Below are positions 1-64,000 of a stretch of 64,000 nucleotides of DNA, piece after piece; the first letter of the stretch is position 1; the number at the start of each line of letters is the position of its first letter. Origin of the DNA: Leucobacter zeae (GTDB taxonomy: Bacteria > Actinomycetota > Actinomycetes > Actinomycetales > Microbacteriaceae); assembly GCF_016758175.1 (NCBI RefSeq), contig NZ_QYAB01000001.1, positions 1,963,850 through 2,027,849 on the forward strand, written 5' to 3'. Both the position numbers and the translations under genes were made by a program. The notes below the pieces were generated by a model. It did no database searches, had not been told where the DNA came from, and saw only the letters and a program-made list of their open reading frames with translations.

Positions 1-759
1 CCAGAAGTACACGTAGGGCACGACGAAGGTGACCAGTGTCGTGGCAGCGGCGAGGAGGCGGATGCGCCCGCGCGGGTCGAAGAGCATCGCGAGCACCCCC
101 CAGGTGTAGGGGACCGCGGTCACCACGTCGATGGCCCAGAGCACGAGGAGACTGCCGTGGAACTCGCGGACGAGGGCGACCGGGAGCACGCGGAGCGAGG
201 AATAGACGAACACGATCGCGTAGACGGGCAGGCTCGGGTGCAGCAGCGCCCGGCTCAGCGCTGACTCGCGATGGACCGGGGCGCTGGGCGGGAGCAGTGC
301 GAGCGCATCGCGGTGCACGCGACGCGTGGACATGCCCGCCAGCGCCCGCAGCGTCGCGGTCCCATCCCGCTCGAGGCTGTGGCGGAGCAGGACGGCGACA
401 TTGACGGCGTACACGGCCGGGTGCGCGGCTTCGGCACCGACGGCGGATCCATCGCTCGCACCGCGCGCGATCGCCCCCGCCCCGTCGACGCGCACGGCGA
501 TGCCTGCGGGAAGCGCCGCTCGGAGCTCCGAGGCGTCACCACCGCCTGCGAGCACCACGATCGCCCCGCACTCGAGCGCCTCGCGCAGGACGCGTGCTCG
601 GCTGTCGGGGCCGATCAGCGATTCGATCGGCACGACACGGGTGTTGCGCGGTCCGAGCTCGGCCACGCGCTGCACGCCTGCGACGCCGCAGAGCAGGTCG
701 GGATCGATCGGCGCGCCCGCGATCAGCGGATCGGCCGCGAGTGCGCCGGGGGAGACCAT
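1..759 (-). CDS. Membrane protein of unknown function, 3' end outside the window
   Basis: This leftward reading frame runs off the left edge, so only the N-terminal 253 residues are visible and the stop codon is not. The first 150 residues are soluble-looking, with a stretch reading GAIVVLAGGGDASELRAALP. The visible C-terminal part has about three hydrophobic segments (around LPVYAIVFVYSSLRVLPVAL, LLVLWAIDVV and TTLVTFVVPYVYF), so it is probably a membrane protein. I chose the ATG at 759 because GGAG lies 6 nt upstream; an in-frame ATG at 798 is possible but has no clear ribosome binding site. I do not recognise the family. It points away from the tRNA cluster and appears to have its own promoter in the repeat-rich spacer. 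Confidence 0.65.
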   Translation of the reverse strand, partial: MVSPGALAADPLIAGAPIDPDLLCGVAGVQRVAELGPRNTRVVPIESLIGPDSRARVLREALECGAIVVLAGGGDASELRAALPAGIAVRVDGAGAIARGASDGSAVGAEAAHPAVYAVNVAVLLRHSLERDGTATLRALAGMSTRRVHRDALALLPPSAPVHRESALSRALLHPSLPVYAIVFVYSSLRVLPVALVREFHGSLLVLWAIDVVTAVPYTWGVLAMLFDPRGRIRLLAAATTLVTFVVPYVYFW

Positions 760-936
760 GAGCGACTCCGCAACCCGCCGCACCCACCGCCACACCATGC
801 AACGAAGACTATCGCGTCGTCCCAGGGGGAACGCATCCGGTGGGGCACCGCTCGTCCGACCGCCGATTCCACCGGAGCACCGCTGTGCCGCAGGGGTCGG
901 CCGGTCTTCGTCGTCGCGGGTGCGTGGGCCCGGGCT

Positions 937-1017
937 GCCGGAGATATGCGATCGGCGGGATATCTGCTCATCGGCCTCCCGAATCGGCATATGTCCGACC
1001 GATCTCAGATATCCGGC
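937..1017. repeat. 19-bp imperfect inverted repeat
   Basis: Arms at 937-955 and 999-1017 match at 16 of 19 positions when one is reverse-complemented, and they are 43 nt apart. Inside and across the arms the 9-mer GGATATCTG (958-966) is repeated exactly in inverted form at 1006-1014. It lies about 180-260 bp upstream of the leftward membrane protein gene and could be an operator region. This is inference. Confidence 0.6.
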
Positions 1018-1050
1018 AGGCGTGATCCTCCCTCGGCCGCTGAGCCACTG

Positions 1051-1120
1051 CTGGTCCGTCGAGACACTACTGGTCCGTCGAGACGGCATCAGCGCCGATG
1101 CCGCCTCGACGGACCAGTAG
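1051..1120. repeat. Perfect 16-bp hairpin with a direct copy of its left arm
   Basis: CTACTGGTCCGTCGAG (1067-1082) pairs perfectly with 1105-1120. Inside it, GGCATC (1085-1090) pairs with GATGCC (1097-1102) around a 6-nt loop, so the whole forms one long two-part hairpin. A direct copy, CTGGTCCGTCGAGAC, lies at 1051-1065 and is repeated at 1070-1084. There is no T-tract and no gene ending beside it, so a simple terminator role is not obvious. Confidence 0.75.
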
Positions 1121-1122
1121 CC

Positions 1123-1148
1123 GCTCGGCACGACTGCTCGGCACGACT
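1123..1148. repeat. 13-bp tandem duplication
   Basis: GCTCGGCACGACT occurs twice head to tail (1123-1135 and 1136-1148), with two further matching bases after the second copy. It follows directly on the hairpin at 1067-1120. Confidence 0.75.
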
Positions 1149-1193
1149 GCCCGGATGCCGAGGGTGCGCACGCGATGAGGTCGGAGAAACACG

Positions 1194-1220
1194 AAAACCC
1201 CCGGTGAAACCGGGGGTTTT
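1194..1220 (-). terminator. Intrinsic terminator of the tRNA-Gly/Cys/Val operon
   Basis: An 11-bp perfect stem (1194-1204 with 1210-1220) around the loop TGAAA, with four A/T bases at each outer end, gives a T-run on either strand. It lies 5 nt past the 3' end of tRNA-Val on the leftward strand. Confidence 0.85.
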
Positions 1221-1225
1221 GTCTG

Positions 1226-1297
1226 TGCGCGATACTGGGATCGAACCAGTGACCTCTTCCGTGTCAGGGAAGCGCGCTACCGCTGCGCCAATCGCGC
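1226..1297 (-). tRNA. tRNA-Val (anticodon GAC)
   Basis: The 72-nt leftward sequence folds as a full cloverleaf. The acceptor GCGCGAT pairs with ATCGCGC, the discriminator is A, the anticodon loop CTGACAC sits in a CTTCC/GGAAG stem, and the T-arm carries GGTTCGATCC. CCA is not encoded. It is the last gene of a three-tRNA operon. Confidence 0.95.
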
Positions 1298-1325
1298 CTA
1301 AAGAAGGCTATTCAGTTGTGAAGCG

Positions 1326-1396
1326 AGGTGGCGACGGGATTCGAACCCGTGTATACGGCTTTGCAGGCCGCTGCCTCGCCTCTCGGCCACGCCACC
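1326..1396 (-). tRNA. tRNA-Cys (anticodon GCA)
   Basis: A 71-nt cloverleaf with acceptor GGTGGCG/CGCCACC, discriminator T, anticodon loop CTGCAAA and T-loop TTCGAAT. CCA is not encoded. It is the middle gene of the Gly-Cys-Val operon read leftward. Confidence 0.95.
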
Positions 1397-1449
1397 GTAT
1401 GGGGTGTTGCCACCTTGTAAACAAGCAATCGGCCGAAGCCGATTACCAG

Positions 1450-1522
1450 AGCGGATGACGAGACTCGAACTCGCGACCCTCACCTTGGCAAGGTGATGCG
1501 CTACCAACTGCGCTACATCCGC
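1450..1522 (-). tRNA. tRNA-Gly (anticodon GCC)
   Basis: A 73-nt cloverleaf with acceptor GCGGATG/CATCCGC, discriminator T, anticodon loop TTGCCAA in a TCACC/GGTGA stem, and T-loop TTCGAGT. It is the first gene of the leftward Gly-Cys-Val operon, a common arrangement in Actinobacteria. Confidence 0.95.
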
Positions 1523-1567
1523 ATGACTGCTTTCGCAATCCCGCTCACGTTGCCGTGAACAAGAATT

Positions 1568-1597
1568 ACTATAGGGGCGTTTCGGGGGAGTGCGCAA
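1568..1597 (-). promoter_or_regulatory. Promoter of the tRNA-Gly/Cys/Val operon
   Basis: On the leftward strand TTGCGC (1592-1597) and TATAGT (1568-1573) are separated by 18 bp and end 45 nt before tRNA-Gly. The same TTGCGC-N18 layout precedes tRNA-Asn and the sugar-binding protein gene in this window. Confidence 0.65.
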
Positions 1598-1702
1598 ATC
1601 AGCCCTGTCCGCCCGGGCGCGCCGCAGCCCAGATCATTGACTTTACGCCACTTTTCGCTCGAATGGAAGGTATTCGTCGGCGGTCATCGATACGGTGGTC
1701 TC

Positions 1703-2719
1703 ATGGCGGGGACGGCGCGCAAGCGGGTGAAGCGCTGGTTCGGCGCGCTCGTCGCACTGCTCGTCCTCTGCCTCATCGTCTTCGCGGCGATGCACCGCCA
1801 GGAGATCCAGGACCGATTCCGGGCCATCGGCTTCGAACCCTCGGAGAGCATCGTGCGCGTGCTCGACTCCCTGCATCTCACGGATGCGGGGAAGCGCATC
1901 TTCCTCGCGACGAGGCCCACGATCGACGGCAGCCAGCGCTTCAACGAGCAGTGCTCCGATGTGGATCACTCCGACCAGGGGCACGTGCTCGGCTGCTACA
2001 CCGACAATCGCATCCATCTCTTCGAGGTCAGCGATGCGCGCGTCAAGGGCATCGTCGGCGTGACGGCCGGCCACGAACTGCTGCACGCCGCGTTCGCCCG
2101 ACTGGGCGAGGGCGATCGGACGCGGCTCTCCGAGCAACTCAGGGAGGCGTACGACACGCTCGCCGAGAACGACCCAGCGCTCGCGGAGCGCATGTCGCTC
2201 TACGAGAACCTCTCGGACTCCGCCTACACGAACGAACTTCACTCGATCCTCGGCACGGAGGTGCGCGACCTGCCCGACTGGCTCGAACAGCACTACGCGC
2301 AATGGTTCGCCGACCGCGACTCGCTGCTCGACGCATTCGACGCCTATCACGCCGTCTTCGTCGGCCTGCAGAACGAAGCCCAGTCGCTCGAGCGCACGAT
2401 GCGCGAGCTGCGGCTCGACGTCGAGCGCCGCAAGACCGACTACGACGCCGCCGTCGAGCGGTTCAACGCCGACGCGGCGGAGTTCTCGAAGCGCAACGAC
2501 CGCTTCGAGTTCTCCGACGACCCGCGCGAGTTCGAGCGCATCCGCGGGGAGCTCGCGGACCGCCGATCGGAGCTTCAGGCCACGATGGCCGGCCTCGAGG
2601 CCGACATCGAGCGGTACAACGACCTGCGCGCGCAGCTCAGCGCACTGAGCGAGACGAGCTCCGAGCTCGACCAGCAGTTGAACAGCGAGCTCGCCCCCGT
2701 CACGACACGCCCGAGCTGA
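1703..2719 (+). CDS. Membrane-anchored protein with HELLH motif and coiled coil (putative metallopeptidase)
   Basis: A 338-residue protein. Residues 14-32 (FGALVALLVLCLIVFAAM) form one N-terminal transmembrane anchor after a basic cytoplasmic stub, so the rest is expected outside the cell. Around residue 120 the sequence GVTAGHELLHAAF contains HExxH, the zinc-binding signature of gluzincin-like peptidases; a downstream glutamate ligand cannot be assigned by eye. Residues 215-325 are charged and heptad-like, with repeated E/R/L patterns suggesting a long coiled coil. The ATG at 1703 is chosen because it directly precedes the basic/TM start; TTG codons further upstream would extend it without purpose. 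It is monocistronic between tRNA genes. I do not recognise the family, and the peptidase role is an inference from the motif. Confidence 0.75.
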   Translation: MAGTARKRVKRWFGALVALLVLCLIVFAAMHRQEIQDRFRAIGFEPSESIVRVLDSLHLTDAGKRIFLATRPTIDGSQRFNEQCSDVDHSDQGHVLGCYTDNRIHLFEVSDARVKGIVGVTAGHELLHAAFARLGEGDRTRLSEQLREAYDTLAENDPALAERMSLYENLSDSAYTNELHSILGTEVRDLPDWLEQHYAQWFADRDSLLDAFDAYHAVFVGLQNEAQSLERTMRELRLDVERRKTDYDAAVERFNADAAEFSKRNDRFEFSDDPREFERIRGELADRRSELQATMAGLEADIERYNDLRAQLSALSETSSELDQQLNSELAPVTTRPS

Positions 2720-2827
2720 ACCGCCCAGTCCCGCAGGATCCCGCCTCGGAACCGCCCGATTTCATCAGCTCGGGAGTTTGCGTGTACTATCGATCAGGTT
2801 GGCCGCGATCGTAGCGATCACGGCAAC

Positions 2828-2900
2828 GGGCGATTGGCGCAGCTGGTAGCGCGCTTCCTTCACACGGAAGAGGTCGTCGGTTCGAGCCCGGCATCGCCCA
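2828..2900 (+). tRNA. tRNA-Val (anticodon CAC)
   Basis: A 73-nt cloverleaf: acceptor GGGCGAT/ATCGCCC, discriminator A, anticodon loop TTCACAC in a CTTCC/GGAAG stem, and T-loop TTCGAGC. A possible -10 (TACTAT, 2785-2790) lies about 40 nt upstream. It is a second valine isoacceptor besides the GAC gene at 1226-1297. Confidence 0.95.
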
Positions 2901-2907
2901 CAGCGCA

Positions 2908-2936
2908 GAGCCCCCCGGAGATCCACCGGGGGGCTC
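2908..2936 (+). terminator. Terminator after tRNA-Val(CAC)
   Basis: An 11-bp perfect GC stem (GAGCCCCCCGG at 2908-2918 with 2926-2936) around a 7-nt loop starts 7 nt after the tRNA. It has no real T-tract. Confidence 0.75.
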
Positions 2937-2954
2937 ATTGCATGTCCGGCCCCC

Positions 2955-2982
2955 GGTGCGCCGTCCCGGCTACCGGTAGAAT
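2955..2982 (+). promoter_or_regulatory. Putative thrS promoter
   Basis: TAGAAT (2977-2982) is a good -10 hexamer 37 nt before the thrS GTG. The -35 match (GGTGCG, 2955-2960, 16 bp spacing) is weak. The leader is too short for a T-box. Confidence 0.45.
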
Positions 2983-3019
2983 CATGGGGTCCCGCATCCA
3001 GTCTCGAAGGAGCACCCCA

Positions 3020-4990
3020 GTGGCCGATGGCTTCTCCCTGTTCACCGACCGTTCGATCGTCGCCATGCGCGTCAACGGCGAGCTCCGCGACCTCGCCGCC
3101 GAGGTCACGGAGACGGACACGGTGGAGCCCGTCGGAATCGAGTCGGAGGACGGCCTGAACATCCTGCGCCACTCGGCGGCCCACGTGCTGGCGCAGGCGG
3201 TGCAGCGCATCAACCCGGAGACCACGCTCGGGATCGGTCCGCCCATCGCCGACGGCTTCTACTACGACTTCGATCCGAAGCAGCCCTTCACGCCCGAGGA
3301 CCTCAAGGCCATCGAGAAGGAGATGCAGCGGATCGTCAAGCAGGGCCAGCGCTTCGTGCGCCGGGTCGTGACCGAGGACGAGGCGCGCGCCGAGCTCGCG
3401 AACGAGCCCTACAAGCTCGAGCTGATCGGCCTCAAGGGCGGCGCCGAATCCGGGAGCGACAATGAGAGCGTCGAGGTCGGCGGCGCCGAGCTCACCATCT
3501 ACGACAACATCGATCCCAAGACCGGCGAGCTCTGCTGGAAGGACCTCTGCCGCGGGCCGCACGTGCCCAACACCCGCATGCTCGGCAATGGCTGGGCGCT
3601 CATGCGGTCGGCCGGGGCCTACTGGCGGGGCAGCGAGAAGAACCCGATGCTCCAGCGCGTCTACGGCACCGCGTGGCCGACGAAGGACGAGCTGCGCGCG
3701 TATCAGACCCGCCTCGAGGAGGCCGCGAAGCGCGACCACCGCAAGCTCGGCGTCGAGCTCGACCTCTTCAGCTTCCCCGACGAGATCGGCTCGGGCCTCG
3801 CGGTGTTCCACCCCAAGGGCGGCATCATCCGGCACGAGATCGAGAACTTCATGCGCTCGGAGCTGCTGAAGAACGGCTACGAGGTGGTCAACAGCCCGCA
3901 CATCACCAAGGGAACGCTGTTCGAGACCAGCCAGCACCTCAACTGGTACAAGGACGGGATGTTCCCCGCCATGCACCTCGACGCGGTCGAGAACGCGGAG
4001 ACGGGGGAGGTCGTCAAGCCGGGCCAGGACTACTACCTGAAGCCCATGAACTGCCCGTTCCACAACCTCATCTTCCGCGCGCGCGCCCGCAGCTACCGCG
4101 AGCTGCCCCTGCGCCTCGCCGAGTTCGGCACCGTGTACCGCTATGAGAAGAGCGGAACGCTCTCGGGGCTCACCCGCGTGCGCGGGCTGACCCAGGACGA
4201 CGCGCACATCTACGTCACGGACGAGCAGGTGAAGGACGAGATCAAGCGCCAGCTGGACTTCGTCTTCGCGACGCTGCGCGCCTACGGCCTCGACGACTTC
4301 TACCTCGAGCTCTCGACCCGCGACCCCGAGAAGTCGGTGGGCACCGACGAGCAGTGGGAGATCGCGACCGAGACGCTGCGGCAGGTCGGCGAGGAGTCGG
4401 GCCTCGAGCTCGTCGCGGATCCCGGCGGAGCGGCGTTCTACGGCCCGAAGATCTCGGTGCAGGCGCGCGACGCGATCGGGCGCACGTGGCAGCTCTCGAC
4501 CGTGCAGCTCGACTTCAACCAGCCCGCGCTCTTCGAGCTCGAGTACGCCGCTGCTGACGGGACGCGCAAGCAGCCCGTCATGATCCACCGCGCCCTCCTC
4601 GGCTCCGTCGAGCGCTTCTTCGCGATCCTCCTCGAGCACTACGCCGGTGCGTTCCCGGTATGGCTCTCGCCCGTCCAGGTGGTCGGGATCCCGGTCGCCG
4701 AGCAGTACGGCGAGCACCTCGACGGCGTGATCGCGCAGCTGCGCGCACGCGGCGTGCGCGCAGAGGTCGACCACGGCGATGATCGCATGCCGAAGAAGAT
4801 CCGCACGCACACGAAGGCCAAGGTGCCCTTCCAGCTCATCGCAGGCGAGGAGGACCGCGCCGCCAATGCCGTGAGCTTCCGGTTCCGCGACGGCACCCAG
4901 CTCAACGGCGTGCCCGTCGACGAGGCGATCGAGCGGATCGTGCGCTCGATCGAGTCGCACGAGCAGGTGTCGACGGCGTGGACGGAGTAG
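3020..4990 (+). CDS. thrS: Threonine--tRNA ligase
   Basis: A 656-residue class II aminoacyl-tRNA synthetase that charges tRNA-Thr in the cytoplasm. The N-terminus is a TGS-like segment, followed by the editing domain with [11 protein letters not shown] near residue 55. The catalytic core starts near residue 255 ([12 protein letters not shown]). MNCPFHN near 343, DDAHIY near 394 and HRALLGS near 522 carry the Cys/His/His zinc ligands that recognise threonine. The C-terminal anticodon-binding domain contains [15 protein letters not shown]. The GTG start at 3020 has AAGGAG 7 nt upstream. The length is slightly short of some homologues but complete. The next gene overlaps its 3' end, suggesting co-transcription with the HIT gene. 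Confidence 0.97.
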
Positions 4991-5541
4991 AGAGCCTCTC
5001 ATCGACCGCTGCGGTCGGCGACCCTGATGGCATGCAGCGGTTGTGGGTGCCGCATCGCATGGTCTACGTCGCAGACGACCACCAGCCCGACCGCAGCGAC
5101 TGCCCGTTCTGCGCCGCGCCGGCGAAGTCCGACGAGGACGCGCTGATCGTGGCGCGCGGCGCGCACGCCTACGTCCTGCTGAACCTCTTCCCCTACAACA
5201 ACGGGCACATGCTCGTCTGCCCGTACCGGCACGTCGCCGGCTACGACGAGGCGACGCCGGAGGAGGCCGCCGAGATCGCAGAGCTGACCCAGCGGGCCAT
5301 GCGCGTCGCCCGGCGCGTCATGGGCTGCCACGGCTTCAACATCGGCATGAACCAGGGCGCGATCGCGGGGGCGGGCGTCGCCGCGCACCTGCATCAGCAC
5401 ATCGTGCCCCGCTGGGCTTCGGACGCCAACTTCTTCCCGATCATCGCGAAGACGAAGGCCATGCCCCAGCTGCTCGGCGAAGTGCGCGAGCTGCTGGCCA
5501 CCGCGTGGGCGGACCCACCGGATGCGGGCGCTTCCCGCTGA
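4978..5541 (+). CDS. HIT family hydrolase (Ap4A phosphorylase-like)
   Basis: A 187-residue histidine-triad protein. Residues 36-41 (CPFCAA) form a CxxC pair and the active-site triad is HLHQHIV near residue 137, followed by PRW. A HIT protein directly downstream of thrS is a conserved actinobacterial arrangement; the mycobacterial counterpart is an Ap4A phosphorylase, which would recycle the diadenosine tetraphosphate made as a synthetase by-product. The GTG at 4978 overlaps the end of thrS by 13 nt and has AGGTG about 9 nt upstream. The ATG at 5032 ([10 protein letters not shown]) is the main alternative and lacks a ribosome binding site. In relatives pgsA and other lipid genes often follow; here yebC follows directly. 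Confidence 0.88.
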
Positions 5542-5582
5542 ACCCCCGCATCACCCCGAACGACAGAGAAAGAGGAGCTCCC

Positions 5583-6347
5583 GTGTCCGGACACTCCAAA
5601 TGGGCAACGACCAAGCACAAGAAGGCGATCATCGACTCCCGTCGCGCCAAGGCCTTCGCGAAGTACATCAAGGTGATCGAGGTCGCCGCGCGCATCGGCG
5701 GCCCCGACCTCGAGGGCAACCCGGCGCTCGCCGATGCCGTCCACAAGGCCAAGAAGAACTCGGTCCCCGGCGACAACATCGACCGAGCGATCAAGCGCGG
5801 CGCCGGCATCTCCGGTGAGTCGATCGAGTACACGACGATCATGTACGAGGCGTACGGCCCGAACGGCGTGGCACTGATGGTCGAGTGCCTCACGGACAAC
5901 AAGAACCGCGCCGCCGCCGAGGTGCGCACGGCGCTCAGCCGCAACGGCGCCACGCTCGCGGACCCCGGCAGCGTCGCCTACAACTTCGCGCGCAAGGGCG
6001 TCATCACCGTGCCCGCCGAGGGGACGAACGAGGACGACATCCTGCTCGCCGTGCTCGAGGCCGGCGCCGAAGAGGTCAACGCGACCCCCAACGGCGAGGC
6101 GTTCGAGATCGTCACCGAGGCGTCCGACCTCGTCGCGGCCCGCTCCGCGCTCGTGGAGGCCGGCATCGACTACGATTCCGCCGAGGCCGAGTTCGTGCCC
6201 AACCTCAAGGTCGAGATCGACGCCGACACCGCGCGCAAGGTCTTCCGCGTGATCGACGCGCTCGAGGACAGCGACGACGTGCAGAACGTCTACTCGAACT
6301 TCGACCTGAGCCCCGAGGTGCAGGCCGAGCTCGAGTCGGACGACTGA
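5583..6347 (+). CDS. yebC: YebC/PmpR family DNA-binding regulatory protein
   Basis: A 254-residue member of the YebC/TACO1 family. The N-terminus [17 protein letters not shown] is the family hallmark, and the acidic C-terminal half ends in [16 protein letters not shown]. The family has been described as transcriptional regulators and, more recently, as factors that help ribosomes through proline-rich stalls; which role applies here cannot be told from sequence. The GTG start at 5583 has AGGAG 5 nt upstream (5573-5577). A strong hairpin separates it from ruvC, although yebC-ruvC adjacency is common in Actinobacteria. Confidence 0.95.
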
Positions 6348-6371
6348 GCGTCGTACCCCGGCCGACTGCCG

Positions 6372-6411
6372 GACCGGAGGAGGGGCCCGGATTCGGACCC
6401 CTCCTCCGGTC
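6372..6411 (+). terminator. Hairpin between yebC and ruvC
   Basis: A 14-bp perfect stem (GACCGGAGGAGGGG at 6372-6385 with 6398-6411) around a 12-nt loop, 24 nt after the yebC stop. There is no T-tract. It could terminate or attenuate transcription into ruvC. Confidence 0.7.
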
Positions 6412-6450
6412 TCACCGGGGGCCAGCACCCCACACCGTCAGGAGCACGGC

Positions 6451-7047
6451 ATGCGCATCATCGGGATCGACCCGGGACTGACCCGCTGCGGCGTGGGCAT
6501 CGTGACCGCGGGCCTCTCGCGCAAGGTCACCTTCGAGCACGTGGAGGTGCTGACGAGCAGCGCCGGGGACCCGCTGCCGGAACGCCTGCACCGCATCGGG
6601 ACGGGCATCCGTCGCCTCCTCGACGGCGAGAAGCCCGCGGGCATCGCGCTCGAGCGGGTGTTCGCGCAGGACAACCTTCCGAGCGTCATGGGCGTCGCCC
6701 AGATCAGCGGCGTGGTGATGTTCCTCGCCGCCGAGCGGGGGATCCCCGTCTCGCTCTACACGCCCAATGAGGTGAAGGCGCAGGTCACGGGCTACGGCGC
6801 CGCCGAGAAGGCGCAGGTGACGACGATGGTCACGCGGCTGCTCGGCCTCGCGGCTCCGCCGAAGCCCGCCGATGCGGCCGATGCCCTCGCCCTCGCGATC
6901 ACGCACGCCTGGCATCTGGGACGCGGCGGATCCGCGAGCCGTATGGAGCGCTTCGAGCTCGATGCGGCACCCGGCGAGACGCCGGCGCAGCGCGCGTGGC
7001 GCGAGGCCGAGGCGAAGCTCGGCCGCAGGCGCGGCGCCCGGTCCTAA
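6451..7047 (+). CDS. ruvC: Crossover junction endodeoxyribonuclease RuvC
   Basis: A 198-residue Holliday junction resolvase of the RNase H fold. The catalytic acidic residues are visible as Asp7 in IIGIDPG, Glu near 68 in ALERVFAQ, and the DAADALALA pair near 141-144. It cuts four-way junctions during recombinational repair together with RuvAB. ATG at 6451 with AGGAG upstream. ruvA and ruvB, which normally follow, are absent here: the next gene is convergent and its stop overlaps the ruvC stop (CTAA, 7044-7047). Confidence 0.96.
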   Translation: MRIIGIDPGLTRCGVGIVTAGLSRKVTFEHVEVLTSSAGDPLPERLHRIGTGIRRLLDGEKPAGIALERVFAQDNLPSVMGVAQISGVVMFLAAERGIPVSLYTPNEVKAQVTGYGAAEKAQVTTMVTRLLGLAAPPKPADAADALALAITHAWHLGRGGSASRMERFELDAAPGETPAQRAWREAEAKLGRRRGARS

Positions 7048-7829
7048 CCGCCGGCGGGCCGATCCCGGTCCCGGCCGTCGTCCTCGGCACCGTCGAGCAG
7101 CTCCTGCGGCAGCGTGATCGCGCCGGTGTGCAGCGCCTCCTCGATCGCCTGCTCGACCTGGCGCTGACGCCGCAGGCGGATGCGGCTCAGCGCGCGCTGC
7201 TCCGGAAGGCTCCAGCCGAAGCGGACCGACAGCAGCCTGACCGCCGCGGTCACGATCACGCAGATCAGACCCGAGACGTAGATATCCGATCCGAGCGCCT
7301 GCAGCAGCACGAGCACGGCGACGCCCGCGAGACTCGCGACCGCGTAGAGCGATCCGACGTGCATGAGCGCGATGGGGATGTTGAGCATGACGTCGCGCAG
7401 CGCGCCCCCGCCCACCGCGGCGACGGTTCCGATGAACATGGCGGGCACGACGGGGATCCCCATGGCCAGCGCCTTCGTCACGCCGATCGCCCCGAACATC
7501 CCGATGCTCAGCGCGTCGAGCAGTGTGATGACGGGGTCGACCTTGTGCAGCACCCGTGCGAGCAGCATACCGATGAACGCGGCGCCCGTCGCCACGAGGA
7601 GGTAGTGGTCGACCGTCAGCGTCGCCGGCGCGATCCCGAGCAGGATGTCGCGCAGGAAGCCTCCGCCGATGCCCGATGCGATGCCGATGATCGCGACGCC
7701 GAGCAGATCGAGGCGCTTGAAGCCGGCGGCGAAGAGGGCGCCCTGCAGACTGCCGACGCCGACGGCGACGAGGTCGACGGCGAACGGGATCTGGAAGGTC
7801 TCGGCGAGCACCCCTCCATTCTCGCTCAT
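7044..7829 (-). CDS. TRIC/UPF0126 family membrane protein
   Basis: A 261-residue integral membrane protein with about seven hydrophobic segments between residues 15 and 210. Two internally similar halves each contain a glycine motif followed by RD (SGIGGGFLRDILLG near 55 and AVGGGALRDVMLN near 140), the UPF0126 pattern related to TRIC cation channels and YicG/YadS. The remaining 50 residues are a charged cytoplasmic tail (RIRLRRQRQVEQAIEEA). The ATG at 7829 is only 16 bp from the divergent recO start, so promoter elements must overlap coding sequence. The substrate is not known; the E. coli homologue YicG has been linked to glycine uptake. Confidence 0.88.
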   Translation of the reverse strand: MSENGGVLAETFQIPFAVDLVAVGVGSLQGALFAAGFKRLDLLGVAIIGIASGIGGGFLRDILLGIAPATLTVDHYLLVATGAAFIGMLLARVLHKVDPVITLLDALSIGMFGAIGVTKALAMGIPVVPAMFIGTVAAVGGGALRDVMLNIPIALMHVGSLYAVASLAGVAVLVLLQALGSDIYVSGLICVIVTAAVRLLSVRFGWSLPEQRALSRIRLRRQRQVEQAIEEALHTGAITLPQELLDGAEDDGRDRDRPAGG

Positions 7830-7845
7830 GCGGGATAATCGGAGG

Positions 7846-8568
7846 GTGCCCCTGTATCGCGAGCAAGGCGTCGTCCTGCGCACCCACAAGCTGGGAGAGG
7901 CCGACCGTATCGTGACGCTCCTCACCCGCGGCCGCGGGCTCCAACGCGCCGTGGCGAAGGGTGTCCGTCGCACCTCGTCGAAGTTCGGGGCCCGTCTGGA
8001 GCCCTTCATGGTGGCCGACATCCAGTGCTACGAGGGACGCACGCTCGACACCATCACGCAGGCCGAGACGCTCGGCGCCTACGGGCCTCCGATCAGCGCC
8101 GACTACGACCGCTACCGCGCGGGGAGCGTGATCGTCGAGACCGCGGCGCGGCTCGCCGAGGGCGACAGCTCGCGGGAGCTCTACACCCTGCTCGTCGGGG
8201 CGCTGCGCACGCTGGCCGGGGGGAGGATCCCGCCCGAACTCGTGCGCGACGGGTACCTGCTGCGCGCGATGGCCGTCGCCGGCTGGACACCGGGGCTCGA
8301 CACCTGCGTGCGCTGCGGCGCGCCCGGCCCGCACACGGTCGTCGCGGTGCAGTACGGCGGCGTGCTCTGCGAGACCTGCCGAGCACCGGGATCGCCGCGG
8401 CTCGACCCGGGCAGCATCCGGCTGCTCGTCGCGCTCCTCGCCGGCGACTGGGACGCCGCACTCGCGTCGAGCGAACGCGAGCGCGGACAGGCGGCCGGGA
8501 TCGCCGCAGCCTATACCCAGTGGCACCTGGAACGCGGGCTGCGCTCCTTCACGGCGCCGAGGTCATAG
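7846..8568 (+). CDS. recO: DNA repair protein RecO
   Basis: A 240-residue recombination mediator that, with RecR and RecF, loads RecA on SSB-coated DNA. The N-terminal OB-fold starts [21 protein letters not shown]. The C-terminal region has a four-cysteine zinc site, CVRCG near 154 and CETC near 175. The GTG at 7846 matches the usual RecO N-terminus. GGAGG abuts the start and is too close to act as a Shine-Dalgarno site, while GATAAT (7834-7839) ends 6 nt before it, so the mRNA is probably leaderless. It is followed by uppS, a common actinobacterial neighbour. Confidence 0.95.
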
Positions 8569-8578
8569 GCTGTCACCC

Positions 8579-9364
8579 ATGCGCACCGCACCCGCCACGC
8601 TCGTGCCCGTCGACTGGACGGGGGAGCAGCCGCCGACCTTCGATGGGCCGGCGCCGAAGCACGTCGCCATCGTGATGGACGGCAACGGCCGCTGGGCGAA
8701 CCGCCGCGGCCTGCCGCGAGTCGAGGGGCACCGCATGGGTGAGCAGGTGCTCCTCGACGTCGTGGCCGGGGCGATCCAGGCGGGCGTCACGCACCTCAGC
8801 GTCTACGCGTTCTCGACCGAGAACTGGCGACGCTCGCCGGACGAGGTGCGCTTCCTCATGGGCTTCAACCGGGACGTGCTCCGACGCAGGCGGGCCCAGC
8901 TCGACGCGTGGAACGTCCGCATGCGCTGGGCCGGCCGACGGCCCCGGCTCTGGGGCTCCGTGATCAACGAGCTCAAGGCGGCCGAGCGGGCGACCGCGCG
9001 CAACACCGGCCTCACGCTCACCATGTGCGTGAACTACGGCGGCCGCAACGAGCTCACCGACGCGGTGCGCGCGATCGCGGCCGAGGTGCAGGCGGGCCGG
9101 TTGTCGCCGAACGGCATCACCGAGCGCACGATCGAGCGGCACCTGTACGTGCCCGAGCTCCCGCAGGTCGACCTCTTCCTGCGCAGCTCGGGCGAGCAGC
9201 GCACCAGCAACTTCATGCTCTGGCAGTCCGCGTACGCCGAGATGGTGTTCCTCGACACCCTGTGGCCCGACTTCGGGCGCCAGGAGCTTTGGGACGCGAT
9301 CCGCATCTACCACGATCGCGACCGGAGATTCGGCGGCGCGGTGGATCGCCCGACCGGCGCCTGA
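8579..9364 (+). CDS. uppS: Isoprenyl transferase (undecaprenyl/decaprenyl diphosphate synthase)
   Basis: A 261-residue cis-prenyltransferase that extends an allylic diphosphate with isopentenyl diphosphate to make the lipid carrier for cell-wall synthesis. The active-site motif [13 protein letters not shown] is near residues 28-40, with FSTENW near 80. [21 protein letters not shown] near 205 binds the homoallylic substrate. The ATG at 8579 starts 10 nt after the recO stop; TAGGCT (8566-8571) ends 7 nt before it and no Shine-Dalgarno sequence is seen. Chain length cannot be deduced. Confidence 0.96.
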
Positions 9365-9396
9365 CCCGCGCGAGGATCTGCGAGAATGGGAGCGAT

Positions 9397-10593
9397 ATGA
9401 CTTCCCAGACCCTCACCGATGGCCGACTGCGCATCGGACCGATCGAACTCGATGTGCCCGTCGTGCTGGCGCCGATGGCCGGCATCACCAACACCGCGTA
9501 CCGCCGGCTCTGCCGCGAGTACGGCGCGGGACTCTTCGTCAGTGAGATGATCACGACCCGCGCCCTCGTCGAGCGCACGCCGACCTCGCTGCGCCTGATC
9601 ACGCACCACGAGAGCGAGACGCCGCGCTCGATCCAGCTCTACGGAGTCGATCCGAAGACCGTGACCGAGGCGGTCAAGTTCCTGGTCGACGAGGATCGCG
9701 CCGACCACATCGACCTGAACTTCGGCTGCCCGGTGCCGAAGGTCACGCGGCGCGGCGGCGGCTCGGCCCTGCCGTGGAAGCGCGACCTCTTCAAGGCCAT
9801 CGTGGAGGGCGCCGTGCGGGCCGCCGGCGACATCCCCCTCACCGTCAAGATGCGCAAGGGCATCGACGACGAGCACCTCACGTATCTCGACGCCGCGCGC
9901 ACCGCAGAGGACGCCGGCGTCGCGGCGATCGCGCTCCACGGCCGAACCGCCAACCAGCACTATTCCGGCCAGGCCGACTGGTCGTCCATCGCCCGTCTGA
10001 AGGAGGCGGTCACGAGCGTACCCGTGCTCGGCAACGGCGACATCTGGTCGGCGGAGGACGCCGTGCGCATGGTCCGCGAGACCGGGTGCGACGGCGTCGT
10101 GGTCGGGCGCGGCTGCCTCGGACGCCCCTGGCTCTTCGGCGACCTCGACGCCGCGTTCCGCGCGGAGTCCGGCCGGTTGAGCCGCGACGACGCGCGGAAC
10201 GCCCTGGCGAAGCCGCCGCTCGGCGAGGTGATGCGGGCGATGCGCCGGCACACCGAGCTCCTCATCGAGTTCTACGAGAACGAGGAGGACCGCGGCTGCC
10301 GCGACATCCGCAAGCACGTCGCGTGGTATTTCAAGGGCTACGGCGTCGGCGGGGACACCCGCCGCGCGCTCTCGATGGTCGAGTCGCTCGAGCAGATGGA
10401 CGAGATCTTCGCGACCATGGACGCCGACATGCCCTACCCGGGCGAGGACGCCGAGGGCCCGCGCGGCCGCGCCGGGAGCCCCAAGCGCACCGTGCTGCCC
10501 CACGGGTGGCTCGACAGCCGGACGAGCGACAGCGCGGATCGCGCCGCGGTGGCCGAGGGCGAACGGATCGACGGCGGCTCCGATGGCGGCTAG
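9397..10593 (+). CDS. dusB: tRNA-dihydrouridine synthase
   Basis: A 398-residue flavoenzyme that reduces uridines in the tRNA D-loop. PVVLAPMAGITNTAYRRLC near 28-46 begins the TIM barrel that holds FMN. NFGCPVPKVTRRGGGSAL near 107 carries the catalytic cysteine. GNGDIW and VVVGRGCLGRPWLF near 210-240 bind the flavin phosphate. A proline/charge-rich tail follows residue 345. The ATG at 9397 has GGGAG about 4 nt upstream. The 3' end overlaps dgt by 11 nt, so dusB-dgt are probably translated together. Confidence 0.95.
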   Translation: MTSQTLTDGRLRIGPIELDVPVVLAPMAGITNTAYRRLCREYGAGLFVSEMITTRALVERTPTSLRLITHHESETPRSIQLYGVDPKTVTEAVKFLVDEDRADHIDLNFGCPVPKVTRRGGGSALPWKRDLFKAIVEGAVRAAGDIPLTVKMRKGIDDEHLTYLDAARTAEDAGVAAIALHGRTANQHYSGQADWSSIARLKEAVTSVPVLGNGDIWSAEDAVRMVRETGCDGVVVGRGCLGRPWLFGDLDAAFRAESGRLSRDDARNALAKPPLGEVMRAMRRHTELLIEFYENEEDRGCRDIRKHVAWYFKGYGVGGDTRRALSMVESLEQMDEIFATMDADMPYPGEDAEGPRGRAGSPKRTVLPHGWLDSRTSDSADRAAVAEGERIDGGSDGG

Positions 10594-11881
10594 GCCGCAG
10601 GCCCGCCGCGAGGCCGGAGCCCCGCACGAGGCAGGGCTGCCCGCGGGGTACACCGCGGTCGACGCCGAGCGGTTCCTCCCCGAGGCCCACGGGGGCCACC
10701 GCAGCGACTTCGCGCGCGACCGCGCCCGCGTGCTGCACTCGAGCGGCTGGCGGCGCCTCGCTGCGAAGACGCAGGTGCTCAGCCCGACGGCAGGGATCGA
10801 CTTCGCCCGCAACCGGCTCACGCACTCGCTCGAGGTCGCGCAGATCGGCCGCGAGCTCGCCGTCTCGCTCGGCGTCTCGCAGGACGTCGTCGACACCGCC
10901 TGCCTCGCCCACGACCTCGGACATCCGCCGTTCGGGCACAACGGCGAACGCGCGCTCGACGAGTGGATGTCGGGCTTCGGCGGATTCGAGGGAAACGCGC
11001 AGACCCTGCGGATCCTCACCCGGCTCGAACCGAAGCGGTTCGCCCCGGACGGCTCGAGCGTCGGGCTCAACCTGACCCGTGCCACGCTCGATGCGAGCTG
11101 CAAGTACCCGTGGGCGCTGGACGAGGCGGCTCCCGGCAGCCGGAAGTTCGGCTACTTCGCCGACGACGCTCCGGTCTTCGCCTGGCTGCGTGGCGGCGCA
11201 CCCGAGCGCAGGAAGTGCGTCGAGGCCCAGATCATGGACTTCTCGGACGACGTCGCGTACTCGGTGCACGACTTCGAGGACGCGATCGTATCGGAGCACA
11301 TCGATCCGCAGTTCCTCACGGCGCGCTCGGGGCACTCGGCGCTCATCCGAGCCGTGGCGGACTGGGCGGGCGGGGACTTCACCGTCGACGAACTCGGCGC
11401 GGCGTTCGACCGGATGGCGCGCAGCGAGAACTGGCTGAACGGCTGGGACGGTTCGCGTCGCGATCAGGCGAGGCTGAAGAACTTCACGAGCGACATGATC
11501 GGCCGCTTCGCGCGCGCCGCGATCCGGGACACGCTGCACGAGGCCGATGGCCTGCCGCTCGCGCGGTACGGCGCGCGGATGGTGGTGCCGCGGGAGGTCA
11601 GCGCCGAGATCGCCGTACTCAAGGGCGTGGTCGCGGCCTACGTGATGCAGAGCGGCAGGCGGCAGCCGACGTACCGGCGTCAGCGCGCACTGCTCGCGGA
11701 ACTGCTGCACACGCTCTGGGAATCGGGAGCGCACGAGCTCGAGCCCGCCTACGCTGCGGACTTCCGGGCCGCAACCGACGAGGCAGCCGCACGGCGCGCG
11801 GTCGTCGATCAGGTCGCATCGCTCACCGACCAGTCCGCGATCGCCTGGTACGAGCGGCTCTGCACGGCGCCGCTGGTGTAG
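10583..11881 (+). CDS. dgt: Deoxyguanosinetriphosphate triphosphohydrolase-like protein
   Basis: A 432-residue HD-domain enzyme of the dNTPase family, which splits dNTPs into deoxynucleosides and triphosphate. RNRLTHSLEVAQIGR near residue 75 and CLAHDLGHPPFGHNGE near 110-125 give the H...HD metal ligands, and MDFSDDVAYSVHDFEDAI near 217 gives the final aspartate. The first 40 residues (to DFARDRARVLHSSGWRRL) match the conserved dGTPase N-terminus. The ATG at 10583 overlaps dusB. dnaG follows, an order usual in this group, tying nucleotide pool control to replication priming. Confidence 0.95.
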   Translation: MAARPQARREAGAPHEAGLPAGYTAVDAERFLPEAHGGHRSDFARDRARVLHSSGWRRLAAKTQVLSPTAGIDFARNRLTHSLEVAQIGRELAVSLGVSQDVVDTACLAHDLGHPPFGHNGERALDEWMSGFGGFEGNAQTLRILTRLEPKRFAPDGSSVGLNLTRATLDASCKYPWALDEAAPGSRKFGYFADDAPVFAWLRGGAPERRKCVEAQIMDFSDDVAYSVHDFEDAIVSEHIDPQFLTARSGHSALIRAVADWAGGDFTVDELGAAFDRMARSENWLNGWDGSRRDQARLKNFTSDMIGRFARAAIRDTLHEADGLPLARYGARMVVPREVSAEIAVLKGVVAAYVMQSGRRQPTYRRQRALLAELLHTLWESGAHELEPAYAADFRAATDEAAARRAVVDQVASLTDQSAIAWYERLCTAPLV

Positions 11882-11952
11882 GCGACACGCACCGGCGTTC
11901 CGCTCCAGCGGCGCGGCCGCCGCTCCGGTCGCTCGTCTAGTACCCTCGAGCT

Positions 11953-13941
11953 ATGGCAGGCCGAATCCGACAGAGCGACGTCGAGGAGGTCAAGAAGCGC
12001 ACCAACCTCGCCGACCTGGTCGGCGACTACGTGACGCTGAAGAACGCCGGCATCGACTCCATGAAGGGGCTCTGCCCGTTCCACGACGAGCGCAGCCCGA
12101 GTTTTCACGTGCGCCCGGCGCTCGGTTACTACCACTGCTTCGGCTGCGGCGAGTCTGGCGACGCGTTCACCTTCGTGCAGCGCATGGACCACCTCACTTT
12201 CGCCGAGACCGTCGAGCGGCTCGCCGCACGGATCCACTACGTGCTGACCTACGAGGAGGGCGGGTTCCAGCGCGAGCAGGGGCCGAACCGCGCTCGGCTG
12301 CTCGCCGCGAACCAGGCTGCGGCGGCGTTCTTCGTCGCCCAGCTCGCGACGGACGAGGGTGCCGCAGGGCGGGACTTCCTCACTGGGCGGGGCTTCGACC
12401 CCGCCGCGGCCGAGCGCTTCGGCGTCGGATACGCGCCGCGCGGTTGGAGCGGCCTCACCGAGCACCTCACCGGGCAGGGATACACCCCCGCCGAGCTCGC
12501 GCAGTCCGGCCTCGTCTCCGAGGGCCAGCGCGGCGTCTACGACCGCTTCCGCGGACGGGTCGTGTGGCCGATCCGCGACACGAGCGGGCAGACCCTCGGC
12601 TTCGGAGCGCGCAAGCTCTACGACGACGATCCCGGGCCGAAGTACCTGAACACTCCGGAGTCTCCGGTCTACCACAAGTCGCAGGTGCTCTACGGCCTCG
12701 ACGTCGCCAAGCGCGCCATCTCGCGCGGCAAGCGGGCGGTCGTGGTCGAGGGCTACACCGACGTGATGGCGTGCCACCTCGCCGGGATCGAGACCGCGGT
12801 GGCGACCTGCGGTACCGCGTTCGGCCGGGACCACATCGCCGTGCTCCGGCGCATCATGGGCGACGACTCCGCCGCAGAGGTCGTCTTCACCTTCGACCCC
12901 GACGAGGCCGGCCAGAAAGCGGCGCTGCGCGCGTTCAGCGAGGAGAAGCGCTTCACGGCGCAGACCTACGTCGCCGTCGCGCCCGACGGCCTCGACCCGT
13001 GCGACCTGCGACTCCATCGCGGCGACGAGGCCGTGCGCGAGCTCTTCACCCGCAAGACCCCGCTGTTCGAGTTCGCACTGCGCCAGGCCGTCGCTCGCTT
13101 CGACCTGAACAGTGTCGAGGGGCGCGTATCCGCGCTCCGCGAGGCGGCGCCCATCATCGCCGAGATCAAGGACCCGTCGCTGCGCCCGGGATACGCGCGC
13201 GAGCTCGCCCGCATGCTCGGCGTCGACCTCGCCGAGGTGCAGCAGGCGGTCCGAGCCGCGGGCCAGCACGCCGCACGACGCGCCGGGGGACAGGCCCGCG
13301 GTGCGCAGGGCGGGCCAGGAGGGACCGGGGGATCGGGAGGCGGCCGACCGTCTTCCGGCGGTGCCGATGAACGATTCGCGGGCGCCTCGGGTCGGGGGGC
13401 CGGCACCACCGCCGGCGACGACCGTCTCGATCCCTCCGAGGATCCCGGATCCGGCCGGCCGGCCCCTCGCATCGGGCTGTCCTCGCTGCGCAGCGCGCCG
13501 ACGACCTGGCTGGAGCGCGACGCCCTCATGGCGATGCTGCAGCAGGGGGAGCACGTCGGCGCGGACCTCATGCAGCAGGCCGCGACGGCCATGGTCTCGG
13601 AGCCGAACCTGCGCGTCGTGCGGGACGCGATCGCCGCTGCCATGGCCGCGGCTCACGGCGCGGCCGGGCTCGAGCAGGTGCTCGCCGCGGCGCCGGAGAG
13701 CCATCACGGGCTGATCCGTGAACTGGCGATGGCCCCGATGCCGGAGCGGCGGCCGGAGCACCTGGGAGCGTACGCGAGGGATGTCGTCGTCTCGCTGCTG
13801 GACCGCGACCTGCTGTCGTTGAAGCAGGAGCTCCTCGCCCGGCTGCAGCGGATCGCGGGCTCCGACCCCGCTGCGTCGCGTCGCATTCAGGAGCAGCTCG
13901 TCGCGCTCGAATCGGCGCGGCGAGGGCTCCGGGACGAGTAG
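11953..13941 (+). CDS. dnaG: DNA primase DnaG
   Basis: A 662-residue primase that makes RNA primers at the replication fork. The CHC2 zinc-binding domain reads CPFHDERSPSF near 41 and CFGCGESGD near 60. The TOPRIM domain has VVVEGYTDVMA near 262 with the acidic FTFDPDEAG near 312. A glycine- and serine-rich linker (about 440-480) leads to a C-terminal helicase-interaction region. The ATG at 11953 has no Shine-Dalgarno sequence; TAGTAC (11938-11943) ends 9 nt before it, suggesting a very short or absent leader. The linker is low-complexity, but the reading frame is intact. Confidence 0.96.
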   Translation: MAGRIRQSDVEEVKKRTNLADLVGDYVTLKNAGIDSMKGLCPFHDERSPSFHVRPALGYYHCFGCGESGDAFTFVQRMDHLTFAETVERLAARIHYVLTYEEGGFQREQGPNRARLLAANQAAAAFFVAQLATDEGAAGRDFLTGRGFDPAAAERFGVGYAPRGWSGLTEHLTGQGYTPAELAQSGLVSEGQRGVYDRFRGRVVWPIRDTSGQTLGFGARKLYDDDPGPKYLNTPESPVYHKSQVLYGLDVAKRAISRGKRAVVVEGYTDVMACHLAGIETAVATCGTAFGRDHIAVLRRIMGDDSAAEVVFTFDPDEAGQKAALRAFSEEKRFTAQTYVAVAPDGLDPCDLRLHRGDEAVRELFTRKTPLFEFALRQAVARFDLNSVEGRVSALREAAPIIAEIKDPSLRPGYARELARMLGVDLAEVQQAVRAAGQHAARRAGGQARGAQGGPGGTGGSGGGRPSSGGADERFAGASGRGAGTTAGDDRLDPSEDPGSGRPAPRIGLSSLRSAPTTWLERDALMAMLQQGEHVGADLMQQAATAMVSEPNLRVVRDAIAAAMAAAHGAAGLEQVLAAAPESHHGLIRELAMAPMPERRPEHLGAYARDVVVSLLDRDLLSLKQELLARLQRIAGSDPAASRRIQEQLVALESARRGLRDE

Positions 13942-13965
13942 CGTCCGTGCCGTAGTCTGTTGGGC

Positions 13966-14814
13966 ATGCCGCATCCCGACCTCTCCGCGAACCCGATCGT
14001 CCGACTCTCCGACCTGTCGCTGTCGTACCCGGCGCACTCGGGCGGGCGGGAGTTCGAGGCGGTCGAGGGCTTGACGCTCGACGTCGCCCAGGGGCAGGTC
14101 GTGGCGCTGCTCGGGGAGAGCGGCTCGGGCAAGTCGACGCTCGCGAAGTTCATCGCGGGCCGGGCGTCCGACGCCACGGAGAAGGGTGCGAGGATCAAGC
14201 TCACCGGCGGTGCCGCGCACGTCATGAACGTGCCGATGCGCCGGCTGAGCCGGCGGACGCGCTCCCGGCTCACGGCGTACGTGGGCTACCTGGCGCAGGA
14301 CGCGGGCGCGACGCTCACGCCCGAGCTCAACGTCGGCGACATCCTCTTCGAGCCGATCGTCGAGCGGAGCAAGCACTTCGATCGCGACGAGCTCGGAGAG
14401 CGCATCGCCGAGATGATGGACATCGTGGCGCTGCCCCTCAGCAAACTGCAGGAGTACCCCTACGAGCTCTCGAAGGGCCAGCGCCAGCGCATCGCAGTCA
14501 TGCGCGCCCTCATGCTGGACCCGTCGCTCCTCGTCATCGACGAGCCCACGCTCGGCGTCGACGCGAACAACCGGCCGAAGATCGTCGACCTCATGCGGTG
14601 GTACCGCGAGCGCACGAACGCGGCCATGGTGCTCATCAGCCACGACATCGGGATGCTGGAGGCGCTGGGCCAGGAGGTGCTCGTGATGCAGCAGGGGCGG
14701 CTCGTCGGGCAGGGGGACATCAACGAGATCTTCCGCAGCGCCGACCACGGATACGTGCAGCGGCTCGCGCAGGCGCTCCGCGCGACGGCGTACGACGAGA
14801 TCGCCGAGGAGTAG
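13966..14814 (+). CDS. ABC transporter ATP-binding protein, OppD/DppD-like, without a partner permease
   Basis: A 282-residue single ATPase domain. Walker A is GESGSGKST near 47-55, the Q-loop is YLAQDAG near 108, the signature is LSKGQRQR near 167 instead of LSGGQ, and Walker B is LLVIDEPTLG near 188, with the H-loop ISHD near 225. The sequence resembles peptide/nickel importer ATPases, but no permease or binding protein is nearby; dnaG lies upstream and tRNA-Asn downstream. The ATG at 13966 follows TAGTCT (13953-13958) by 7 nt without a Shine-Dalgarno sequence. It may serve a distant transporter or a non-transport role. Confidence 0.85.
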   Translation: MPHPDLSANPIVRLSDLSLSYPAHSGGREFEAVEGLTLDVAQGQVVALLGESGSGKSTLAKFIAGRASDATEKGARIKLTGGAAHVMNVPMRRLSRRTRSRLTAYVGYLAQDAGATLTPELNVGDILFEPIVERSKHFDRDELGERIAEMMDIVALPLSKLQEYPYELSKGQRQRIAVMRALMLDPSLLVIDEPTLGVDANNRPKIVDLMRWYRERTNAAMVLISHDIGMLEALGQEVLVMQQGRLVGQGDINEIFRSADHGYVQRLAQALRATAYDEIAEE

Positions 14815-14853
14815 GGTCGTGCGTCCCGGCTCGCCCGGGCGGCACGATCCGAT

Positions 14854-14883
14854 TTGCGCGGGATCGAATTCGTTGCCTAAGAT
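14854..14883 (+). promoter_or_regulatory. Promoter of tRNA-Asn
   Basis: TTGCGC (14854-14859) and TAAGAT (14878-14883) are spaced by 18 bp and end 23 nt before the tRNA. Confidence 0.6.
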
Positions 14884-14906
14884 AGAGGACGTTGCTTCGG
14901 CAATGA

Positions 14907-14979
14907 TCCCCTGTAGCTCAGTTGGCAGAGCGCTTGACTGTTAATCAGGATGTCGCTGGTTCGAGCCCAGCCGGGGGAG
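14907..14979 (+). tRNA. tRNA-Asn (anticodon GTT)
   Basis: A 73-nt cloverleaf: acceptor TCCCCTG/CGGGGGA with one G-T pair, discriminator G, anticodon GTT in CTGTTAA, T-loop TTCGAGC. CCA is not encoded. Confidence 0.95.
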
Positions 14980-14988
14980 CGGAAACGG

Positions 14989-15022
14989 CGAACGGGCCCG
15001 GGTGTTCACCCGGGCCCGTTCG
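14989..15022 (+). terminator. Terminator after tRNA-Asn
   Basis: A near-continuous palindrome: 14989-15004 pairs perfectly with 15007-15022, so at least 14 bp with a minimal GTTC-type loop can form 9 nt after the tRNA. There is no T-tract. Confidence 0.75.
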
Positions 15023-15133
15023 CGTATCCGGACCGTCCGCCCGACGGACCTCGCTCGGGCGATCTATGATCGGGATCGAGGCGGTGCGTCGACGGACGAC
15101 GGGTGCCGCCGCGGTACCGGCGAGGAGGCCCCC

Positions 15134-15730
15134 ATGCAGCAACGGGACGACGCGAACGAACACCTCGGGACGCGGGATCGGCACGGCTCCGTCATCGCCG
15201 TCCCGCCCTACGGCGCACCCGATCTGCACGAGTCGGTCTGGCTCGCCCCCGGCTCCGTGATCGTCGGCGATGTGACCATCGGCGAGCAGAGCAGCGTCTG
15301 GTACAACGCCGTCGTTCGAGGCGACTCGAACCGCGTGCGCATCGGCGCTCGGACGAATGTCCAGGACGGGGTCGTGATCCACACGCAGCGCGGAGGCGAC
15401 GAAGGCGCCGCGATCATCGGCGACGACGTCTCGATCGGCCATAACGCCGTCGTGCACGGGGCGACGATCGCAGACGGTTGCCTCATCGGCATGAACTCGA
15501 CCGTGCTGAGCGGCGCCGTCATCGGGGCCGGCTCGCTCGTCGCAGCGGGTGCGCTCGTTCCCCAGGGCGCCGTGATCCCGCCCCACTCGCTCGTCGCGGG
15601 GATCCCGGGCCGCGTGATCCGCGAACTCCGGGACGAGGATCGCCGAGGAGTGCGCGAGAACGCCGAGATCTACGCGGCCTACACGGACAATCATCGGGCC
15701 GCGACACGCGGCGCGGACTACGGAGTATGA
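15134..15730 (+). CDS. Gamma-class carbonic anhydrase family protein
   Basis: A 198-residue left-handed beta-helix protein with hexapeptide repeats (IVGDVTIGEQSSVWYNAVVRGD, IGARTNVQDGVVIHT, IGDDVSIGHNAVVHGATI). The three histidines in VVIHT, IGHN and VVHG match the zinc ligands of gamma carbonic anhydrases, which work as trimers. Many relatives (PaaY/YrdA type) lack proven anhydrase activity, so the exact reaction is open. The ATG at 15134 has GGAGG 5 nt upstream; TATGAT near 15064 may be a -10. It stands alone between tRNA genes. Confidence 0.88.
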   Translation: MQQRDDANEHLGTRDRHGSVIAVPPYGAPDLHESVWLAPGSVIVGDVTIGEQSSVWYNAVVRGDSNRVRIGARTNVQDGVVIHTQRGGDEGAAIIGDDVSIGHNAVVHGATIADGCLIGMNSTVLSGAVIGAGSLVAAGALVPQGAVIPPHSLVAGIPGRVIRELRDEDRRGVRENAEIYAAYTDNHRAATRGADYGV

Positions 15731-15793
15731 GTCGACGGCGAGCATGCACTATGCTCGGTGGGGTGCTTCGGCGCACTCGGCTGATCTCAGCTC

Positions 15794-15867
15794 GGGGATG
15801 TAGCTCAATGGTAGAGCCTCAGTCTTCCAAACTGATTACGCGGGTTCGATTCCCGTCATCCCCTCCA
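15794..15867 (+). tRNA. tRNA-Gly (anticodon TCC)
   Basis: The 71-nt body (15794-15864) has acceptor GGGGATG/CATCCCC, anticodon loop TTCCAAA and T-loop TTCGATT. The CCA end is encoded (15865-15867), unlike the other tRNA-Gly gene. TATGCT (15750-15755), embedded in a 7-bp inverted repeat (15739-15757), is a possible -10. Confidence 0.95.
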
Positions 15868-15999
15868 TCTCATCCACGGACATCACCCCGACCCGGCGCG
15901 CCCGTCCAGCGGCGATGCGAAATCCTCGCGGCTTTCCGATAGACTTGCTCGGGTTGTGCGCGCCCAGGCGCGCCATCGCAAGTCGAAACATCGAGGTTT

Positions 16000-16077
16000 C
16001 GGGGCGTAGCTCAGCTTGGCTAGAGCGCCCGCTTTGGGAGCGGGAGGTCGCAGGTTCGAATCCTGTCGCCCCGACCA
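16000..16077 (+). tRNA. tRNA-Pro (anticodon TGG)
   Basis: A cloverleaf with acceptor CGGGGCG/CGCCCCG, discriminator A, anticodon loop TTTGGGA in a CCCGC/GCGGG stem, T-loop TTCGAAT and encoded CCA. A TAGACT -10 candidate lies at 15940-15945. Confidence 0.95.
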
Positions 16078-16131
16078 GGGTCGATCGACCCGATAGCGAC
16101 AACAGCACGATTCCGATCACGAGAGGCCAAA

Positions 16132-17628
16132 TTGCCGAACACGACAGCTGAGAAGCTCACTCCGACCCGCGCCAAGCTGACCGTGGAGGTCACGCTCGAC
16201 GAGCTGGATCCCTACCTCACGCAGGCCTACAAGACCATCTCCGAGCAGGTGTCGGTTCCCGGCTTCCGCAAGGGCAAGGTCCCCGCGCCGATCATCGACC
16301 AGCGCGTCGGCCGCGAGGCCGTCATCCAGGAGGCCGTGAACGCCTCGCTCGACGACTTCTTCCAGGCCGCCCTGGCCGAGTCCGGCGAGCGCCCCATGGG
16401 CCGCCCGACGGCCGACGTCGAGCAGTGGATCGACGCGAAGGATGCCGACAGCAAGCTCGTGCTCGCGTTCGAGGTCGAGGTCCGCCCCGAGTTCGAGCTG
16501 CCGAAGTACGACGGCATGAAGCTCGTCGTCGACGACGCCGAGATCGACGACGACGCCGTCGAGGCCGAGCTCACCAAGCTCCGCGAGCGCTTCGGCACCC
16601 TCGTGACCGTCGATCGCCCGGCCAAGACCGGCGACTTCGTCGAGCTGGACCTCACCGCCACGATCGACGGCGAAGAGGTCGACCAGGCGAGCGGCGTCTC
16701 GTACGAGGTCGGCGCGGGCAACCTGCTCGCCGGCACCGATGAGGCCGTGGAGACCCTCACCGCGGGCGAGACCACGACCTTCACCTCGCAGCTGCTCGGC
16801 GGCGAGCACGAGGGCAAGGACGCCGAGGTCGAGCTGACGCTCACCGCGGTGAAGGAGCGCGAGCTCCCCGAGGCCGACGACGAGTTCGCCCAGCTCGCGA
16901 GCGAGTACGACACGATCGTCGAGCTCCGCGACAGCCTCAAGGACCAGGTCGGCCGCGCTTCCGTGTTCGCGCAGGGCCAGCAGGCGCGCGACCTCTTCAC
17001 CGCGACCCTCATCGAGCAGGCCGGCATCCCGGTCTCCGAGGAGCTCGTCGAGGAAGAGGTGCACCGTCACCTCGAGAGCGAGGGGCGCCTCGAGGACGAT
17101 GAGCACCGCGCCGAGGTCCGCAAGTCGTCGGAGGAGCAGATCCAGCTGCAGCTCCTGCTCGACGCCATCGTCGAGGCCGAGGGCGTCACCCCGACGCAGA
17201 ACGAGCTCTCGCAGTACATCTTCCAGTCGGCCCAGCAGTACGGCATGGAGCCCACCCAGTTCCTCCAGGCGATCAGCCAGGGCAACCAGATGGGGATCAT
17301 CCTCGGCGAGGTCACCCGCAACAAGGCGCTCGCGATCGCCCTCGCCAAGGCCGAGGTCGTCGACCAGTCGGGCAACGCGGTCGACCTGAGCGAGTTCACC
17401 GCCGTCGACTCCGACGACGAGGCCGATGACGAGGCCCCCGCGGCGGACGAGGCACCCGAGGCCCCCGCTGCCGAGGCTTCCGCCGAGTCGGCCCCCGCCG
17501 CAGAGGCGCCGAGCGAGGACGACGCCGAGGCCGCCAAGAAGGCTGCGCGCTCGGCAGCGGCGAAGAAGGCCGCAGCCACCCGCGCCGCGAAGAAGGCCGC
17601 AGCCGAGGCCGAGAAGGCCGCAGAGTAG
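16132..17628 (+). CDS. tig: Trigger factor
   Basis: A 498-residue ribosome-bound chaperone with peptidyl-prolyl isomerase activity. The N-terminal ribosome-binding domain contains the signature [12 protein letters not shown] near 46-57. An FKBP-like domain spans about 150-240 ([15 protein letters not shown]), followed by the helical chaperone domain. After residue 425 the protein continues into an acidic Ala/Pro/Glu stretch and a final Ala/Lys-rich repeat (KKAAARAA-like), a histone-like tail. The start is TTG at 16132, supported by GAGAGG 5 nt upstream and by the [18 protein letters not shown] start shared with homologues. It precedes clpP1-clpP2-clpX, the usual chaperone-protease order. Confidence 0.96.
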
Positions 17629-17671
17629 CCCGAACCCGGCTCGGCGACCAGGGCCGCACGGCCCCGCACCC

Positions 17672-17711
17672 CGCGAATCCCCGCCTCCGTCCTCGGAGGC
17701 GGGGATTCGCG
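17672..17711 (+). terminator. Terminator after tig
   Basis: An 18-bp perfect stem (17672-17689 with 17694-17711) with a TCCT loop, about 45 nt past the tig stop. No T-tract. It separates tig from the clpP promoter region. Confidence 0.8.
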
Positions 17712-17739
17712 CGTCCGGCCGCCCTCCTCGCCGCGCATG

Positions 17740-17753
17740 CGCCCACGGCGAAC
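17740..17753 (+). promoter_or_regulatory. Candidate ClgR operator upstream of clpP1
   Basis: CGCCCACGGCGAAC fits the core CGCYNANRGCGWWS of the corynebacterial ClgR activator site at every position; the outer 5' W bases do not match. It lies 64 bp upstream of the clpP1 ATG and about 30 bp upstream of a TAGCCT -10 candidate (17781-17786). ClgR is known to activate clpP operons in Actinobacteria, so the position fits. The site was found by eye only. Confidence 0.5.
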
Positions 17754-17816
17754 AGCCCCGAATTCGCGCCCGCGAGTCGGTAGCCTCGTATCAGGCAACA
17801 ACGAATGGAGCGCCGC

Positions 17817-18401
17817 ATGGCAGAACAGACGCCGATGGTCAGCGTGTTTGACCGGCTGCTGAAGGACCGCATCATCTGGCTCGGATCCGAGGTTCGGGAC
17901 GAGAACGCGAACGAGATCTGCGCGAAGATCCTGCTGCTCGCAGCCGAGGATCCTGAGGCCGATATCTACCTCTACATCAATTCACCCGGCGGCTCGATCA
18001 CCGCGGGCATGGCCATCTACGACACGATGAGCTTCGTGCCGAACGACATCGTCACGGTGGGCATCGGCATGGCCGCGTCCATGGGCCAGTTCCTGCTCAC
18101 CGCGGGCACCCGCGGCAAGCGCTACATCACGCCGAACGCCCGGGTGCTGCTGCACCAGCCGCACGGCGGCTTCGGCGGCACGGCGAGCGACATCCAGACG
18201 CAGGCGCAGCTCATCACCTCGATGAAGAACCGTCTCGCCGAGATCACGGCGAAGCAGACGGGCAAGACCGTGGAGCAGATCAACGCCGATGGCGATCGCG
18301 ATCGCTGGTTCACGGCGGACGAGGCGCTCGAGTACGGCTTCGTCGACTTCATCCGCGACTCCGCGTCCGACGTGGTCGGCGGCGGCGGCACCGGCAAGTA
18401 A
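17817..18401 (+). CDS. clpP1: ATP-dependent Clp protease proteolytic subunit ClpP1
   Basis: A 194-residue serine protease subunit. The catalytic triad is visible: Ser near 88 in GMAASMGQ, His near 113 in LLHQPHGG, and an Asp in the following third of the protein. INSPGGS near 55 is part of the oxyanion region. Actinobacteria need a mixed ClpP1P2 barrel fed by ClpX or ClpC1. The ATG at 17817 has GGAG 6 nt upstream; an ATG 12 nt earlier lacks a site. clpP2 follows after 19 nt. Confidence 0.96.
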
Positions 18402-18420
18402 CCAGGGGAGAAAGACGACC

Positions 18421-19092
18421 ATGACCCAGCTGCAGATGCCCCAGGCCGGCGGATCCCGCGTGGCGGCGCCCGAGTCCCGCTACGTGCTGCCCTCCTTCGA
18501 GGAGCGCACCGCGTACGGCTTCAAGCGACAGGATCCGTACGCCAAGCTGTTCGAGGATCGCATCATCTTCCTCGGCGTCCAGGTGGACGACGCGTCCGCC
18601 GACGACGTGATGGCCCAGCTCCTCGTGCTCGAGAGCCAGGATCCCGAGCGCGACATCACGATGTACATCAATTCGCCCGGCGGCTCGTTCACGGCCATGA
18701 CGGCGATCTACGACACGATGCAGTACATCCGTCCGCACGTGCAGACGGTCTGCCTCGGCCAGGCAGCGTCCGCCGCGGCGGTGCTGCTCGCCGGCGGCAC
18801 GCCGGGCAAGCGCCTCGCGCTGCCGAACGCGCGCGTGCTCATCCACCAGCCCTCCTCCGGACAGGGCGGCCACGGCCAGGCTTCGGACATCGAGATCCAG
18901 GCCCGCGAGATCATGCGCATGCGCGAGTGGCTCGAGGAGACGCTGTCGAAGCACTCCAAGCGCACGCCCGAAGAGGTCAATCGCGACATCGATCGCGACA
19001 AGATCCTGAGCGCGCAGGAGGCCCTCGAGTACGGCCTCGTCGACCAGGTGCTGACGAGCCGGAAGAACCCGCAGCCCGTCATCTCCCAGTAG
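18421..19092 (+). CDS. clpP2: ATP-dependent Clp protease proteolytic subunit ClpP2
   Basis: A 223-residue second ClpP paralogue. Compared with ClpP1 it has about 30 extra N-terminal residues. The catalytic Ser is in [10 protein letters not shown] near 117 and the His is in [11 protein letters not shown] near 142. It forms the second heptamer ring of the ClpP1P2 protease. ATG at 18421 with AGGGGAGAAAG upstream. It is in one operon with clpP1, while clpX sits behind a terminator-like hairpin. Confidence 0.96.
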
Positions 19093-19097
19093 CGGAT

Positions 19098-19127
19098 CGG
19101 AGCCCCGGGGACGCCCCCGGGGCTCCG
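19098..19127 (+). terminator. Hairpin between clpP2 and clpX
   Basis: A 13-bp perfect stem (CGGAGCCCCGGGG at 19098-19110 with 19115-19127) and a 4-nt loop, starting 5 nt after the clpP2 stop. TACCCT (19160-19165) further on could be the -10 of a separate clpX promoter. Confidence 0.75.
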
Positions 19128-19211
19128 GCGCGCCGTCCATGAATGTCAGTGGCGACCGCTACCCTTTTCGAAGAGGAACCCAGCCCGTTCGACTGTTGAA
19201 GGAGCCACCGA

Positions 19212-20483
19212 ATGGCCAAGATCGGCGAGAGCAGCGAGCTGCTGAAGTGCTCCTTCTGCGGGAAATCGCAGAAGCAGGTGCAGCAGCTCATCGCCGGCCC
19301 GCAGATCTACATCTGCGACGAGTGCGTGGCGCTGTGCAACGAGATCATCGAAGAGCGCCAGGCCGAGCATCAGACGACCGAGCCATCGGATTTCACGCTC
19401 CACAAGCCGCGCGAGATCTCGGAGTTCCTCGATCAGTACGTCATCGGACAGGATCGCGCGAAGCAGTCGCTCGCCGTCGCGGTCTACAACCACTACAAGC
19501 GGGTGCGCGCCGCATCCGCCCTCACGAGCGCCGAGATGGCCTCTGAGCAGGTCGAGATCGCGAAGTCCAACATCCTCATGGTGGGCCCGACCGGCTGCGG
19601 GAAGACCTATCTCGCCCAGTCGCTCGCGCGGCAGCTCGGCGTCCCGTTCGCGGTGGCGGATGCGACCGCGCTCACCGAGGCCGGATACGTCGGCGAGGAC
19701 GTCGAGAACATCCTGCTCAAGCTCCTGCAGGCAGCCGATTTCGACGTGCAGCGCGCCGAGACCGGCATCATCTACATCGACGAGATCGACAAGATCTCGC
19801 GCAAGGCCGAGAACCCGTCGATCACGCGCGACGTCTCGGGCGAGGGCGTGCAGCAGGCGCTCCTGAAGATCCTCGAGGGCACCGTCGCCTCCATTCCGCC
19901 CCAGGGCGGGCGCAAGCATCCCAATCAGGAGTTCATCCAGCTCGACACGACGAACGTCCTGTTCATCGTCGCGGGCGCCTTCGCCGGGCTCGAGGAGATC
20001 ATCGGCGCTCGGCTCGGCAAGGGCGGCATCGGTTTCGGCTCTCCCGTGGCCAACAAGCGCGCCGGCGACGACCTGTTCTCCGAGGTCCAGCCCGAGGATC
20101 TGCACAAGTTCGGCCTCATCCCCGAGTTCATCGGCCGTCTTCCGGTCGTCGCGACCGTCGATCCCCTCGACGTCGAGGCGCTCAAGCGCATTCTCACGGA
20201 GCCGAAGAACGCTCTCGTGAAGCAGTACCAGCGCATGTTCGACATCGACGGCGTCGGGCTGGAGTTCGAGGACGCGGCGCTCGAGGCCGTCGCCGAGATG
20301 GCGGTGGCGCGCAAGACCGGCGCCCGGGGCCTGCGGGCGATCCTCGAGACGCTGCTCGGCCCCGTGATGTTCGACGTGCCGTCGAACGACGAGATCACGA
20401 AGGTGATCGTCACGCGAGAGTCCGTGCTGGGGGAGGCGCCGCCGCGGATCCTGCAGTCGCATCGCGGGCGCGAAAGCGCCTGA
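19212..20483 (+). CDS. clpX: ATP-dependent Clp protease ATP-binding subunit ClpX
   Basis: A 423-residue AAA+ unfoldase. The N-terminal zinc-binding domain has CSFCGKSQ near 13 and CDECVALC near 36. Walker A is GPTGCGKT near 126 and Walker B is [10 protein letters not shown] near 190. [10 protein letters not shown] near 373 is the sensor-2 region. The ClpP-binding loop lies near residue 270 (IGFGSPV). ATG at 19212 with GAAGGAG about 8 nt upstream. It is convergent with the pfkB-type gene, with a 7-bp gap. Confidence 0.97.
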
Positions 20484-20490
20484 ACCCCGA

Positions 20491-21435
20491 CTACCTGCTC
20501 GCGTCGGGCTCCAGGTCCGCGCGCCGGGGCGGGTTCGCCCCGGCAGCCGACACGGCGTGCCCTGCGGCGCGGGCGGCGCGGTCCAGCACCTCCGCAACCC
20601 GCTGTACCGCGCCGTCGAGCCCGTGCTCGAGCACGCTCGATATCAGGCTCGCCATGAACGAGTCTCCCGCGCTGATCGTGTCCACGACTGCGACGCGCTC
20701 CGCGGGCACGGATACCGCACCGGTGCCGGTCAGCGCGACGGCGCCCTCCGCCCCGCGGGTCACCACGACGAGCGAGGGCCCCGGCCGGCGAGTGTCCGAG
20801 CTGCGCAGCCCGAGCACCCGGGCCGCCGCCTCGTGCGGCGATGACGACGGGTAGAGCCATTCCGCGTCCTCGTCGCTCAGCTTGACCAGGTCCGACACCG
20901 CAGCTGCGGCTTCGAAGCGCGCGAGCGCGTGCGCGTGGTCGGGGAGCAGCGACGGGCGGATGTTCGGGTCCAGCGTCGCGACGGCGTCAGCGGGGCGCGA
21001 TCCGAGCAGTCGGAGCACCTCGGCTCCGCCCGGCTCCATGAACAGCGCGATGGATCCCGCATGCACGAGCTCGACGTCGACGGACTCGATCCGGGGGAGC
21101 TCCCACACGATGTCGAAGCGGTACTCCGCCGCACCGTCCTCCGCGATCATCGCGAGCGCAGTGGCCGTCGGCGCCGCGACGAACGATTCGGGCAGCAGCT
21201 CGACGCCCTCGGATGCGAAGTGCGCGGCGATCCGCCGCCCGCGGTCGTCGGCCCCGATCCTCGTGAGCAGGCGCGTCGGATGCCCGAGCCGCGCGAGACC
21301 CATGGCGACGTTCGCCGGACTGCCGCCGATGTGCTCGGCGGTGGAGTGCGCGGTCTCGACGATGTCGATGAGCGCCTCACCGATGACGAGGGCGCTCGCG
21401 AGCGAACGAGAGCGGTGCTGATCGTGCTCGGTCAT
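20491..21435 (-). CDS. PfkB-family carbohydrate kinase
   Basis: A 314-residue ribokinase-fold sugar kinase. GGSPANVAMGLARLG near 37-51 is the N-terminal PfkB signature. The C-terminal signature is DTISAGDSFMASL near 255, with Ser where most kinases have Gly (DTxGAGD) but with the catalytic Asp kept. The sequence resembles fructokinases. Its ATG overlaps the fba stop by 4 nt (ATGA), so it is translationally coupled as the last gene of lacI-fba-pfkB. With the neighbouring aldolase and sugar importer it probably phosphorylates a ketose. The exact substrate is not determined. Confidence 0.9.
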   Translation of the reverse strand: MTEHDQHRSRSLASALVIGEALIDIVETAHSTAEHIGGSPANVAMGLARLGHPTRLLTRIGADDRGRRIAAHFASEGVELLPESFVAAPTATALAMIAEDGAAEYRFDIVWELPRIESVDVELVHAGSIALFMEPGGAEVLRLLGSRPADAVATLDPNIRPSLLPDHAHALARFEAAAAVSDLVKLSDEDAEWLYPSSSPHEAAARVLGLRSSDTRRPGPSLVVVTRGAEGAVALTGTGAVSVPAERVAVVDTISAGDSFMASLISSVLEHGLDGAVQRVAEVLDRAARAAGHAVSAAGANPPRRADLEPDASR

Positions 21436-22454
21436 CGGAGCGCGCGTCCCGCCGATCCCAGCTGCTCGGCGGCCAGGACGACGCGCGCCGCCATCGAGGC
21501 CTCCGCCGGCTTGCCCCAGGCCCGCGGGTCATAGGCCTTCTTGTCCCCGTAGCCACCATCGACCTTGAGCACCCGGTTCCAGTTCGACATCATGTGGCCG
21601 GCGATCGAACCCGTGAATGCGTACTGGGTGTCGGTATCGATGTTCATCTTCACGACGCCGTGCGAGACCGCGGCGGCGATCTCCTCCGGCGCCGATCCCG
21701 AGCCGCCGTGGAAGACGAGATCGAACGGCCGCTCGCGCCCGGTCTCTGCGCCGATCTCGGCCTGGATCTCGCCGAGGATCTCGGGGCGGAGGTGCACGGA
21801 CTCCGGGTGGTAGACGCCATGCACGTTGCCGAAGGTCAGCGCGGTGAGGTAGCGTCCGCGTTCGCCCAGACCGAGGGCCCGCACGGTCGCACGCGCGTCG
21901 TCGACCGTCGAGTACAGCTCTTCGTTGATCTCGTGGGAGATGCCGTCCTCCTCGCCTCCGACGACGCCGATCTCGACTTCGAGGATCGTGCGGGCCCGGT
22001 CGCTGAGTTCGAGCAGCTCCTCCGCGATGCGCAGATTCTCCTCGAGCTGCACGGCGGACCCGTCCCACATGTGCGACTGGAAGAGCGGGTCGAGCCCGCG
22101 CTCGCGACGCGCGAGCGCGTCGCCGATCAGCGGCCGCACCCAATCGTCGAGGTGCTCCCTGGGGCAGTGGTCGGTGTGCAGCGCGATCGTGACGCCGTAG
22201 TCGGACGCGACCTCGTGCGCGTACGCCGCGAGCGCGAGCGAGCCCTTCGCCCGATCCTGCACGCGCGCGCCCGACAGGTACAGGGCGGTGCCCAGCGACA
22301 CCTGGATGATCCCGTCGCTCTCGGCGTCGGCGAGGCCCTGGAGCGCCGCGTTGAGGGTCTGCGAGCTGGTGACGTTGATGGCAGGCAGTGCGAAGCCGTG
22401 CTGCTTCGCGTGATCGATCACGGCGGCGTACCGCTCGGGGGTGGCGATGGGCAT
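21432..22454 (-). CDS. fba: Class II fructose-bisphosphate aldolase
   Basis: A 340-residue zinc-dependent aldolase of the longer FbaA type. ALHTDHCP near 93 gives the catalytic Asp and zinc His. GGEEDGI near 165 and FGNVHGVYHP near 210 supply further metal ligands. VFHGGSGS near 245 and KMNIDTDTQYAFTG near 265 bind the phosphate. It splits fructose 1,6-bisphosphate into two triose phosphates, feeding tpiA/pgk. ATG at 22454 has GAGAGG upstream. Lying in an operon with a LacI regulator suggests inducible, catabolic expression; whether this is the only aldolase of the cell cannot be seen. Confidence 0.94.
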   Translation of the reverse strand: MPIATPERYAAVIDHAKQHGFALPAINVTSSQTLNAALQGLADAESDGIIQVSLGTALYLSGARVQDRAKGSLALAAYAHEVASDYGVTIALHTDHCPREHLDDWVRPLIGDALARRERGLDPLFQSHMWDGSAVQLEENLRIAEELLELSDRARTILEVEIGVVGGEEDGISHEINEELYSTVDDARATVRALGLGERGRYLTALTFGNVHGVYHPESVHLRPEILGEIQAEIGAETGRERPFDLVFHGGSGSAPEEIAAAVSHGVVKMNIDTDTQYAFTGSIAGHMMSNWNRVLKVDGGYGDKKAYDPRAWGKPAEASMAARVVLAAEQLGSAGRALR

Positions 22455-22469
22455 GCGGATCCTCTCGGT

Positions 22470-23471
22470 TCAGGCGGTGCAGCCGCAGGAGGTGCGACGG
22501 TGGGGGACGGTCTCGATGGTGCGGCGTTCGAAGGGCCGCGCGTCTCCGCCGATCCTGGCGAGCAGGAGGTCCACAGCGCCGTTCCCCATGCGGACGACGT
22601 CCTGGGCGACGGCGGTGAGCCCCGGTTCGAAGAGATCGCTCCACTCGAAGTCGTCGTATGAGGCGAGGGCGAGATCCGCCGGGATGCGGATCCCGGCCCG
22701 CTGCGCGGCCCGCAGCGCGCCGATGGCCATGGCGTTGTTGAGCACGAGCAGCGCGGTCGGAGGATTCGGGCGCGCGAGCATCGCGGTCACCGCCCGATCG
22801 GCGATATCGGACGCGGATCCTCCGGAGACGATGAGCGACTCGTCGACGGCGAGGCCGTGCGCCCTCAGCGCCTCGCGATAGCCGCGCTCGCGCTCCTCGG
22901 TGGAGTCGATGCCCGGCAGTCCGGTCACGGCGGCGATCCGCTCGTGCCCGTGAGAGATGAGGTGCTCCGTCAACTCGTAGGAGGATCTCCGGTTCTCGGG
23001 CGTCAACTGGTCGCACGGATAGTCGACGCCGCGGTCGATGAGCACGAGCGGCGTGCCGGCTCGTTCGATCAGAGGAGCGCTGTACTCCAGGAAGTCCGCG
23101 GATGGCGCCACGATGAGGCCGTCGACGCGGCGGTCGAGCAGCGACTCGAGCACGCGCCGCTCCATGTCGGCCTCGTCATGGGTGTCGCCGAGCACGAGCA
23201 CATACCCTGCGCCCGAGACGCGCCGCTCGATCGCGTGCAGCAGCGGGCCGAAGTACGGATTCGTGAGCCCCGAGATGGCGAGACCGACTGCGCGCGAGCT
23301 TCCTCCGGCGAGCGTGCGCGCCACCGCGTTGCGACGATACCCCAGGGTCGTCACCGCCGCCTCGACGCGCTCGCGCGTCTCCGCACTGACCCGCCGCGTC
23401 TCGTTGAGCACGTGGGAAACGGTGCTCGGTGACACTCCGGAGAGGCGCGCGACATCGGCCATCGTCGCCAT
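22470..23471 (-). CDS. LacI family transcriptional regulator
   Basis: A 333-residue sugar-responsive repressor. The helix-turn-helix MADVARLSGVSPSTVSHVLN occupies residues 4-23 and the hinge helix (RRNAVARTLAGG) lies near 50. The remainder is a periplasmic-binding-protein-like effector domain. ATG at 23471 has AGGAGG 6 nt upstream; TTG at 23486 is less likely. It heads the leftward fba-pfkB operon and faces the sugar importer genes across a 210-bp spacer that contains a LacI-type palindrome, its likely target. The final GCTA-like tail has two cysteines (SCGCTA). Confidence 0.93.
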   Translation of the reverse strand: MATMADVARLSGVSPSTVSHVLNETRRVSAETRERVEAAVTTLGYRRNAVARTLAGGSSRAVGLAISGLTNPYFGPLLHAIERRVSGAGYVLVLGDTHDEADMERRVLESLLDRRVDGLIVAPSADFLEYSAPLIERAGTPLVLIDRGVDYPCDQLTPENRRSSYELTEHLISHGHERIAAVTGLPGIDSTEERERGYREALRAHGLAVDESLIVSGGSASDIADRAVTAMLARPNPPTALLVLNNAMAIGALRAAQRAGIRIPADLALASYDDFEWSDLFEPGLTAVAQDVVRMGNGAVDLLLARIGGDARPFERRTIETVPHRRTSCGCTA

Positions 23472-23593
23472 TGCTCGCCTCCTCAAGCGCGTTTCGCGGC
23501 TGCTCGGGCACCTGCTCAGCGCGACATCATGCCCGTCGGGCGACCGCCCGTTCGGCTCACGATAACAGATGGGCTCCCAGCGCGGAAGCGCAC

Positions 23594-23621
23594 ACGAAAG
23601 CGCTTGCGCAAGCGCTTTCGT
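23594..23621. promoter_or_regulatory. 28-bp perfect palindrome with two overlapping LacI-type operators
   Basis: The arm ACGAAAGCGCTTGC (23594-23607) is followed by its exact reverse complement. It contains two copies of the self-complementary core AAGCGCTT (23598-23605 and 23610-23617), 12 bp apart, each flanked by AT-rich bases as in LacI/GalR operators. The centre provides the -35 of the importer promoter, so binding would block it. Confidence 0.85.
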
Positions 23622-23633
23622 ACGGCTTATGGT
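23604..23633 (+). promoter_or_regulatory. Promoter of the sugar ABC importer operon
   Basis: TTGCGC (23604-23609) in the centre of the palindrome and TATGGT (23628-23633) are spaced by 18 bp, 47 nt before the start codon of the binding protein. Confidence 0.65.
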
Positions 23634-23680
23634 GTGGACGGACGCAGTCGTCCGCCCACACCGAGATCGAAGGAGCTCTC

Positions 23681-24718
23681 ATGATGCACGGCAAGCCCGC
23701 CCAACGACTACTGGTTCGCGCCTCCGCCATCGCGGCAGCAGCGCTGCTGCTCGGTACCACGGCGTGCAGCAGCGGGGATGGCGGCACGGGTGACGCGGGA
23801 TCGGGAGGGTCCGGCGACGCCATCAAGGTCGGCCTCATCACGAAGACCGACTCGAATCCGTTCTTCGTCAAGATGCGCGAATCGGCGCAGGCGGCGGCGG
23901 AGGAGAACGGGGCAGAACTGATCGCGCTCGCCGGCGCCTTCGACGGCGACAACGAGGGCCAGGTCGCCGCGATCGAGAATCTGGTGAGCCAGGGCGTACA
24001 GGGGATCATGATCACCCCGAACTCGTCGTCCGGCATCCTCGCCGCGATCAAGCAGGCGCGCGACCAGGGCGTGATCGTCGTCGCCCTCGACACCGCGACC
24101 GAGCCCGAGGACGCCGTGGATGCGACGTTCGCCACCGACAACTTCGCCGCAGGCGAGGCGCAGGGCGCATGGGTGAAGGGGAGCCTCGGCGGTGCCGACC
24201 CGAAGGTCGTGATGCTCGACGGCACGCCCGGCGGCACGGTCGACACCTTCCGCCACGACGGGTTCCTGAAGGGCATGGGCCTCCAGGAGGACTCGCCCGA
24301 GGTGCTCGGCATGGAGAACACCAACGGCGATCAGACGAAGGCGCAGACCGCCATGGAGAACCTCCTCCAGCGCGCGCCCGAGGCCAACGCACTCTACACG
24401 ATCAACGAACCCGCCGCCGCGGGCGGCTTCGCCGCGATCAAGGCGGCGGGCAAGGAGGACCAGATCGTCATCGGCTCGATCGACGGCTCCTGCACCGGCG
24501 TCGAGAACGTCGAGAAGGGCGTCATCGGGGCGACCGTGATGCAGTTCCCCACGAAGATGGCCGAGCAGGGCGTCGAGGCGATCGTCGCGTATGCGAAGGA
24601 CGGCACCAAGCCGAAGGCGGGCTTCAACGACACCGGATCCGAACTGATCACCGATCAGGCGGTCGACGGACTCGACTCGAAGGACACCGCCTGGGGCGCG
24701 GAGAACTGCTGGGGCTGA
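23681..24718 (+). CDS. Sugar ABC transporter substrate-binding lipoprotein (FrcB/RbsB-like)
   Basis: A 345-residue lipoprotein. A signal peptide with a hydrophobic core (ASAIAAAALLLGTTAC) ends at Cys29, the lipid attachment site, followed by a Gly/Ser linker. The mature part is a type I periplasmic-binding fold (KVGLITKTDSNPFFVKMRESA, GIMITPNSSSG, GSIDGSCTGVENVEKG). It delivers a sugar, probably fructose or another monosaccharide, to the adjacent permease. ATG at 23681 with AAGGAG 5 nt upstream; a second ATG follows directly. A hairpin downstream may stabilise its mRNA relative to the rest of the operon. Confidence 0.92.
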   Translation: MMHGKPAQRLLVRASAIAAAALLLGTTACSSGDGGTGDAGSGGSGDAIKVGLITKTDSNPFFVKMRESAQAAAEENGAELIALAGAFDGDNEGQVAAIENLVSQGVQGIMITPNSSSGILAAIKQARDQGVIVVALDTATEPEDAVDATFATDNFAAGEAQGAWVKGSLGGADPKVVMLDGTPGGTVDTFRHDGFLKGMGLQEDSPEVLGMENTNGDQTKAQTAMENLLQRAPEANALYTINEPAAAGGFAAIKAAGKEDQIVIGSIDGSCTGVENVEKGVIGATVMQFPTKMAEQGVEAIVAYAKDGTKPKAGFNDTGSELITDQAVDGLDSKDTAWGAENCWG

Positions 24719-24745
24719 TCACCCCGTCCGATTCGATCCTGAGCA

Positions 24746-24772
24746 GGGCGGGCCGCGATCGGCGGCCCGCCC
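24746..24772 (+). other. Intercistronic hairpin between binding-protein and permease genes
   Basis: An 11-bp perfect stem (GGGCGGGCCGC at 24746-24756 with 24762-24772) and a 5-nt loop. Such hairpins after binding-protein genes often raise their share of operon mRNA by protecting the 3' end or attenuating transcription. Confidence 0.65.
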
Positions 24773-24791
24773 CCGGAGGAGGACGCTACTC

Positions 24792-25790
24792 ATGACACCC
24801 ACACCCACCATGGCGGTCCCGACCGGGGGGCGCGCGAAACGCGGCTTCACCCGGCTCGCGCAGGCGCCGCTGTTCGGATCCACGGTCGCACTGATCATCG
24901 CGATCATCGTGTTCAGCGCGCTCTCGCCGCGCTTCCTGACCCCGGCGAACTTCTCGCTGATCCTGCAGCAGTCCATCGTGATCGGGATCCTCGCCGTCGC
25001 GCAGACGCTGATCATTCTCACCGCGGGCATCGATCTCTCGATCGGGGCGATCGCGATCCTGGGCACCATCGTCCTCGCGATGTCCTCCGGATCGGCGGGG
25101 GCGGTCGCCGGACTGCTGCTCACGCTCGTCGTCTGCGTCGCCTTCGGGGCGCTCAACGGCGCACTCGTGACGTTGCTGCGCCTTCCGCCGTTCATCGTGA
25201 CGCTCGGCGCATTCACCGCGATCGTCGCGGCGACACGGCTGATCGCGGGCTCCCAGACCTTCCCCGTGACCGATCCGCTGCTGACCTTCCTCGGCACGTC
25301 GTTCAAGATCGGCTCGTTCGTCACCACCTACGGCGTCATCGCGATGCTGCTCGTCTACCTCGTCGTCGGGTACGCGCTGACGCAGACCGCGTGGGGCAAG
25401 CACGTCTACGCGGTGGGCGGCAACCCCGCGGCGGCCCGCCTCTCGGGTGTGAAGAGCGACCGCACGATCTTCTCGGTCTACGTCGTCGCGGGTGTCATCG
25501 CCATGATCGCCGCGTGGGCCGCGCTCGGCCGCATCCCCAATGCCGATCCGAATGCGTACCAGAATGCGAACCTCGAGACGATCACCGCCGTCGTCATCGG
25601 CGGGACGAGCCTGTTCGGCGGTCGGGGCGGCGTGCTCGGCACGCTCATCGGCACGCTCATCGTGGGCGTGCTCCGCAACGGACTAACCTTGGCGGGCGTC
25701 GACAACCTGTATCAGAACATCGCCACCGGCATCCTGGTGGTCGTCGCGGTGGCGGCCGATCAGTTCATGCGCCGCAAGAGCAGCCGGTAG
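24792..25790 (+). CDS. Sugar ABC transporter permease (FrcC/RbsC-like)
   Basis: A 332-residue inner-membrane protein of the ribose/fructose type with about ten hydrophobic segments. The conserved loops LTAGIDLSIGAI near 77, GNPAAARLSGV near 210 and GGTSLFGGRGGVLGTLIG near 275 are visible. ATG at 24792 has GGAGGAGG about 9 nt upstream. It forms the channel with the ATPase encoded 15 nt downstream. Confidence 0.93.
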   Translation: MTPTPTMAVPTGGRAKRGFTRLAQAPLFGSTVALIIAIIVFSALSPRFLTPANFSLILQQSIVIGILAVAQTLIILTAGIDLSIGAIAILGTIVLAMSSGSAGAVAGLLLTLVVCVAFGALNGALVTLLRLPPFIVTLGAFTAIVAATRLIAGSQTFPVTDPLLTFLGTSFKIGSFVTTYGVIAMLLVYLVVGYALTQTAWGKHVYAVGGNPAAARLSGVKSDRTIFSVYVVAGVIAMIAAWAALGRIPNADPNAYQNANLETITAVVIGGTSLFGGRGGVLGTLIGTLIVGVLRNGLTLAGVDNLYQNIATGILVVVAVAADQFMRRKSSR

Positions 25791-25805
25791 ACGGGGAGAA
25801 CGACC

Positions 25806-26636
25806 ATGAACACACGCTCAGCAGAAGCACCCCCGACCGCCCCCGAGCTGCCGCCGCCCCCGCTCGCGCTGCAGGCCCGCGGCCTCGTGAAGCGCTACGG
25901 CAGCGTGACGGCGATCAACGGTGCCGACTTCGATCTCCGACCCGCAGAGGTGCTCGCCGTGATCGGCGACAACGGGGCCGGGAAGTCGAGTCTCATCAAG
26001 GCCCTCGCCGGCGCAGTCGTCCCCGACGAGGGAGAGATCCGGATGGGCGGGAAGCCGGTCCGGTTCCGCAACACGGGCGATGCCCGTGCGCACGGCATCG
26101 AGACCGTGTACCAGGACCTCGCCGTCATCCCGGCTCTGGACATCGCCTCAAATCTGTACCTCGGCCGCGAGATCCGGCGCGCGGGCATCATGGGTTCGCT
26201 CTTCCGGCGGCTCGACATGCCCGCCATGCGCGCGGAGGCCGCGAAGCACCTTACGGAGCTGAAGATCGGCATCACGTCCGTGACCCAGGCGGTCGAGACG
26301 CTCTCGGGCGGCCAGCGGCAGGGCGTCGCGGTGTCGCGAGCGGCGGCGTTCGGCCGAGGCGTCATCATCCTGGACGAGCCGACCGCCGCGCTCGGCGTGC
26401 GCGAGTCGGGACAGGTGATCGAGCTGATCAAGTCGATCCGGGAGCGCGGCATCCCCGTCGTGCTCATCAGCCACGACATGCCCCACGTGTTCGAGGTGGC
26501 TGACCGCATCCATGTGCACCGCCTCGGCCGACGCGCGGCCGTGGTGGATCCGAAGGTCCGCACGATGCCGGAGGTCGTCGCGCTGATGACGGGGGCCGAG
26601 CGCCCCACGGATCTCGAGGCGGCGGGAGGTGTTTGA
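25806..26636 (+). CDS. Sugar ABC transporter ATP-binding protein (single domain, FrcA-like)
   Basis: A 276-residue ATPase. Walker A is GDNGAGKSS near 57, the signature LSGGQRQG near 167, Walker B VIILDEPTAALG near 185, and the H-loop ISHD near 222. It has one nucleotide-binding domain, as in FrcA of rhizobial fructose importers, not the tandem domains of RbsA, so it must act as a dimer. ATG at 25806. The 3' end overlaps the next kinase gene by 8 nt. Confidence 0.93.
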   Translation: MNTRSAEAPPTAPELPPPPLALQARGLVKRYGSVTAINGADFDLRPAEVLAVIGDNGAGKSSLIKALAGAVVPDEGEIRMGGKPVRFRNTGDARAHGIETVYQDLAVIPALDIASNLYLGREIRRAGIMGSLFRRLDMPAMRAEAAKHLTELKIGITSVTQAVETLSGGQRQGVAVSRAAAFGRGVIILDEPTAALGVRESGQVIELIKSIRERGIPVVLISHDMPHVFEVADRIHVHRLGRRAAVVDPKVRTMPEVVALMTGAERPTDLEAAGGV

Positions 26637-27540
26637 GTCCGCTCCGCACGGCCTGTTCGTCGGGCTCACGACGCTGGATGTCATCCACCGCGTCTCCGCG
26701 TCTCCGGGCCGGAACGAGAAGGTGACGGCGAACGCGCAGTTCGTCGCGGCAGGGGGACCCGCCGCCAACGCGGCCGTCGCATTCGCCGCGCTCGGGGGTC
26801 GTGCGACCCTGCTCACCGTGCTCGGCAGCGGGCCGATCGCCCGGACCGTGACGGAGGAGCTCCGCGGCGTCGGCGTCCGCGTGGTCGACGCAGCGCCCGA
26901 CCTCGAGGGCGCCACCCCCGTCTCCTCCGTGGCGGTCATCGAGGGGACCGGCGAACGCTCCGTGATCGGCGGGGACGCGCGTGCGCTCGTCGCAGCGGCG
27001 CCGGACGCATCGCTCCTCGCAGAGGTGCTCGCCGACGCCGATGTGGCACTGTTCGACGGGCACCACCCAGAGCTCTCGGCCGCAGCGGCCGAGGCCGCTC
27101 GGCGGAGGGGCGTCCCGAGCGTGCTCGACGCCGGGCGCTGGAAGCCGATCATGCCGCGCATGATCTCCGCAGTGTCCGACGTGGTCGCGTCCGCCGACTT
27201 CCGCATGCCGGGGACGCTCGACAGCGCGGGGACGGCGGACGGGATCGTCGCTGCGGGCGCACCCGTCGTCGTCACGACGAACGGCGCCGATCCGGTACGG
27301 TGGTCGAGCGACGGCCGATCCGGCACGGTCCCGGTGCCGCGCATCCGAGCGGTCGACACGCTCGGCGCAGGAGACGTCTTCCACGGCGCGTACGCCTTCG
27401 CGCTCGCGCTCGGGGCGGACGTACCGAGGCGGATCGCGTTCGCGAGCGAGGTCGCCGCCACCCGCTGCGCGCACGTCGGCCCGCGAGCCTGGCTCGACGC
27501 GATCGCCGAAATCCCACTACCGTCCGAGGAGCCCGCATGA
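26629..27540 (+). CDS. PfkB-family sugar kinase in the importer operon
   Basis: A 303-residue ribokinase-fold kinase. The N-terminus GLFVGLTTLDVIHRV and AAGGPAANAAVAFAALGG near 40-57 are typical of the family. The ATP-site motif DTLGAGDVFHGAYAFAL near 245 includes the catalytic Asp. GTG at 26629 overlaps the ATPase gene. It is a second PfkB kinase in the locus and probably phosphorylates the imported sugar. The exact sugar and position cannot be read from sequence. Confidence 0.9.
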   Translation: MFESAPHGLFVGLTTLDVIHRVSASPGRNEKVTANAQFVAAGGPAANAAVAFAALGGRATLLTVLGSGPIARTVTEELRGVGVRVVDAAPDLEGATPVSSVAVIEGTGERSVIGGDARALVAAAPDASLLAEVLADADVALFDGHHPELSAAAAEAARRRGVPSVLDAGRWKPIMPRMISAVSDVVASADFRMPGTLDSAGTADGIVAAGAPVVVTTNGADPVRWSSDGRSGTVPVPRIRAVDTLGAGDVFHGAYAFALALGADVPRRIAFASEVAATRCAHVGPRAWLDAIAEIPLPSEEPA

Positions 27541-28262
27541 CCCACCCGCACGCCGGTCCCCAGCCGCACCACGGACCGCAGCGGCACCTCAACGGGGCGG
27601 CCCCGTCAGCGGTCGTCGACGCCGCCTTCACCGAGCTGCTCGAGCGCGCCCGGGCCCTCGCCGGGCGTGGCCGACGGGCGATCCTCGGCATCACGGGCGC
27701 TCCCGGGGCTGGCAAGTCGACGCTGGCCGAGCGGCTCGTGGCCGAGCTCGGGCCCGAGATCGCGGTGCTCGTCCCCATGGACGGCTTCCACCTGGCCGAT
27801 GCGGTGCTCCACGAGCTCGGGCGCCACGCCCGCAAGGGGGCCCACGACACCTTCGACGCCGCCGGCTACGTCTCGCTGATCCGCCGTCTCGCAGCGCAGG
27901 GCGCCGACCGGGAGGGCCCGGGAGACGCCACGGTCTACGCGCCCGTCTTCCGCCGGGACCTCGAGGAGCCCATCGGCTCGGCGATACCGGTGCACCGCGA
28001 CGTGCCGCTCGTGGTGACGGAGGGGAACTACCTGCTCCACGAGGCGGACCCCTGGCCCTGCGCGCGCGCCGAGATCGACGAGGTCTGGTTCCTCGCCCCG
28101 GGGGAGGAGCAGCGCCTCGAACGGCTGATCGAGCGGCACATGCGGTTCGGTCGCTCGGCCGAGGAGGCGCGCGAGCGATCGCTGGGCAGCGATCAGCGCA
28201 ACGCGGACCTCATCGGCTCCACCGCGGAACGCGCCGACCTGATCGTCCGGCTCGTCGACTGA
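27537..28262 (+). CDS. Nucleoside/nucleotide kinase family protein (FrcK-like)
   Basis: A 241-residue P-loop kinase of the uridine kinase/pantothenate kinase-like group. ILGITGAPGAGKSTLAERL near 45-62 is Walker A. VPMDGFHLAD near 82 and VVTEGNYLLH near 163 are conserved substrate and base residues. The C-terminal arm is EEQRLERLIERHMRFG. Homologues called FrcK accompany fructose ABC importers. A His/Pro-rich N-terminus of about 30 residues is extra. ATGA overlap with the previous kinase shows translational coupling; it is the last gene of the operon. Confidence 0.88.
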   Translation: MTHPHAGPQPHHGPQRHLNGAAPSAVVDAAFTELLERARALAGRGRRAILGITGAPGAGKSTLAERLVAELGPEIAVLVPMDGFHLADAVLHELGRHARKGAHDTFDAAGYVSLIRRLAAQGADREGPGDATVYAPVFRRDLEEPIGSAIPVHRDVPLVVTEGNYLLHEADPWPCARAEIDEVWFLAPGEEQRLERLIERHMRFGRSAEEARERSLGSDQRNADLIGSTAERADLIVRLVD

Positions 28263-28285
28263 TCTCGCGCGGGGACGACCACGGG

Positions 28286-28308
28286 GCGACCGCAGAGCTT
28301 CCGGTCGC
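28286..28308. terminator. Weak hairpin between convergent operons
   Basis: GCGACCG (28286-28292) pairs with CGGTCGC (28302-28308) around a 9-nt loop, between the end of the FrcK-like gene and the end of the valS operon. Confidence 0.4.
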
Positions 28309-28313
28309 GCGCG

Positions 28314-28592
28314 TCACGACAACCAGTCGTCGTCCTCATCGTCCTCGTCGAGCGCGCCGCCCGGGCCGGCCTCGGTCCCGGGAGTTCCGGCGCCCTGCAG
28401 CGGGACGACCCCGTCGAGCGTCACGAGCACGAGGTCGTCGAGCGCGCAGCGGGGTCGCCCCTCGAGCCAGGTCAGCGTCCACGAGGAGGCGCCCGGGTGC
28501 AGCGCCTCCTGCTCCGCGATCGGAGCGTGCAGCTCAGGGGGCACGCCGCGATGCGGGGGATCCCCGGCTCGCCAGCGCGCCCCCATCCGCAT
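28314..28592 (-). CDS. Small acidic-tailed hypothetical protein downstream of valS
   Basis: A 92-residue protein whose ATG (28592) begins 2 nt after the valS stop, so it is probably translated by re-initiation. The middle reads SWTLTWLEGRPRCALDDLVLVTLDGVV and the end is strongly acidic (DEDDEDDDWLS). No signal peptide, membrane segment or known domain is seen. I do not recognise it. Its frame continues as an open but non-coding frame antisense to valS, so the start rests on the tight coupling to valS. Confidence 0.6.
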   Translation of the reverse strand: MRMGARWRAGDPPHRGVPPELHAPIAEQEALHPGASSWTLTWLEGRPRCALDDLVLVTLDGVVPLQGAGTPGTEAGPGGALDEDDEDDDWLS

Positions 28593-28594
28593 GC

Positions 28595-31183
28595 CTAGGC
28601 CTCCGCCTGCTCGAGACGGATCTCGGCGACGGTCACGGAGTCGACCTCGGCGGCCTCGATGCGCAGCTCGGCGATGCGGCCGGTCGCGGCGAGATCGTCG
28701 GACGCGAGCGCGAGACGATCCCGGTCCGCCGCGGGCGCGTGCACCACCGCCACCTCGACCGGGGTGCGCTGCGACGCCTTCGCGTCGGTCTTCGCACCGC
28801 GGATGCCCACGAGCGCGCGGCCGACGAGGCCCAGCAGCTCGGGATCCGCGCCGGCGCCGGCGAGCTCGGCGGCCTCGGACGCGACGGGCCATGCCGCCAC
28901 GTGGACCGACCCTTCGCCGAACCACGACCACACCTCCTCGGTCGCGAAGGGGAGGAACGGCGCGAGCAGGCGCACGAACGCCGAGAGCGCGGCGCGCAGC
29001 GCGGTGACCGCGGAGGCCTGCACCTGGCCGCTGCCGTTGTGCGCGCGCTCCTTCACCAGCTCGAGGTAGTCGTCGCAGAAGGTCCAGAAGAAGGACTCGG
29101 TGATCTCGAGCGCGCGCGCGTGATCGTAGTTCTCGAACGCGCGCGTCGCTCCCTCGACGACGGTCCCGAGATTCGCGAGCATCGAGCGGTCGAGCGCTTC
29201 GGTCACGGAGCCGGCGCCCGAAGCGTCGAAGGAGAGCGTGAACTTCGCGGCGTTGAGGAGCTTGATCGCGAGACGCCGCCCGATCTTGATCTGGGTGGGG
29301 TTCTGCGGGTCGAACGACGCGTCCGTGCCGAGCTTGGCCGACGCCGCCCAGTAGCGCACGGCGTCGGAGCCGTGCTGCTCGAGGAGGCCGGCGGGCGTCA
29401 CGACGTTGCCCTTCGACTTCGACATCTTCTTGCGGTCGGGATCGAGGATCCACCCCGAGATCCCCGCGTGCTGCCAGGGCAGCTGTCCGGCCTCGAGCTC
29501 GGAGCGCAGCAGGGTCGAGAACAGCCAGGTGCGGATGATGTCCTGCCCCTGCGGCCGCAGGCTGTAGGGGTACACGAGCTCGAAGAGTTCGGGATCGCGC
29601 TCCCAGCCCCCCGCGAGCTGCGGCGTGAGCGACGAGGTCGCCCAGGTGTCCATCACATCGACCTCGCCCTGGAAGCCGCCCGCCCGACCGCGCTGCTCCT
29701 CGGTGTAACCCGCCGGCACGTCGCTCGAGGGGTCGACGGGCAGCTGGTCCTCGTTCGGGACGATCGGCTGATCGAAGACGGGGTTGCCGTCGGCATCGAG
29801 GGGGTACCAGACCGGGATCGGCACGCCGAAGAAGCGCTGGCGCGAGATGAGCCAGTCGCCCGAGAGCCCCTCGACCCAGTTCTCGTAGCGCACGCGCATG
29901 AAGTCGGGGTGCCATTCGAGTTCCTTGCCGTGCGCGAGCAGACGCTCGCGCAGCTGCTCGTCGCGAGCACCGTTCTTCACGTACCACTGGCGCGTCGACA
30001 CGATCTCGAGGGGCTTGTCGCCCTTCTCGAAGAACTTCACGGGGTGCGTGATCTTGCGGATGTCGCCGACGAGCTCGCCCGAGGCCTGAAGCGCCTCGAC
30101 GACGGTCTGCTTCGCGCTGAACACGGTCTTCCCCGCAATGGCGGCGTAGGCCGCGAGGCCGGATTCGCTCGTGATCGCCTCGGGGGCCTCCGAGATCACG
30201 CGGCCGTCGAAGCCGAGGATCGCACGATTCGGGAGATCGAGCTCGCGCCACCACACGACGTCGGTGACATCGCCGAAGGTGCAGATCATAGCGATGCCGG
30301 TGCCCTTGTCCTGCTGCGCGAGGTGGTGCGCGACGATCGGCACCTCGACGTCGAACAGCGGCGTGCGCACCGTCGTGCCGAAGAGCGGCTGATAGCGCTC
30401 GTCGTCCGGGTGCGCCACGAGCGCCACGCAGGCCGCGAGCAGCTCGGGTCGGGTCGTGTCGATGAGGATGTCGCCGGACCCGTCGGACTTGTGGAACGCG
30501 AGCGTGTGGTAGGCGCTCGGCTGGTCCCGATCCTCGAGCTCGGCCTGGGCCACCGCGGTGCGGAACGTCACGTCCCACAGCGTCGGCGCCTGGGCCTGGT
30601 AGGCCTCGCCGCGCTCGATGTTGCGGATGAAGGCGAGCTGCGAAGCGCGCAGCGAATCTGCGCCGATGGTGCGATAGGTCTGCTTCCAATCGACCGAGAG
30701 TCCGAGCGTGCGCCACAGATCCTCGAACTGCCGCTCGTCCTCGACGGTGAGCCGTTCGCACAGCTCGATGAAGTTGCGGCGCGAGATCGGCTGCTGATCG
30801 GCCGCCTTGACGCTCTTGCCGTCGCCTCCGTCGTGGGGCGGCACGAAGCCCTCGACGTACGGGAGCGACGGGTCGCAGCGCACGCCGTAGTAGTTCTGCA
30901 CGCGCCGCTCGGTCGGCAGGCCGTTGTCGTCCCATCCCATGGGGTAGAAGACGCGCTTGCCGCGCATGCGCTGGAACCGGGCGACGGCGTCGGTGTGCGT
31001 GTACGAGAACACGTGTCCGACATGGAGCGAGCCCGACGCGGTCGGCGGGGGAGTGTCGATGCTGTAGACGTCGCCGCGCTCGGCCCCCTCGCGGGGGAAG
31101 TCGTAGGTGCCCTGCGATTCCCAGACGGCACCCCACTTCGCTTCGAGGCCTTCGAGTGCCGGCTTGTCGGGGATCGCGCTCAT
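28595..31183 (-). CDS. valS: Valine--tRNA ligase
   Basis: An 862-residue class I synthetase charging tRNA-Val. The HIGH motif appears as HVGH near residue 52 (ASGSLHVGHVFSY) and KMSKS near 585 (KKMSKSKGNV). The editing (CP1) domain is between them, with DTTRPELLAACVALVAHPDD near 225. The C-terminus ends soon after the anticodon-binding helices (TVAEIRLEQAEA), and the long coiled-coil arm of many bacterial ValRS enzymes is not evident. ATG at 31183. TAGACT near 31264 on the leftward strand is a possible -10, giving a leader of about 75 nt with no T-box motif. Confidence 0.97.
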   Translation of the reverse strand: MSAIPDKPALEGLEAKWGAVWESQGTYDFPREGAERGDVYSIDTPPPTASGSLHVGHVFSYTHTDAVARFQRMRGKRVFYPMGWDDNGLPTERRVQNYYGVRCDPSLPYVEGFVPPHDGGDGKSVKAADQQPISRRNFIELCERLTVEDERQFEDLWRTLGLSVDWKQTYRTIGADSLRASQLAFIRNIERGEAYQAQAPTLWDVTFRTAVAQAELEDRDQPSAYHTLAFHKSDGSGDILIDTTRPELLAACVALVAHPDDERYQPLFGTTVRTPLFDVEVPIVAHHLAQQDKGTGIAMICTFGDVTDVVWWRELDLPNRAILGFDGRVISEAPEAITSESGLAAYAAIAGKTVFSAKQTVVEALQASGELVGDIRKITHPVKFFEKGDKPLEIVSTRQWYVKNGARDEQLRERLLAHGKELEWHPDFMRVRYENWVEGLSGDWLISRQRFFGVPIPVWYPLDADGNPVFDQPIVPNEDQLPVDPSSDVPAGYTEEQRGRAGGFQGEVDVMDTWATSSLTPQLAGGWERDPELFELVYPYSLRPQGQDIIRTWLFSTLLRSELEAGQLPWQHAGISGWILDPDRKKMSKSKGNVVTPAGLLEQHGSDAVRYWAASAKLGTDASFDPQNPTQIKIGRRLAIKLLNAAKFTLSFDASGAGSVTEALDRSMLANLGTVVEGATRAFENYDHARALEITESFFWTFCDDYLELVKERAHNGSGQVQASAVTALRAALSAFVRLLAPFLPFATEEVWSWFGEGSVHVAAWPVASEAAELAGAGADPELLGLVGRALVGIRGAKTDAKASQRTPVEVAVVHAPAADRDRLALASDDLAATGRIAELRIEAAEVDSVTVAEIRLEQAEA

Positions 31184-31292
31184 TCAGGGCTCCGTTTTCG
31201 CTATGGGCGGCACCGCGTAGTCGAGCGGAACGCCGCTCTGGTGCCTGAAGGTTGAACCCGAACAGTCTACCGGGCGAACCCGGCGGGTCGCG

Positions 31293-31781
31293 CTACTGCA
31301 CCAGTACCCCGACGAGGGTCTCGTTCTCCGACGGATCGCCGCCCGGCTTCGGCTCGGTGAGGTACTGCTCCCACGAGACGCCCGTCGGTTCGAACCCCTG
31401 CTCCGCGATCCACGCGTGGATCCGCTGATACGCGCCCGAGAGCTGCTCGTAGTCGCCGCGCACGAGGAGCGTCGCGGTGCGCGAGGCGGGGATCGTCTCC
31501 GCCGAAACCTCCGCCGAAACCTCCGCCGACGCCTCCGCCGGTGCGGAGAACGGCTCGCGAACGGGCACCGCGACCGAGAGGTCGAGCCCATCGTCGGGAG
31601 TGCCGTGCACGACGCCCATCGGCGCGGCGGCCGGCGCGATGCCCGCGGCCGCGAGCGCCCCGAAGATGAGCGGGTACGCGCGATCGTAGAGGGCGGGGAT
31701 CTCGGAGAACGCGACGGTGGCCCTCACGACGGCGAGGTGGATCTCGGGGCGATCGACGATCTCGGGGGCGACTGCGTTCAT
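31293..31781 (-). CDS. GyrI-like effector-binding domain protein
   Basis: A 162-residue stand-alone protein of the GyrI/AraC effector-binding fold. The N-terminal strand-helix VAFSEIPALYDRAYPLIFGALAAAG and the C-terminal SGAYQRIHAWIAEQGFEPTGVSWEQYLT are typical. There is no helix-turn-helix. Family members bind or hydrolyse small amphipathic molecules. The centre holds a low-complexity insert (ASAEVSAEVSAE) encoded by a 12-bp tandem repeat. ATG at 31781. Confidence 0.8.
   Translation of the reverse strand: MNAVAPEIVDRPEIHLAVVRATVAFSEIPALYDRAYPLIFGALAAAGIAPAAAPMGVVHGTPDDGLDLSVAVPVREPFSAPAEASAEVSAEVSAETIPASRTATLLVRGDYEQLSGAYQRIHAWIAEQGFEPTGVSWEQYLTEPKPGGDPSENETLVGVLVQ
31497..31544. repeat. Four tandem 12-bp units inside the GyrI-like gene
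   Basis: CTCCGCCGAAAC at 31497-31508 and 31509-31520 is followed by CTCCGCCGACGC and CTCCGCCGGTGC. The units keep the frame and encode repeated Ser-Ala-Glu-Val type tetrads. Confidence 0.85.
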
Positions 31782-31862
31782 ACCGGCTCCTCGGTCCGTC
31801 CCGGGATCCGGACCCCCGGGCTCGCTCCGATCCTACGCCGCGGCCGAGGCCCGTCGCCATGC

Positions 31863-31924
31863 CGCACGGAACTCGATTCGGCCCCCTTCCCGGGCGGGAA
31901 GGGGGCCGAATCGAGTTCCGTGCG
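31863..31924. terminator. 62-nt perfect palindrome, likely terminator of the betaine importer operon
   Basis: The 30-nt arm at 31863-31892 is exactly complementary to 31895-31924, with only GG in the centre. It lies 66 nt past the stop of the leftward binding-protein gene and upstream of the GyrI-like gene. No T-tract follows. It is the longest perfect stem seen in the window. Confidence 0.8.
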
Positions 31925-31990
31925 CGAGCACCGCAGCCCGTTCACTCGGGAGCAGCACGAATCGAGCGCGGCGATGCCGCGATGCGGCCG

Positions 31991-32896
31991 CTACTTCGTC
32001 AGGATGCCGGGGTACGCGTCGCCGTGCTCGGCGATCCAGGCGTCGACCGCGCCCTCGGGATCGTCCTGGTACTCGTCACCCGTCACCAGGCCCTCGAGCG
32101 CACCGTAGGCCTCGTCATCGAGCTTGATGCTCTTGATGTACTCCGCGACCTCGGCGTGATCCTCCGCGAATCCCTGCTTGCCGAGGAAGTGCAGCGATTC
32201 GGGCTCGCCCATCGCGCCCTTCGGGTCCTCGAGGTCCTTCAGCGGGAACGCGTCGTTCGCCCAGAAGGGGCGCCACAGGGTCACGACGATGTCTTCCTTG
32301 TTGTCGATCTTGTCCTGCAGCGTCGCCAGCATCGTGGCGGTCGACGACGTCACGAGCTCGTAGTCCTTGTCGAGCCCGTACTCGGGCATCGCGACCTTCT
32401 GGGTCTGCTCGGTGAGGCCGGCTCCCGGCTCGATGCCGACGATCTCGCCGCCGAAGCGGTCGGCCTTCCCCTGCAGGTCCTCGATCGAGTCGATGTCGAC
32501 GTAGTCGGGCACCGCCAGCGTCAGTACCGCGCCGTCGTAGTATCCGCCGAGATCCTCGATCTGATCGCCGAACTTCTTCATGTAGGAGGCGTGCGTGACC
32601 TCGGGCCACGCCGACGGGTAGATGTCGAAGTCGCCTCCTGCGAGACCCGCGTACAGGACGCCGGCATCGGTGAGCTCCTCCATCTCGACGTCGTAGCCCA
32701 TCTTGCCGAGCTGATCCTCGAGCAGATACGCGGTGCTCAGCCCGTCGGTCCAGCCGGGCAGGAAGCCGAGGGTGATCGTGCCCTTCTCATCGCCGCCGCC
32801 GTCGCCGTCGCCGGATCCGCCGGACGAGCAGCTCGTGAGGGCGAGGGCCGCGGCGGCCCCCAGAGCGATGATGCCGGTCAGTGTGCGCGTGTTCAT
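31991..32896 (-). CDS. Glycine betaine/quaternary ammonium ABC transporter substrate-binding lipoprotein
   Basis: A 301-residue lipoprotein. The signal peptide ends at the lipobox LALTSC (Cys near 23), followed by a Gly/Ser/Asp linker. The mature OpuAC-type domain includes LGFLPGWTDGLSTAYLLEDQLGKMGYD, DFDIYPSAWPEVTHASYMKKFG, and VVTLWRPFWANDAF, whose aromatic residues fit a cage for trimethylammonium groups. It is the last gene of a leftward ATPase-permease-binding protein operon for an osmoprotectant. ATG at 32896 with AAAGGA upstream. Confidence 0.92.
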   Translation of the reverse strand: MNTRTLTGIIALGAAAALALTSCSSGGSGDGDGGGDEKGTITLGFLPGWTDGLSTAYLLEDQLGKMGYDVEMEELTDAGVLYAGLAGGDFDIYPSAWPEVTHASYMKKFGDQIEDLGGYYDGAVLTLAVPDYVDIDSIEDLQGKADRFGGEIVGIEPGAGLTEQTQKVAMPEYGLDKDYELVTSSTATMLATLQDKIDNKEDIVVTLWRPFWANDAFPLKDLEDPKGAMGEPESLHFLGKQGFAEDHAEVAEYIKSIKLDDEAYGALEGLVTGDEYQDDPEGAVDAWIAEHGDAYPGILTK

Positions 32897-32912
32897 GATG
32901 CGTCCTTTCTTC

Positions 32913-32931
32913 CCGCGCGCGGCGCGCGCGG
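32913..32931 (-). other. Intercistronic hairpin before the betaine-binding protein gene
   Basis: CCGCGCGC (32913-32920) pairs with GCGCGCGG (32924-32931) around GGC, between the permease stop and the binding-protein ribosome binding site on the leftward strand. It could influence relative expression of the two genes. Confidence 0.5.
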
Positions 32932-32975
32932 CGGTGGGAATCGGTGCGTTCGGGGTCTGGATGGGATCGTCGGCG

Positions 32976-33881
32976 CTACGCGGCCTTCGCGACGGCCTGC
33001 TTCCGCCGGGCGTCGCGACGCTTCCGGAGCGCGCCGAGCAGCGAGTGCCGATAGTCGCCCGGGTTGCCGAGGGCCGCCGTGACCCGGTCGAGGAAGACCG
33101 CGAGGATCACGACGCCGAGACCGGCCTCCACGCCCTGCGCGATGTTCAGCGACGAGATCGCGGCGACGACCTCCTTGCCGAGTCCATTGGCGCCCGCCAT
33201 GCCCGCGACGACGGCCATCGAGAGGGCGAGCATGATGACCTGGTTGATGCCGGCCATGATCGTCGGCATCGCGAGCGGCAGCTGGATGCCGCGCAGAATG
33301 CGGCCGGGGGAGGCGCCGAACGCGTATCCCGCCTCGACCGTCTCGGCGTCGACGCCGCGGATCCCGAGCTCGGTGAAGCGCACGCCAGGAGCCACTGAGA
33401 AGAGGACCGTGGCGAAGACGCCCGGCACGAAGCCGATGCTGAAGAAGATGACGGCGGGGATCAGGTAGACGAACGCGGGCATCGTCTGCATGAAGTCGAG
33501 AATCGGCTTCACGACGGCACTGAACGCGTCGTGCCTGGCCGCGAGTATCCCGAGCGGCACGGCGATCACCACTGCGATCACGGCGGCGACGAGCACGAGC
33601 GCGAGCGTCAGCATCGCGTTCTCCCACTGATCCATCGCCACGATGAGCAGCATCGTCACGACGGTGCCCACGGCGAGCTGCCAGGAGCGCACGAGCCAGC
33701 CGATCAGCGCGAAGACGAGTATCAGCACGAAGAAGGGCACGGCGGTGAGCCCGTCGGCGAGCCCCTCGACCAGGGTCTTCACCACGAGCGTGATGACGTC
33801 GAGCGCGCCGTCGCAGGTGACCTTCACCCAGTCGAGCGCATCGGCGGCCCAGTCGCCGACCGGAATGCGGAATCCATCCAT
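32976..33881 (-). CDS. Glycine betaine/proline-type ABC transporter permease
   Basis: A 301-residue membrane protein of the OpuAB/ProW family with about six or seven hydrophobic segments from residue 47 on. The cytoplasmic EAA-like loop is EAGYAFGASPGRILRGIQLPLAMPTI near 185-210. FMQTMPAFVYLIPAVIFF near 130 is characteristic of the family. ATG at 33881 overlaps the ATPase stop by one base (TGATG). A basic C-terminal tail (RKRRDARRKQAVAKAA) is cytoplasmic. Confidence 0.93.
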   Translation of the reverse strand: MDGFRIPVGDWAADALDWVKVTCDGALDVITLVVKTLVEGLADGLTAVPFFVLILVFALIGWLVRSWQLAVGTVVTMLLIVAMDQWENAMLTLALVLVAAVIAVVIAVPLGILAARHDAFSAVVKPILDFMQTMPAFVYLIPAVIFFSIGFVPGVFATVLFSVAPGVRFTELGIRGVDAETVEAGYAFGASPGRILRGIQLPLAMPTIMAGINQVIMLALSMAVVAGMAGANGLGKEVVAAISSLNIAQGVEAGLGVVILAVFLDRVTAALGNPGDYRHSLLGALRKRRDARRKQAVAKAA

Positions 33882-35206
33882 CAGCGCACCTCCTCGGTGT
33901 CTTCGGCGCCGAGGTCGACGGCGGCTCCTGCCGGCGCAGCCGCGAGCGTCTGCGTGATGATGGCTGCGGGGACGTCTGGCGTGGGTTCGATGATCGGGAT
34001 CTCCGTGGTCACTGCGGGCAGGTCGGTGAGCGCGGCGAGCAGGGTCACGCGGGGCACCACGCCGATGAGGCGTCCTTCGTCATCGGTGACCGCGACGGGG
34101 AGCGGGCTCTCGACGGCCAGCTCGAACAGCTCGGAGATGAGCTGATCCCGGCGCACGATCGACGGGGTCGGCCTGAGGCGCGCCGACAGGTCGCTCTCGC
34201 CCTCGCGCACCTGGCGCAGCACGTCCTTGTCCCGCACGACGCCGAGCAGTTTGCGCGAGCCCGTCGTGACGAAGCAGGCGGAGGTCTGCAGATCGCGCAT
34301 GGTGCGCAGCGCCGTGCGCGGTCCGGCGCTCGCAGGGACGACCGCGCGCGGCGGTTCCATCACGTCGCCCGCGGTGAGCACGCGGGCCCGGTCGACGTCC
34401 TGCACGAACTGGGCGACGTAGTCGTTCGCCGGGTCCGTGAGGATGTCGTTGGGCGTGCCGACCTGCACGATGCGGCCGTCGCGCATGACCGCGATGCGGT
34501 CCCCGAGGAACATGGCCTCGTTGAGGTCGTGGGTGATGAAGACGATGGTCTTGTTGAGCTCCTGCTGGAGCTCGACGAGCTGTTCCTGCATCTCGCGCCG
34601 GATCAGCGGGTCGAGTGCCGAGAACGCCTCGTCCATCAGCAGGATATCGGTGTCGGCCGCGAAAGCGCGTGCGATCCCGACGCGCTGCTGCATGCCGCCC
34701 GAGAGCTCGCCGGGCAGGTGGTCCTCCCAGCCGCCGAGGCCGACGCGCTCGAGCCAGTGGCGCGCAAGTTCACGGCGCTCCGCGGGCGCGATGCCCTGCA
34801 GTTCGAGCCCGTAGGCGACGTTCTCGAGCACGGTGCGGTGGGGGAGCAGCGCGAAGTGCTGGAACACCATCGACATCCGGTCCCTGCGGAGCGCGCGCAG
34901 ATCGGGTCCCGCCAGGCCGACCACCTCGGTCCCGAAGACGGTGATCGAGCCGTCGGTCGTGTCATTCAAGCCATTCAGCATGCGGATGAGCGTCGACTTG
35001 CCCGACCCCGAGAGGCCCATGACGACGAAGATCTCGCCCTGCTGCACGGAGAAGCTCGCGTCGATGACGGCGGCGGTGCCCTGGGGCCGCACCTCGTCGC
35101 GCGAGGCGCCCTTCCGCAGGCGCTTCACCACCTCTCGGGGGCGTCTGCCGAAGACCTTGTAGGCGTGCGACACCTCGATCGCGGTCTGTTCGGTTGTATG
35201 GGTCAC
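33881..35206 (-). CDS. Glycine betaine/proline-type ABC transporter ATP-binding protein with CBS domains
   Basis: A 441-residue OpuAA/ProV-type ATPase. Walker A is GLSGSGKST near 62, the Q-loop VFQHFALLPHR near 112, the signature LSGGMQQRVGIARA near 163 and Walker B ILLMDEAFSALDP near 184. Residues 285-400 form a CBS pair (VLTAGDVMEPP, LLGVVRDKDVL, LPVAVTDDEGRLIGVV), which in related importers senses ionic strength or c-di-AMP. The GTG at 35206 has GAGGAG 7 nt upstream. It is the first gene of the operon, behind a leader of about 230 nt. Confidence 0.93.
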   Translation of the reverse strand: MTHTTEQTAIEVSHAYKVFGRRPREVVKRLRKGASRDEVRPQGTAAVIDASFSVQQGEIFVVMGLSGSGKSTLIRMLNGLNDTTDGSITVFGTEVVGLAGPDLRALRRDRMSMVFQHFALLPHRTVLENVAYGLELQGIAPAERRELARHWLERVGLGGWEDHLPGELSGGMQQRVGIARAFAADTDILLMDEAFSALDPLIRREMQEQLVELQQELNKTIVFITHDLNEAMFLGDRIAVMRDGRIVQVGTPNDILTDPANDYVAQFVQDVDRARVLTAGDVMEPPRAVVPASAGPRTALRTMRDLQTSACFVTTGSRKLLGVVRDKDVLRQVREGESDLSARLRPTPSIVRRDQLISELFELAVESPLPVAVTDDEGRLIGVVPRVTLLAALTDLPAVTTEIPIIEPTPDVPAAIITQTLAAAPAGAAVDLGAEDTEEVR

Positions 35207-35440
35207 TACTGCACTCCTCGTTCGTAGGCACAGGAACTCGGAGGCACGCCGGATCGAGCGGCGGGAGCGCTGCGGTGTTCGCGCGCGTCTCGCACGGCGG
35301 CCTCGCGATAGGCCAGTCTCATATTGCGGAGGCATGGGCCGCGCTCGACGTCCCGCACTCCGGGGCGGCGGATCTCGACGCAGGTGCTTCCCGGAGCGAC
35401 GCGGGACGAATGGCACACGGCCGCCCTCAACGCTGATTCG

Positions 35441-35470
35441 ACGCTAACAACGCGCTGCGCCGAATTGCAA
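35441..35470 (-). promoter_or_regulatory. Putative promoter of the betaine importer operon
   Basis: On the leftward strand TTGCAA (35465-35470) and TAGCGT (35441-35446) are spaced by 18 bp. The resulting leader of about 230 nt to the GTG at 35206 shows no riboswitch I can recognise. Confidence 0.5.
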
Positions 35471-35550
35471 GGCAGGACGACTCGGAAGCGGAGCCGAATC
35501 ACTCAGGAATATCGCCCTGACCGGCGATTTCAGACAACATGCATCGTTAC

Positions 35551-35568
35551 CCGTTCGTTACCGAACGG
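35551..35568. promoter_or_regulatory. Candidate operator between the betaine importer and ileS
   Basis: CCGTTCG and CGAACGG form a perfect 7-bp inverted repeat separated by TTAC. It lies about 60 bp upstream of the ileS -10 and 80 bp upstream of the leftward promoter. The regulator is unknown. Confidence 0.4.
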
Positions 35569-35627
35569 TGTCGACGCGGGATCATCGGGCCTCGATCCGC
35601 CGACCAGCGCGCTTCCCCGGGCTGCGA

Positions 35628-35633
35628 TAGACT
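35628..35633 (+). promoter_or_regulatory. -10 element of the ileS transcript
   Basis: TAGACT lies just before the T-box leader, placing the RNA start near 35640. The -35 region is not clear. Confidence 0.55.
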
Positions 35634-35639
35634 AGTGAC

Positions 35640-35902
35640 ATCGACTGCGAACCGGCCATCACCGGGGAGTCTTCGGAAGAACGGCGGCGAGCTCGCCCCG
35701 CGGAGCACCGCGGAGGGATCGCGCCGCCCAGTAGAACCGAACGGGAGGGGCCCGTCACAGCCCAATGAAGCGGTCGCCGCGCTCCCCGGAGCACGGTCGG
35801 CAAGCGGGGTGGTACCGCGGGGAACGGATCGGGATCCGGACCTCGTCCCGGCAGCAGGCGCAGCACGTCAGCAGTATCGAAGCCGGAACCGAGAAGGACC
35901 CC
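35640..35902 (+). promoter_or_regulatory. T-box leader of ileS (translational type, short Stem I)
   Basis: The leader carries the conserved T-box parts in order: a short Stem I with the ATC (Ile) specifier in CGGCCATCACCGG (35652-35664), the Stem II/pseudoknot element CAGTAGAACCGAACGGG (35729-35745), and the T-box GGGTGGTACCGCGG (35807-35820), whose TGGT can pair with the NCCA end of uncharged tRNA-Ile. There is no terminator before the gene. GGGGT (35806-35810) can pair with ACCCC (35898-35902) next to the ribosome binding site, so uncharged tRNA would free the start region. Translational ileS T-boxes with ultrashort Stem I are established in Actinobacteria. Confidence 0.9.
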
Positions 35903-38900
35903 ATGCCGTACCCTCAGCAGCCCACGGGAACCCAGCAGCCCAGCGGAGCCCAGTCGTCCGCCGGAGACGCGACCGAGCACGCCGCGGGAGCGGCGTTCGG
36001 CGTCTCGCCGTCGCCGAGGCTCCCGGAGATCGAACGCCGCGTCCTCGACTTCTGGCGGCAGGACGACACCTTCCAGGAGTCCATCCGTCAGCGCGCTGAC
36101 GCTCCGGAGTGGGTCTTCAACGACGGCCCGCCCTTCGCGAACGGGCTGCCGCACTACGGGCACCTCCTCACCGGGTACGCGAAGGACGTGTTCCCCCGTT
36201 TCCAGACCATGCGCGGCAAGAAGGTCGAGCGTCGGTTCGGATGGGACACGCACGGCCTGCCCGCCGAGCTCGAGGCGATGAAGCAGCTCGGGATCACCGA
36301 GAAGTCCGAGATCGAGGAGATGGGCGTCGCGGCCTTCAACGCGAAGGCGCGCGAATCGGTGCTCCAGTACACCCGGGAGTGGGAGGAGTACGTCACCCGC
36401 CAGGCCCGCTGGGTGGACTTCGAGAACGATTACAAGACCCTCAACCTCGGCTACATGGAGAGCGTGCTCTGGGCGTTCAAGCAGCTGTACGAGAAGGGCC
36501 TCGCCTACGAGGGGCAGCGGATCCTGCCGTACTGCTGGCGCGACGAGACGCCGCTCTCGAACCACGAGCTGCGCATGGACGACGACGTCTACCAGATGCG
36601 CCAGGATCCGTCGGTCACGGTGACGTTCCCGCTGTCCGGCCCGCGTGCGGCAGAACTCGATCTGACCGGGGTGCGCGCGCTCGCCTGGACGACGACGCCC
36701 TGGACCCTGCCCACGAACGCCGCGCTCGCGGTCGGCCCCGAGATCGCCTACGCCGTCGTGCCCGCGGGCCCGTCCGGCGCCTCGGACGGGGGCGCCTCCG
36801 CGACTGACGGGTCCGGAGCGGATCGCTACCTGCTCGCCGCGGACCTCGTCGGGAACCACGCGAAGGATCTCGGCTACGAGTCGGCCGAGGCCGCCGCCTC
36901 GGCAGTGGAACGCACCCTCGCCGGTTCCGAGCTCGCTGGCGTGCACTACGAGCGGCTCTTCGACTACTTCGCGGACGCCGAGGTCTGGGGCACGCAGCAC
37001 TGCTGGCAGATCCTGGTCGACGACTACGTCGAGGCGAGCGACGGTACCGGAATCGTGCACCAGTCGCCCGCATACGGCGAGGACGACTACCGCATCACGA
37101 CCGCGGCGGGCATGCCGACCATCGTGAGCGTCGACGACGGCGGTCGGTTCATCAACGCCGTGACCGACGTCGCCGGCGAGCTCTGGATGGACGCCAACCG
37201 TCCGCTGATCCGCCTGCTCAAGCAGCGCGGCCGTCTGCTGCGCGAGCAGAGCTACGAGCACTCGTACCCGCACTGCTGGCGCTGCCGCAACCCGCTGATC
37301 TACAAGGCGGTCTCGAGCTGGTTCGTGCGCGTGACCGATTTCAAGGACCGCATGCTCGAGGTGAACGAGCAGATCAACTGGGTCCCCGCGAACGTGAAGC
37401 ACGGCCAGTTCGGCAAGTGGCTCGAGGGCGCTCGCGACTGGTCGATCAGCCGCAACCGGTTCTGGGGCAGCCCGATCCCGGTGTGGAAGAGCGACGATCC
37501 CGAGCACCCCAGGGTCGACGTCTACGGCTCCGTGGCCGAGCTCGAGGCCGACTTCGGCGAGCTCCCGCGCAACGCCGAGGGCGAGGTGGACCTGCACCGC
37601 CCCTACATCGACGCGCTCACGCGCCCGAACCCGAGCGACCCGACCGGCAGGTCGACGATGCGGCGGATCGAGGACGTCTTCGACGTCTGGTTCGACTCGG
37701 GATCGATGCCCTTCGCCCAGGTGCACTACCCGTTCGAGAACCGGGAGTGGTTCGACACGCACCAGCCGGCCGACTTCATCGTCGAGTACATCGGGCAGAC
37801 GCGCGGATGGTTCTACCTGCAGCACGTGCTCGCGACGGCGCTGTTCGACCGCCCGGCGTTCACGAACGTGATCAGCCACGGCATCGTGCTCGGGTCCGAC
37901 GGCAACAAGATGTCGAAGTCGCTGCGCAACTACCCGGATGTGAACGAGGTGTTCGATCGCGACGGCTCCGACGCCATGCGCTGGTTCCTGATGGCCTCGC
38001 CCGTCGTGCGCGGCGGCAATCTCGTCGTCACCGAGGAGGGGATCCGCGAGGGCGTCCGGCAGTTCATCCTGCCGCTCTGGAACTCGTACTACTTCTTCTC
38101 GCTCTACGCCAACGCCGACGGGGTCGAGGCCGAGCGACGCACGGATTCGACCGACCCGCTCGACCGCTACATCCTCGCGAAAACCGGGCGGCTCGTGCGC
38201 GACGTCGAGACCCACCTCGAGGGGCTCGACACCACGAGCGCGGCCGAGACGCTGCGCGACTTCGCCGAGGTGCTGACCAACTGGTACGTGCGTCGTTCGC
38301 GCGACCGGTTCTGGCAGGGTGTGCACGGCGCCAACGGGGCCCCCGAGAACCGCCAGGCGTTCGACACGCTCTTCACGGTGCTCGAAACGGTGGCGCGCGT
38401 CGCCGCTCCGATGGCCCCGCTGGTGACCGAGGAGATCTGGCGCGGGCTCACGGGCGGACGCTCGGTGCACCTCGCGGACTGGCCCGACGCCGCGGAGTTC
38501 CCGGTGGACGACGAGCTCATCGCCGCCATGGACGAGGTGCGTCGGATCACCTCCCAGGCCCTCGCGCTGCGCAAGGCCCGCCGTCTGCGCGTGCGCCTGC
38601 CGCTCGCGGGGCTCACGGCCGTCACGGCGCACCCCGAGGCGCTCGAGCCGTTCGCCGAGATCCTGCGCGAGGAGCTCAACGTGAAGACCGTGGAGATCGT
38701 GCAGCAGACCGAGACGAGCGCCGCGGAGCACGGCATCGTGCAGACGCTCTCGGTGAACGCACGCGCGGCGGGGCCCCGCCTCGGCAAGAACGTGCAGCAG
38801 GCCATCCGCGGCGCGAAGTCGGGCGATTGGTCCGAGACCGCAGGCGTCGTCACCGCGGGCGGCATCGAGCTCGAGCCGCACGAGTTCGAGCTGACCCTGA

Positions 38901-39343
38901 GCACGTCCGCCGGCGCTGACGGTGCGCAGGGTCCCGCGCTCACGCTGATCCCCGGCGGCGGCTTCGTGATCCTCGACACCGAGACCACGCCGGAGCTGGA
39001 AGCCGAGGGGCTCGCGCGCGACGTGATCCGCGCCGTGCAGGAGGCCCGAAAGAACGCCGGCTTCGACGTCAGCGACCGCATCGAGCTGAGGCTCTGGTTC
39101 ACCGCGCTCCAGGATCTCCTCGACGTGAAGGAGGCGTTCCACATCGCCGGGGTCGCCGCCGACACCCTCGCGGAGGCCTACTCCCTCGGGGCGAAGGACG
39201 AGGCGCTGCTCTCCTCCGACTGGCTCGACTGGGGGATGTTCGCCGGCGCGTTCGAACACGAGGAGACCGTCGCCGGAGGCAAGTACGCGAACCGCGGCGA
39301 CTTCACCATCAGCCTGCGACGGGCGAACGGAGCTTCCGCATGA
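35903..39343 (+). CDS. ileS: Isoleucine--tRNA ligase (long, eukaryote-like type)
   Basis: A 1146-residue class I synthetase. The HIGH motif is HYGH near residue 83 ([13 protein letters not shown]) and KMSKS is near 669 ([11 protein letters not shown]). The editing domain between them carries [18 protein letters not shown] near 255. The anticodon-binding and C-terminal domains extend to the end. HYGH and the length above 1000 residues fit the IleS2/actinobacterial type, which is usually naturally resistant to mupirocin. About 40 N-terminal residues rich in Gln, Pro and Ser precede the conserved start. ATG at 35903 has GAAGGA about 5 nt upstream, inside the T-box sequestrator. Confidence 0.97.
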
Positions 39344-40677
39344 ACGCCGAAGAGGTCTACGAGCAGCTGCTGACGCGCGTCGGCGAGGCGAATCCGAGAC
39401 CGCGCATCGAACCGGTGCGCCGCCTCGCCGAGCTCGCCGGTTCGCCCCAGCTCGACTTCCCCGTGATCCAGGTCGCCGGCACCAACGGCAAGACCTCGAC
39501 GAGCCGGGCCATCGAGTCGCTGCTGCGCGCCCACGGACTCCGGACGGGGCTGTTCACCAGCCCGCACCTGGTCGACTTCACCGAACGCTTCCAGATCGAC
39601 GGCGCGCCGATCGACGAGACCGTGCTCGCGTCCTCCTGGGAGGAGCTGCGGCTGCCCCTCGAGGTCGTCGACGCGGAGCTGGAGGCTTCGGGGCAGGGGC
39701 CCATCACCTTCTTCGAGGCGCTCGCCGTGCTGGCCTTCGCCGCGTTCGCGGACGCGCCGGTCGAGGTCGCCGTGATCGAGGTCGGCATGGGCGGCGAGTG
39801 GGATGCCACCAACATCGTCGATGCCGAGGTCGCGGTGTTCACGCCGATCGACCTCGACCACACCGCGGTCCTCGGCCCCGACATCCAGTCGATCGCGCAG
39901 ACGAAGGCAGGCATCGTGAAGCCGGGCAGCGTCGTCGTCTCGGCGGTCCAGGATCCCGACGCGCTCGCCGAGATCGAGGCCGCGGCCGCGGAGCGCGGCG
40001 CGCGAGTGCTCGTGCAGGAGCGGGACTTCCGCCTCGTCGACGACCGGCTGGCCGTCGGCGGGCGGCAGATCGACGTCCTCGGCGCGGCCGGTCGGCCCTA
40101 CGATCCGGCGTTCGTACCGCTCTACGGGCGCCACCAGGCCGAGAACACCGTGCTCGCGATCGCGGCGGTCGAGGCGTTCTTCGGAGCGGATCGACCGCTG
40201 CCCGAGGAGGTGCTCGACGAGGGTCTCGGACAGCTCACCTCCCCGGGCCGGCTGCAGCTCATCGGCACCGATCCGATCGTCTACGTCGACGCGGCGCACA
40301 ACCCGCACGGGGCCGAGGCCCTCGTCCGCGCGGTCTCGGAGTCGTTCGACTTCGAGGAGGTCGCGCTCGTCGTCGGCGTGCTCGAGGAGAAGGACTCCGC
40401 CGGCCTCTTCGCGGCGCTCGCGCCCATCGCGCACCGGGTCACGGTGACCCCGGTCGACTCGCCGCGCACCTCGCAGGCCGACGCGCTGTACGAGGTCGCC
40501 GCGGAGCAGATCCCGGACACTCCGATCGAGATCGCGGAGTCGCTTCCCGAAGCGCTCGACGAGGCGCGCGCCTGGGCCGGTCGCGCCGAGGGGCGTGCGG
40601 TGCTCGTGGTCGGATCCGTCGTCCTGGTCGGCGAGGCCATCGCGTTCGCGCGCGCCGAGGGCTGGGGCATCGCATGA
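39340..40677 (+). CDS. folC: Bifunctional folylpolyglutamate/dihydrofolate synthase
   Basis: A 445-residue Mur-ligase-like enzyme that adds glutamate to folates. [21 protein letters not shown] near 44-64 is the P-loop. [17 protein letters not shown] near 77 is the substrate loop. [13 protein letters not shown] near 148 and DLDHTAVLG near 172 bind metal and nucleotide. [11 protein letters not shown] near 315 is the C-terminal signature. ATG at 39340 overlaps the ileS stop (ATGA), as does the next gene with this one, so ileS-folC-DUF4233 form one translationally coupled operon. Confidence 0.96.
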
Positions 40678-41180
40678 GCGACCCGCACGCGGAATCCGCA
40701 GGCGGATCGCACGCGTCCGCCGGCCCCGAGGGCTCGGGGGACGCCGAGGACCTGCGGCTCTCCCCGTCGGAGACCATGGCCCACAACTCCGCCATGCGCG
40801 TCGCGGGCGCGTCGCGCGGCGGGCAGTCGACCCAGCGCGCGCTCGCCTCGATCGTGCTCGGATTCGAGCTCATCATCGTGGTGCTCATCGGGTTGACGCT
40901 GTTCGGGCTCGGGACGCTGGAGCCGCGCGAACTCGGGCTCTTCCTCGGCGGCGGCCTCGCCGTGGTCATCGTCGCCGGCCTGGCGCTGATGCGTCGAGGT
41001 CGCGCGGGCATCGTGACCGGCTGGATCGTGCACGCGCTCATGCTCCTCACCGCGTTCCTGCTGCCGATGGCGCTCGTGGTCGGGCTCCTGTTCACGGCGT
41101 TGTGGGTGTTCTGCATGGTCAAGGGCTCGCAGATCGACCGCAACCGGGAGGCCTGGCTGGCCGAGCAGGCCGACGCCTGA
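40674..41180 (+). CDS. DUF4233 domain membrane protein
   Basis: A 168-residue protein. A flexible, Ser/Gly/Ala-rich N-terminus of about 60 residues precedes four hydrophobic segments (ALASIVLGFELIIVVLIGLTL, LGLFLGGGLAVVIVAGLALM, GWIVHALMLLTAFLLPMALV, GLLFTALWVFCMVKG). It ends in a short charged tail. DUF4233 proteins sit between folC and ndk throughout Actinobacteria; their function is unknown. ATG at 40674 overlaps folC by 4 nt. Confidence 0.88.
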   Translation: MSDPHAESAGGSHASAGPEGSGDAEDLRLSPSETMAHNSAMRVAGASRGGQSTQRALASIVLGFELIIVVLIGLTLFGLGTLEPRELGLFLGGGLAVVIVAGLALMRRGRAGIVTGWIVHALMLLTAFLLPMALVVGLLFTALWVFCMVKGSQIDRNREAWLAEQADA

Positions 41181-41190
41181 GCACCCCGCC

Positions 41191-41244
41191 GCGATCCCGA
41201 CCCATCGTTCCGCGGCCGCGATCCCGAGCCGTCATTCCGCGGCC
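41191..41244. repeat. Two tandem 27-bp units upstream of ndk
   Basis: 41191-41217 and 41218-41244 are head-to-tail copies that differ at three positions; each begins GCGATCCCGA and ends TTCCGCGGCC. They lie between the DUF4233 stop and a TACACT -10 candidate (41269-41274) of ndk. Confidence 0.8.
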
Positions 41245-41308
41245 GCGGAGCGGATCGCAGAATCTCACTACACTTGAACCGACGACCACGCACCACGAAG
41301 GAGCACGC

Positions 41309-41722
41309 ATGTCCGAAGCCACCCTGATCCTCGTCAAGCCCGACGGAGTGGCCCGCGGCCTCACCGGCGAGATCCTCCGCCGGATCGAGGCGAAGGGCTA
41401 CGTCGTCACCGGGCTGCGCATGCTCGAGGCCGATCGCGAGCTGCTCGCAGCGCACTACGCCGAGCACGAGGGCAAGCCGTTCTACGAGCCCCTCATCGAG
41501 TTCATGAGCTCGGGCCCGACCGTCGCGATCCGCGCCGAGGGGCACCGGGTGATCGAGGGCTTCCGCTCGCTCGCGGGGACGACCGACCCGAGCACCGCAG
41601 CGCCCGGCACGATCCGCGGCGACCTCGGCAGGGACTGGGGCCTCAAGGTCCAGCAGAATCTCGTCCACGGATCCGACTCCGTCGAGTCGGCCGAGCGCGA
41701 GCTCGGTCTCTGGTTCTCCTGA
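41309..41722 (+). CDS. ndk: Nucleoside-diphosphate kinase
   Basis: A 137-residue enzyme that balances NTP and dNTP pools by phosphotransfer through a phosphohistidine. The N-terminus EATLILVKPDGVARG, the loop GTTDPSTAAPGTIRGDLG near 92-109 and the active-site NLVHGSDS with His near 118 are all present. ATG at 41309 has GAAGGAG 7 nt upstream. TACACT (41269-41274) may be a separate promoter, so ndk need not depend on the ileS T-box. A strong terminator follows. Confidence 0.97.
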   Translation: MSEATLILVKPDGVARGLTGEILRRIEAKGYVVTGLRMLEADRELLAAHYAEHEGKPFYEPLIEFMSSGPTVAIRAEGHRVIEGFRSLAGTTDPSTAAPGTIRGDLGRDWGLKVQQNLVHGSDSVESAERELGLWFS

Positions 41723-41755
41723 GCGGATCCCGAATCCGCCCGAGCGGCTCCCGCA

Positions 41756-41802
41756 CGACTGCGCCCGCTCCCCGCATCACGCGCGGGGAGCGGGCGCAGT
41801 CG
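41756..41802. terminator. Bidirectional terminator between ndk and ilvD
   Basis: A 20-bp perfect stem (41756-41775 with 41783-41802) and a 7-nt loop lie between the convergent stops of ndk and ilvD. Confidence 0.85.
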
Positions 41803-41834
41803 CATTCGGGCGGCCGGCCCGCCCGGTCCTCGGT

Positions 41835-43685
41835 TCAGGGGACGATCCGCACGGCGCCCTTGTCCGCGGACTGCGCGAACGCCGCGTAGGCGCGCAGCGC
41901 GTCCGAGACCCGGCGGTCGCGGTGCTTCGGGCGGTACCCGCCTGCGGCCACGAGCGCGGCGCGCCGCCGGTCGAGCTCCTCCTGCGGCACGTCGAGGGCG
42001 AGCCGGCGTGCGGGGATGTCGATGGAGATCGTGTCGCCGTCCTCGACGAGGGCGATGACGCCGCCCGCGGCGGCCTCCGGGGAGACGTGCCCGATCGACA
42101 GGCCCGACGTGCCTCCCGAGAAGCGGCCGTCGGTGACCAGTGCGCAGGCCTTGCCGAGGCCGCGCCCCTTGAGGAACGAGGTCGGGTAGAGCATCTCCTG
42201 CATGCCGGGGCCGCCCTTCGGGCCCTCGTAGCGGATCACGACGACGTCGCCCTCGGCCACCTGCTTGTTCAGGATCTTCTCAACGGCCTCGTCCTGCGAC
42301 TCGCAGACCACGGCGGGCCCCGAGAAGGTCCAGATCGACGCGTCGACGCCGGCGGTCTTCACGACCGCGCCGTCGACGGCGATGTTGCCCCGCAGGACGC
42401 CGAGGCCGCCATCCGTCGAATAGGCGTGCTCGACGCTGTGGATGCAGCCGTGCTCGGCGTCGAGGTCGAGGTCTCGCCAGCGCTCCGACTGCGAGAACGC
42501 GGTCGAGGACCGGACGCCTCCCGGGGCCGCGTGCCAGAGCTCGAACGCCTCGTCGCCGGCCTTGCCGCCGCGCACATCCCACTCGTCGAGCCATTCGCCG
42601 AGGGTTGCAGCGTGCACGGTGTGCACCCGGTCGTCGAGCATGCCGCCGCGGCGCAGCTCGCCGAGCAGGGCGGGGATGCCTCCGGCGCGGTGCACGTCCT
42701 CCATGTAGTAGGTCTTGCCGTTCGCGACGTTCGGTGCGACCTTCGCGAGGCACGGCACCCGTCGAGAGATCGCATCAATCTCGTCGAGCCCGAAGTCGAC
42801 GCCCGCCTCGTGCGCGGCGGCGAGCAGGTGCAGGATCGTGTTGGTGGAACCGCCCATCGCGATGTCGAGCGCCATCGCGTTGCCGAATGCGGCAGGGGTC
42901 GCGATGCTGCGCGGCAGCACCGTCGCGTCGTCGTCGTCGTAGTAGCGCTTGGTGATGTCGACCACGAGGGCGCCGGCCTTCTCGTAGAGCGCGCGGCGGG
43001 CGGTGTGCGTGGCCAGCGTCGAGCCGTTGCCTGGCAGCGAGAGCCCGATCGCCTCGGTGAGGCAGTTCATCGAGTTCGCGGTGAACATGCCCGAGCACGA
43101 GCCGCAGGTCGGGCACGCGGACTCCTCGATCCTCTGGATGTCCTCGTCCGAGACGTTCTCGTTCACGGCCTCGGAGATCGCATCGACGAGATCGAGCGTG
43201 CGGACCATGCCGTTCGCGAGCACGGCGCGTCCCGATTCCATGGGGCCGCCGGAGACGAACACGGTCGGGATGTTCAGGCGCAGCGCGGCGAGCAGCATGC
43301 CCGGCGTGATCTTGTCGCAGTTCGAGATGCAGATGAGGGCGTCGGCGCAGTGCGCGTTGGCCATGTACTCGACCGAGTCGGCGATGAGATCGCGCGAGGG
43401 GAGCGAGTAGAGCATGCCGCCGTGCCCCATCGCGATGCCGTCGTCGACGGCGATCGTGTTGAACTCCCGCGGGATCCCGCCCGCCCGCGAAATGGCCTCG
43501 GAGACGATCCGCCCGACAGGAGCGAGATGCGTGTGGCCGGGAACGAACTCGGTGAAGGAGTTCGCGACGGCGATGATGGGTTTGCGTCCGAGGTCCGCAC
43601 CGTCGACGCCCGCCGCGCGGAAGAGTGCGCGGGCGCCGGCCATGTTGCGTCCGTGGGTGACGGTGAAGGAGCGATAGGTGGGCAT
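41835..43685 (-). CDS. ilvD: Dihydroxy-acid dehydratase
   Basis: A 616-residue iron-sulfur enzyme of valine and isoleucine synthesis, converting dihydroxy acids to 2-keto acids. [17 protein letters not shown] near 10 is the conserved start. The cluster cysteines lie in [10 protein letters not shown] near 120 and [17 protein letters not shown] near 190. [20 protein letters not shown] near 515 is the C-terminal signature. The ATG at 43685 matches homologues, although GGAGG sits only 1 nt before it, so initiation signals are unusual. It is monocistronic and divergent from a helix-turn-helix regulator gene. Confidence 0.96.
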
Positions 43686-43774
43686 GCCTCCATTCAGGCG
43701 GAGGATCCTCCGGCTCGGAAGGGAGGGCTGGTCCTGGTACTGCCACTACTAGAGACCCCGGATAGGATGAGCGC

Positions 43775-44650
43775 ATGGCCCGCCCTCGCACCCCGCGCCG
43801 CGTCGAGCTCGGCGAGTTCCTCGCGCTGCGCCGCAGGAGCATCGACCGCGGCGCCGTCGGCCTCCCGCCCGCGCCCCGGCGCGGCGGGTCGGGGCTGAGT
43901 CGCGAGGAGGTCGCGATCCTGTCCGGGATCAGCGTCAGCTGGTACACCTGGCTCGAGCAGGGCCGGGAGATCAACGCCTCCCGCCAGGTGCTCGACGCGG
44001 TCTCCCGGGTCCTCCGATTGAGCGATGCCGAGCGCGACTACGTGCGCGCGCTCGCCGATCCCGACGGTCGGTCGACCGCGGGCGCGGTCGACCCGGCGAT
44101 CCGGTCCCACCTGCAGCGGTTGGTGGACGCGCTCGACTTCCCGGCGTTCATCGTCGGGACGGACTGGGCGATCATCGGCTGGAACGCGCGCTACGAGTGG
44201 TTGTACGGGCCGATCGCCACCCTCCCGGAGACCGAGCGCAACCTGCTCTGGCTCGTCTACACCGACCCGCGACTCCGCGAGATCCTGCCCGACTGGGAGC
44301 GGGACAGCCGCCGCTTCCTCGCCGAGTACCGCGCGGAATCCGGAGCGCACCGGGGGACCGGTGCCACGCATCCGTCCATCCCCGGATCGGCGGACCGCCG
44401 TTCGGTGGTCGAGCGCCTGCAGGAGGCGAGCCCCGATTTCCGCGCCCAGTGGGCCGAGCACTCCATCGAGCGCTTCGCCTCGCGCCTGCGCACGTTCCTG
44501 CATCCCGACGAGGGGAGGCTCGTCTTCGAGCACCACCGGCTCGCGCCCGCCGAGTCCCCGGGGGCGCACGTGGTGATGTACGTCCCGGTCGCAGAATCGT
44601 GCTCGGGATCGGGCGACCTCGGCGCGGACGATGTCGGTGGCGTGGAGTAG
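43775..44650 (+). CDS. Helix-turn-helix regulator with MmyB-like ligand-binding domain
   Basis: A 291-residue regulator. The N-terminal HTH is LGEFLALRRRSI...GLSREEVAILSGISVSWYTWLEQGRE, typical of the XRE/HTH_31-MmyB group. Residues 115-275 form the MmyB-like domain (DFPAFIVGTDWAIIGWNARYEWLYG, NLLWLVYTDPRLREILPDWE), related to PAS folds and thought to bind a hydrophobic ligand. ATG at 43775 follows TAGGAT (43763-43768) by 6 nt without a Shine-Dalgarno sequence. It is divergent from ilvD with an 89-bp gap. Confidence 0.9.
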   Translation: MARPRTPRRVELGEFLALRRRSIDRGAVGLPPAPRRGGSGLSREEVAILSGISVSWYTWLEQGREINASRQVLDAVSRVLRLSDAERDYVRALADPDGRSTAGAVDPAIRSHLQRLVDALDFPAFIVGTDWAIIGWNARYEWLYGPIATLPETERNLLWLVYTDPRLREILPDWERDSRRFLAEYRAESGAHRGTGATHPSIPGSADRRSVVERLQEASPDFRAQWAEHSIERFASRLRTFLHPDEGRLVFEHHRLAPAESPGAHVVMYVPVAESCSGSGDLGADDVGGVE

Positions 44651-44659
44651 CGTGTGCTC

Positions 44660-45874
44660 ATGCCTACGCACCCCCGATCGACGATGACGCTCAGCGCCGC
44701 CGAAGCGCGACGCACCGCCCTCGCCGCGCAGGGCTTCTCCGGGGCGCCTCGGCTGCGTGCGCGCAGGCCGTTCGACCCGGCGCTCGAGCGCCTGCACGTG
44801 CTGCAGATCGACTCCGTGAACGTCTTCGCCCGCAGCCACTACCTCCCGGTGTTCTCACGCCACGGCGCGTACGATTCCGACCGGCTCGACCGACACCTGT
44901 GGGGGAGCGGCGAGTTCACGGAGTACTGGGCGCACGAAGCCGCATTCATCCCGGTCGGCGATCGGCCGCTGTTCGCCTGGCGCATGGACGACTTCCGCGC
45001 CCGCCACACGCGCGACGGGCGCGCGGATGCCCTCGCGGGCACCATCGCGCATGTCCGGGAACGACTCGCGGCCGATGGCCCGCAACTGGTCAGGGAGCTC
45101 GAGGAGGAGCCTCGGGGACGCCGGGGTCCGTGGTGGGACTGGAGCGACACGAAGCGCGCGGTCGAGGTGCTGTTCGCTCGGGGCGAGGTCGTTGCCGCGA
45201 CGCGCGAGGGGTTCCAGCGGCGATACGCCCTGGCTGAGCAGGTGCTCCCGGAGCACGCGCTGGCACGCGTTCCCCGGGCCGAGGCCCAGCGCGCACTCGT
45301 GGAGCGCGCCGCCCGCTCGCTCGGCGTCGGGACGCTCGCGGATCTCGCGGACTACCACCGGCTCCCTTCCGCAGACACCCGGGCGGCCGTTCGGGACCTC
45401 GAGGAAGCTGGCGTGCTCGTCCCCGTACGCGTCGCCGGCTGGGAGCGCACGAACGGCCGTTCCGAGTCCGCTTGGATCCACCGAGACGCACGCGTGCCCG
45501 CGCGGCTCGCGCCCGACGCGCTCCTCACGCCGTTCGACCCGGTCGTCTGGTTCCGACCGCGCGCGGAGCGCATGTTCGACTTCCACTACCGCATCGAGAT
45601 CTACACACCGAAGGAGCAGCGACGGTTCGGCTACTACTGCCTGCCGCTCATGGTCGGCGGGCGCCTCGCGGGACGCATCGATCTCAAGGCCAACCGAACC
45701 GGGCGGGAGCTCCTCGTGCAGGCCGCTTGGCGCGAGGACCGGGCTCCGGACCGCACCGCGGAGATCGCGGTCGGTTTGCTCGCGCGCGCCGCGGCGTGGC
45801 AGGGCCTCGAGACCGTGCGCGCCGCGGGAGCGGGAAATCTGGTCCTGCCCGAGCGCTTCCCCGCCGCGGCCTGA
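44660..45874 (+). CDS. YcaQ/AlkX-like winged-helix DNA glycosylase
   Basis: A 404-residue HTH_42 protein. The motif LHVLQIDSVNVFARSHYLPVFSRHG near 36-60 contains Gln-Ile-Asp, the QxD catalytic signature reported for E. coli YcaQ (AlkX), which unhooks interstrand crosslinks; the AlkZ branch has QxQ. EYWAHEAAFIPV near 91, ARGEVVAATREGFQRRYALAE near 172 and the C-terminal LTPFDPVVWFRPRAERMFDFHYRIEIYTP are the other conserved blocks. The ATG at 44660 follows TAGCGT by 6 nt. It lies 1.3 kb from uvrB. The activity is inferred from the motif. Confidence 0.87.
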   Translation: MPTHPRSTMTLSAAEARRTALAAQGFSGAPRLRARRPFDPALERLHVLQIDSVNVFARSHYLPVFSRHGAYDSDRLDRHLWGSGEFTEYWAHEAAFIPVGDRPLFAWRMDDFRARHTRDGRADALAGTIAHVRERLAADGPQLVRELEEEPRGRRGPWWDWSDTKRAVEVLFARGEVVAATREGFQRRYALAEQVLPEHALARVPRAEAQRALVERAARSLGVGTLADLADYHRLPSADTRAAVRDLEEAGVLVPVRVAGWERTNGRSESAWIHRDARVPARLAPDALLTPFDPVVWFRPRAERMFDFHYRIEIYTPKEQRRFGYYCLPLMVGGRLAGRIDLKANRTGRELLVQAAWREDRAPDRTAEIAVGLLARAAAWQGLETVRAAGAGNLVLPERFPAAA

Positions 45875-45918
45875 ATCCCCGGCTGGTTCGAGCCCGACGT
45901 CTTCCGCGCACGCCCGGC

Positions 45919-46593
45919 TCAGACCGAATCGGAGGGGCTCCGATCCGCGAGCCGGTCGCGAACGGCCGCGAGCAGCGCCTCGGGCTCGTCCGCCCAGAAC
46001 CGCAGGCGGTCGACCTCGTGCACGCCGCCCTTCGGGGCGAGCCCCGGGAGTCGGATCGCGACGGGGTGCTCGAACGCCACGGCGAGGTTCGTCTCTCCGC
46101 CGACCCAGACCGCGCACGTCCGCTCGCCCTCGTACGCGAAGACACGGCCGGGCTTGTCCGTGCTGGTCGGATCGATGCTCTCCTCGGCGAGGCGGTCGAT
46201 GCGGATCGAGGCGAACTCCTCCCAGGCGACGGGGATGTCGAGTTCGAGGCCCTCGCGGATCCGGAGACCCTCAGGCCCGACCGTGTGCGGGCGCGTGAGA
46301 TACGCGCAGAAGAGGCCGATCATCCACGTGAGGCCCCAAATCCCCAGGATCAGGAACCCGATGCGCACCGGTGGCCAGCGGTGCACGATGGCATCGATGA
46401 TCGGGATCTCGATCGCGGAGAGCACCATGAAGATGATGAGAACGGTGAAGACCGGGCGGTGATAGCGGAAGCCGACGGCCCCCTCGGCGATCCTCGGGCG
46501 GCGCGCGACCGCGCGCCACAGGCTCTCATAGATGCGCAGCTCCATGCGGAGCGCGCGCCCGGCGAGGTCGCCGACCTTCGCCCATCGGCTCAT
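45919..46593 (-). CDS. Hypothetical membrane protein coupled to a MarR regulator
   Basis: A 224-residue protein with two to three hydrophobic segments (VFTVLIIFMVLSAIEIPIID and IGFLILGIWGLTWMIGLFCA). They are followed by a soluble domain of about 120 residues with beta-strand character (GLRIREGLELDIPVAWEEFASIRID). No catalytic motif is seen and I do not recognise the family. The ATG at 46593 overlaps the MarR gene stop by 4 nt, so it is probably its regulated partner. Confidence 0.78.
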   Translation of the reverse strand: MSRWAKVGDLAGRALRMELRIYESLWRAVARRPRIAEGAVGFRYHRPVFTVLIIFMVLSAIEIPIIDAIVHRWPPVRIGFLILGIWGLTWMIGLFCAYLTRPHTVGPEGLRIREGLELDIPVAWEEFASIRIDRLAEESIDPTSTDKPGRVFAYEGERTCAVWVGGETNLAVAFEHPVAIRLPGLAPKGGVHEVDRLRFWADEPEALLAAVRDRLADRSPSDSV

Positions 46594-47042
46594 CGGTAGC
46601 TCACCGCCTCGTTCCGGACGAGGTCGTCCAGCCGCCAGAAGACGGCGTTGACGCCGCGCTCGAACGCGGGGCGGTCCGCCGCGTCGACGGACTCGATCAG
46701 CTGATCGCTGAGCCGCCGATGGTCCTCCTGCATGCGCTCCATCAGGCGGAGCGCCGGCTCGGTGAGCGACACCACGACCGCACGGCGGTCGGTCGGGTGG
46801 GGGGACCGCTCCGCATATCCGGCCGACACGAGCCCGTCGACCAGAGCGGAGACGCTGCGCGGGGTCGTGCCGAGCGCGGCCGAGAGCCCCTGCTGCGTCG
46901 ACGGGCCGCCGTGGTGGAGGACCCAGAGCGCGTGCACCCGCGCCTCGGTGAGCGCGGTGCCGGCGAAGGCGCGCTGCATGTCGGCCTGGAAGAGCGAGCT
47001 GATGGCGAGCAGTCGGTCGAGGATCGTGGGCTCCATGGTCAT
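46590..47042 (-). CDS. MarR family transcriptional regulator
   Basis: A 150-residue winged-helix dimer. LTEARVHALWVLHHGGPSTQQGLSAALGTTPRSVSALVDGLVSAGYAERSPHPTDRRAVVVSLTEPA is the complete MarR DNA-binding core, with the DRR wing motif. It probably controls itself and the membrane protein gene through the palindrome at 47057-47071. ATG at 47042; a second ATG lies 6 nt on. MarR proteins usually respond to small lipophilic ligands; the ligand here is unknown. Confidence 0.92.
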   Translation of the reverse strand: MTMEPTILDRLLAISSLFQADMQRAFAGTALTEARVHALWVLHHGGPSTQQGLSAALGTTPRSVSALVDGLVSAGYAERSPHPTDRRAVVVSLTEPALRLMERMQEDHRRLSDQLIESVDAADRPAFERGVNAVFWRLDDLVRNEAVSYR

Positions 47043-47056
47043 TACAGTACCACTTA

Positions 47057-47071
47057 ATTACATTATGTAAT
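47057..47071. promoter_or_regulatory. Candidate MarR operator
   Basis: ATTACAT-T-ATGTAAT is a perfect 7-bp inverted repeat with a one-base centre, in a strikingly AT-rich island (47041-47072) directly upstream of the MarR start. A related half-site ATTACA lies at 47041-47046. Confidence 0.65.
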
Positions 47072-47147
47072 CATGAGCCCCTGTCACCAACGCGGCTTCT
47101 GTTCGCCCGCCGAGAGAATGTCGGTGGCCGGGAGTACCCTCGAGACC

Positions 47148-49238
47148 ATGGAAACCACCCGAAGCGTTCGACCCTTCGAAGTCGTCAGCGAATACGAGCC
47201 GTCCGGCGACCAGCCGAAGGCCATTGAGGAGCTCGCGAAGCGCATCAACGCAGGCGAGACCGACGTGGTGCTGCTCGGGGCCACCGGTACGGGCAAGTCC
47301 GCGACAACGGCCTGGCTGATCGAGGCGGTGCAGCGCCCGACGCTCGTGCTCGCCCACAACAAGACGCTCGCGGCGCAGCTCGCGAGCGAGTTCCGCGAGC
47401 TGCTCCCCAACAACGCGGTCGAGTACTTCGTCTCCTACTACGACTACTACCAGCCCGAGGCCTACGTGCCGCAGACCGACACCTTCATCGAGAAGGACTC
47501 GTCGGTGAACGCCGAGGTCGAGCGATTGCGGCACTCGACCACGAACGCGCTGCTCTCCCGGCGCGACACCGTCGTCGTCTCGACCGTGTCCTGCATCTAC
47601 GGTCTCGGCAAGCCCGAGGAGTACTACGAGGCGATGGTCCCGCTCGTGGTCGGAGACCGCCTCGACCGCGACGTGCTGCTCCGCCGCTTCGTCGACATGC
47701 AGTACCAGCGCAACGACATCGAGTTCGTGCGCGGCAACTTCCGCGTTCGCGGCGACACCGTCGAGATCATCCCGATGTACGAGGAGCTCGCGATCCGGAT
47801 CGAGTTCTTCGGGGACGAGATCGAGGCGCTCTACTACCTGCACCCGCTCACCGGCGAGGTGATCAAGCAGGTCGACACGGTGTCGGTCTTCCCCGGATCC
47901 CACTACGTGGCGAGCCGGGAGGTGATGAATCGTGCGATGCACGACATCACGGCGGAGCTCGACGCGCGCACCGCCGAGCTCAAGCGGCAGAACAAGCTCG
48001 TGGAGGAGCAGCGGCTGCGCATGCGCACGACGTTCGATCTCGAGATGATGGAGCAGATCGGCTTCTGCTCGGGCATCGAGAACTACTCGATGCACATGGA
48101 CGGTCGCAAGCCCGGCGAGGCCCCGCACTGCCTGCTCGACTACTTCCCCGACGACTTCCTCGTCGTCATCGACGAATCCCACGTCACCGTGCCGCAGATC
48201 GGCGCCATGTACGAGGGCGACTCCTCGCGCAAGCGCACGCTGGTCGACCACGGCTTCCGCCTGCCGAGCGCGCTCGACAACCGGCCGCTGAAGTTCAACG
48301 AGTTCAAGGACCGGGTCGGCCAGACGGTGTACCTGTCGGCGACGCCGGGCAAGTACGAGATGGAGCTCGCGGACGGGGTGGTCGAGCAGATCATCCGTCC
48401 GACCGGTCTCGTCGACCCCGAGATCGTGGTGAAGCCCTCGGAGGGGCAGATCGACGATCTGCTCGAGGAGGTCCGCGCCAGGGCCGAGCGCGACGAGCGC
48501 GTGCTCGTCACCACGCTCACCAAGAAGATGGCGGAGCAGCTCACCACGTTCATGGAGGAGGCGGGGGTGCGCGTACGCTACCTGCACTCCGACGTCGACA
48601 CCCTGCGGCGCGTCGAGCTGCTGACCGAGCTGCGCGCCGGCGTCTACGACGTGCTGATCGGCATCAACCTGCTGCGCGAGGGTCTCGACCTGCCCGAGGT
48701 CTCCCTCGTGGCAATTCTCGACGCCGACAAGGAGGGCTTCCTGCGGTCGAGCACCTCCCTCATCCAGACCATCGGACGCGCAGCGCGCAACGTCTCGGGA
48801 CAGGTCCACATGTACGCCGACACGATCACCCGCTCCATGCGCGAGGCGATCGACGAGACGAATCGCCGTCGCGAGATCCAAGTCGCATACAACACGGAGC
48901 ACGGCATCGATCCCCAGCCGCTGCGCAAGAAGATCGGCGACATCACCGCGATGCTCTCGCGCGAGGCCGCCGACACCGAGGACGTGCTCTCCCGTACGGG
49001 CGCGCACGCGCAGCGCAAGGGCAGTTCTCCGCAGCGCGCGAAGGGCAAGGCCGCTGCGCGCGCCGGGGCGATCGCCGAGGAGGGCGCAGGCAAGCTCGAG
49101 GCACTGATCTCCGATCTCACCGAGCAGATGCTCGCCGCCGCGGAGGAGCTCAAGTTCGAGCTCGCAGCGCGACTGCGCGACGAGGTCTCGGAACTGAAGC
49201 GGGAGCTGCGGAGCATGGACGCGGCGGGACACCTCTGA
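47148..49238 (+). CDS. uvrB: UvrABC system protein B
   Basis: A 696-residue damage-verification helicase of nucleotide excision repair. Walker A is [15 protein letters not shown] near 38. The beta-hairpin region ([21 protein letters not shown]) near 95 inserts between the DNA strands. DEXX box [10 protein letters not shown] is near 341 and motif [11 protein letters not shown] near 542. The C-terminal UVR domain for UvrC/UvrA contact is at 655-690 ([28 protein letters not shown]). ATG at 47148 follows TACCCT (47135-47140) by 7 nt with no Shine-Dalgarno sequence. No SOS box was found upstream. Confidence 0.97.
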
Positions 49239-49257
49239 GTCGGGCGGAGCGTCGCGC

Positions 49258-50148
49258 GTGCACCGGGAATTCGCCGTGCCGGGCGTCGGGACCCTCTGGG
49301 TCTCCGGCGCACCGCGAACCGGCTCCGGCCCCGAGTCCGCGATCCCCGGGGTCGCGCCGGCGTCGCCCGGGGCCGTCGCTCCAGCTCCCGAGAGCCTCGC
49401 GATTCCCGCGGACGGGTGCGCCGACCTGATCCTGCGCGACGACGCGCTGATCGTCGCGGGGCCGTCCACGCGGTGGCTGCTCCCCGGAACTGGGGAGGAC
49501 CCTCGGATCATCGGGTTGCGCTTCGCCCGCGGTCGAGCCGGCGCGGGGCTCGGTCGCCCCTCGTCCGATCTCGCGGATCTGGTCCTCCCCGCTGCCGACG
49601 CCGTCGATCCGGGGGTGCGTCGCCGCGGTACCGAGATGCTCCGCGCGCTCCGCGAGCAGCTCTTCGACGCGTCCGGCGCCATGAGCCCCGTCGTCGCGTC
49701 CGCCGCCAGCCGCTCCGACGGTATCCGCGCCAGCATCCTCAGCGCGGCCGGCGCGACGGCCGAGGAATCGGGCGCGCGTTTCGGTGAGATCATCGGCGGC
49801 CGCGCGGGCGCGCTCTGGGTCGCGGAGGCGATGCGTTCGGCCGCCGGGCGCGAACCGTTCTCTGCGCTCGCCGCTCGCCTCGGATACTCGGAGCGCCAGT
49901 TGCACCGCCGCATGCTCGCATGTTTCGGCTACGGCCACGCCGCGCTGCGTCGCGTCCTGCGCGCCGAGCGCGCTCGGGCGGCGCTCCGCTCGGGCTCGCG
50001 CCCCGCCGAGGCGGCTCAGCTCGCCGGGTACAGCGACCAGGCCCATCTCACCCGGGAGTTCGCCAGGCTCGTCGGCACCTCGCCCGGACGGCTCGCTGCG
50101 GCTGCGGCCGTGGCCGCTCAGCCCGCGTCGCCACCCAACGGCGCGTAG
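49258..50148 (+). CDS. AraC family transcriptional regulator
   Basis: A 296-residue protein. The C-terminal AraC/XylS domain has two HTH units (EPFSALAARLGYSERQLHRRMLACFGYGHAALRRVLRAERA and RPAEAAQLAGYSDQAHLTREFARLVGTSPGRL). The N-terminal 130 residues (FAVPGVGTLWVSG, ADGCADLILRDDALIVAGPS) resemble the cupin-like sensor of many actinobacterial AraC proteins. The start is GTG at 49258, 19 nt after uvrB, possibly co-transcribed. Its 3' end overlaps the convergent VOC gene by 31 bp. Confidence 0.87.
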   Translation: MHREFAVPGVGTLWVSGAPRTGSGPESAIPGVAPASPGAVAPAPESLAIPADGCADLILRDDALIVAGPSTRWLLPGTGEDPRIIGLRFARGRAGAGLGRPSSDLADLVLPAADAVDPGVRRRGTEMLRALREQLFDASGAMSPVVASAASRSDGIRASILSAAGATAEESGARFGEIIGGRAGALWVAEAMRSAAGREPFSALAARLGYSERQLHRRMLACFGYGHAALRRVLRAERARAALRSGSRPAEAAQLAGYSDQAHLTREFARLVGTSPGRLAAAAAVAAQPASPPNGA

Positions 50149-50525
50149 AGGTCGATCGAGTTGCCGTCCGGGTCGAGCACGGTCGCATAGCGCTGACCCC
50201 ACGGCGCGTCCCAGGGAGCGGTGCATCCCGCGTCCGGATACCGCTCGAGCAGGTCGGCGTAGACGCCGTCGACCTCGGCCGGGGAGTCGGCCCGGAAGGC
50301 GAAGCCGATCCGGTTGTCGCCCGACGGCAGTTCGAAATCGGGCAGGAACCCGCGAATGGTGGAAACCGGGTCCCATGCCAGCGTCATGCCACCCGGCAGG
50401 GTCGTCTCGACGTGCGGTGCATCGTCCAGCCCCTCGGGAAGATCCAGGCCGAGGGCCCGGTAGAAGGCGAGCGAGCGGGGCAGGTCGTCCGTCACGATGG
50501 CGATGAAATCGAAGGAGAGCGTCAT
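50118..50525 (-). CDS. VOC (glyoxalase/bleomycin resistance) family protein
   Basis: A 135-residue vicinal-oxygen-chelate fold. FIAIVTDDLPRSLAFYRALGL at 7-27 and the C-terminal RYATVLDPDGNSIDLYAPLG are typical. The final Asp/His/Glu pattern is not complete enough to assign a metal or a reaction. ATG at 50525. The gene overlaps the convergent AraC gene, so the two may be functionally linked: AraC-VOC pairs occur in stress or resistance loci. Confidence 0.88.
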   Translation of the reverse strand: MTLSFDFIAIVTDDLPRSLAFYRALGLDLPEGLDDAPHVETTLPGGMTLAWDPVSTIRGFLPDFELPSGDNRIGFAFRADSPAEVDGVYADLLERYPDAGCTAPWDAPWGQRYATVLDPDGNSIDLYAPLGGDAG

Positions 50526-50603
50526 GGGAATCAGCGTACGGTCCTGGCGGACCGCGCGCTTGAACGAATCGGACGCGAACTGCGGCGAGCGCGCTCGGAC
50601 GAC

Positions 50604-51281
50604 TCAGAGTACGAGATATCCGTAGCGGTCCGCCGCGGCGTCGATGACACCCGAGAGCTCCTCCCGGTCGAGCCGCAACTGCGCAAGCGGATGCCGCGGG
50701 AGCGCGTCCGCCGCGGGGGACCAGAGCGCGGCGATGCGCGCGCTGGGCACCACGGAGGAGGCCGAGACCACCCCGTCGATCTCGGGGTAGGTCGCGCGTA
50801 TCGCTCGCGCCCACTCCCGCGATCGGGAGCGCTCGCCGGACGAGATGGCGGAGTTGCCGCCCGCGACGGCGACCCAGTCGCTGTCGCTGAGGTCGAGCAG
50901 CCGGAGCGGCCGGACCGGCGCGAACGCGGCGAGCGTCGGGGCGCCGTCGCCTCGCCGGATCATGCGCGTCTGCTGGAACACCTCCAGCAGACAGGCTGCG
51001 AACGCGGAGTCCTCGCGCGCCGAGGACGCGTCCGCCGCCCCCTCGACCACGGCGTAGAGCACCCCGTCTCCCGGGTGCACGTCGACGGGGGGCGGGTGCG
51101 GGTCGAAGCGCGCGTCGAGCGGTCCGTACTCGCGGAACTCGTGCCATTCGACCGGATGCGGTCCCGCCGCGCGGAAGATCCTCGCGAGCGTCGTGGGCGC
51201 GGCGACGAGCCGGATCCACCCCGGATCGTCGGAGAGCCGGGGGAAGCGGGCCGGGTCGGGCCGGGGAAGTCGCTCGCTCAC
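50604..51281 (-). CDS. RES-domain protein, probable toxin
   Basis: A 225-residue protein matching the RES fold: TTLARIFRAAGPHPVEWHEF near 30-49 has the conserved Arg, GDGVLYAVVEG near 71 the Tyr, ACLLEVFQQ near 95 the Glu, and DGVVSASSVVPSARIAALW near 172 the final Ser/Arg region. RES toxins such as MbcT degrade NAD+. The GTG at 51281 overlaps the stop of the upstream gene by 4 nt (GTGA), the classical layout of an antitoxin-toxin pair. The N-terminal 20 residues are proline-rich. Confidence 0.72.
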   Translation of the reverse strand: MSERLPRPDPARFPRLSDDPGWIRLVAAPTTLARIFRAAGPHPVEWHEFREYGPLDARFDPHPPPVDVHPGDGVLYAVVEGAADASSAREDSAFAACLLEVFQQTRMIRRGDGAPTLAAFAPVRPLRLLDLSDSDWVAVAGGNSAISSGERSRSREWARAIRATYPEIDGVVSASSVVPSARIAALWSPAADALPRHPLAQLRLDREELSGVIDAAADRYGYLVL

Positions 51282-51922
51282 GGCAGGCGATGCAGCGCGT
51301 CGTCCACCGCGGCCGCCGCTTCCCGCGGATCCCCGCCCTCGGACAGCCACTCCAGCGGCGAGAGCTCCTCGCCCCCCGCGCCCAGGCGGGGCGAGGGGGA
51401 GGTGAGGACGCGTTCGACGAGCACCAGGGGCGTCGCCCGCGGGATGGCCTGAGCGACGATCGCCCAACCGCGCGGCTCGCGCCGGTCCTGGAACTGGAAC
51501 GCGGGAAGATGCCACCCGTCGCTGCGCCGCTGCGCGAGGAGCGTTCCCGCAGCGCAGCGCTGACGCACCCGCGCGGGCGTCACCCCAAGGATCTCGGCGG
51601 CTTCAGCGACCGAGACGGCCTGTCCCTCCATCTGCCGCTCCCAGGCCCGGCCGCGCGTCGCGGCGCGCAGCGCCGTAGGCCGCTGCAGGTCGCCTTCGGA
51701 GACCCCCAGCCGGGAGAGCACCGAGACCTCGGCATCCGTCAGCCCCCGCGTGCCGGCCCGCTGATGGGCGATGATCTCCGCGAGCATCTCCTCTGCGGTA
51801 TCGAGCCGATCCCCGTCGATCTGCGTCACGAGGGCGACGAGCCGGTCGCGCACCGAGCGCTCCCTGCCGCCCCGCCCCTCGACGGCGTCATGGGCCCCTC
51901 CGGGCAGTTGCGCGATCGACAT
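51278..51922 (-). CDS. Probable antitoxin with HTH and MbcA/ParS/Xre-like toxin-binding domain
   Basis: A 214-residue protein. Residues 110-135 ([23 protein letters not shown]) form a helix-turn-helix. The C-terminus ([12 protein letters not shown]...[20 protein letters not shown]) matches the toxin-neutralising domain of Xre/MbcA/ParS antitoxins, where a PLEWL-type motif is usual. The N-terminal 60 residues may be a dimerisation helix region. ATG at 51922 has AGGAG 5 nt upstream. It is upstream of and coupled to the RES gene and probably represses its own promoter. Confidence 0.7.
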
Positions 51923-51949
51923 GACGACTCCTTTCACCCGCTTGCGTCA

Positions 51950-51978
51950 ATAGTACCCGAAAGCGGTCGGGCAGGGAA
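51950..51978 (-). promoter_or_regulatory. Promoter of the RES toxin-antitoxin operon
   Basis: On the leftward strand TTCCCT (51973-51978) and TACTAT (51950-51955) are spaced by 17 bp, 27 nt before the antitoxin ATG. Confidence 0.6.
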
Positions 51979-51994
51979 GGAATGCGTACGACCC

Positions 51995-52010
51995 TCGTAG
52001 ATATGTTCGA
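51995..52010. promoter_or_regulatory. LexA (SOS) box upstream of uvrA
   Basis: TCGTAGATATGTTCGA matches TCGAAC-N4-GTTCGA, the actinobacterial SOS box, at 10 of the 12 defined positions. It covers the -35 region of the uvrA promoter. Confidence 0.75.
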
Positions 52011-52035
52011 ATACTCAGCCGCTTCGCAGTAGAAT
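52006..52035 (+). promoter_or_regulatory. uvrA promoter
   Basis: TTCGAA (52006-52011) and TAGAAT (52030-52035) are spaced by 18 bp. The -10 ends 6 nt before the GTG start, so transcription should begin at the start codon itself. Confidence 0.7.
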
Positions 52036-52041
52036 GAACCG

Positions 52042-54980
<2,939 letters not shown>

Positions 54981-54981
<1 letters not shown>

Positions 54982-56912
54982 TGGAGGCCGCCGACAATCG
55001 GGCCTCCTTCCGCCCGGCACAGGGCGAGATCCCCACGAGCCCGGGCGTCTACCGCTTCAGCGACAAGCACGGTCGCGTGCTGTACATCGGCAAGGCCAAG
55101 AATCTCCGCGCCCGGCTGTCGAACTACTTCCAGCCGCTGCACTCGCTCATGCCGCGCACGCGACGCATGCTCGCGCTCGCGGCGAAGGTCGACTGGACCG
55201 TGGTCGCGACCGACACCGAATCCCTCGTGCTCGAGCACACCTGGATCACGGAGTTCAAGCCGCCGTTCAACGTCCAGTTCAAGGACGACAAGACCTACCC
55301 CTACCTCGCCGTGACCCTGCGCGAGGAGGCGCCGCGCCTGACGATCACCCGCAACGAGAAGATCAGGGGGGCGAGATACTTCGGGCCGTACCCGAAGGTC
55401 TGGGCGCTGCGCGAGACGACGGCTCTGCTGCAGCAGGCGTTCCCCATCCGCACCTGCAACGACGCCGACTACAAGCGGGCCATGTCGAGCGGCCGCCCGT
55501 GCCTCGCCGGCCAGATCGGCCGCTGCCACGGCCCCTGCTCGGGACTCATCTCCGTCGAGGACCACCGAGCGCGCGTCGACGAGCTCGTCTCGTTCCTCGG
55601 CGGCGGCGACACGAGCCACCTCCGCGAGCTGCAGCGTCGGATGCGCGACGCCGCCGCCGAGCAGCGCTACGAGGACGCGGCCCGGCTCCGCGACCAGACG
55701 CGCGCGGTCGAGCACGTGATGGAGAAGAACGCCGTCGTGCTCGGACTCGACGTGAACCTCGACGTCTTCGGGCTGCGTTCGGACGAGCTCGCCGCAGCCG
55801 CGCACCAGTTCATCATCCGCGGCGGGCGGATCCGCGGTGAGCGGAGCTGGATCGTGGACGTCGAGCTCGACGACTCGCCAGGCACGCTGCTGGAGCAGGT
55901 GATCCAGAGCGCGTACGAGGGGGAGCGCGAACCGCCGCCCGAGATCCTCGTCCCCGTGCTGCCCGAGAACGCGGCCGAGCTCGAGAACGCGCTTGGCGAA
56001 CGCCGACCCCGCAGGGGCCGCGTGCGCGTGCGCGTGCCGGAGCGCGGCGGAAAGGCCCAGCTCATGGAGCGAGCCGTGCTCAATGCGGGGGAGCACCTCA
56101 TCCGCTACAAGCTCAAGCGCTCCGCCGACCTGACCGCGCGCACCGATGCCCTCGCCGAGCTGCAGCAGGCGCTGGGCATGGACGAGGCACCGCTCCGCAT
56201 CGAGTGCATCGACGTGTCGCACCTCCAGGGAACGGGCGTCGTCGCGTCGCTCGTCGTCTTCGAGGACGCGCTGCCCGCGAAGGGCGCTTACCGCAAGTAC
56301 CGCATCGAGGAGACCCGCGACGACACCGATTCGATCCACCAGGTCGTCTCGCGCCGCGCCGCGCAACTCAACCTGGCGCGCGCGAACGACGAGCAGCCGA
56401 GCGGCGTCTACCGCGACCGCCCGCAGCTGCTCATCGTCGACGGCGGCGAACCGCAGGTCAAAGCGGCCGCGCGCGCGCTCGCGGAGGCCGGGATCACGGA
56501 CATCGCCCTCTGCGGCGTCGCGAAGCGCCTCGAGGAGATCTGGCTGCCGGGGGACCCCTTCCCGGTCATCCTGCCGCGCACGAGCGAAGCGCTCTTCCTC
56601 GTGCAGCGCATCCGCGACGAGGCCCACCGCTTCGCGATCACCTTCCAGCGCCAGCGCAGGAGCGCGTCGATCACGAGCCGATTGGCGGAGATCCCTGGGC
56701 TCGGCCCCAAACGCGTCACCGGACTGCTCAAGCACTTCGGCTCGGTCACCCGCCTGCGCGCAGCATCGCTCGCCGAGCTCGCCGCCGCACCGGGGCTCGG
56801 CCCGAAGCTCGCCGAGCAGGTGCTCGGCCACCTGCAACCGGACCCCGCGGCTGACGGTAAGATTGGTGAGTCAGTCGAGGGATCGCAGAGCGCAGAGGGA
56901 GGCACCGGGTGA
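54981..56912 (+). CDS. uvrC: UvrABC system protein C
   Basis: A 643-residue dual-incision nuclease. The N-terminal GIY-YIG domain ([32 protein letters not shown]) occupies 18-50. The UVR motif is near 213-240 ([23 protein letters not shown]). The RNase H-like 5' nuclease region has [22 protein letters not shown] near 410, and the C-terminal helix-hairpin-helix pair is [18 protein letters not shown]...[16 protein letters not shown] at 54981 overlaps uvrA by 1 nt (TGATG). The gene is coupled to rapZ by a GTGA overlap. Confidence 0.97.
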
Positions 56913-57787
56913 ACATCACGGCGTCCGAACAGGAGATCCTGATCGTCACCGGCATGTCCGGTGCCGGCCGGAGCACGGTCGCGAACACCCTCGAGGATCT
57001 CGGGTGGTACGTCGTCGACAATCTCCCGCTGTCCATGCTCAAGACGCTCGCCGACATGGCCGATCGTTCTGGCGGAGCGCTGCCGCGCATCGTCGCGGTC
57101 GTCGACGTGCGCGGTCGAGACCTGTTCGACGAGATCCAGAGCACCGTCGACGAGCTGCGGGAGGGCGCCACGGTGCGCGTCGTGTTCCTCGATGCGACCG
57201 ACGAGATCCTCGTCCGCCGCTACGAGGCCGTGCGCCGCCCGCACCCGCTGCAGGGCGAGCAGGGCAGCCTCCTCGAGGGCATCCGCCTCGAGCGCGAACG
57301 GCTCCAGGAGCTGCGCGCGTCGAGCGACGTGGTCATCGACACCTCCCGGTACAACGTGCACGAGCTGTCGACGGCGACGCGGGAGCTCTTCTCCGACGAC
57401 AGCACGCCCGGGCTGCAGCTGTCGGTGCAGAGCTTCGGCTTCAAGTACGGCGCCCCCACCGATGTCGATCTGATGGTCGACATGCGATTCCTGCCCAATC
57501 CGTTCTGGGAGCCCGATCTGCGGCCGCTCACCGGCGTCGACCCCGAGGTCAAGGACTACGTGCTGAGCCGCGACGGCGCCGCCGAGTTCCTCGATCACTA
57601 CGTGGCCGCGCTGACGCCCGTGCTCGCCGGATTCCAGCGCGAGAACAAGCGGCACGCCTCGCTTGCGGTAGGCTGCACCGGCGGCAAGCATCGCTCCGTC
57701 GCGACCGCCCGCGAGCTGGCGGACCGCCTCGCGGGCCTTCCCGGCGTGAGCGTCAACCTGCGCCACCGCGACCTGGGTCGCGAGTAG
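56909..57787 (+). CDS. rapZ: RNase adapter protein RapZ (YvcJ family)
   Basis: A 292-residue nucleotide-binding protein. Walker A reads [26 protein letters not shown] near 13-38, with Arg where most P-loops have Lys, a variant also found in other actinobacterial members. [22 protein letters not shown] near 95 and the C-terminal [21 protein letters not shown] near 250 are family signatures. In E. coli RapZ controls GlmS via small RNAs; the role in Actinobacteria is less clear. GTG at 56909 with AGGGAGG upstream. Confidence 0.95.
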
Positions 57788-57793
57788 CACCGC

Positions 57794-57815
57794 GCCGCGG
57801 ATCCGGCGATCCGCG
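57794..57815 (+). terminator. Hairpin after rapZ
   Basis: CCGCGGATC (57794-57802) and GATCCGCGG (57807-57815) form a 9-bp perfect stem with a CGGC loop, 7 nt past the rapZ stop. Confidence 0.5.
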
Positions 57816-57907
57816 GCCGCCACCGACGGCACCGGGCTCGTCCCGGACCCCGTGCGGTCACCCGACATCCCATACGTTCCACCCCCATTCCCGAGAGGAT
57901 CCAATTC

Positions 57908-58888
57908 GTGCTGTCTACCCCCGAGGTGAAGAGTGAGCTCGTGCGTTTTCCGGTGCAGCGCACCAGCGAGCGGAACGCGGAGGTCGCCACGATCCTGCGT
58001 CTTGCCGGAGGACTCCACACGATCTCGGGCCGCATCGCCCTCGAGGCCGAGCTCCACACCCCGCAGATCGTGCAGCGCGTGCGCAAGGACCTCGCCGAGC
58101 TCTACGGGGTGCGCTCCGAGGCGAAGCACCTGCCCCCGTCGAGCACCCGCCCCGGCGCGCCCCAGTTCCTCGTGCGCGTGCTCGACGGCGAGACCCTCGC
58201 GCGCCAGCTCGGCCTGCTCGACCAGCGCCGCAGGCAGATCCGGGGCCTTCCCAACCGTCTGACGACCGGAGCGCAGGCGGAGCTCGCCGCGATCTGGCGC
58301 GGGGCCTTCCTCGCGCGCGGCGGCATCACCGCCCCGGGCCGCTCGGCCGCGCTCGAGCTGGTCTGCCCGAGCAACGAGGTCGCCATGGCGCTCGTGGGCG
58401 CTGCGGGCCGCATCGGGATCGAGGCGAAGAACCGCGAGATCCGGGGCCAGCACAAGGTGCTCATCCGCGACGCCGAGACCATCGGCGAGATGCTGGGCGC
58501 GATGGGCGCGACCGCCGCCCGTGCGAGCTGGGACGAACTGCGCAAGGCCCGCGAGACGCGCGCGACCGCGAACCGCCTCGTGAACTTCGACGACGCGAAC
58601 CTCCGCCGTTCGGCGCAGGCCTCGGTCGCGGCGTGCGCGCGCGTCGAGCGCGCGCTCGAGATCCTCGGCGAGGAGATCCCCGAGCACCTGCGCTACGCGG
58701 GGGAGCTGCGTCTCACCCACCGCGAAGCGAGCCTCGACGACCTCGGCGCCCGCGCCGAGCCCGTGCTCACGAAGGACGCGATCGCCGGTCGCATCCGGCG
58801 CCTGCTGGCCATGGCCGACAAGGAGGCCGAGGCCCGCGGGATCCCCGGGACCGAGGCCAGCCTGCCCGAGGAGCTGGACGCACTCTGA
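57908..58888 (+). CDS. whiA: DNA-binding protein WhiA
   Basis: A 326-residue regulator with an N-terminal LAGLIDADG-like fold (RNAEVATILRLAGGLHTI) and a C-terminal helix-turn-helix (LRYAGELRLTHREASLDDLGARAEPVLTKDAIAGRIRRLL near 262-302). In Streptomyces it works with WhiB for sporulation; in non-sporulating Actinobacteria it is linked to division. GTG at 57908 with GAGAGG about 9 nt upstream. The usual neighbour yvcK is missing between rapZ and whiA here. Confidence 0.95.
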   Translation: MLSTPEVKSELVRFPVQRTSERNAEVATILRLAGGLHTISGRIALEAELHTPQIVQRVRKDLAELYGVRSEAKHLPPSSTRPGAPQFLVRVLDGETLARQLGLLDQRRRQIRGLPNRLTTGAQAELAAIWRGAFLARGGITAPGRSAALELVCPSNEVAMALVGAAGRIGIEAKNREIRGQHKVLIRDAETIGEMLGAMGATAARASWDELRKARETRATANRLVNFDDANLRRSAQASVAACARVERALEILGEEIPEHLRYAGELRLTHREASLDDLGARAEPVLTKDAIAGRIRRLLAMADKEAEARGIPGTEASLPEELDAL

Positions 58889-58962
58889 CGTCGACTCCGA
58901 CCCCCGTCGCACGACCCGATCGGGTCGCGGCGAGGGTCGAGCCCGCTCTGGGCGAACACTCC

Positions 58963-58991
58963 GTCACACGGCGTCGCCCCGGGCATAGACT
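58963..58991 (+). promoter_or_regulatory. Putative sodA promoter
   Basis: GTCACA (58963-58968) and TAGACT (58986-58991) are spaced by 17 bp, 38 nt before the sodA ATG. Confidence 0.5.
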
Positions 58992-59029
58992 GAACGGACA
59001 ACCGTCCACCCAGAGAAATGGAGCGCGCT

Positions 59030-59647
59030 ATGGCCGTCTACTCACTTCCCGAACTTCCCTATGATTACGCAGCCCTCGAGCCGCACATCAGCGGCAAGAT
59101 CATGGAGCTCCACCACAGCAAGCACCATCAGGCGTACGTGACGGGTGCGAACAACGCGCTCGACCAGCTCGCCGCGGCACGCGAGTCCGAGGACTTCGCG
59201 AACATCAACCGTCTCGAGAAGGACCTCGCGTTCCACCTCGGCGGTCACACGAACCACACCGTCTTCTGGAACAACCTGTCGCCGGAGGGCGGCGGGGAGC
59301 CCGAAGGCGAACTCGCCGCGGCGATCGTCGAGCAGTTCGGCTCGTTCGCCAAGTTCCAGGCCCAGTTCGGCGCCGTGGCCAACGGCATCCAGGGCTCGGG
59401 CTGGTCGGTGCTCGCCTGGGACGCGATCGGTCAGCGCCTCTCGATCTTCCAGCTGTTCGATCAGCAGGCCAACGTGCCGATCGGCCAGACTCCGCTGCTC
59501 ATGCTGGACATGTGGGAGCACGCCTTCTACCTCGACTACCTCAACGTCAAGGCAGAGTACGTCAAGGCGTTCTGGAACCTCGCCAACTGGCAGGACGTCG
59601 CGAAGCGCTTCGACGCGGCGCGCAGCCAGACGCCCGGCCTGATCTAA
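59030..59647 (+). CDS. sodA: Superoxide dismutase (Mn/Fe type)
   Basis: A 205-residue enzyme that dismutates superoxide in the cytoplasm. Metal ligands are His in [12 protein letters not shown] near 25-34, His in [14 protein letters not shown] near 76 and the Asp/His of [14 protein letters not shown] near 160. [10 protein letters not shown] has Gln at the position where the iron enzyme of M. tuberculosis has His, which hints at manganese. ATG at 59030 has GGAG 6 nt upstream; an ATG 12 nt earlier lacks a site. It stands between whiA and pgk, where gap is often found. Confidence 0.95.
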
Positions 59648-59690
59648 GCACCCCGTCCACGTCCCCCATCTGAGGAGCCGGCACAGCCCT

Positions 59691-60889
<1,199 letters not shown>

Positions 60890-60893
<4 letters not shown>

Positions 60894-61690
60894 ACGCCTC
60901 TGCCGCGCAGCGCACGCCCATCATCGCGGGCAACTGGAAGATGAACCTCGATCACCTGCAGGCCATCGCGCTCGTCCAGAAGCTCTCGTGGGGCCTCAAG
61001 GACGTGCGTCACGACTACGGTCAGGTGGAGGTCGCGGTGTTCCCGCCGTTCACCGATCTCCGCTCGGTGCAGACGCTGCTCGCCGCTGACAAGCTGTCGA
61101 TCGTGCTCGGCGCGCAGGACGTCTCGCCCCACGAAGCGGGAGCCTATACGGGAGACGTCTCGGCGCAGATGCTCGCGAAGCTCGAGGCGAAGTATGTCAT
61201 CGTCGGACACTCCGAGCGTCGTCACGGGCACGGGGAGAGCGACGAGACGGTGGGATTGAAGGCCCTCGCCGCGCACCGCGCAGGCCTGGTCCCGATGATC
61301 TGCGTCGGCGAGACCGCCGAGGATCTCGACGAGCACGGCGCAGCGGCGATCCCGCTCGCCCAGCTCGCCGCGGCGATCGCACCGCTCCCCGCCGACGCCG
61401 AGATCGTCGTCGCCTACGAGCCCGTCTGGGCGATCGGCAGCGGGCAGGCCGCCACCCCCGAGCAGGCCCAGGACGTCGCGAGGACGCTGCGCGACTCGCT
61501 CCGCGACCTGCGCGGCGACTCCGTCGCCGACGCCACGCGCATCCTGTACGGCGGGTCGGTGTCGAGTCAGAACATCGCCGGCTTCATGCGCCAGGCCGAT
61601 GTCGACGGCGCACTCGTGGGCGGCGCGAGCCTCAAGTCGGACGAGTTCTCCCGCATCATCCAGTTCCCGAAGCACGTGACCGGCTCCTAG
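60890..61690 (+). CDS. tpiA: Triose-phosphate isomerase
   Basis: A 266-residue TIM barrel that interconverts the two triose phosphates released by aldolase. [11 protein letters not shown] near 9-19 has the catalytic Asn/Lys. VIVGHSERR near 102 has the catalytic His. [21 protein letters not shown] near 173 contains the catalytic Glu and loop 6. [15 protein letters not shown] near 222 binds phosphate. ATG at 60890 overlaps pgk (ATGA), so the two are translationally coupled. Confidence 0.97.
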
Positions 61691-61727
61691 CCCGTCGCGC
61701 CTTGCTCCTTCCGCGGCCGCACCCGGG

Positions 61728-61733
61728 TATACT
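61728..61733 (+). promoter_or_regulatory. -10 element before secG
   Basis: TATACT is a near-consensus -10 hexamer 46 nt upstream of the secG GTG. No clear -35 at normal spacing. Confidence 0.5.
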
Positions 61734-61778
61734 GGGCGCTGGCCTTCCCACGCCCTCGACCCCTGAAAGGCGGACTGC

Positions 61779-62027
61779 GTGCTCATCCTCAAGATCGCCC
61801 TGATCGTCATCCTCGTGATCACGAGCCTGCTGCTCACCCTGTTCATCCTGCTGCACAAGGGCCGCGGAGGCGGCCTCTCCGACATGTTCGGCGGCGGTGT
61901 GACCTCGAGCCTGGGGTCGTCGGGCGTTGCGGAGCGCAACCTGAACCGCATCACGGTGATCGTCTCGCTCGTCTGGGTGATGTCGATCGTCGGACTCGGG
62001 CTGATCGCCCGTTTCAGCGTCGTCTAA
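61779..62027 (+). CDS. secG: Preprotein translocase subunit SecG
   Basis: An 82-residue membrane protein of the SecYEG channel. Two transmembrane helices (ILKIALIVILVITSLLLTLFILL and ITVIVSLVWVMSIVGLGLIARF) flank the cytoplasmic loop KGRGGGLSDMFGGGVTSSLGSSGVAERNLNR, which is the family signature. GTG at 61779 with AAAGG about 9 nt upstream. pgk-tpiA-secG is the standard actinobacterial order. Confidence 0.95.
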   Translation: MLILKIALIVILVITSLLLTLFILLHKGRGGGLSDMFGGGVTSSLGSSGVAERNLNRITVIVSLVWVMSIVGLGLIARFSVV

Positions 62028-62092
62028 CCGGCGGGAACCGTCCGCGGCCGGTCGCCGCGGGGAACCCCCAGCTTCACAGCAGAAAGGTCACC

Positions 62093-62461
62093 ATGGCCGG
62101 CAGTAACGCCATTCGTGGTGCGCGCGTCGGATCCGGCCCCATGGGGGAGAAGGATCACGGTGCCCGCGCCGATCGTACCCAGGTCTCGTACTGGGACGCT
62201 CTCGGGAACGAGACCGTCCGCTACTTCGCGTCGGACGTCGCGGAGGAGGACATCCCCGAGCAGATCGATTCGCCCTCGACCGGCCTGCCCGCAGGTCGGG
62301 ATCGGGAGAACCCTCCCGTGCTCGCGAAGAACGAGCCCTACAAGACGCATCTCGCGTATGTGAAGGAGCGGCGCACGCCCGACGAGGCGGAAGAGCTGCT
62401 CGAGCAGGCGCTCGAGAAGCTGCGTCTGCGCCGCGGCACGGCGAAGAAGGCGGCGGTCTGA
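62093..62461 (+). CDS. rbpA: RNA polymerase-binding protein RbpA
   Basis: A 122-residue actinobacteria-specific transcription factor that binds RNA polymerase and group 1/2 sigma factors and stabilises the open complex. AIRGARVGSGPMG near 6-18 begins the core. The C-terminal sigma-interaction domain is KNEPYKTHLAYVKERRTPDEAEELLEQALEKLRLRRG. The cysteine pair found in some RbpA cores is absent. ATG at 62093 with AGAAAGG upstream. It follows secG, as in many Micrococcales. Confidence 0.94.
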   Translation: MAGSNAIRGARVGSGPMGEKDHGARADRTQVSYWDALGNETVRYFASDVAEEDIPEQIDSPSTGLPAGRDRENPPVLAKNEPYKTHLAYVKERRTPDEAEELLEQALEKLRLRRGTAKKAAV

Positions 62462-62487
62462 CCCTCGCCTGCGACGCTCGCACGAAG

Positions 62488-62543
62488 AACACCCCCGGAT
62501 CCCGGACCGCTGCACCGCAGTCGGTCACGGATCCGGGGGTGTT
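62488..62543. terminator. Bidirectional terminator between rbpA and pgi
   Basis: A 15-bp perfect stem (62488-62502 with 62529-62543) encloses a 26-nt loop with its own small hairpin. The outer T/A bases (GTGTTT) resemble a short T-tract. It lies between convergent stops. Confidence 0.8.
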
Positions 62544-62597
62544 TCGCGTTTCCGGATGCGCCGGAACGAGCTCGGGCCGGATCGGGCCCGACGCCCG

Positions 62598-64000
62598 CTA
62601 CACGGCCGCTACGATCTCTCGCAGCGCGGCCTCGGGATCGGCGCACCGGATCGCGAGCACCGGGCGACCGCGTGCGGCGAGGACGTCGCGGTCGCCGCGC
62701 GCCTGAGCCGTGATGAGGTCGCCGAACCCGGAGGCCTGGCCGGGGATGGCGACGTCGGGGAAGGCGCCGTCCGTCACCTGCAGGAACGCGCCGAGGGCCG
62801 GACCGCCCTTGTGCAGCTGCCCCACCGAGTGCAGGTACCGCGGGCCCCACCCGAGGGTGACCGGCACGCGGAGCCGCTCGGCGAGCCGCCCGCGCAGGCG
62901 CTCGAGCGTCGCCGCGTGCTGACCCGCGGGGTCGAGGTACGCCTGGATCGCGAGATAGCCGTTCTCGGGGACCATCGCCTGCACCGCCGCGACCACGCCG
63001 GCGGCCGACTCGAGGGAAGGGTCCTCGCCGATCCCGCTCGATGCGAGCAGCGAGACACCGGCGAGGCCGGCGACGGGACGGCCCGCGTCACCATCCGTCC
63101 GGTCCTCCCGGGGATCCTCCGTGGAGTCCGCGGCTCCCGTCCGAGCGAGCGCCTCGCGAGCCGCGACCTTCGCCGACTCGACGTCGGGCTGGTCGAACGG
63201 GTCGATGCCCATGAGCTTTCCCAGGGCCGCGGTGAGCACCTCCCACATCATGAAGTGCGCACCGAGCGTTCCGGTCACGGCCGCCGAGCCCGAGAAGTCC
63301 TGATAGAGCGGGTCAGCCGTCTCGCCGTAGAGGTGCACGAGTTCCATGTTGCCCGGCCGGTCGCGCAGCTCGGGGGCTGCGACCGGCAGTGCGACGGGCA
63401 GCACGCCCGTGCCGTCCTTGCCGGTCGATTCGGCGATGAGCTGCTCGACCCAGGCGCCCAGTCCCCAGTCGGCGCTGTTGCCCGACGAGAGGGCGAGCAG
63501 ATACCGATCCGGCAGCCCCGCCGCAAGCACCGCCGCGAGCACCAGCGCCGGATTCTCGACCGAGTCGGCGGCGACGCGCGCCACGACCGAGGACGCATCG
63601 GCGAGGAGCCTGCGCACATCGGCGCCGGCGAGTCCCGTCGGCACGAGGCCGAAGGCCGTGAGCGCCGAGAACCGGCCGCCCACGTTCGGGTCGGCGAGGA
63701 ACACGCGCTGCCCGGCTTCCCGAGCATCGGCCTCGAGCGCAGAGCCCGGGTCTGTGACGACGATGATCCGGCCTGCCGGGTCGATGCCCGTCTCGCGGAA
63801 CGCATGGTCGAACGACGCCCGATGGCTCCGGGTCTCGATGGTGCCGCCCGACTTCGAGCTGACGACGACCGCGGTGCGCGAGAGATCCGCAGAGAGCTCC
63901 CGGCGCATGACCGCGGGGTGCGTCGAGTCGATCACCGTCAGGGCGACGCCGGACCACCGCGCGATGACCTCGGGAGCGAGACTCGATCCGCCCATCCCGC
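62598..64000 (-). CDS. pgi: Glucose-6-phosphate isomerase, N-terminus outside the window
   Basis: The C-terminal 467 residues of a PGI, read leftward, with the start beyond the right edge. GMGGSSLAPEV at the edge binds phosphate. VVSSKSGGTIETR follows near 45-57 of the visible part and FSALTAFGLVPTGLAG near 108, with the sugar-binding ETADPLYQDFSGSAAVTG near 220. It interconverts glucose and fructose 6-phosphates. An insertion rich in Asp/Glu/Thr (SKVAAREALARTGAADSTEDPREDRTDGD region) is probably a surface loop. The usual pentose-phosphate neighbours zwf and opcA do not lie between it and rbpA. Confidence 0.95.
   Translation of the reverse strand, partial: GMGGSSLAPEVIARWSGVALTVIDSTHPAVMRRELSADLSRTAVVVSSKSGGTIETRSHRASFDHAFRETGIDPAGRIIVVTDPGSALEADAREAGQRVFLADPNVGGRFSALTAFGLVPTGLAGADVRRLLADASSVVARVAADSVENPALVLAAVLAAGLPDRYLLALSSGNSADWGLGAWVEQLIAESTGKDGTGVLPVALPVAAPELRDRPGNMELVHLYGETADPLYQDFSGSAAVTGTLGAHFMMWEVLTAALGKLMGIDPFDQPDVESAKVAAREALARTGAADSTEDPREDRTDGDAGRPVAGLAGVSLLASSGIGEDPSLESAAGVVAAVQAMVPENGYLAIQAYLDPAGQHAATLERLRGRLAERLRVPVTLGWGPRYLHSVGQLHKGGPALGAFLQVTDGAFPDVAIPGQASGFGDLITAQARGDRDVLAARGRPVLAIRCADPEAALREIVAAV

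Follow-up and report, generated by a model that had tools for sequence, protein, structure and literature searches.

A perfect 28-bp palindrome lies between a minus-strand lacI gene and a plus-strand ABC sugar importer in a 64-kb stretch of DNA, the whole of which is referred to as the window. The LacI-family regulator (22470..23486, minus strand; PF00356 and Peripla_BP_3) is the presumed owner of the operator described below. It is followed on its 3' side by a class II fructose-bisphosphate aldolase (21432..22454, minus strand; homology and profile matches) and, 3' of the aldolase, by a second PfkB-family sugar kinase (20491..21435, minus strand; profile match). On the plus strand are the sugar-binding protein, of the ribose/allose-binding type (23681..24718), the permease (24792..25790) and the 276-aa ATPase (25806..26636) of the importer, all recognized by homology and profile matches, and a PfkB-family sugar kinase (26629..27540; profile match). 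The importer side also includes a nucleoside/nucleotide-kinase-family protein, for which no Pfam match was found at 1e-10. The importer ATPase is short and covers just the first half of the ~500-position sugar ATPase models.

The palindrome, ACGAAAGCGCTTGCGCAAGCGCTTTCGT, occupies positions 23594..23621 and is the sole perfect even palindrome of at least 18 bp in the window. It contains two AAGCGCTT cores, or rungs, at 23598-23605 and 23610-23617, with centers 12 bp apart. The direct read and the window scan thus bear out the original prediction of a perfect 28-bp palindrome with two cores at this distance. AAGCGCTT occurs five times in the window and is expected 0.45 times from shuffles. The element, read directly and conserved in relatives, is predicted to be a composite LacI-type operator. 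The half-site pattern of the aligned relatives divides it into a predicted left operator (half-sites CGAAAGC and GCTTGCG; 23595..23608, center 23601.5) and a predicted right operator (half-sites CGCAAGC and GCTTTCG; 23607..23620, center 23613.5), which have the CpG at 23607-23608 in common. An even palindrome with a central CG is a LacI-family operator feature according to the available part of PMC4052901, and both rungs have it, AAGC and GCTT meeting at the center. The position is also that of a LacI-family operator, 5' of the PF00356 gene and of its presumed targets, the importer genes starting at 23681.

The central TTGCGC (23604..23609, plus strand) is the candidate -35 of the importer promoter. 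The candidate -10, TATGGT (23628..23633, plus strand), lies 20 nt past the center, leaving a spacer of 18 bp. On the other strand, TTCCGC (23582..23587) is the candidate lacI -35 by analogy with relatives and TATCGT (23559..23564) the candidate -10. Scanning 23450-23720 with a generic sigma-70 consensus gave no promoter; the promoter reading is based on the geometry conserved in relatives and not on a consensus scan.

The 24-mer with up to three mismatches has a single place in the window's own genome, and CGNAAGCGCTTNCG has no second exact place there. At one mismatch CGNAAGCGCTTNCG has 15 further places compared to 68 for the backward control. The genome scan for further copies, proposed with the original prediction, therefore indicated no further regulon sites, since none stood above the control. 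Viral contigs gave 0 matches to the 24-mer.

Occurrence of the paired cores in other genomes

The LacI protein was searched in 299 genomes of the family, 248 of the order and 296 of the class, which gave 35 places including the window. Because the cut-offs differed (1e-60, 1e-70, 1e-75) and only 7-8 candidates were scored per genome, these searches are not complete censuses. The arrangement is kept in the orthologous group. Two AANCGNTT cores exactly 12 bp apart were found 5' of lacI in 19 of the 35 relatives; exact 12-bp pairs occurred in 7/10, 7/12 and 5/13 of the new places from family, order and class. In two more of the 35 (L140, L142) the exact pair lies 5' of importer genes instead. Two relatives, L046 and L138, have three interlocked cores 5' of lacI, at 0, 12 and 24 bp.

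A degenerate version, weak in some cases, was seen in 13/35. The pair is one or two of 12 letters off 5' of lacI in L042, L043, L045, L137, L130, L132, L133, L136 and L051 (the degenerate site of the last was read in L146), and lies elsewhere in the neighborhood in L054, L055/L059, L056 and L145. No pair was seen on the 9.4-kb contig of L139. Pairs two letters off also arise by chance (at gaps of 2-8, 64 kb contains 0 to 2 of them), so single degenerate cases are weak, above all L055, L059 and L056; of the two pairs counted at the 12-bp gap, one is probably the site's own third rung. L054 and L145 form perfect mirrors of 26 and 28 bp despite imperfect rungs. The L145 mirror, ACGTAATCCATTGCGCAATGGATTACGT at ~3945-3976, lies 5' of a binding-protein gene like that of the window. 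The rung centers are not CG in L042, L043, L045, L145 and L146. Two further matches were discounted, L141 because it lies inside an aldolase frame and L148 because the sequence is coding-like by eye. Another place, L127 (G573:C3:72836-73831), holds a lacI relative, 58% identical, with one TGA inside the match.

Searches by DNA reached beyond the phylum. The exact 28-mer had three matches in 84,980 species genomes: Paraburkholderia susongensis (L001), Pseudomonas fluorescens (L002) and a Microbacterium MAG (L003). All three lie 5' of lacI relatives, whose products are 45%, 42% and 68% identical to the window LacI, respectively, and the first two genomes belong to another phylum. The 24-mer is present twice in each of the L001 and L002 regions, and neither genome has a further exact place of AAGCGCTTNCGNAAGCGCTT. 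In a Pseudomonas genus sample 2/149 genomes matched, each through two exact copies within a single region; the backward control matched in 10/149 at one mismatch. A genus sample around L001 gave exact matches in 4/117 genomes and none for the backward control. A LacI-type frame lies inside the 3-kb locus at L123 and L124, the L126 match is 5' of a binding protein gene, and a search of the L122/L125 locus found no LacI-type helix.

Within the window's family, 5/299 genomes matched the 24-mer at up to three mismatches compared to 4/299 for the backward control. Three of the five are the orthologous locus; the others are L008 and L005. The L005 match (three mismatches) is inside a reading frame of 570 aa and was judged to be chance. 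L008 carries TAACGAAAGCGCTTACGTAAGCGCTTTCGTAA and adjoins a lacI gene whose product is only 25% identical; it reads as the same design with another regulator. At ~1497-1528 of L008 is a ~30-bp mirror palindrome with the same two cores, beside a divergent oxidoreductase-like gene. Across the phylum, exact AAGCGCTT pairs of any kind were found in 17/296 genomes with no excess at 12 bp (2/20 places). The 12-bp signal is visible only when lacI relatives are followed.

As a control, the regions upstream of 60 other lacI genes in 11 genomes were analyzed, out of 82 PF00356 places; two places of the window's orthologous group and 20 others were left out. AANCGNTT occurred in 23/60 regions compared to 3.5 in shuffles. 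Exact-core pairs were spaced 13 bp (2), 14 bp (4) and 22 bp (2), none of them 12 bp. A stricter test for similar CG-centered palindromes recovered just one pair, at 18 bp, so the 13-, 14- and 22-bp pairs are unconfirmed. It seems from these sequences that interlocking is usual in the sampled genomes and that the regulator determines the distance. The 14-bp AANCGNTT pairs, of the form CCCAAAACGNTTTG..CAAANCGTTTTGG, are beside other LacI genes (L065, L084, L095, L107), L065 being in the window's own genome (G000:C1:527800-528340). The 13-bp interlocked cores of L071 (G000:C1:738110-738650, in the window's own genome) and L103 adjoin further LacI genes. In L106 and L113 the two AAGCGCTT cores are spaced 22 bp, a distance that the available text of PMC4052901 gives as cooperative.

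Half-site pattern and promoter geometry

The alignment used to analyze covariation has 32 rows, two each from L046, L138, L001, L002 and L060; L130, L132, L133 and L136 failed its filter and are outside it. Positions +/-5, 8 and 11 are variable, and the remaining positions as far as +/-10 vary little or not at all. Most rows were chosen by AANCGNTT, which partly accounts for the constancy of the AA, CG and TT letters. The best reading of the variability is a predicted operator, CGNAANC followed by GNTTNCG, in two registers with a common end CpG. Sharing is possible because CGNAANC ends in a self-complementary CG, and with the end CpG in common two 14-bp operators come to lie 12 bp apart (14-2). 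Position +/-2 is nearly fixed, perhaps because its TTG is part of the -35.

The outer arms covary as mirror images. Position +/-11 is symmetric in 31/32 rows compared to 11.4 expected from composition, with three pair types across genera. Among the same rows +/-12 is symmetric in 29 (17.8 expected), +/-8 in 27 (18.8), +/-13 in 24 (13.2) and +/-14 in 24 (13.4). Two inner positions showed no covariation, +/-5 being symmetric in 24 rows (24.6 expected) and +/-2 in 28 (28.2). The rows are related, so these counts are not probabilities. In a comparison of 26 sites, which leaves out L046 and L138, the +/-11 mirror pairs match at 26/26 sites while the same letter is found within a rung in 23/52. The mirror covariation of the outer arms argues that both outer half-sites, and with them both operators, are under selection.

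The promoter elements keep a fixed register with the palindrome in many relatives. A -10-like TAnnnT begins 19-20 nt beyond the center, on the side away from lacI, in 18/32 rows, and within offsets 12-41 there are just two other TAnnnT. The remaining 14 rows, including 6/7 rows of one genus (g90), have no -10 at +19/20. The TAnnnT position makes the central TTGCGC a -35 with a 17-18 bp spacer, which supports its original assignment as the importer -35. In L002 and L060, one palindrome has a -10-like element placed in this way toward lacI (TATGCT) and the other has one away from it (TATGTT). In L003, L011, L012, L013 and L014 the importer -10 is at 19-20, and the outer arm (TTTCGT or TTGTAT) forms the -35 of lacI, whose -10 is at offset 31. 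The window lacI -10 is at offset 43, twelve beyond 31. This twelve-nucleotide step is filled by a possible degenerate third rung, CGGAAGCGCACACG (half-sites CGGAAGC and GCACACG; 23583..23596), 12 bp left of the left operator and weak, with 4/6 core letters. A third rung is not general: the mean core score at its position is 2.07/6 against a background of 1.35, and offset 30 scores equally.

Comparison with known LacI-family sites

Overlapping LacI-family sites have already been described. In the available part of Ravcheev et al. 2014 (PMC4052901), sites ~13 bp apart are reported 5' of 110 operons. The window resembles these in that two LacI-family sites overlap by about one turn in a single intergenic region and are conserved in orthologous groups. 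It differs from the sites as presented there in its perfect mirror, common CpG, -35-centered position and three-rung versions, and perhaps in its spacing of 12 bp against a published peak at 13. The same paper, as far as its available text goes, cites the GntR operators at E. coli gntKU as functional interlocked sites. The E. coli gntK region holds GTTACCGATAACAGTTACCCGTAAC, with sites 13 bp apart by eye; these are two interlocked LacI-family sites like those of the window, with a different spacing, another half-site and an imperfect mirror. Cooperative tandem LacI operators have centers 22 or 32 bp apart, unlike the 12 bp of the palindrome.

One of the closest solved structures to the window LacI is that of PurR, which has a similar half-site and DNA-binding helix. 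Its operator consensus is ACGCAAACGTTTGCGT, and each dimer binds one operator. It differs in having A at +/-2, mostly G here, and no interlock. IolQ (DegA), a LacI-family repressor of Bacillus subtilis, gives a 27-bp DNase I footprint at iolX, and 21 bp at a weaker site, in the available part of PMC5504672. Its stronger site, as given there, has GAAAGCGCTTGCGCAA in common with the window and differs in having a single AAGCGCTT core with no second rung.

A text search of the available literature found no paper with the sequence of the 20-mer core. Searches for two dimers or overlapping palindromes returned nothing apart from one DNA-looping paper, and one for Streptomyces RbsR no relevant title.

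Proposed occupancy of the probable composite site and its meaning

The conserved cores, the spacing and the half-site pattern support the prediction that the palindrome consists of two interlocked LacI operators; binding itself stays predicted, as do the identity of the neighboring LacI as the binder, the inducer and the occupancy. Leaving the mode of occupancy aside, the palindrome is very probably a composite operator of the neighboring LacI. In the proposed mechanism, LacI without inducer would sit on the composite site and block the importer -35 and its own promoter. The importer would be shut and lacI autoregulated because the -35 is in the middle of the palindrome and the outer arm is the lacI -35 in several relatives. 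The four CGNAANC half-sites would form two 14-bp operators with centers 12 bp apart. A single dimer would bind in one register or the other, and in both it would cover part of the -35 region. Two registers would make a compact, tighter site, and a sugar or sugar phosphate would release the repressor. This explanation as a whole, the composite operator together with single dimers in alternate registers, is given about an even chance. Evidence against it includes the lack of mirror covariation at +/-5 and +/-2, the rows with no -10 at +19/20, the relatives whose rung centers are not CG and the lack of a phylum-wide excess at 12 bp.

The strongest competitor, plausible at somewhat below an even chance, has two dimers bound at once, as in the original prediction, here in a non-canonical and perhaps unwound, cooperative complex, the three-rung arrays holding more. 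Both rungs and their exact spacing are kept in more than half of the relatives, and the outer half-sites agree with each other and differ from the inner ones, as expected for one symmetric 28-bp complex. The mirrors of L054 and L145 are perfect where their rungs are not, and three-rung arrays occur naturally. Mirror asymmetry, strict spacing and three-rung arrays may thus speak for two dimers at once, and the strict spacing and retention of both rungs would seem to exceed what a two-fold gain in binding needs. However, the outer mirror agreement is also expected from two equal sites used in turn. A distance of 12 bp, ~1.14 turns of B-DNA, places the centers ~50 degrees apart, and because the inner half-sites share a CpG, the two inner DNA-binding domains would by estimate be ~3 bp apart in one groove. 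According to the available part of PMC4052901, structures are difficult to square with simultaneous dimers at ~13 bp; from this and the estimate, simultaneous canonical dimers look crowded. A single dimer in alternate registers accounts for the data about as well as two dimers, and the shared CpG makes binding one at a time slightly more likely. A more far-reaching version, tentative and well below an even chance, is that two LacI-family dimers fill the 28 bp simultaneously in a mode absent from solved LacI complexes, their inner domains packed onto an unwound CpG common to both, that the three-rung 12-bp ladders seed larger repressor assemblies, and that the element, built-in -35 included, serves as a unit across phyla.

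It is rather improbable that each operator has its own job, the left one controlling both divergent promoters and the right one, in the importer spacer, adding importer-only repression. This would explain the five relatives in which the half-sites of the left operator are both -35 boxes (lacI -10 at 31, importer -10 at 19-20), but not the window, with its lacI -10 at 43. In Pseudomonas each promoter has a whole palindrome to itself, so both rungs are retained even where no promoter is shared. Since such a division of labor fits either mode of occupancy, its probability overlaps with those of the other explanations.

A single dimer at the palindrome center, between TTGC and GCAA, with the flanks as extended contacts, is very unlikely. 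It would account for TTGCGCAA being kept in the five relatives whose rung centers are not CG, but the variable positions +/-5, 8 and 11 fit two off-center registers. A PurR-like recognition helix usually meets AA, and at the center it would face TT. A chance palindrome or RNA structure with no LacI role can be practically dismissed: a perfect palindrome can form a hairpin, but this one is conserved beside lacI relatives in many genera, has no terminator-like site and lies 5' of the -10.

The palindrome is a real, conserved control element, and its 12-bp, perfect-mirror, -35-centered form is a variant of the published overlapping-site kind. The available text of PMC4052901 left unsettled, in 2014, how LacI-family dimers use operators that overlap by about one turn. 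With its perfect mirror, fixed 12-bp distance and fixed promoter geometry, this regulator group is a clean case for the stoichiometry question, and the natural two- and three-rung versions add to its value as a test system. The motif can also be used to find the sites of this regulator in actinobacteria and some proteobacteria.
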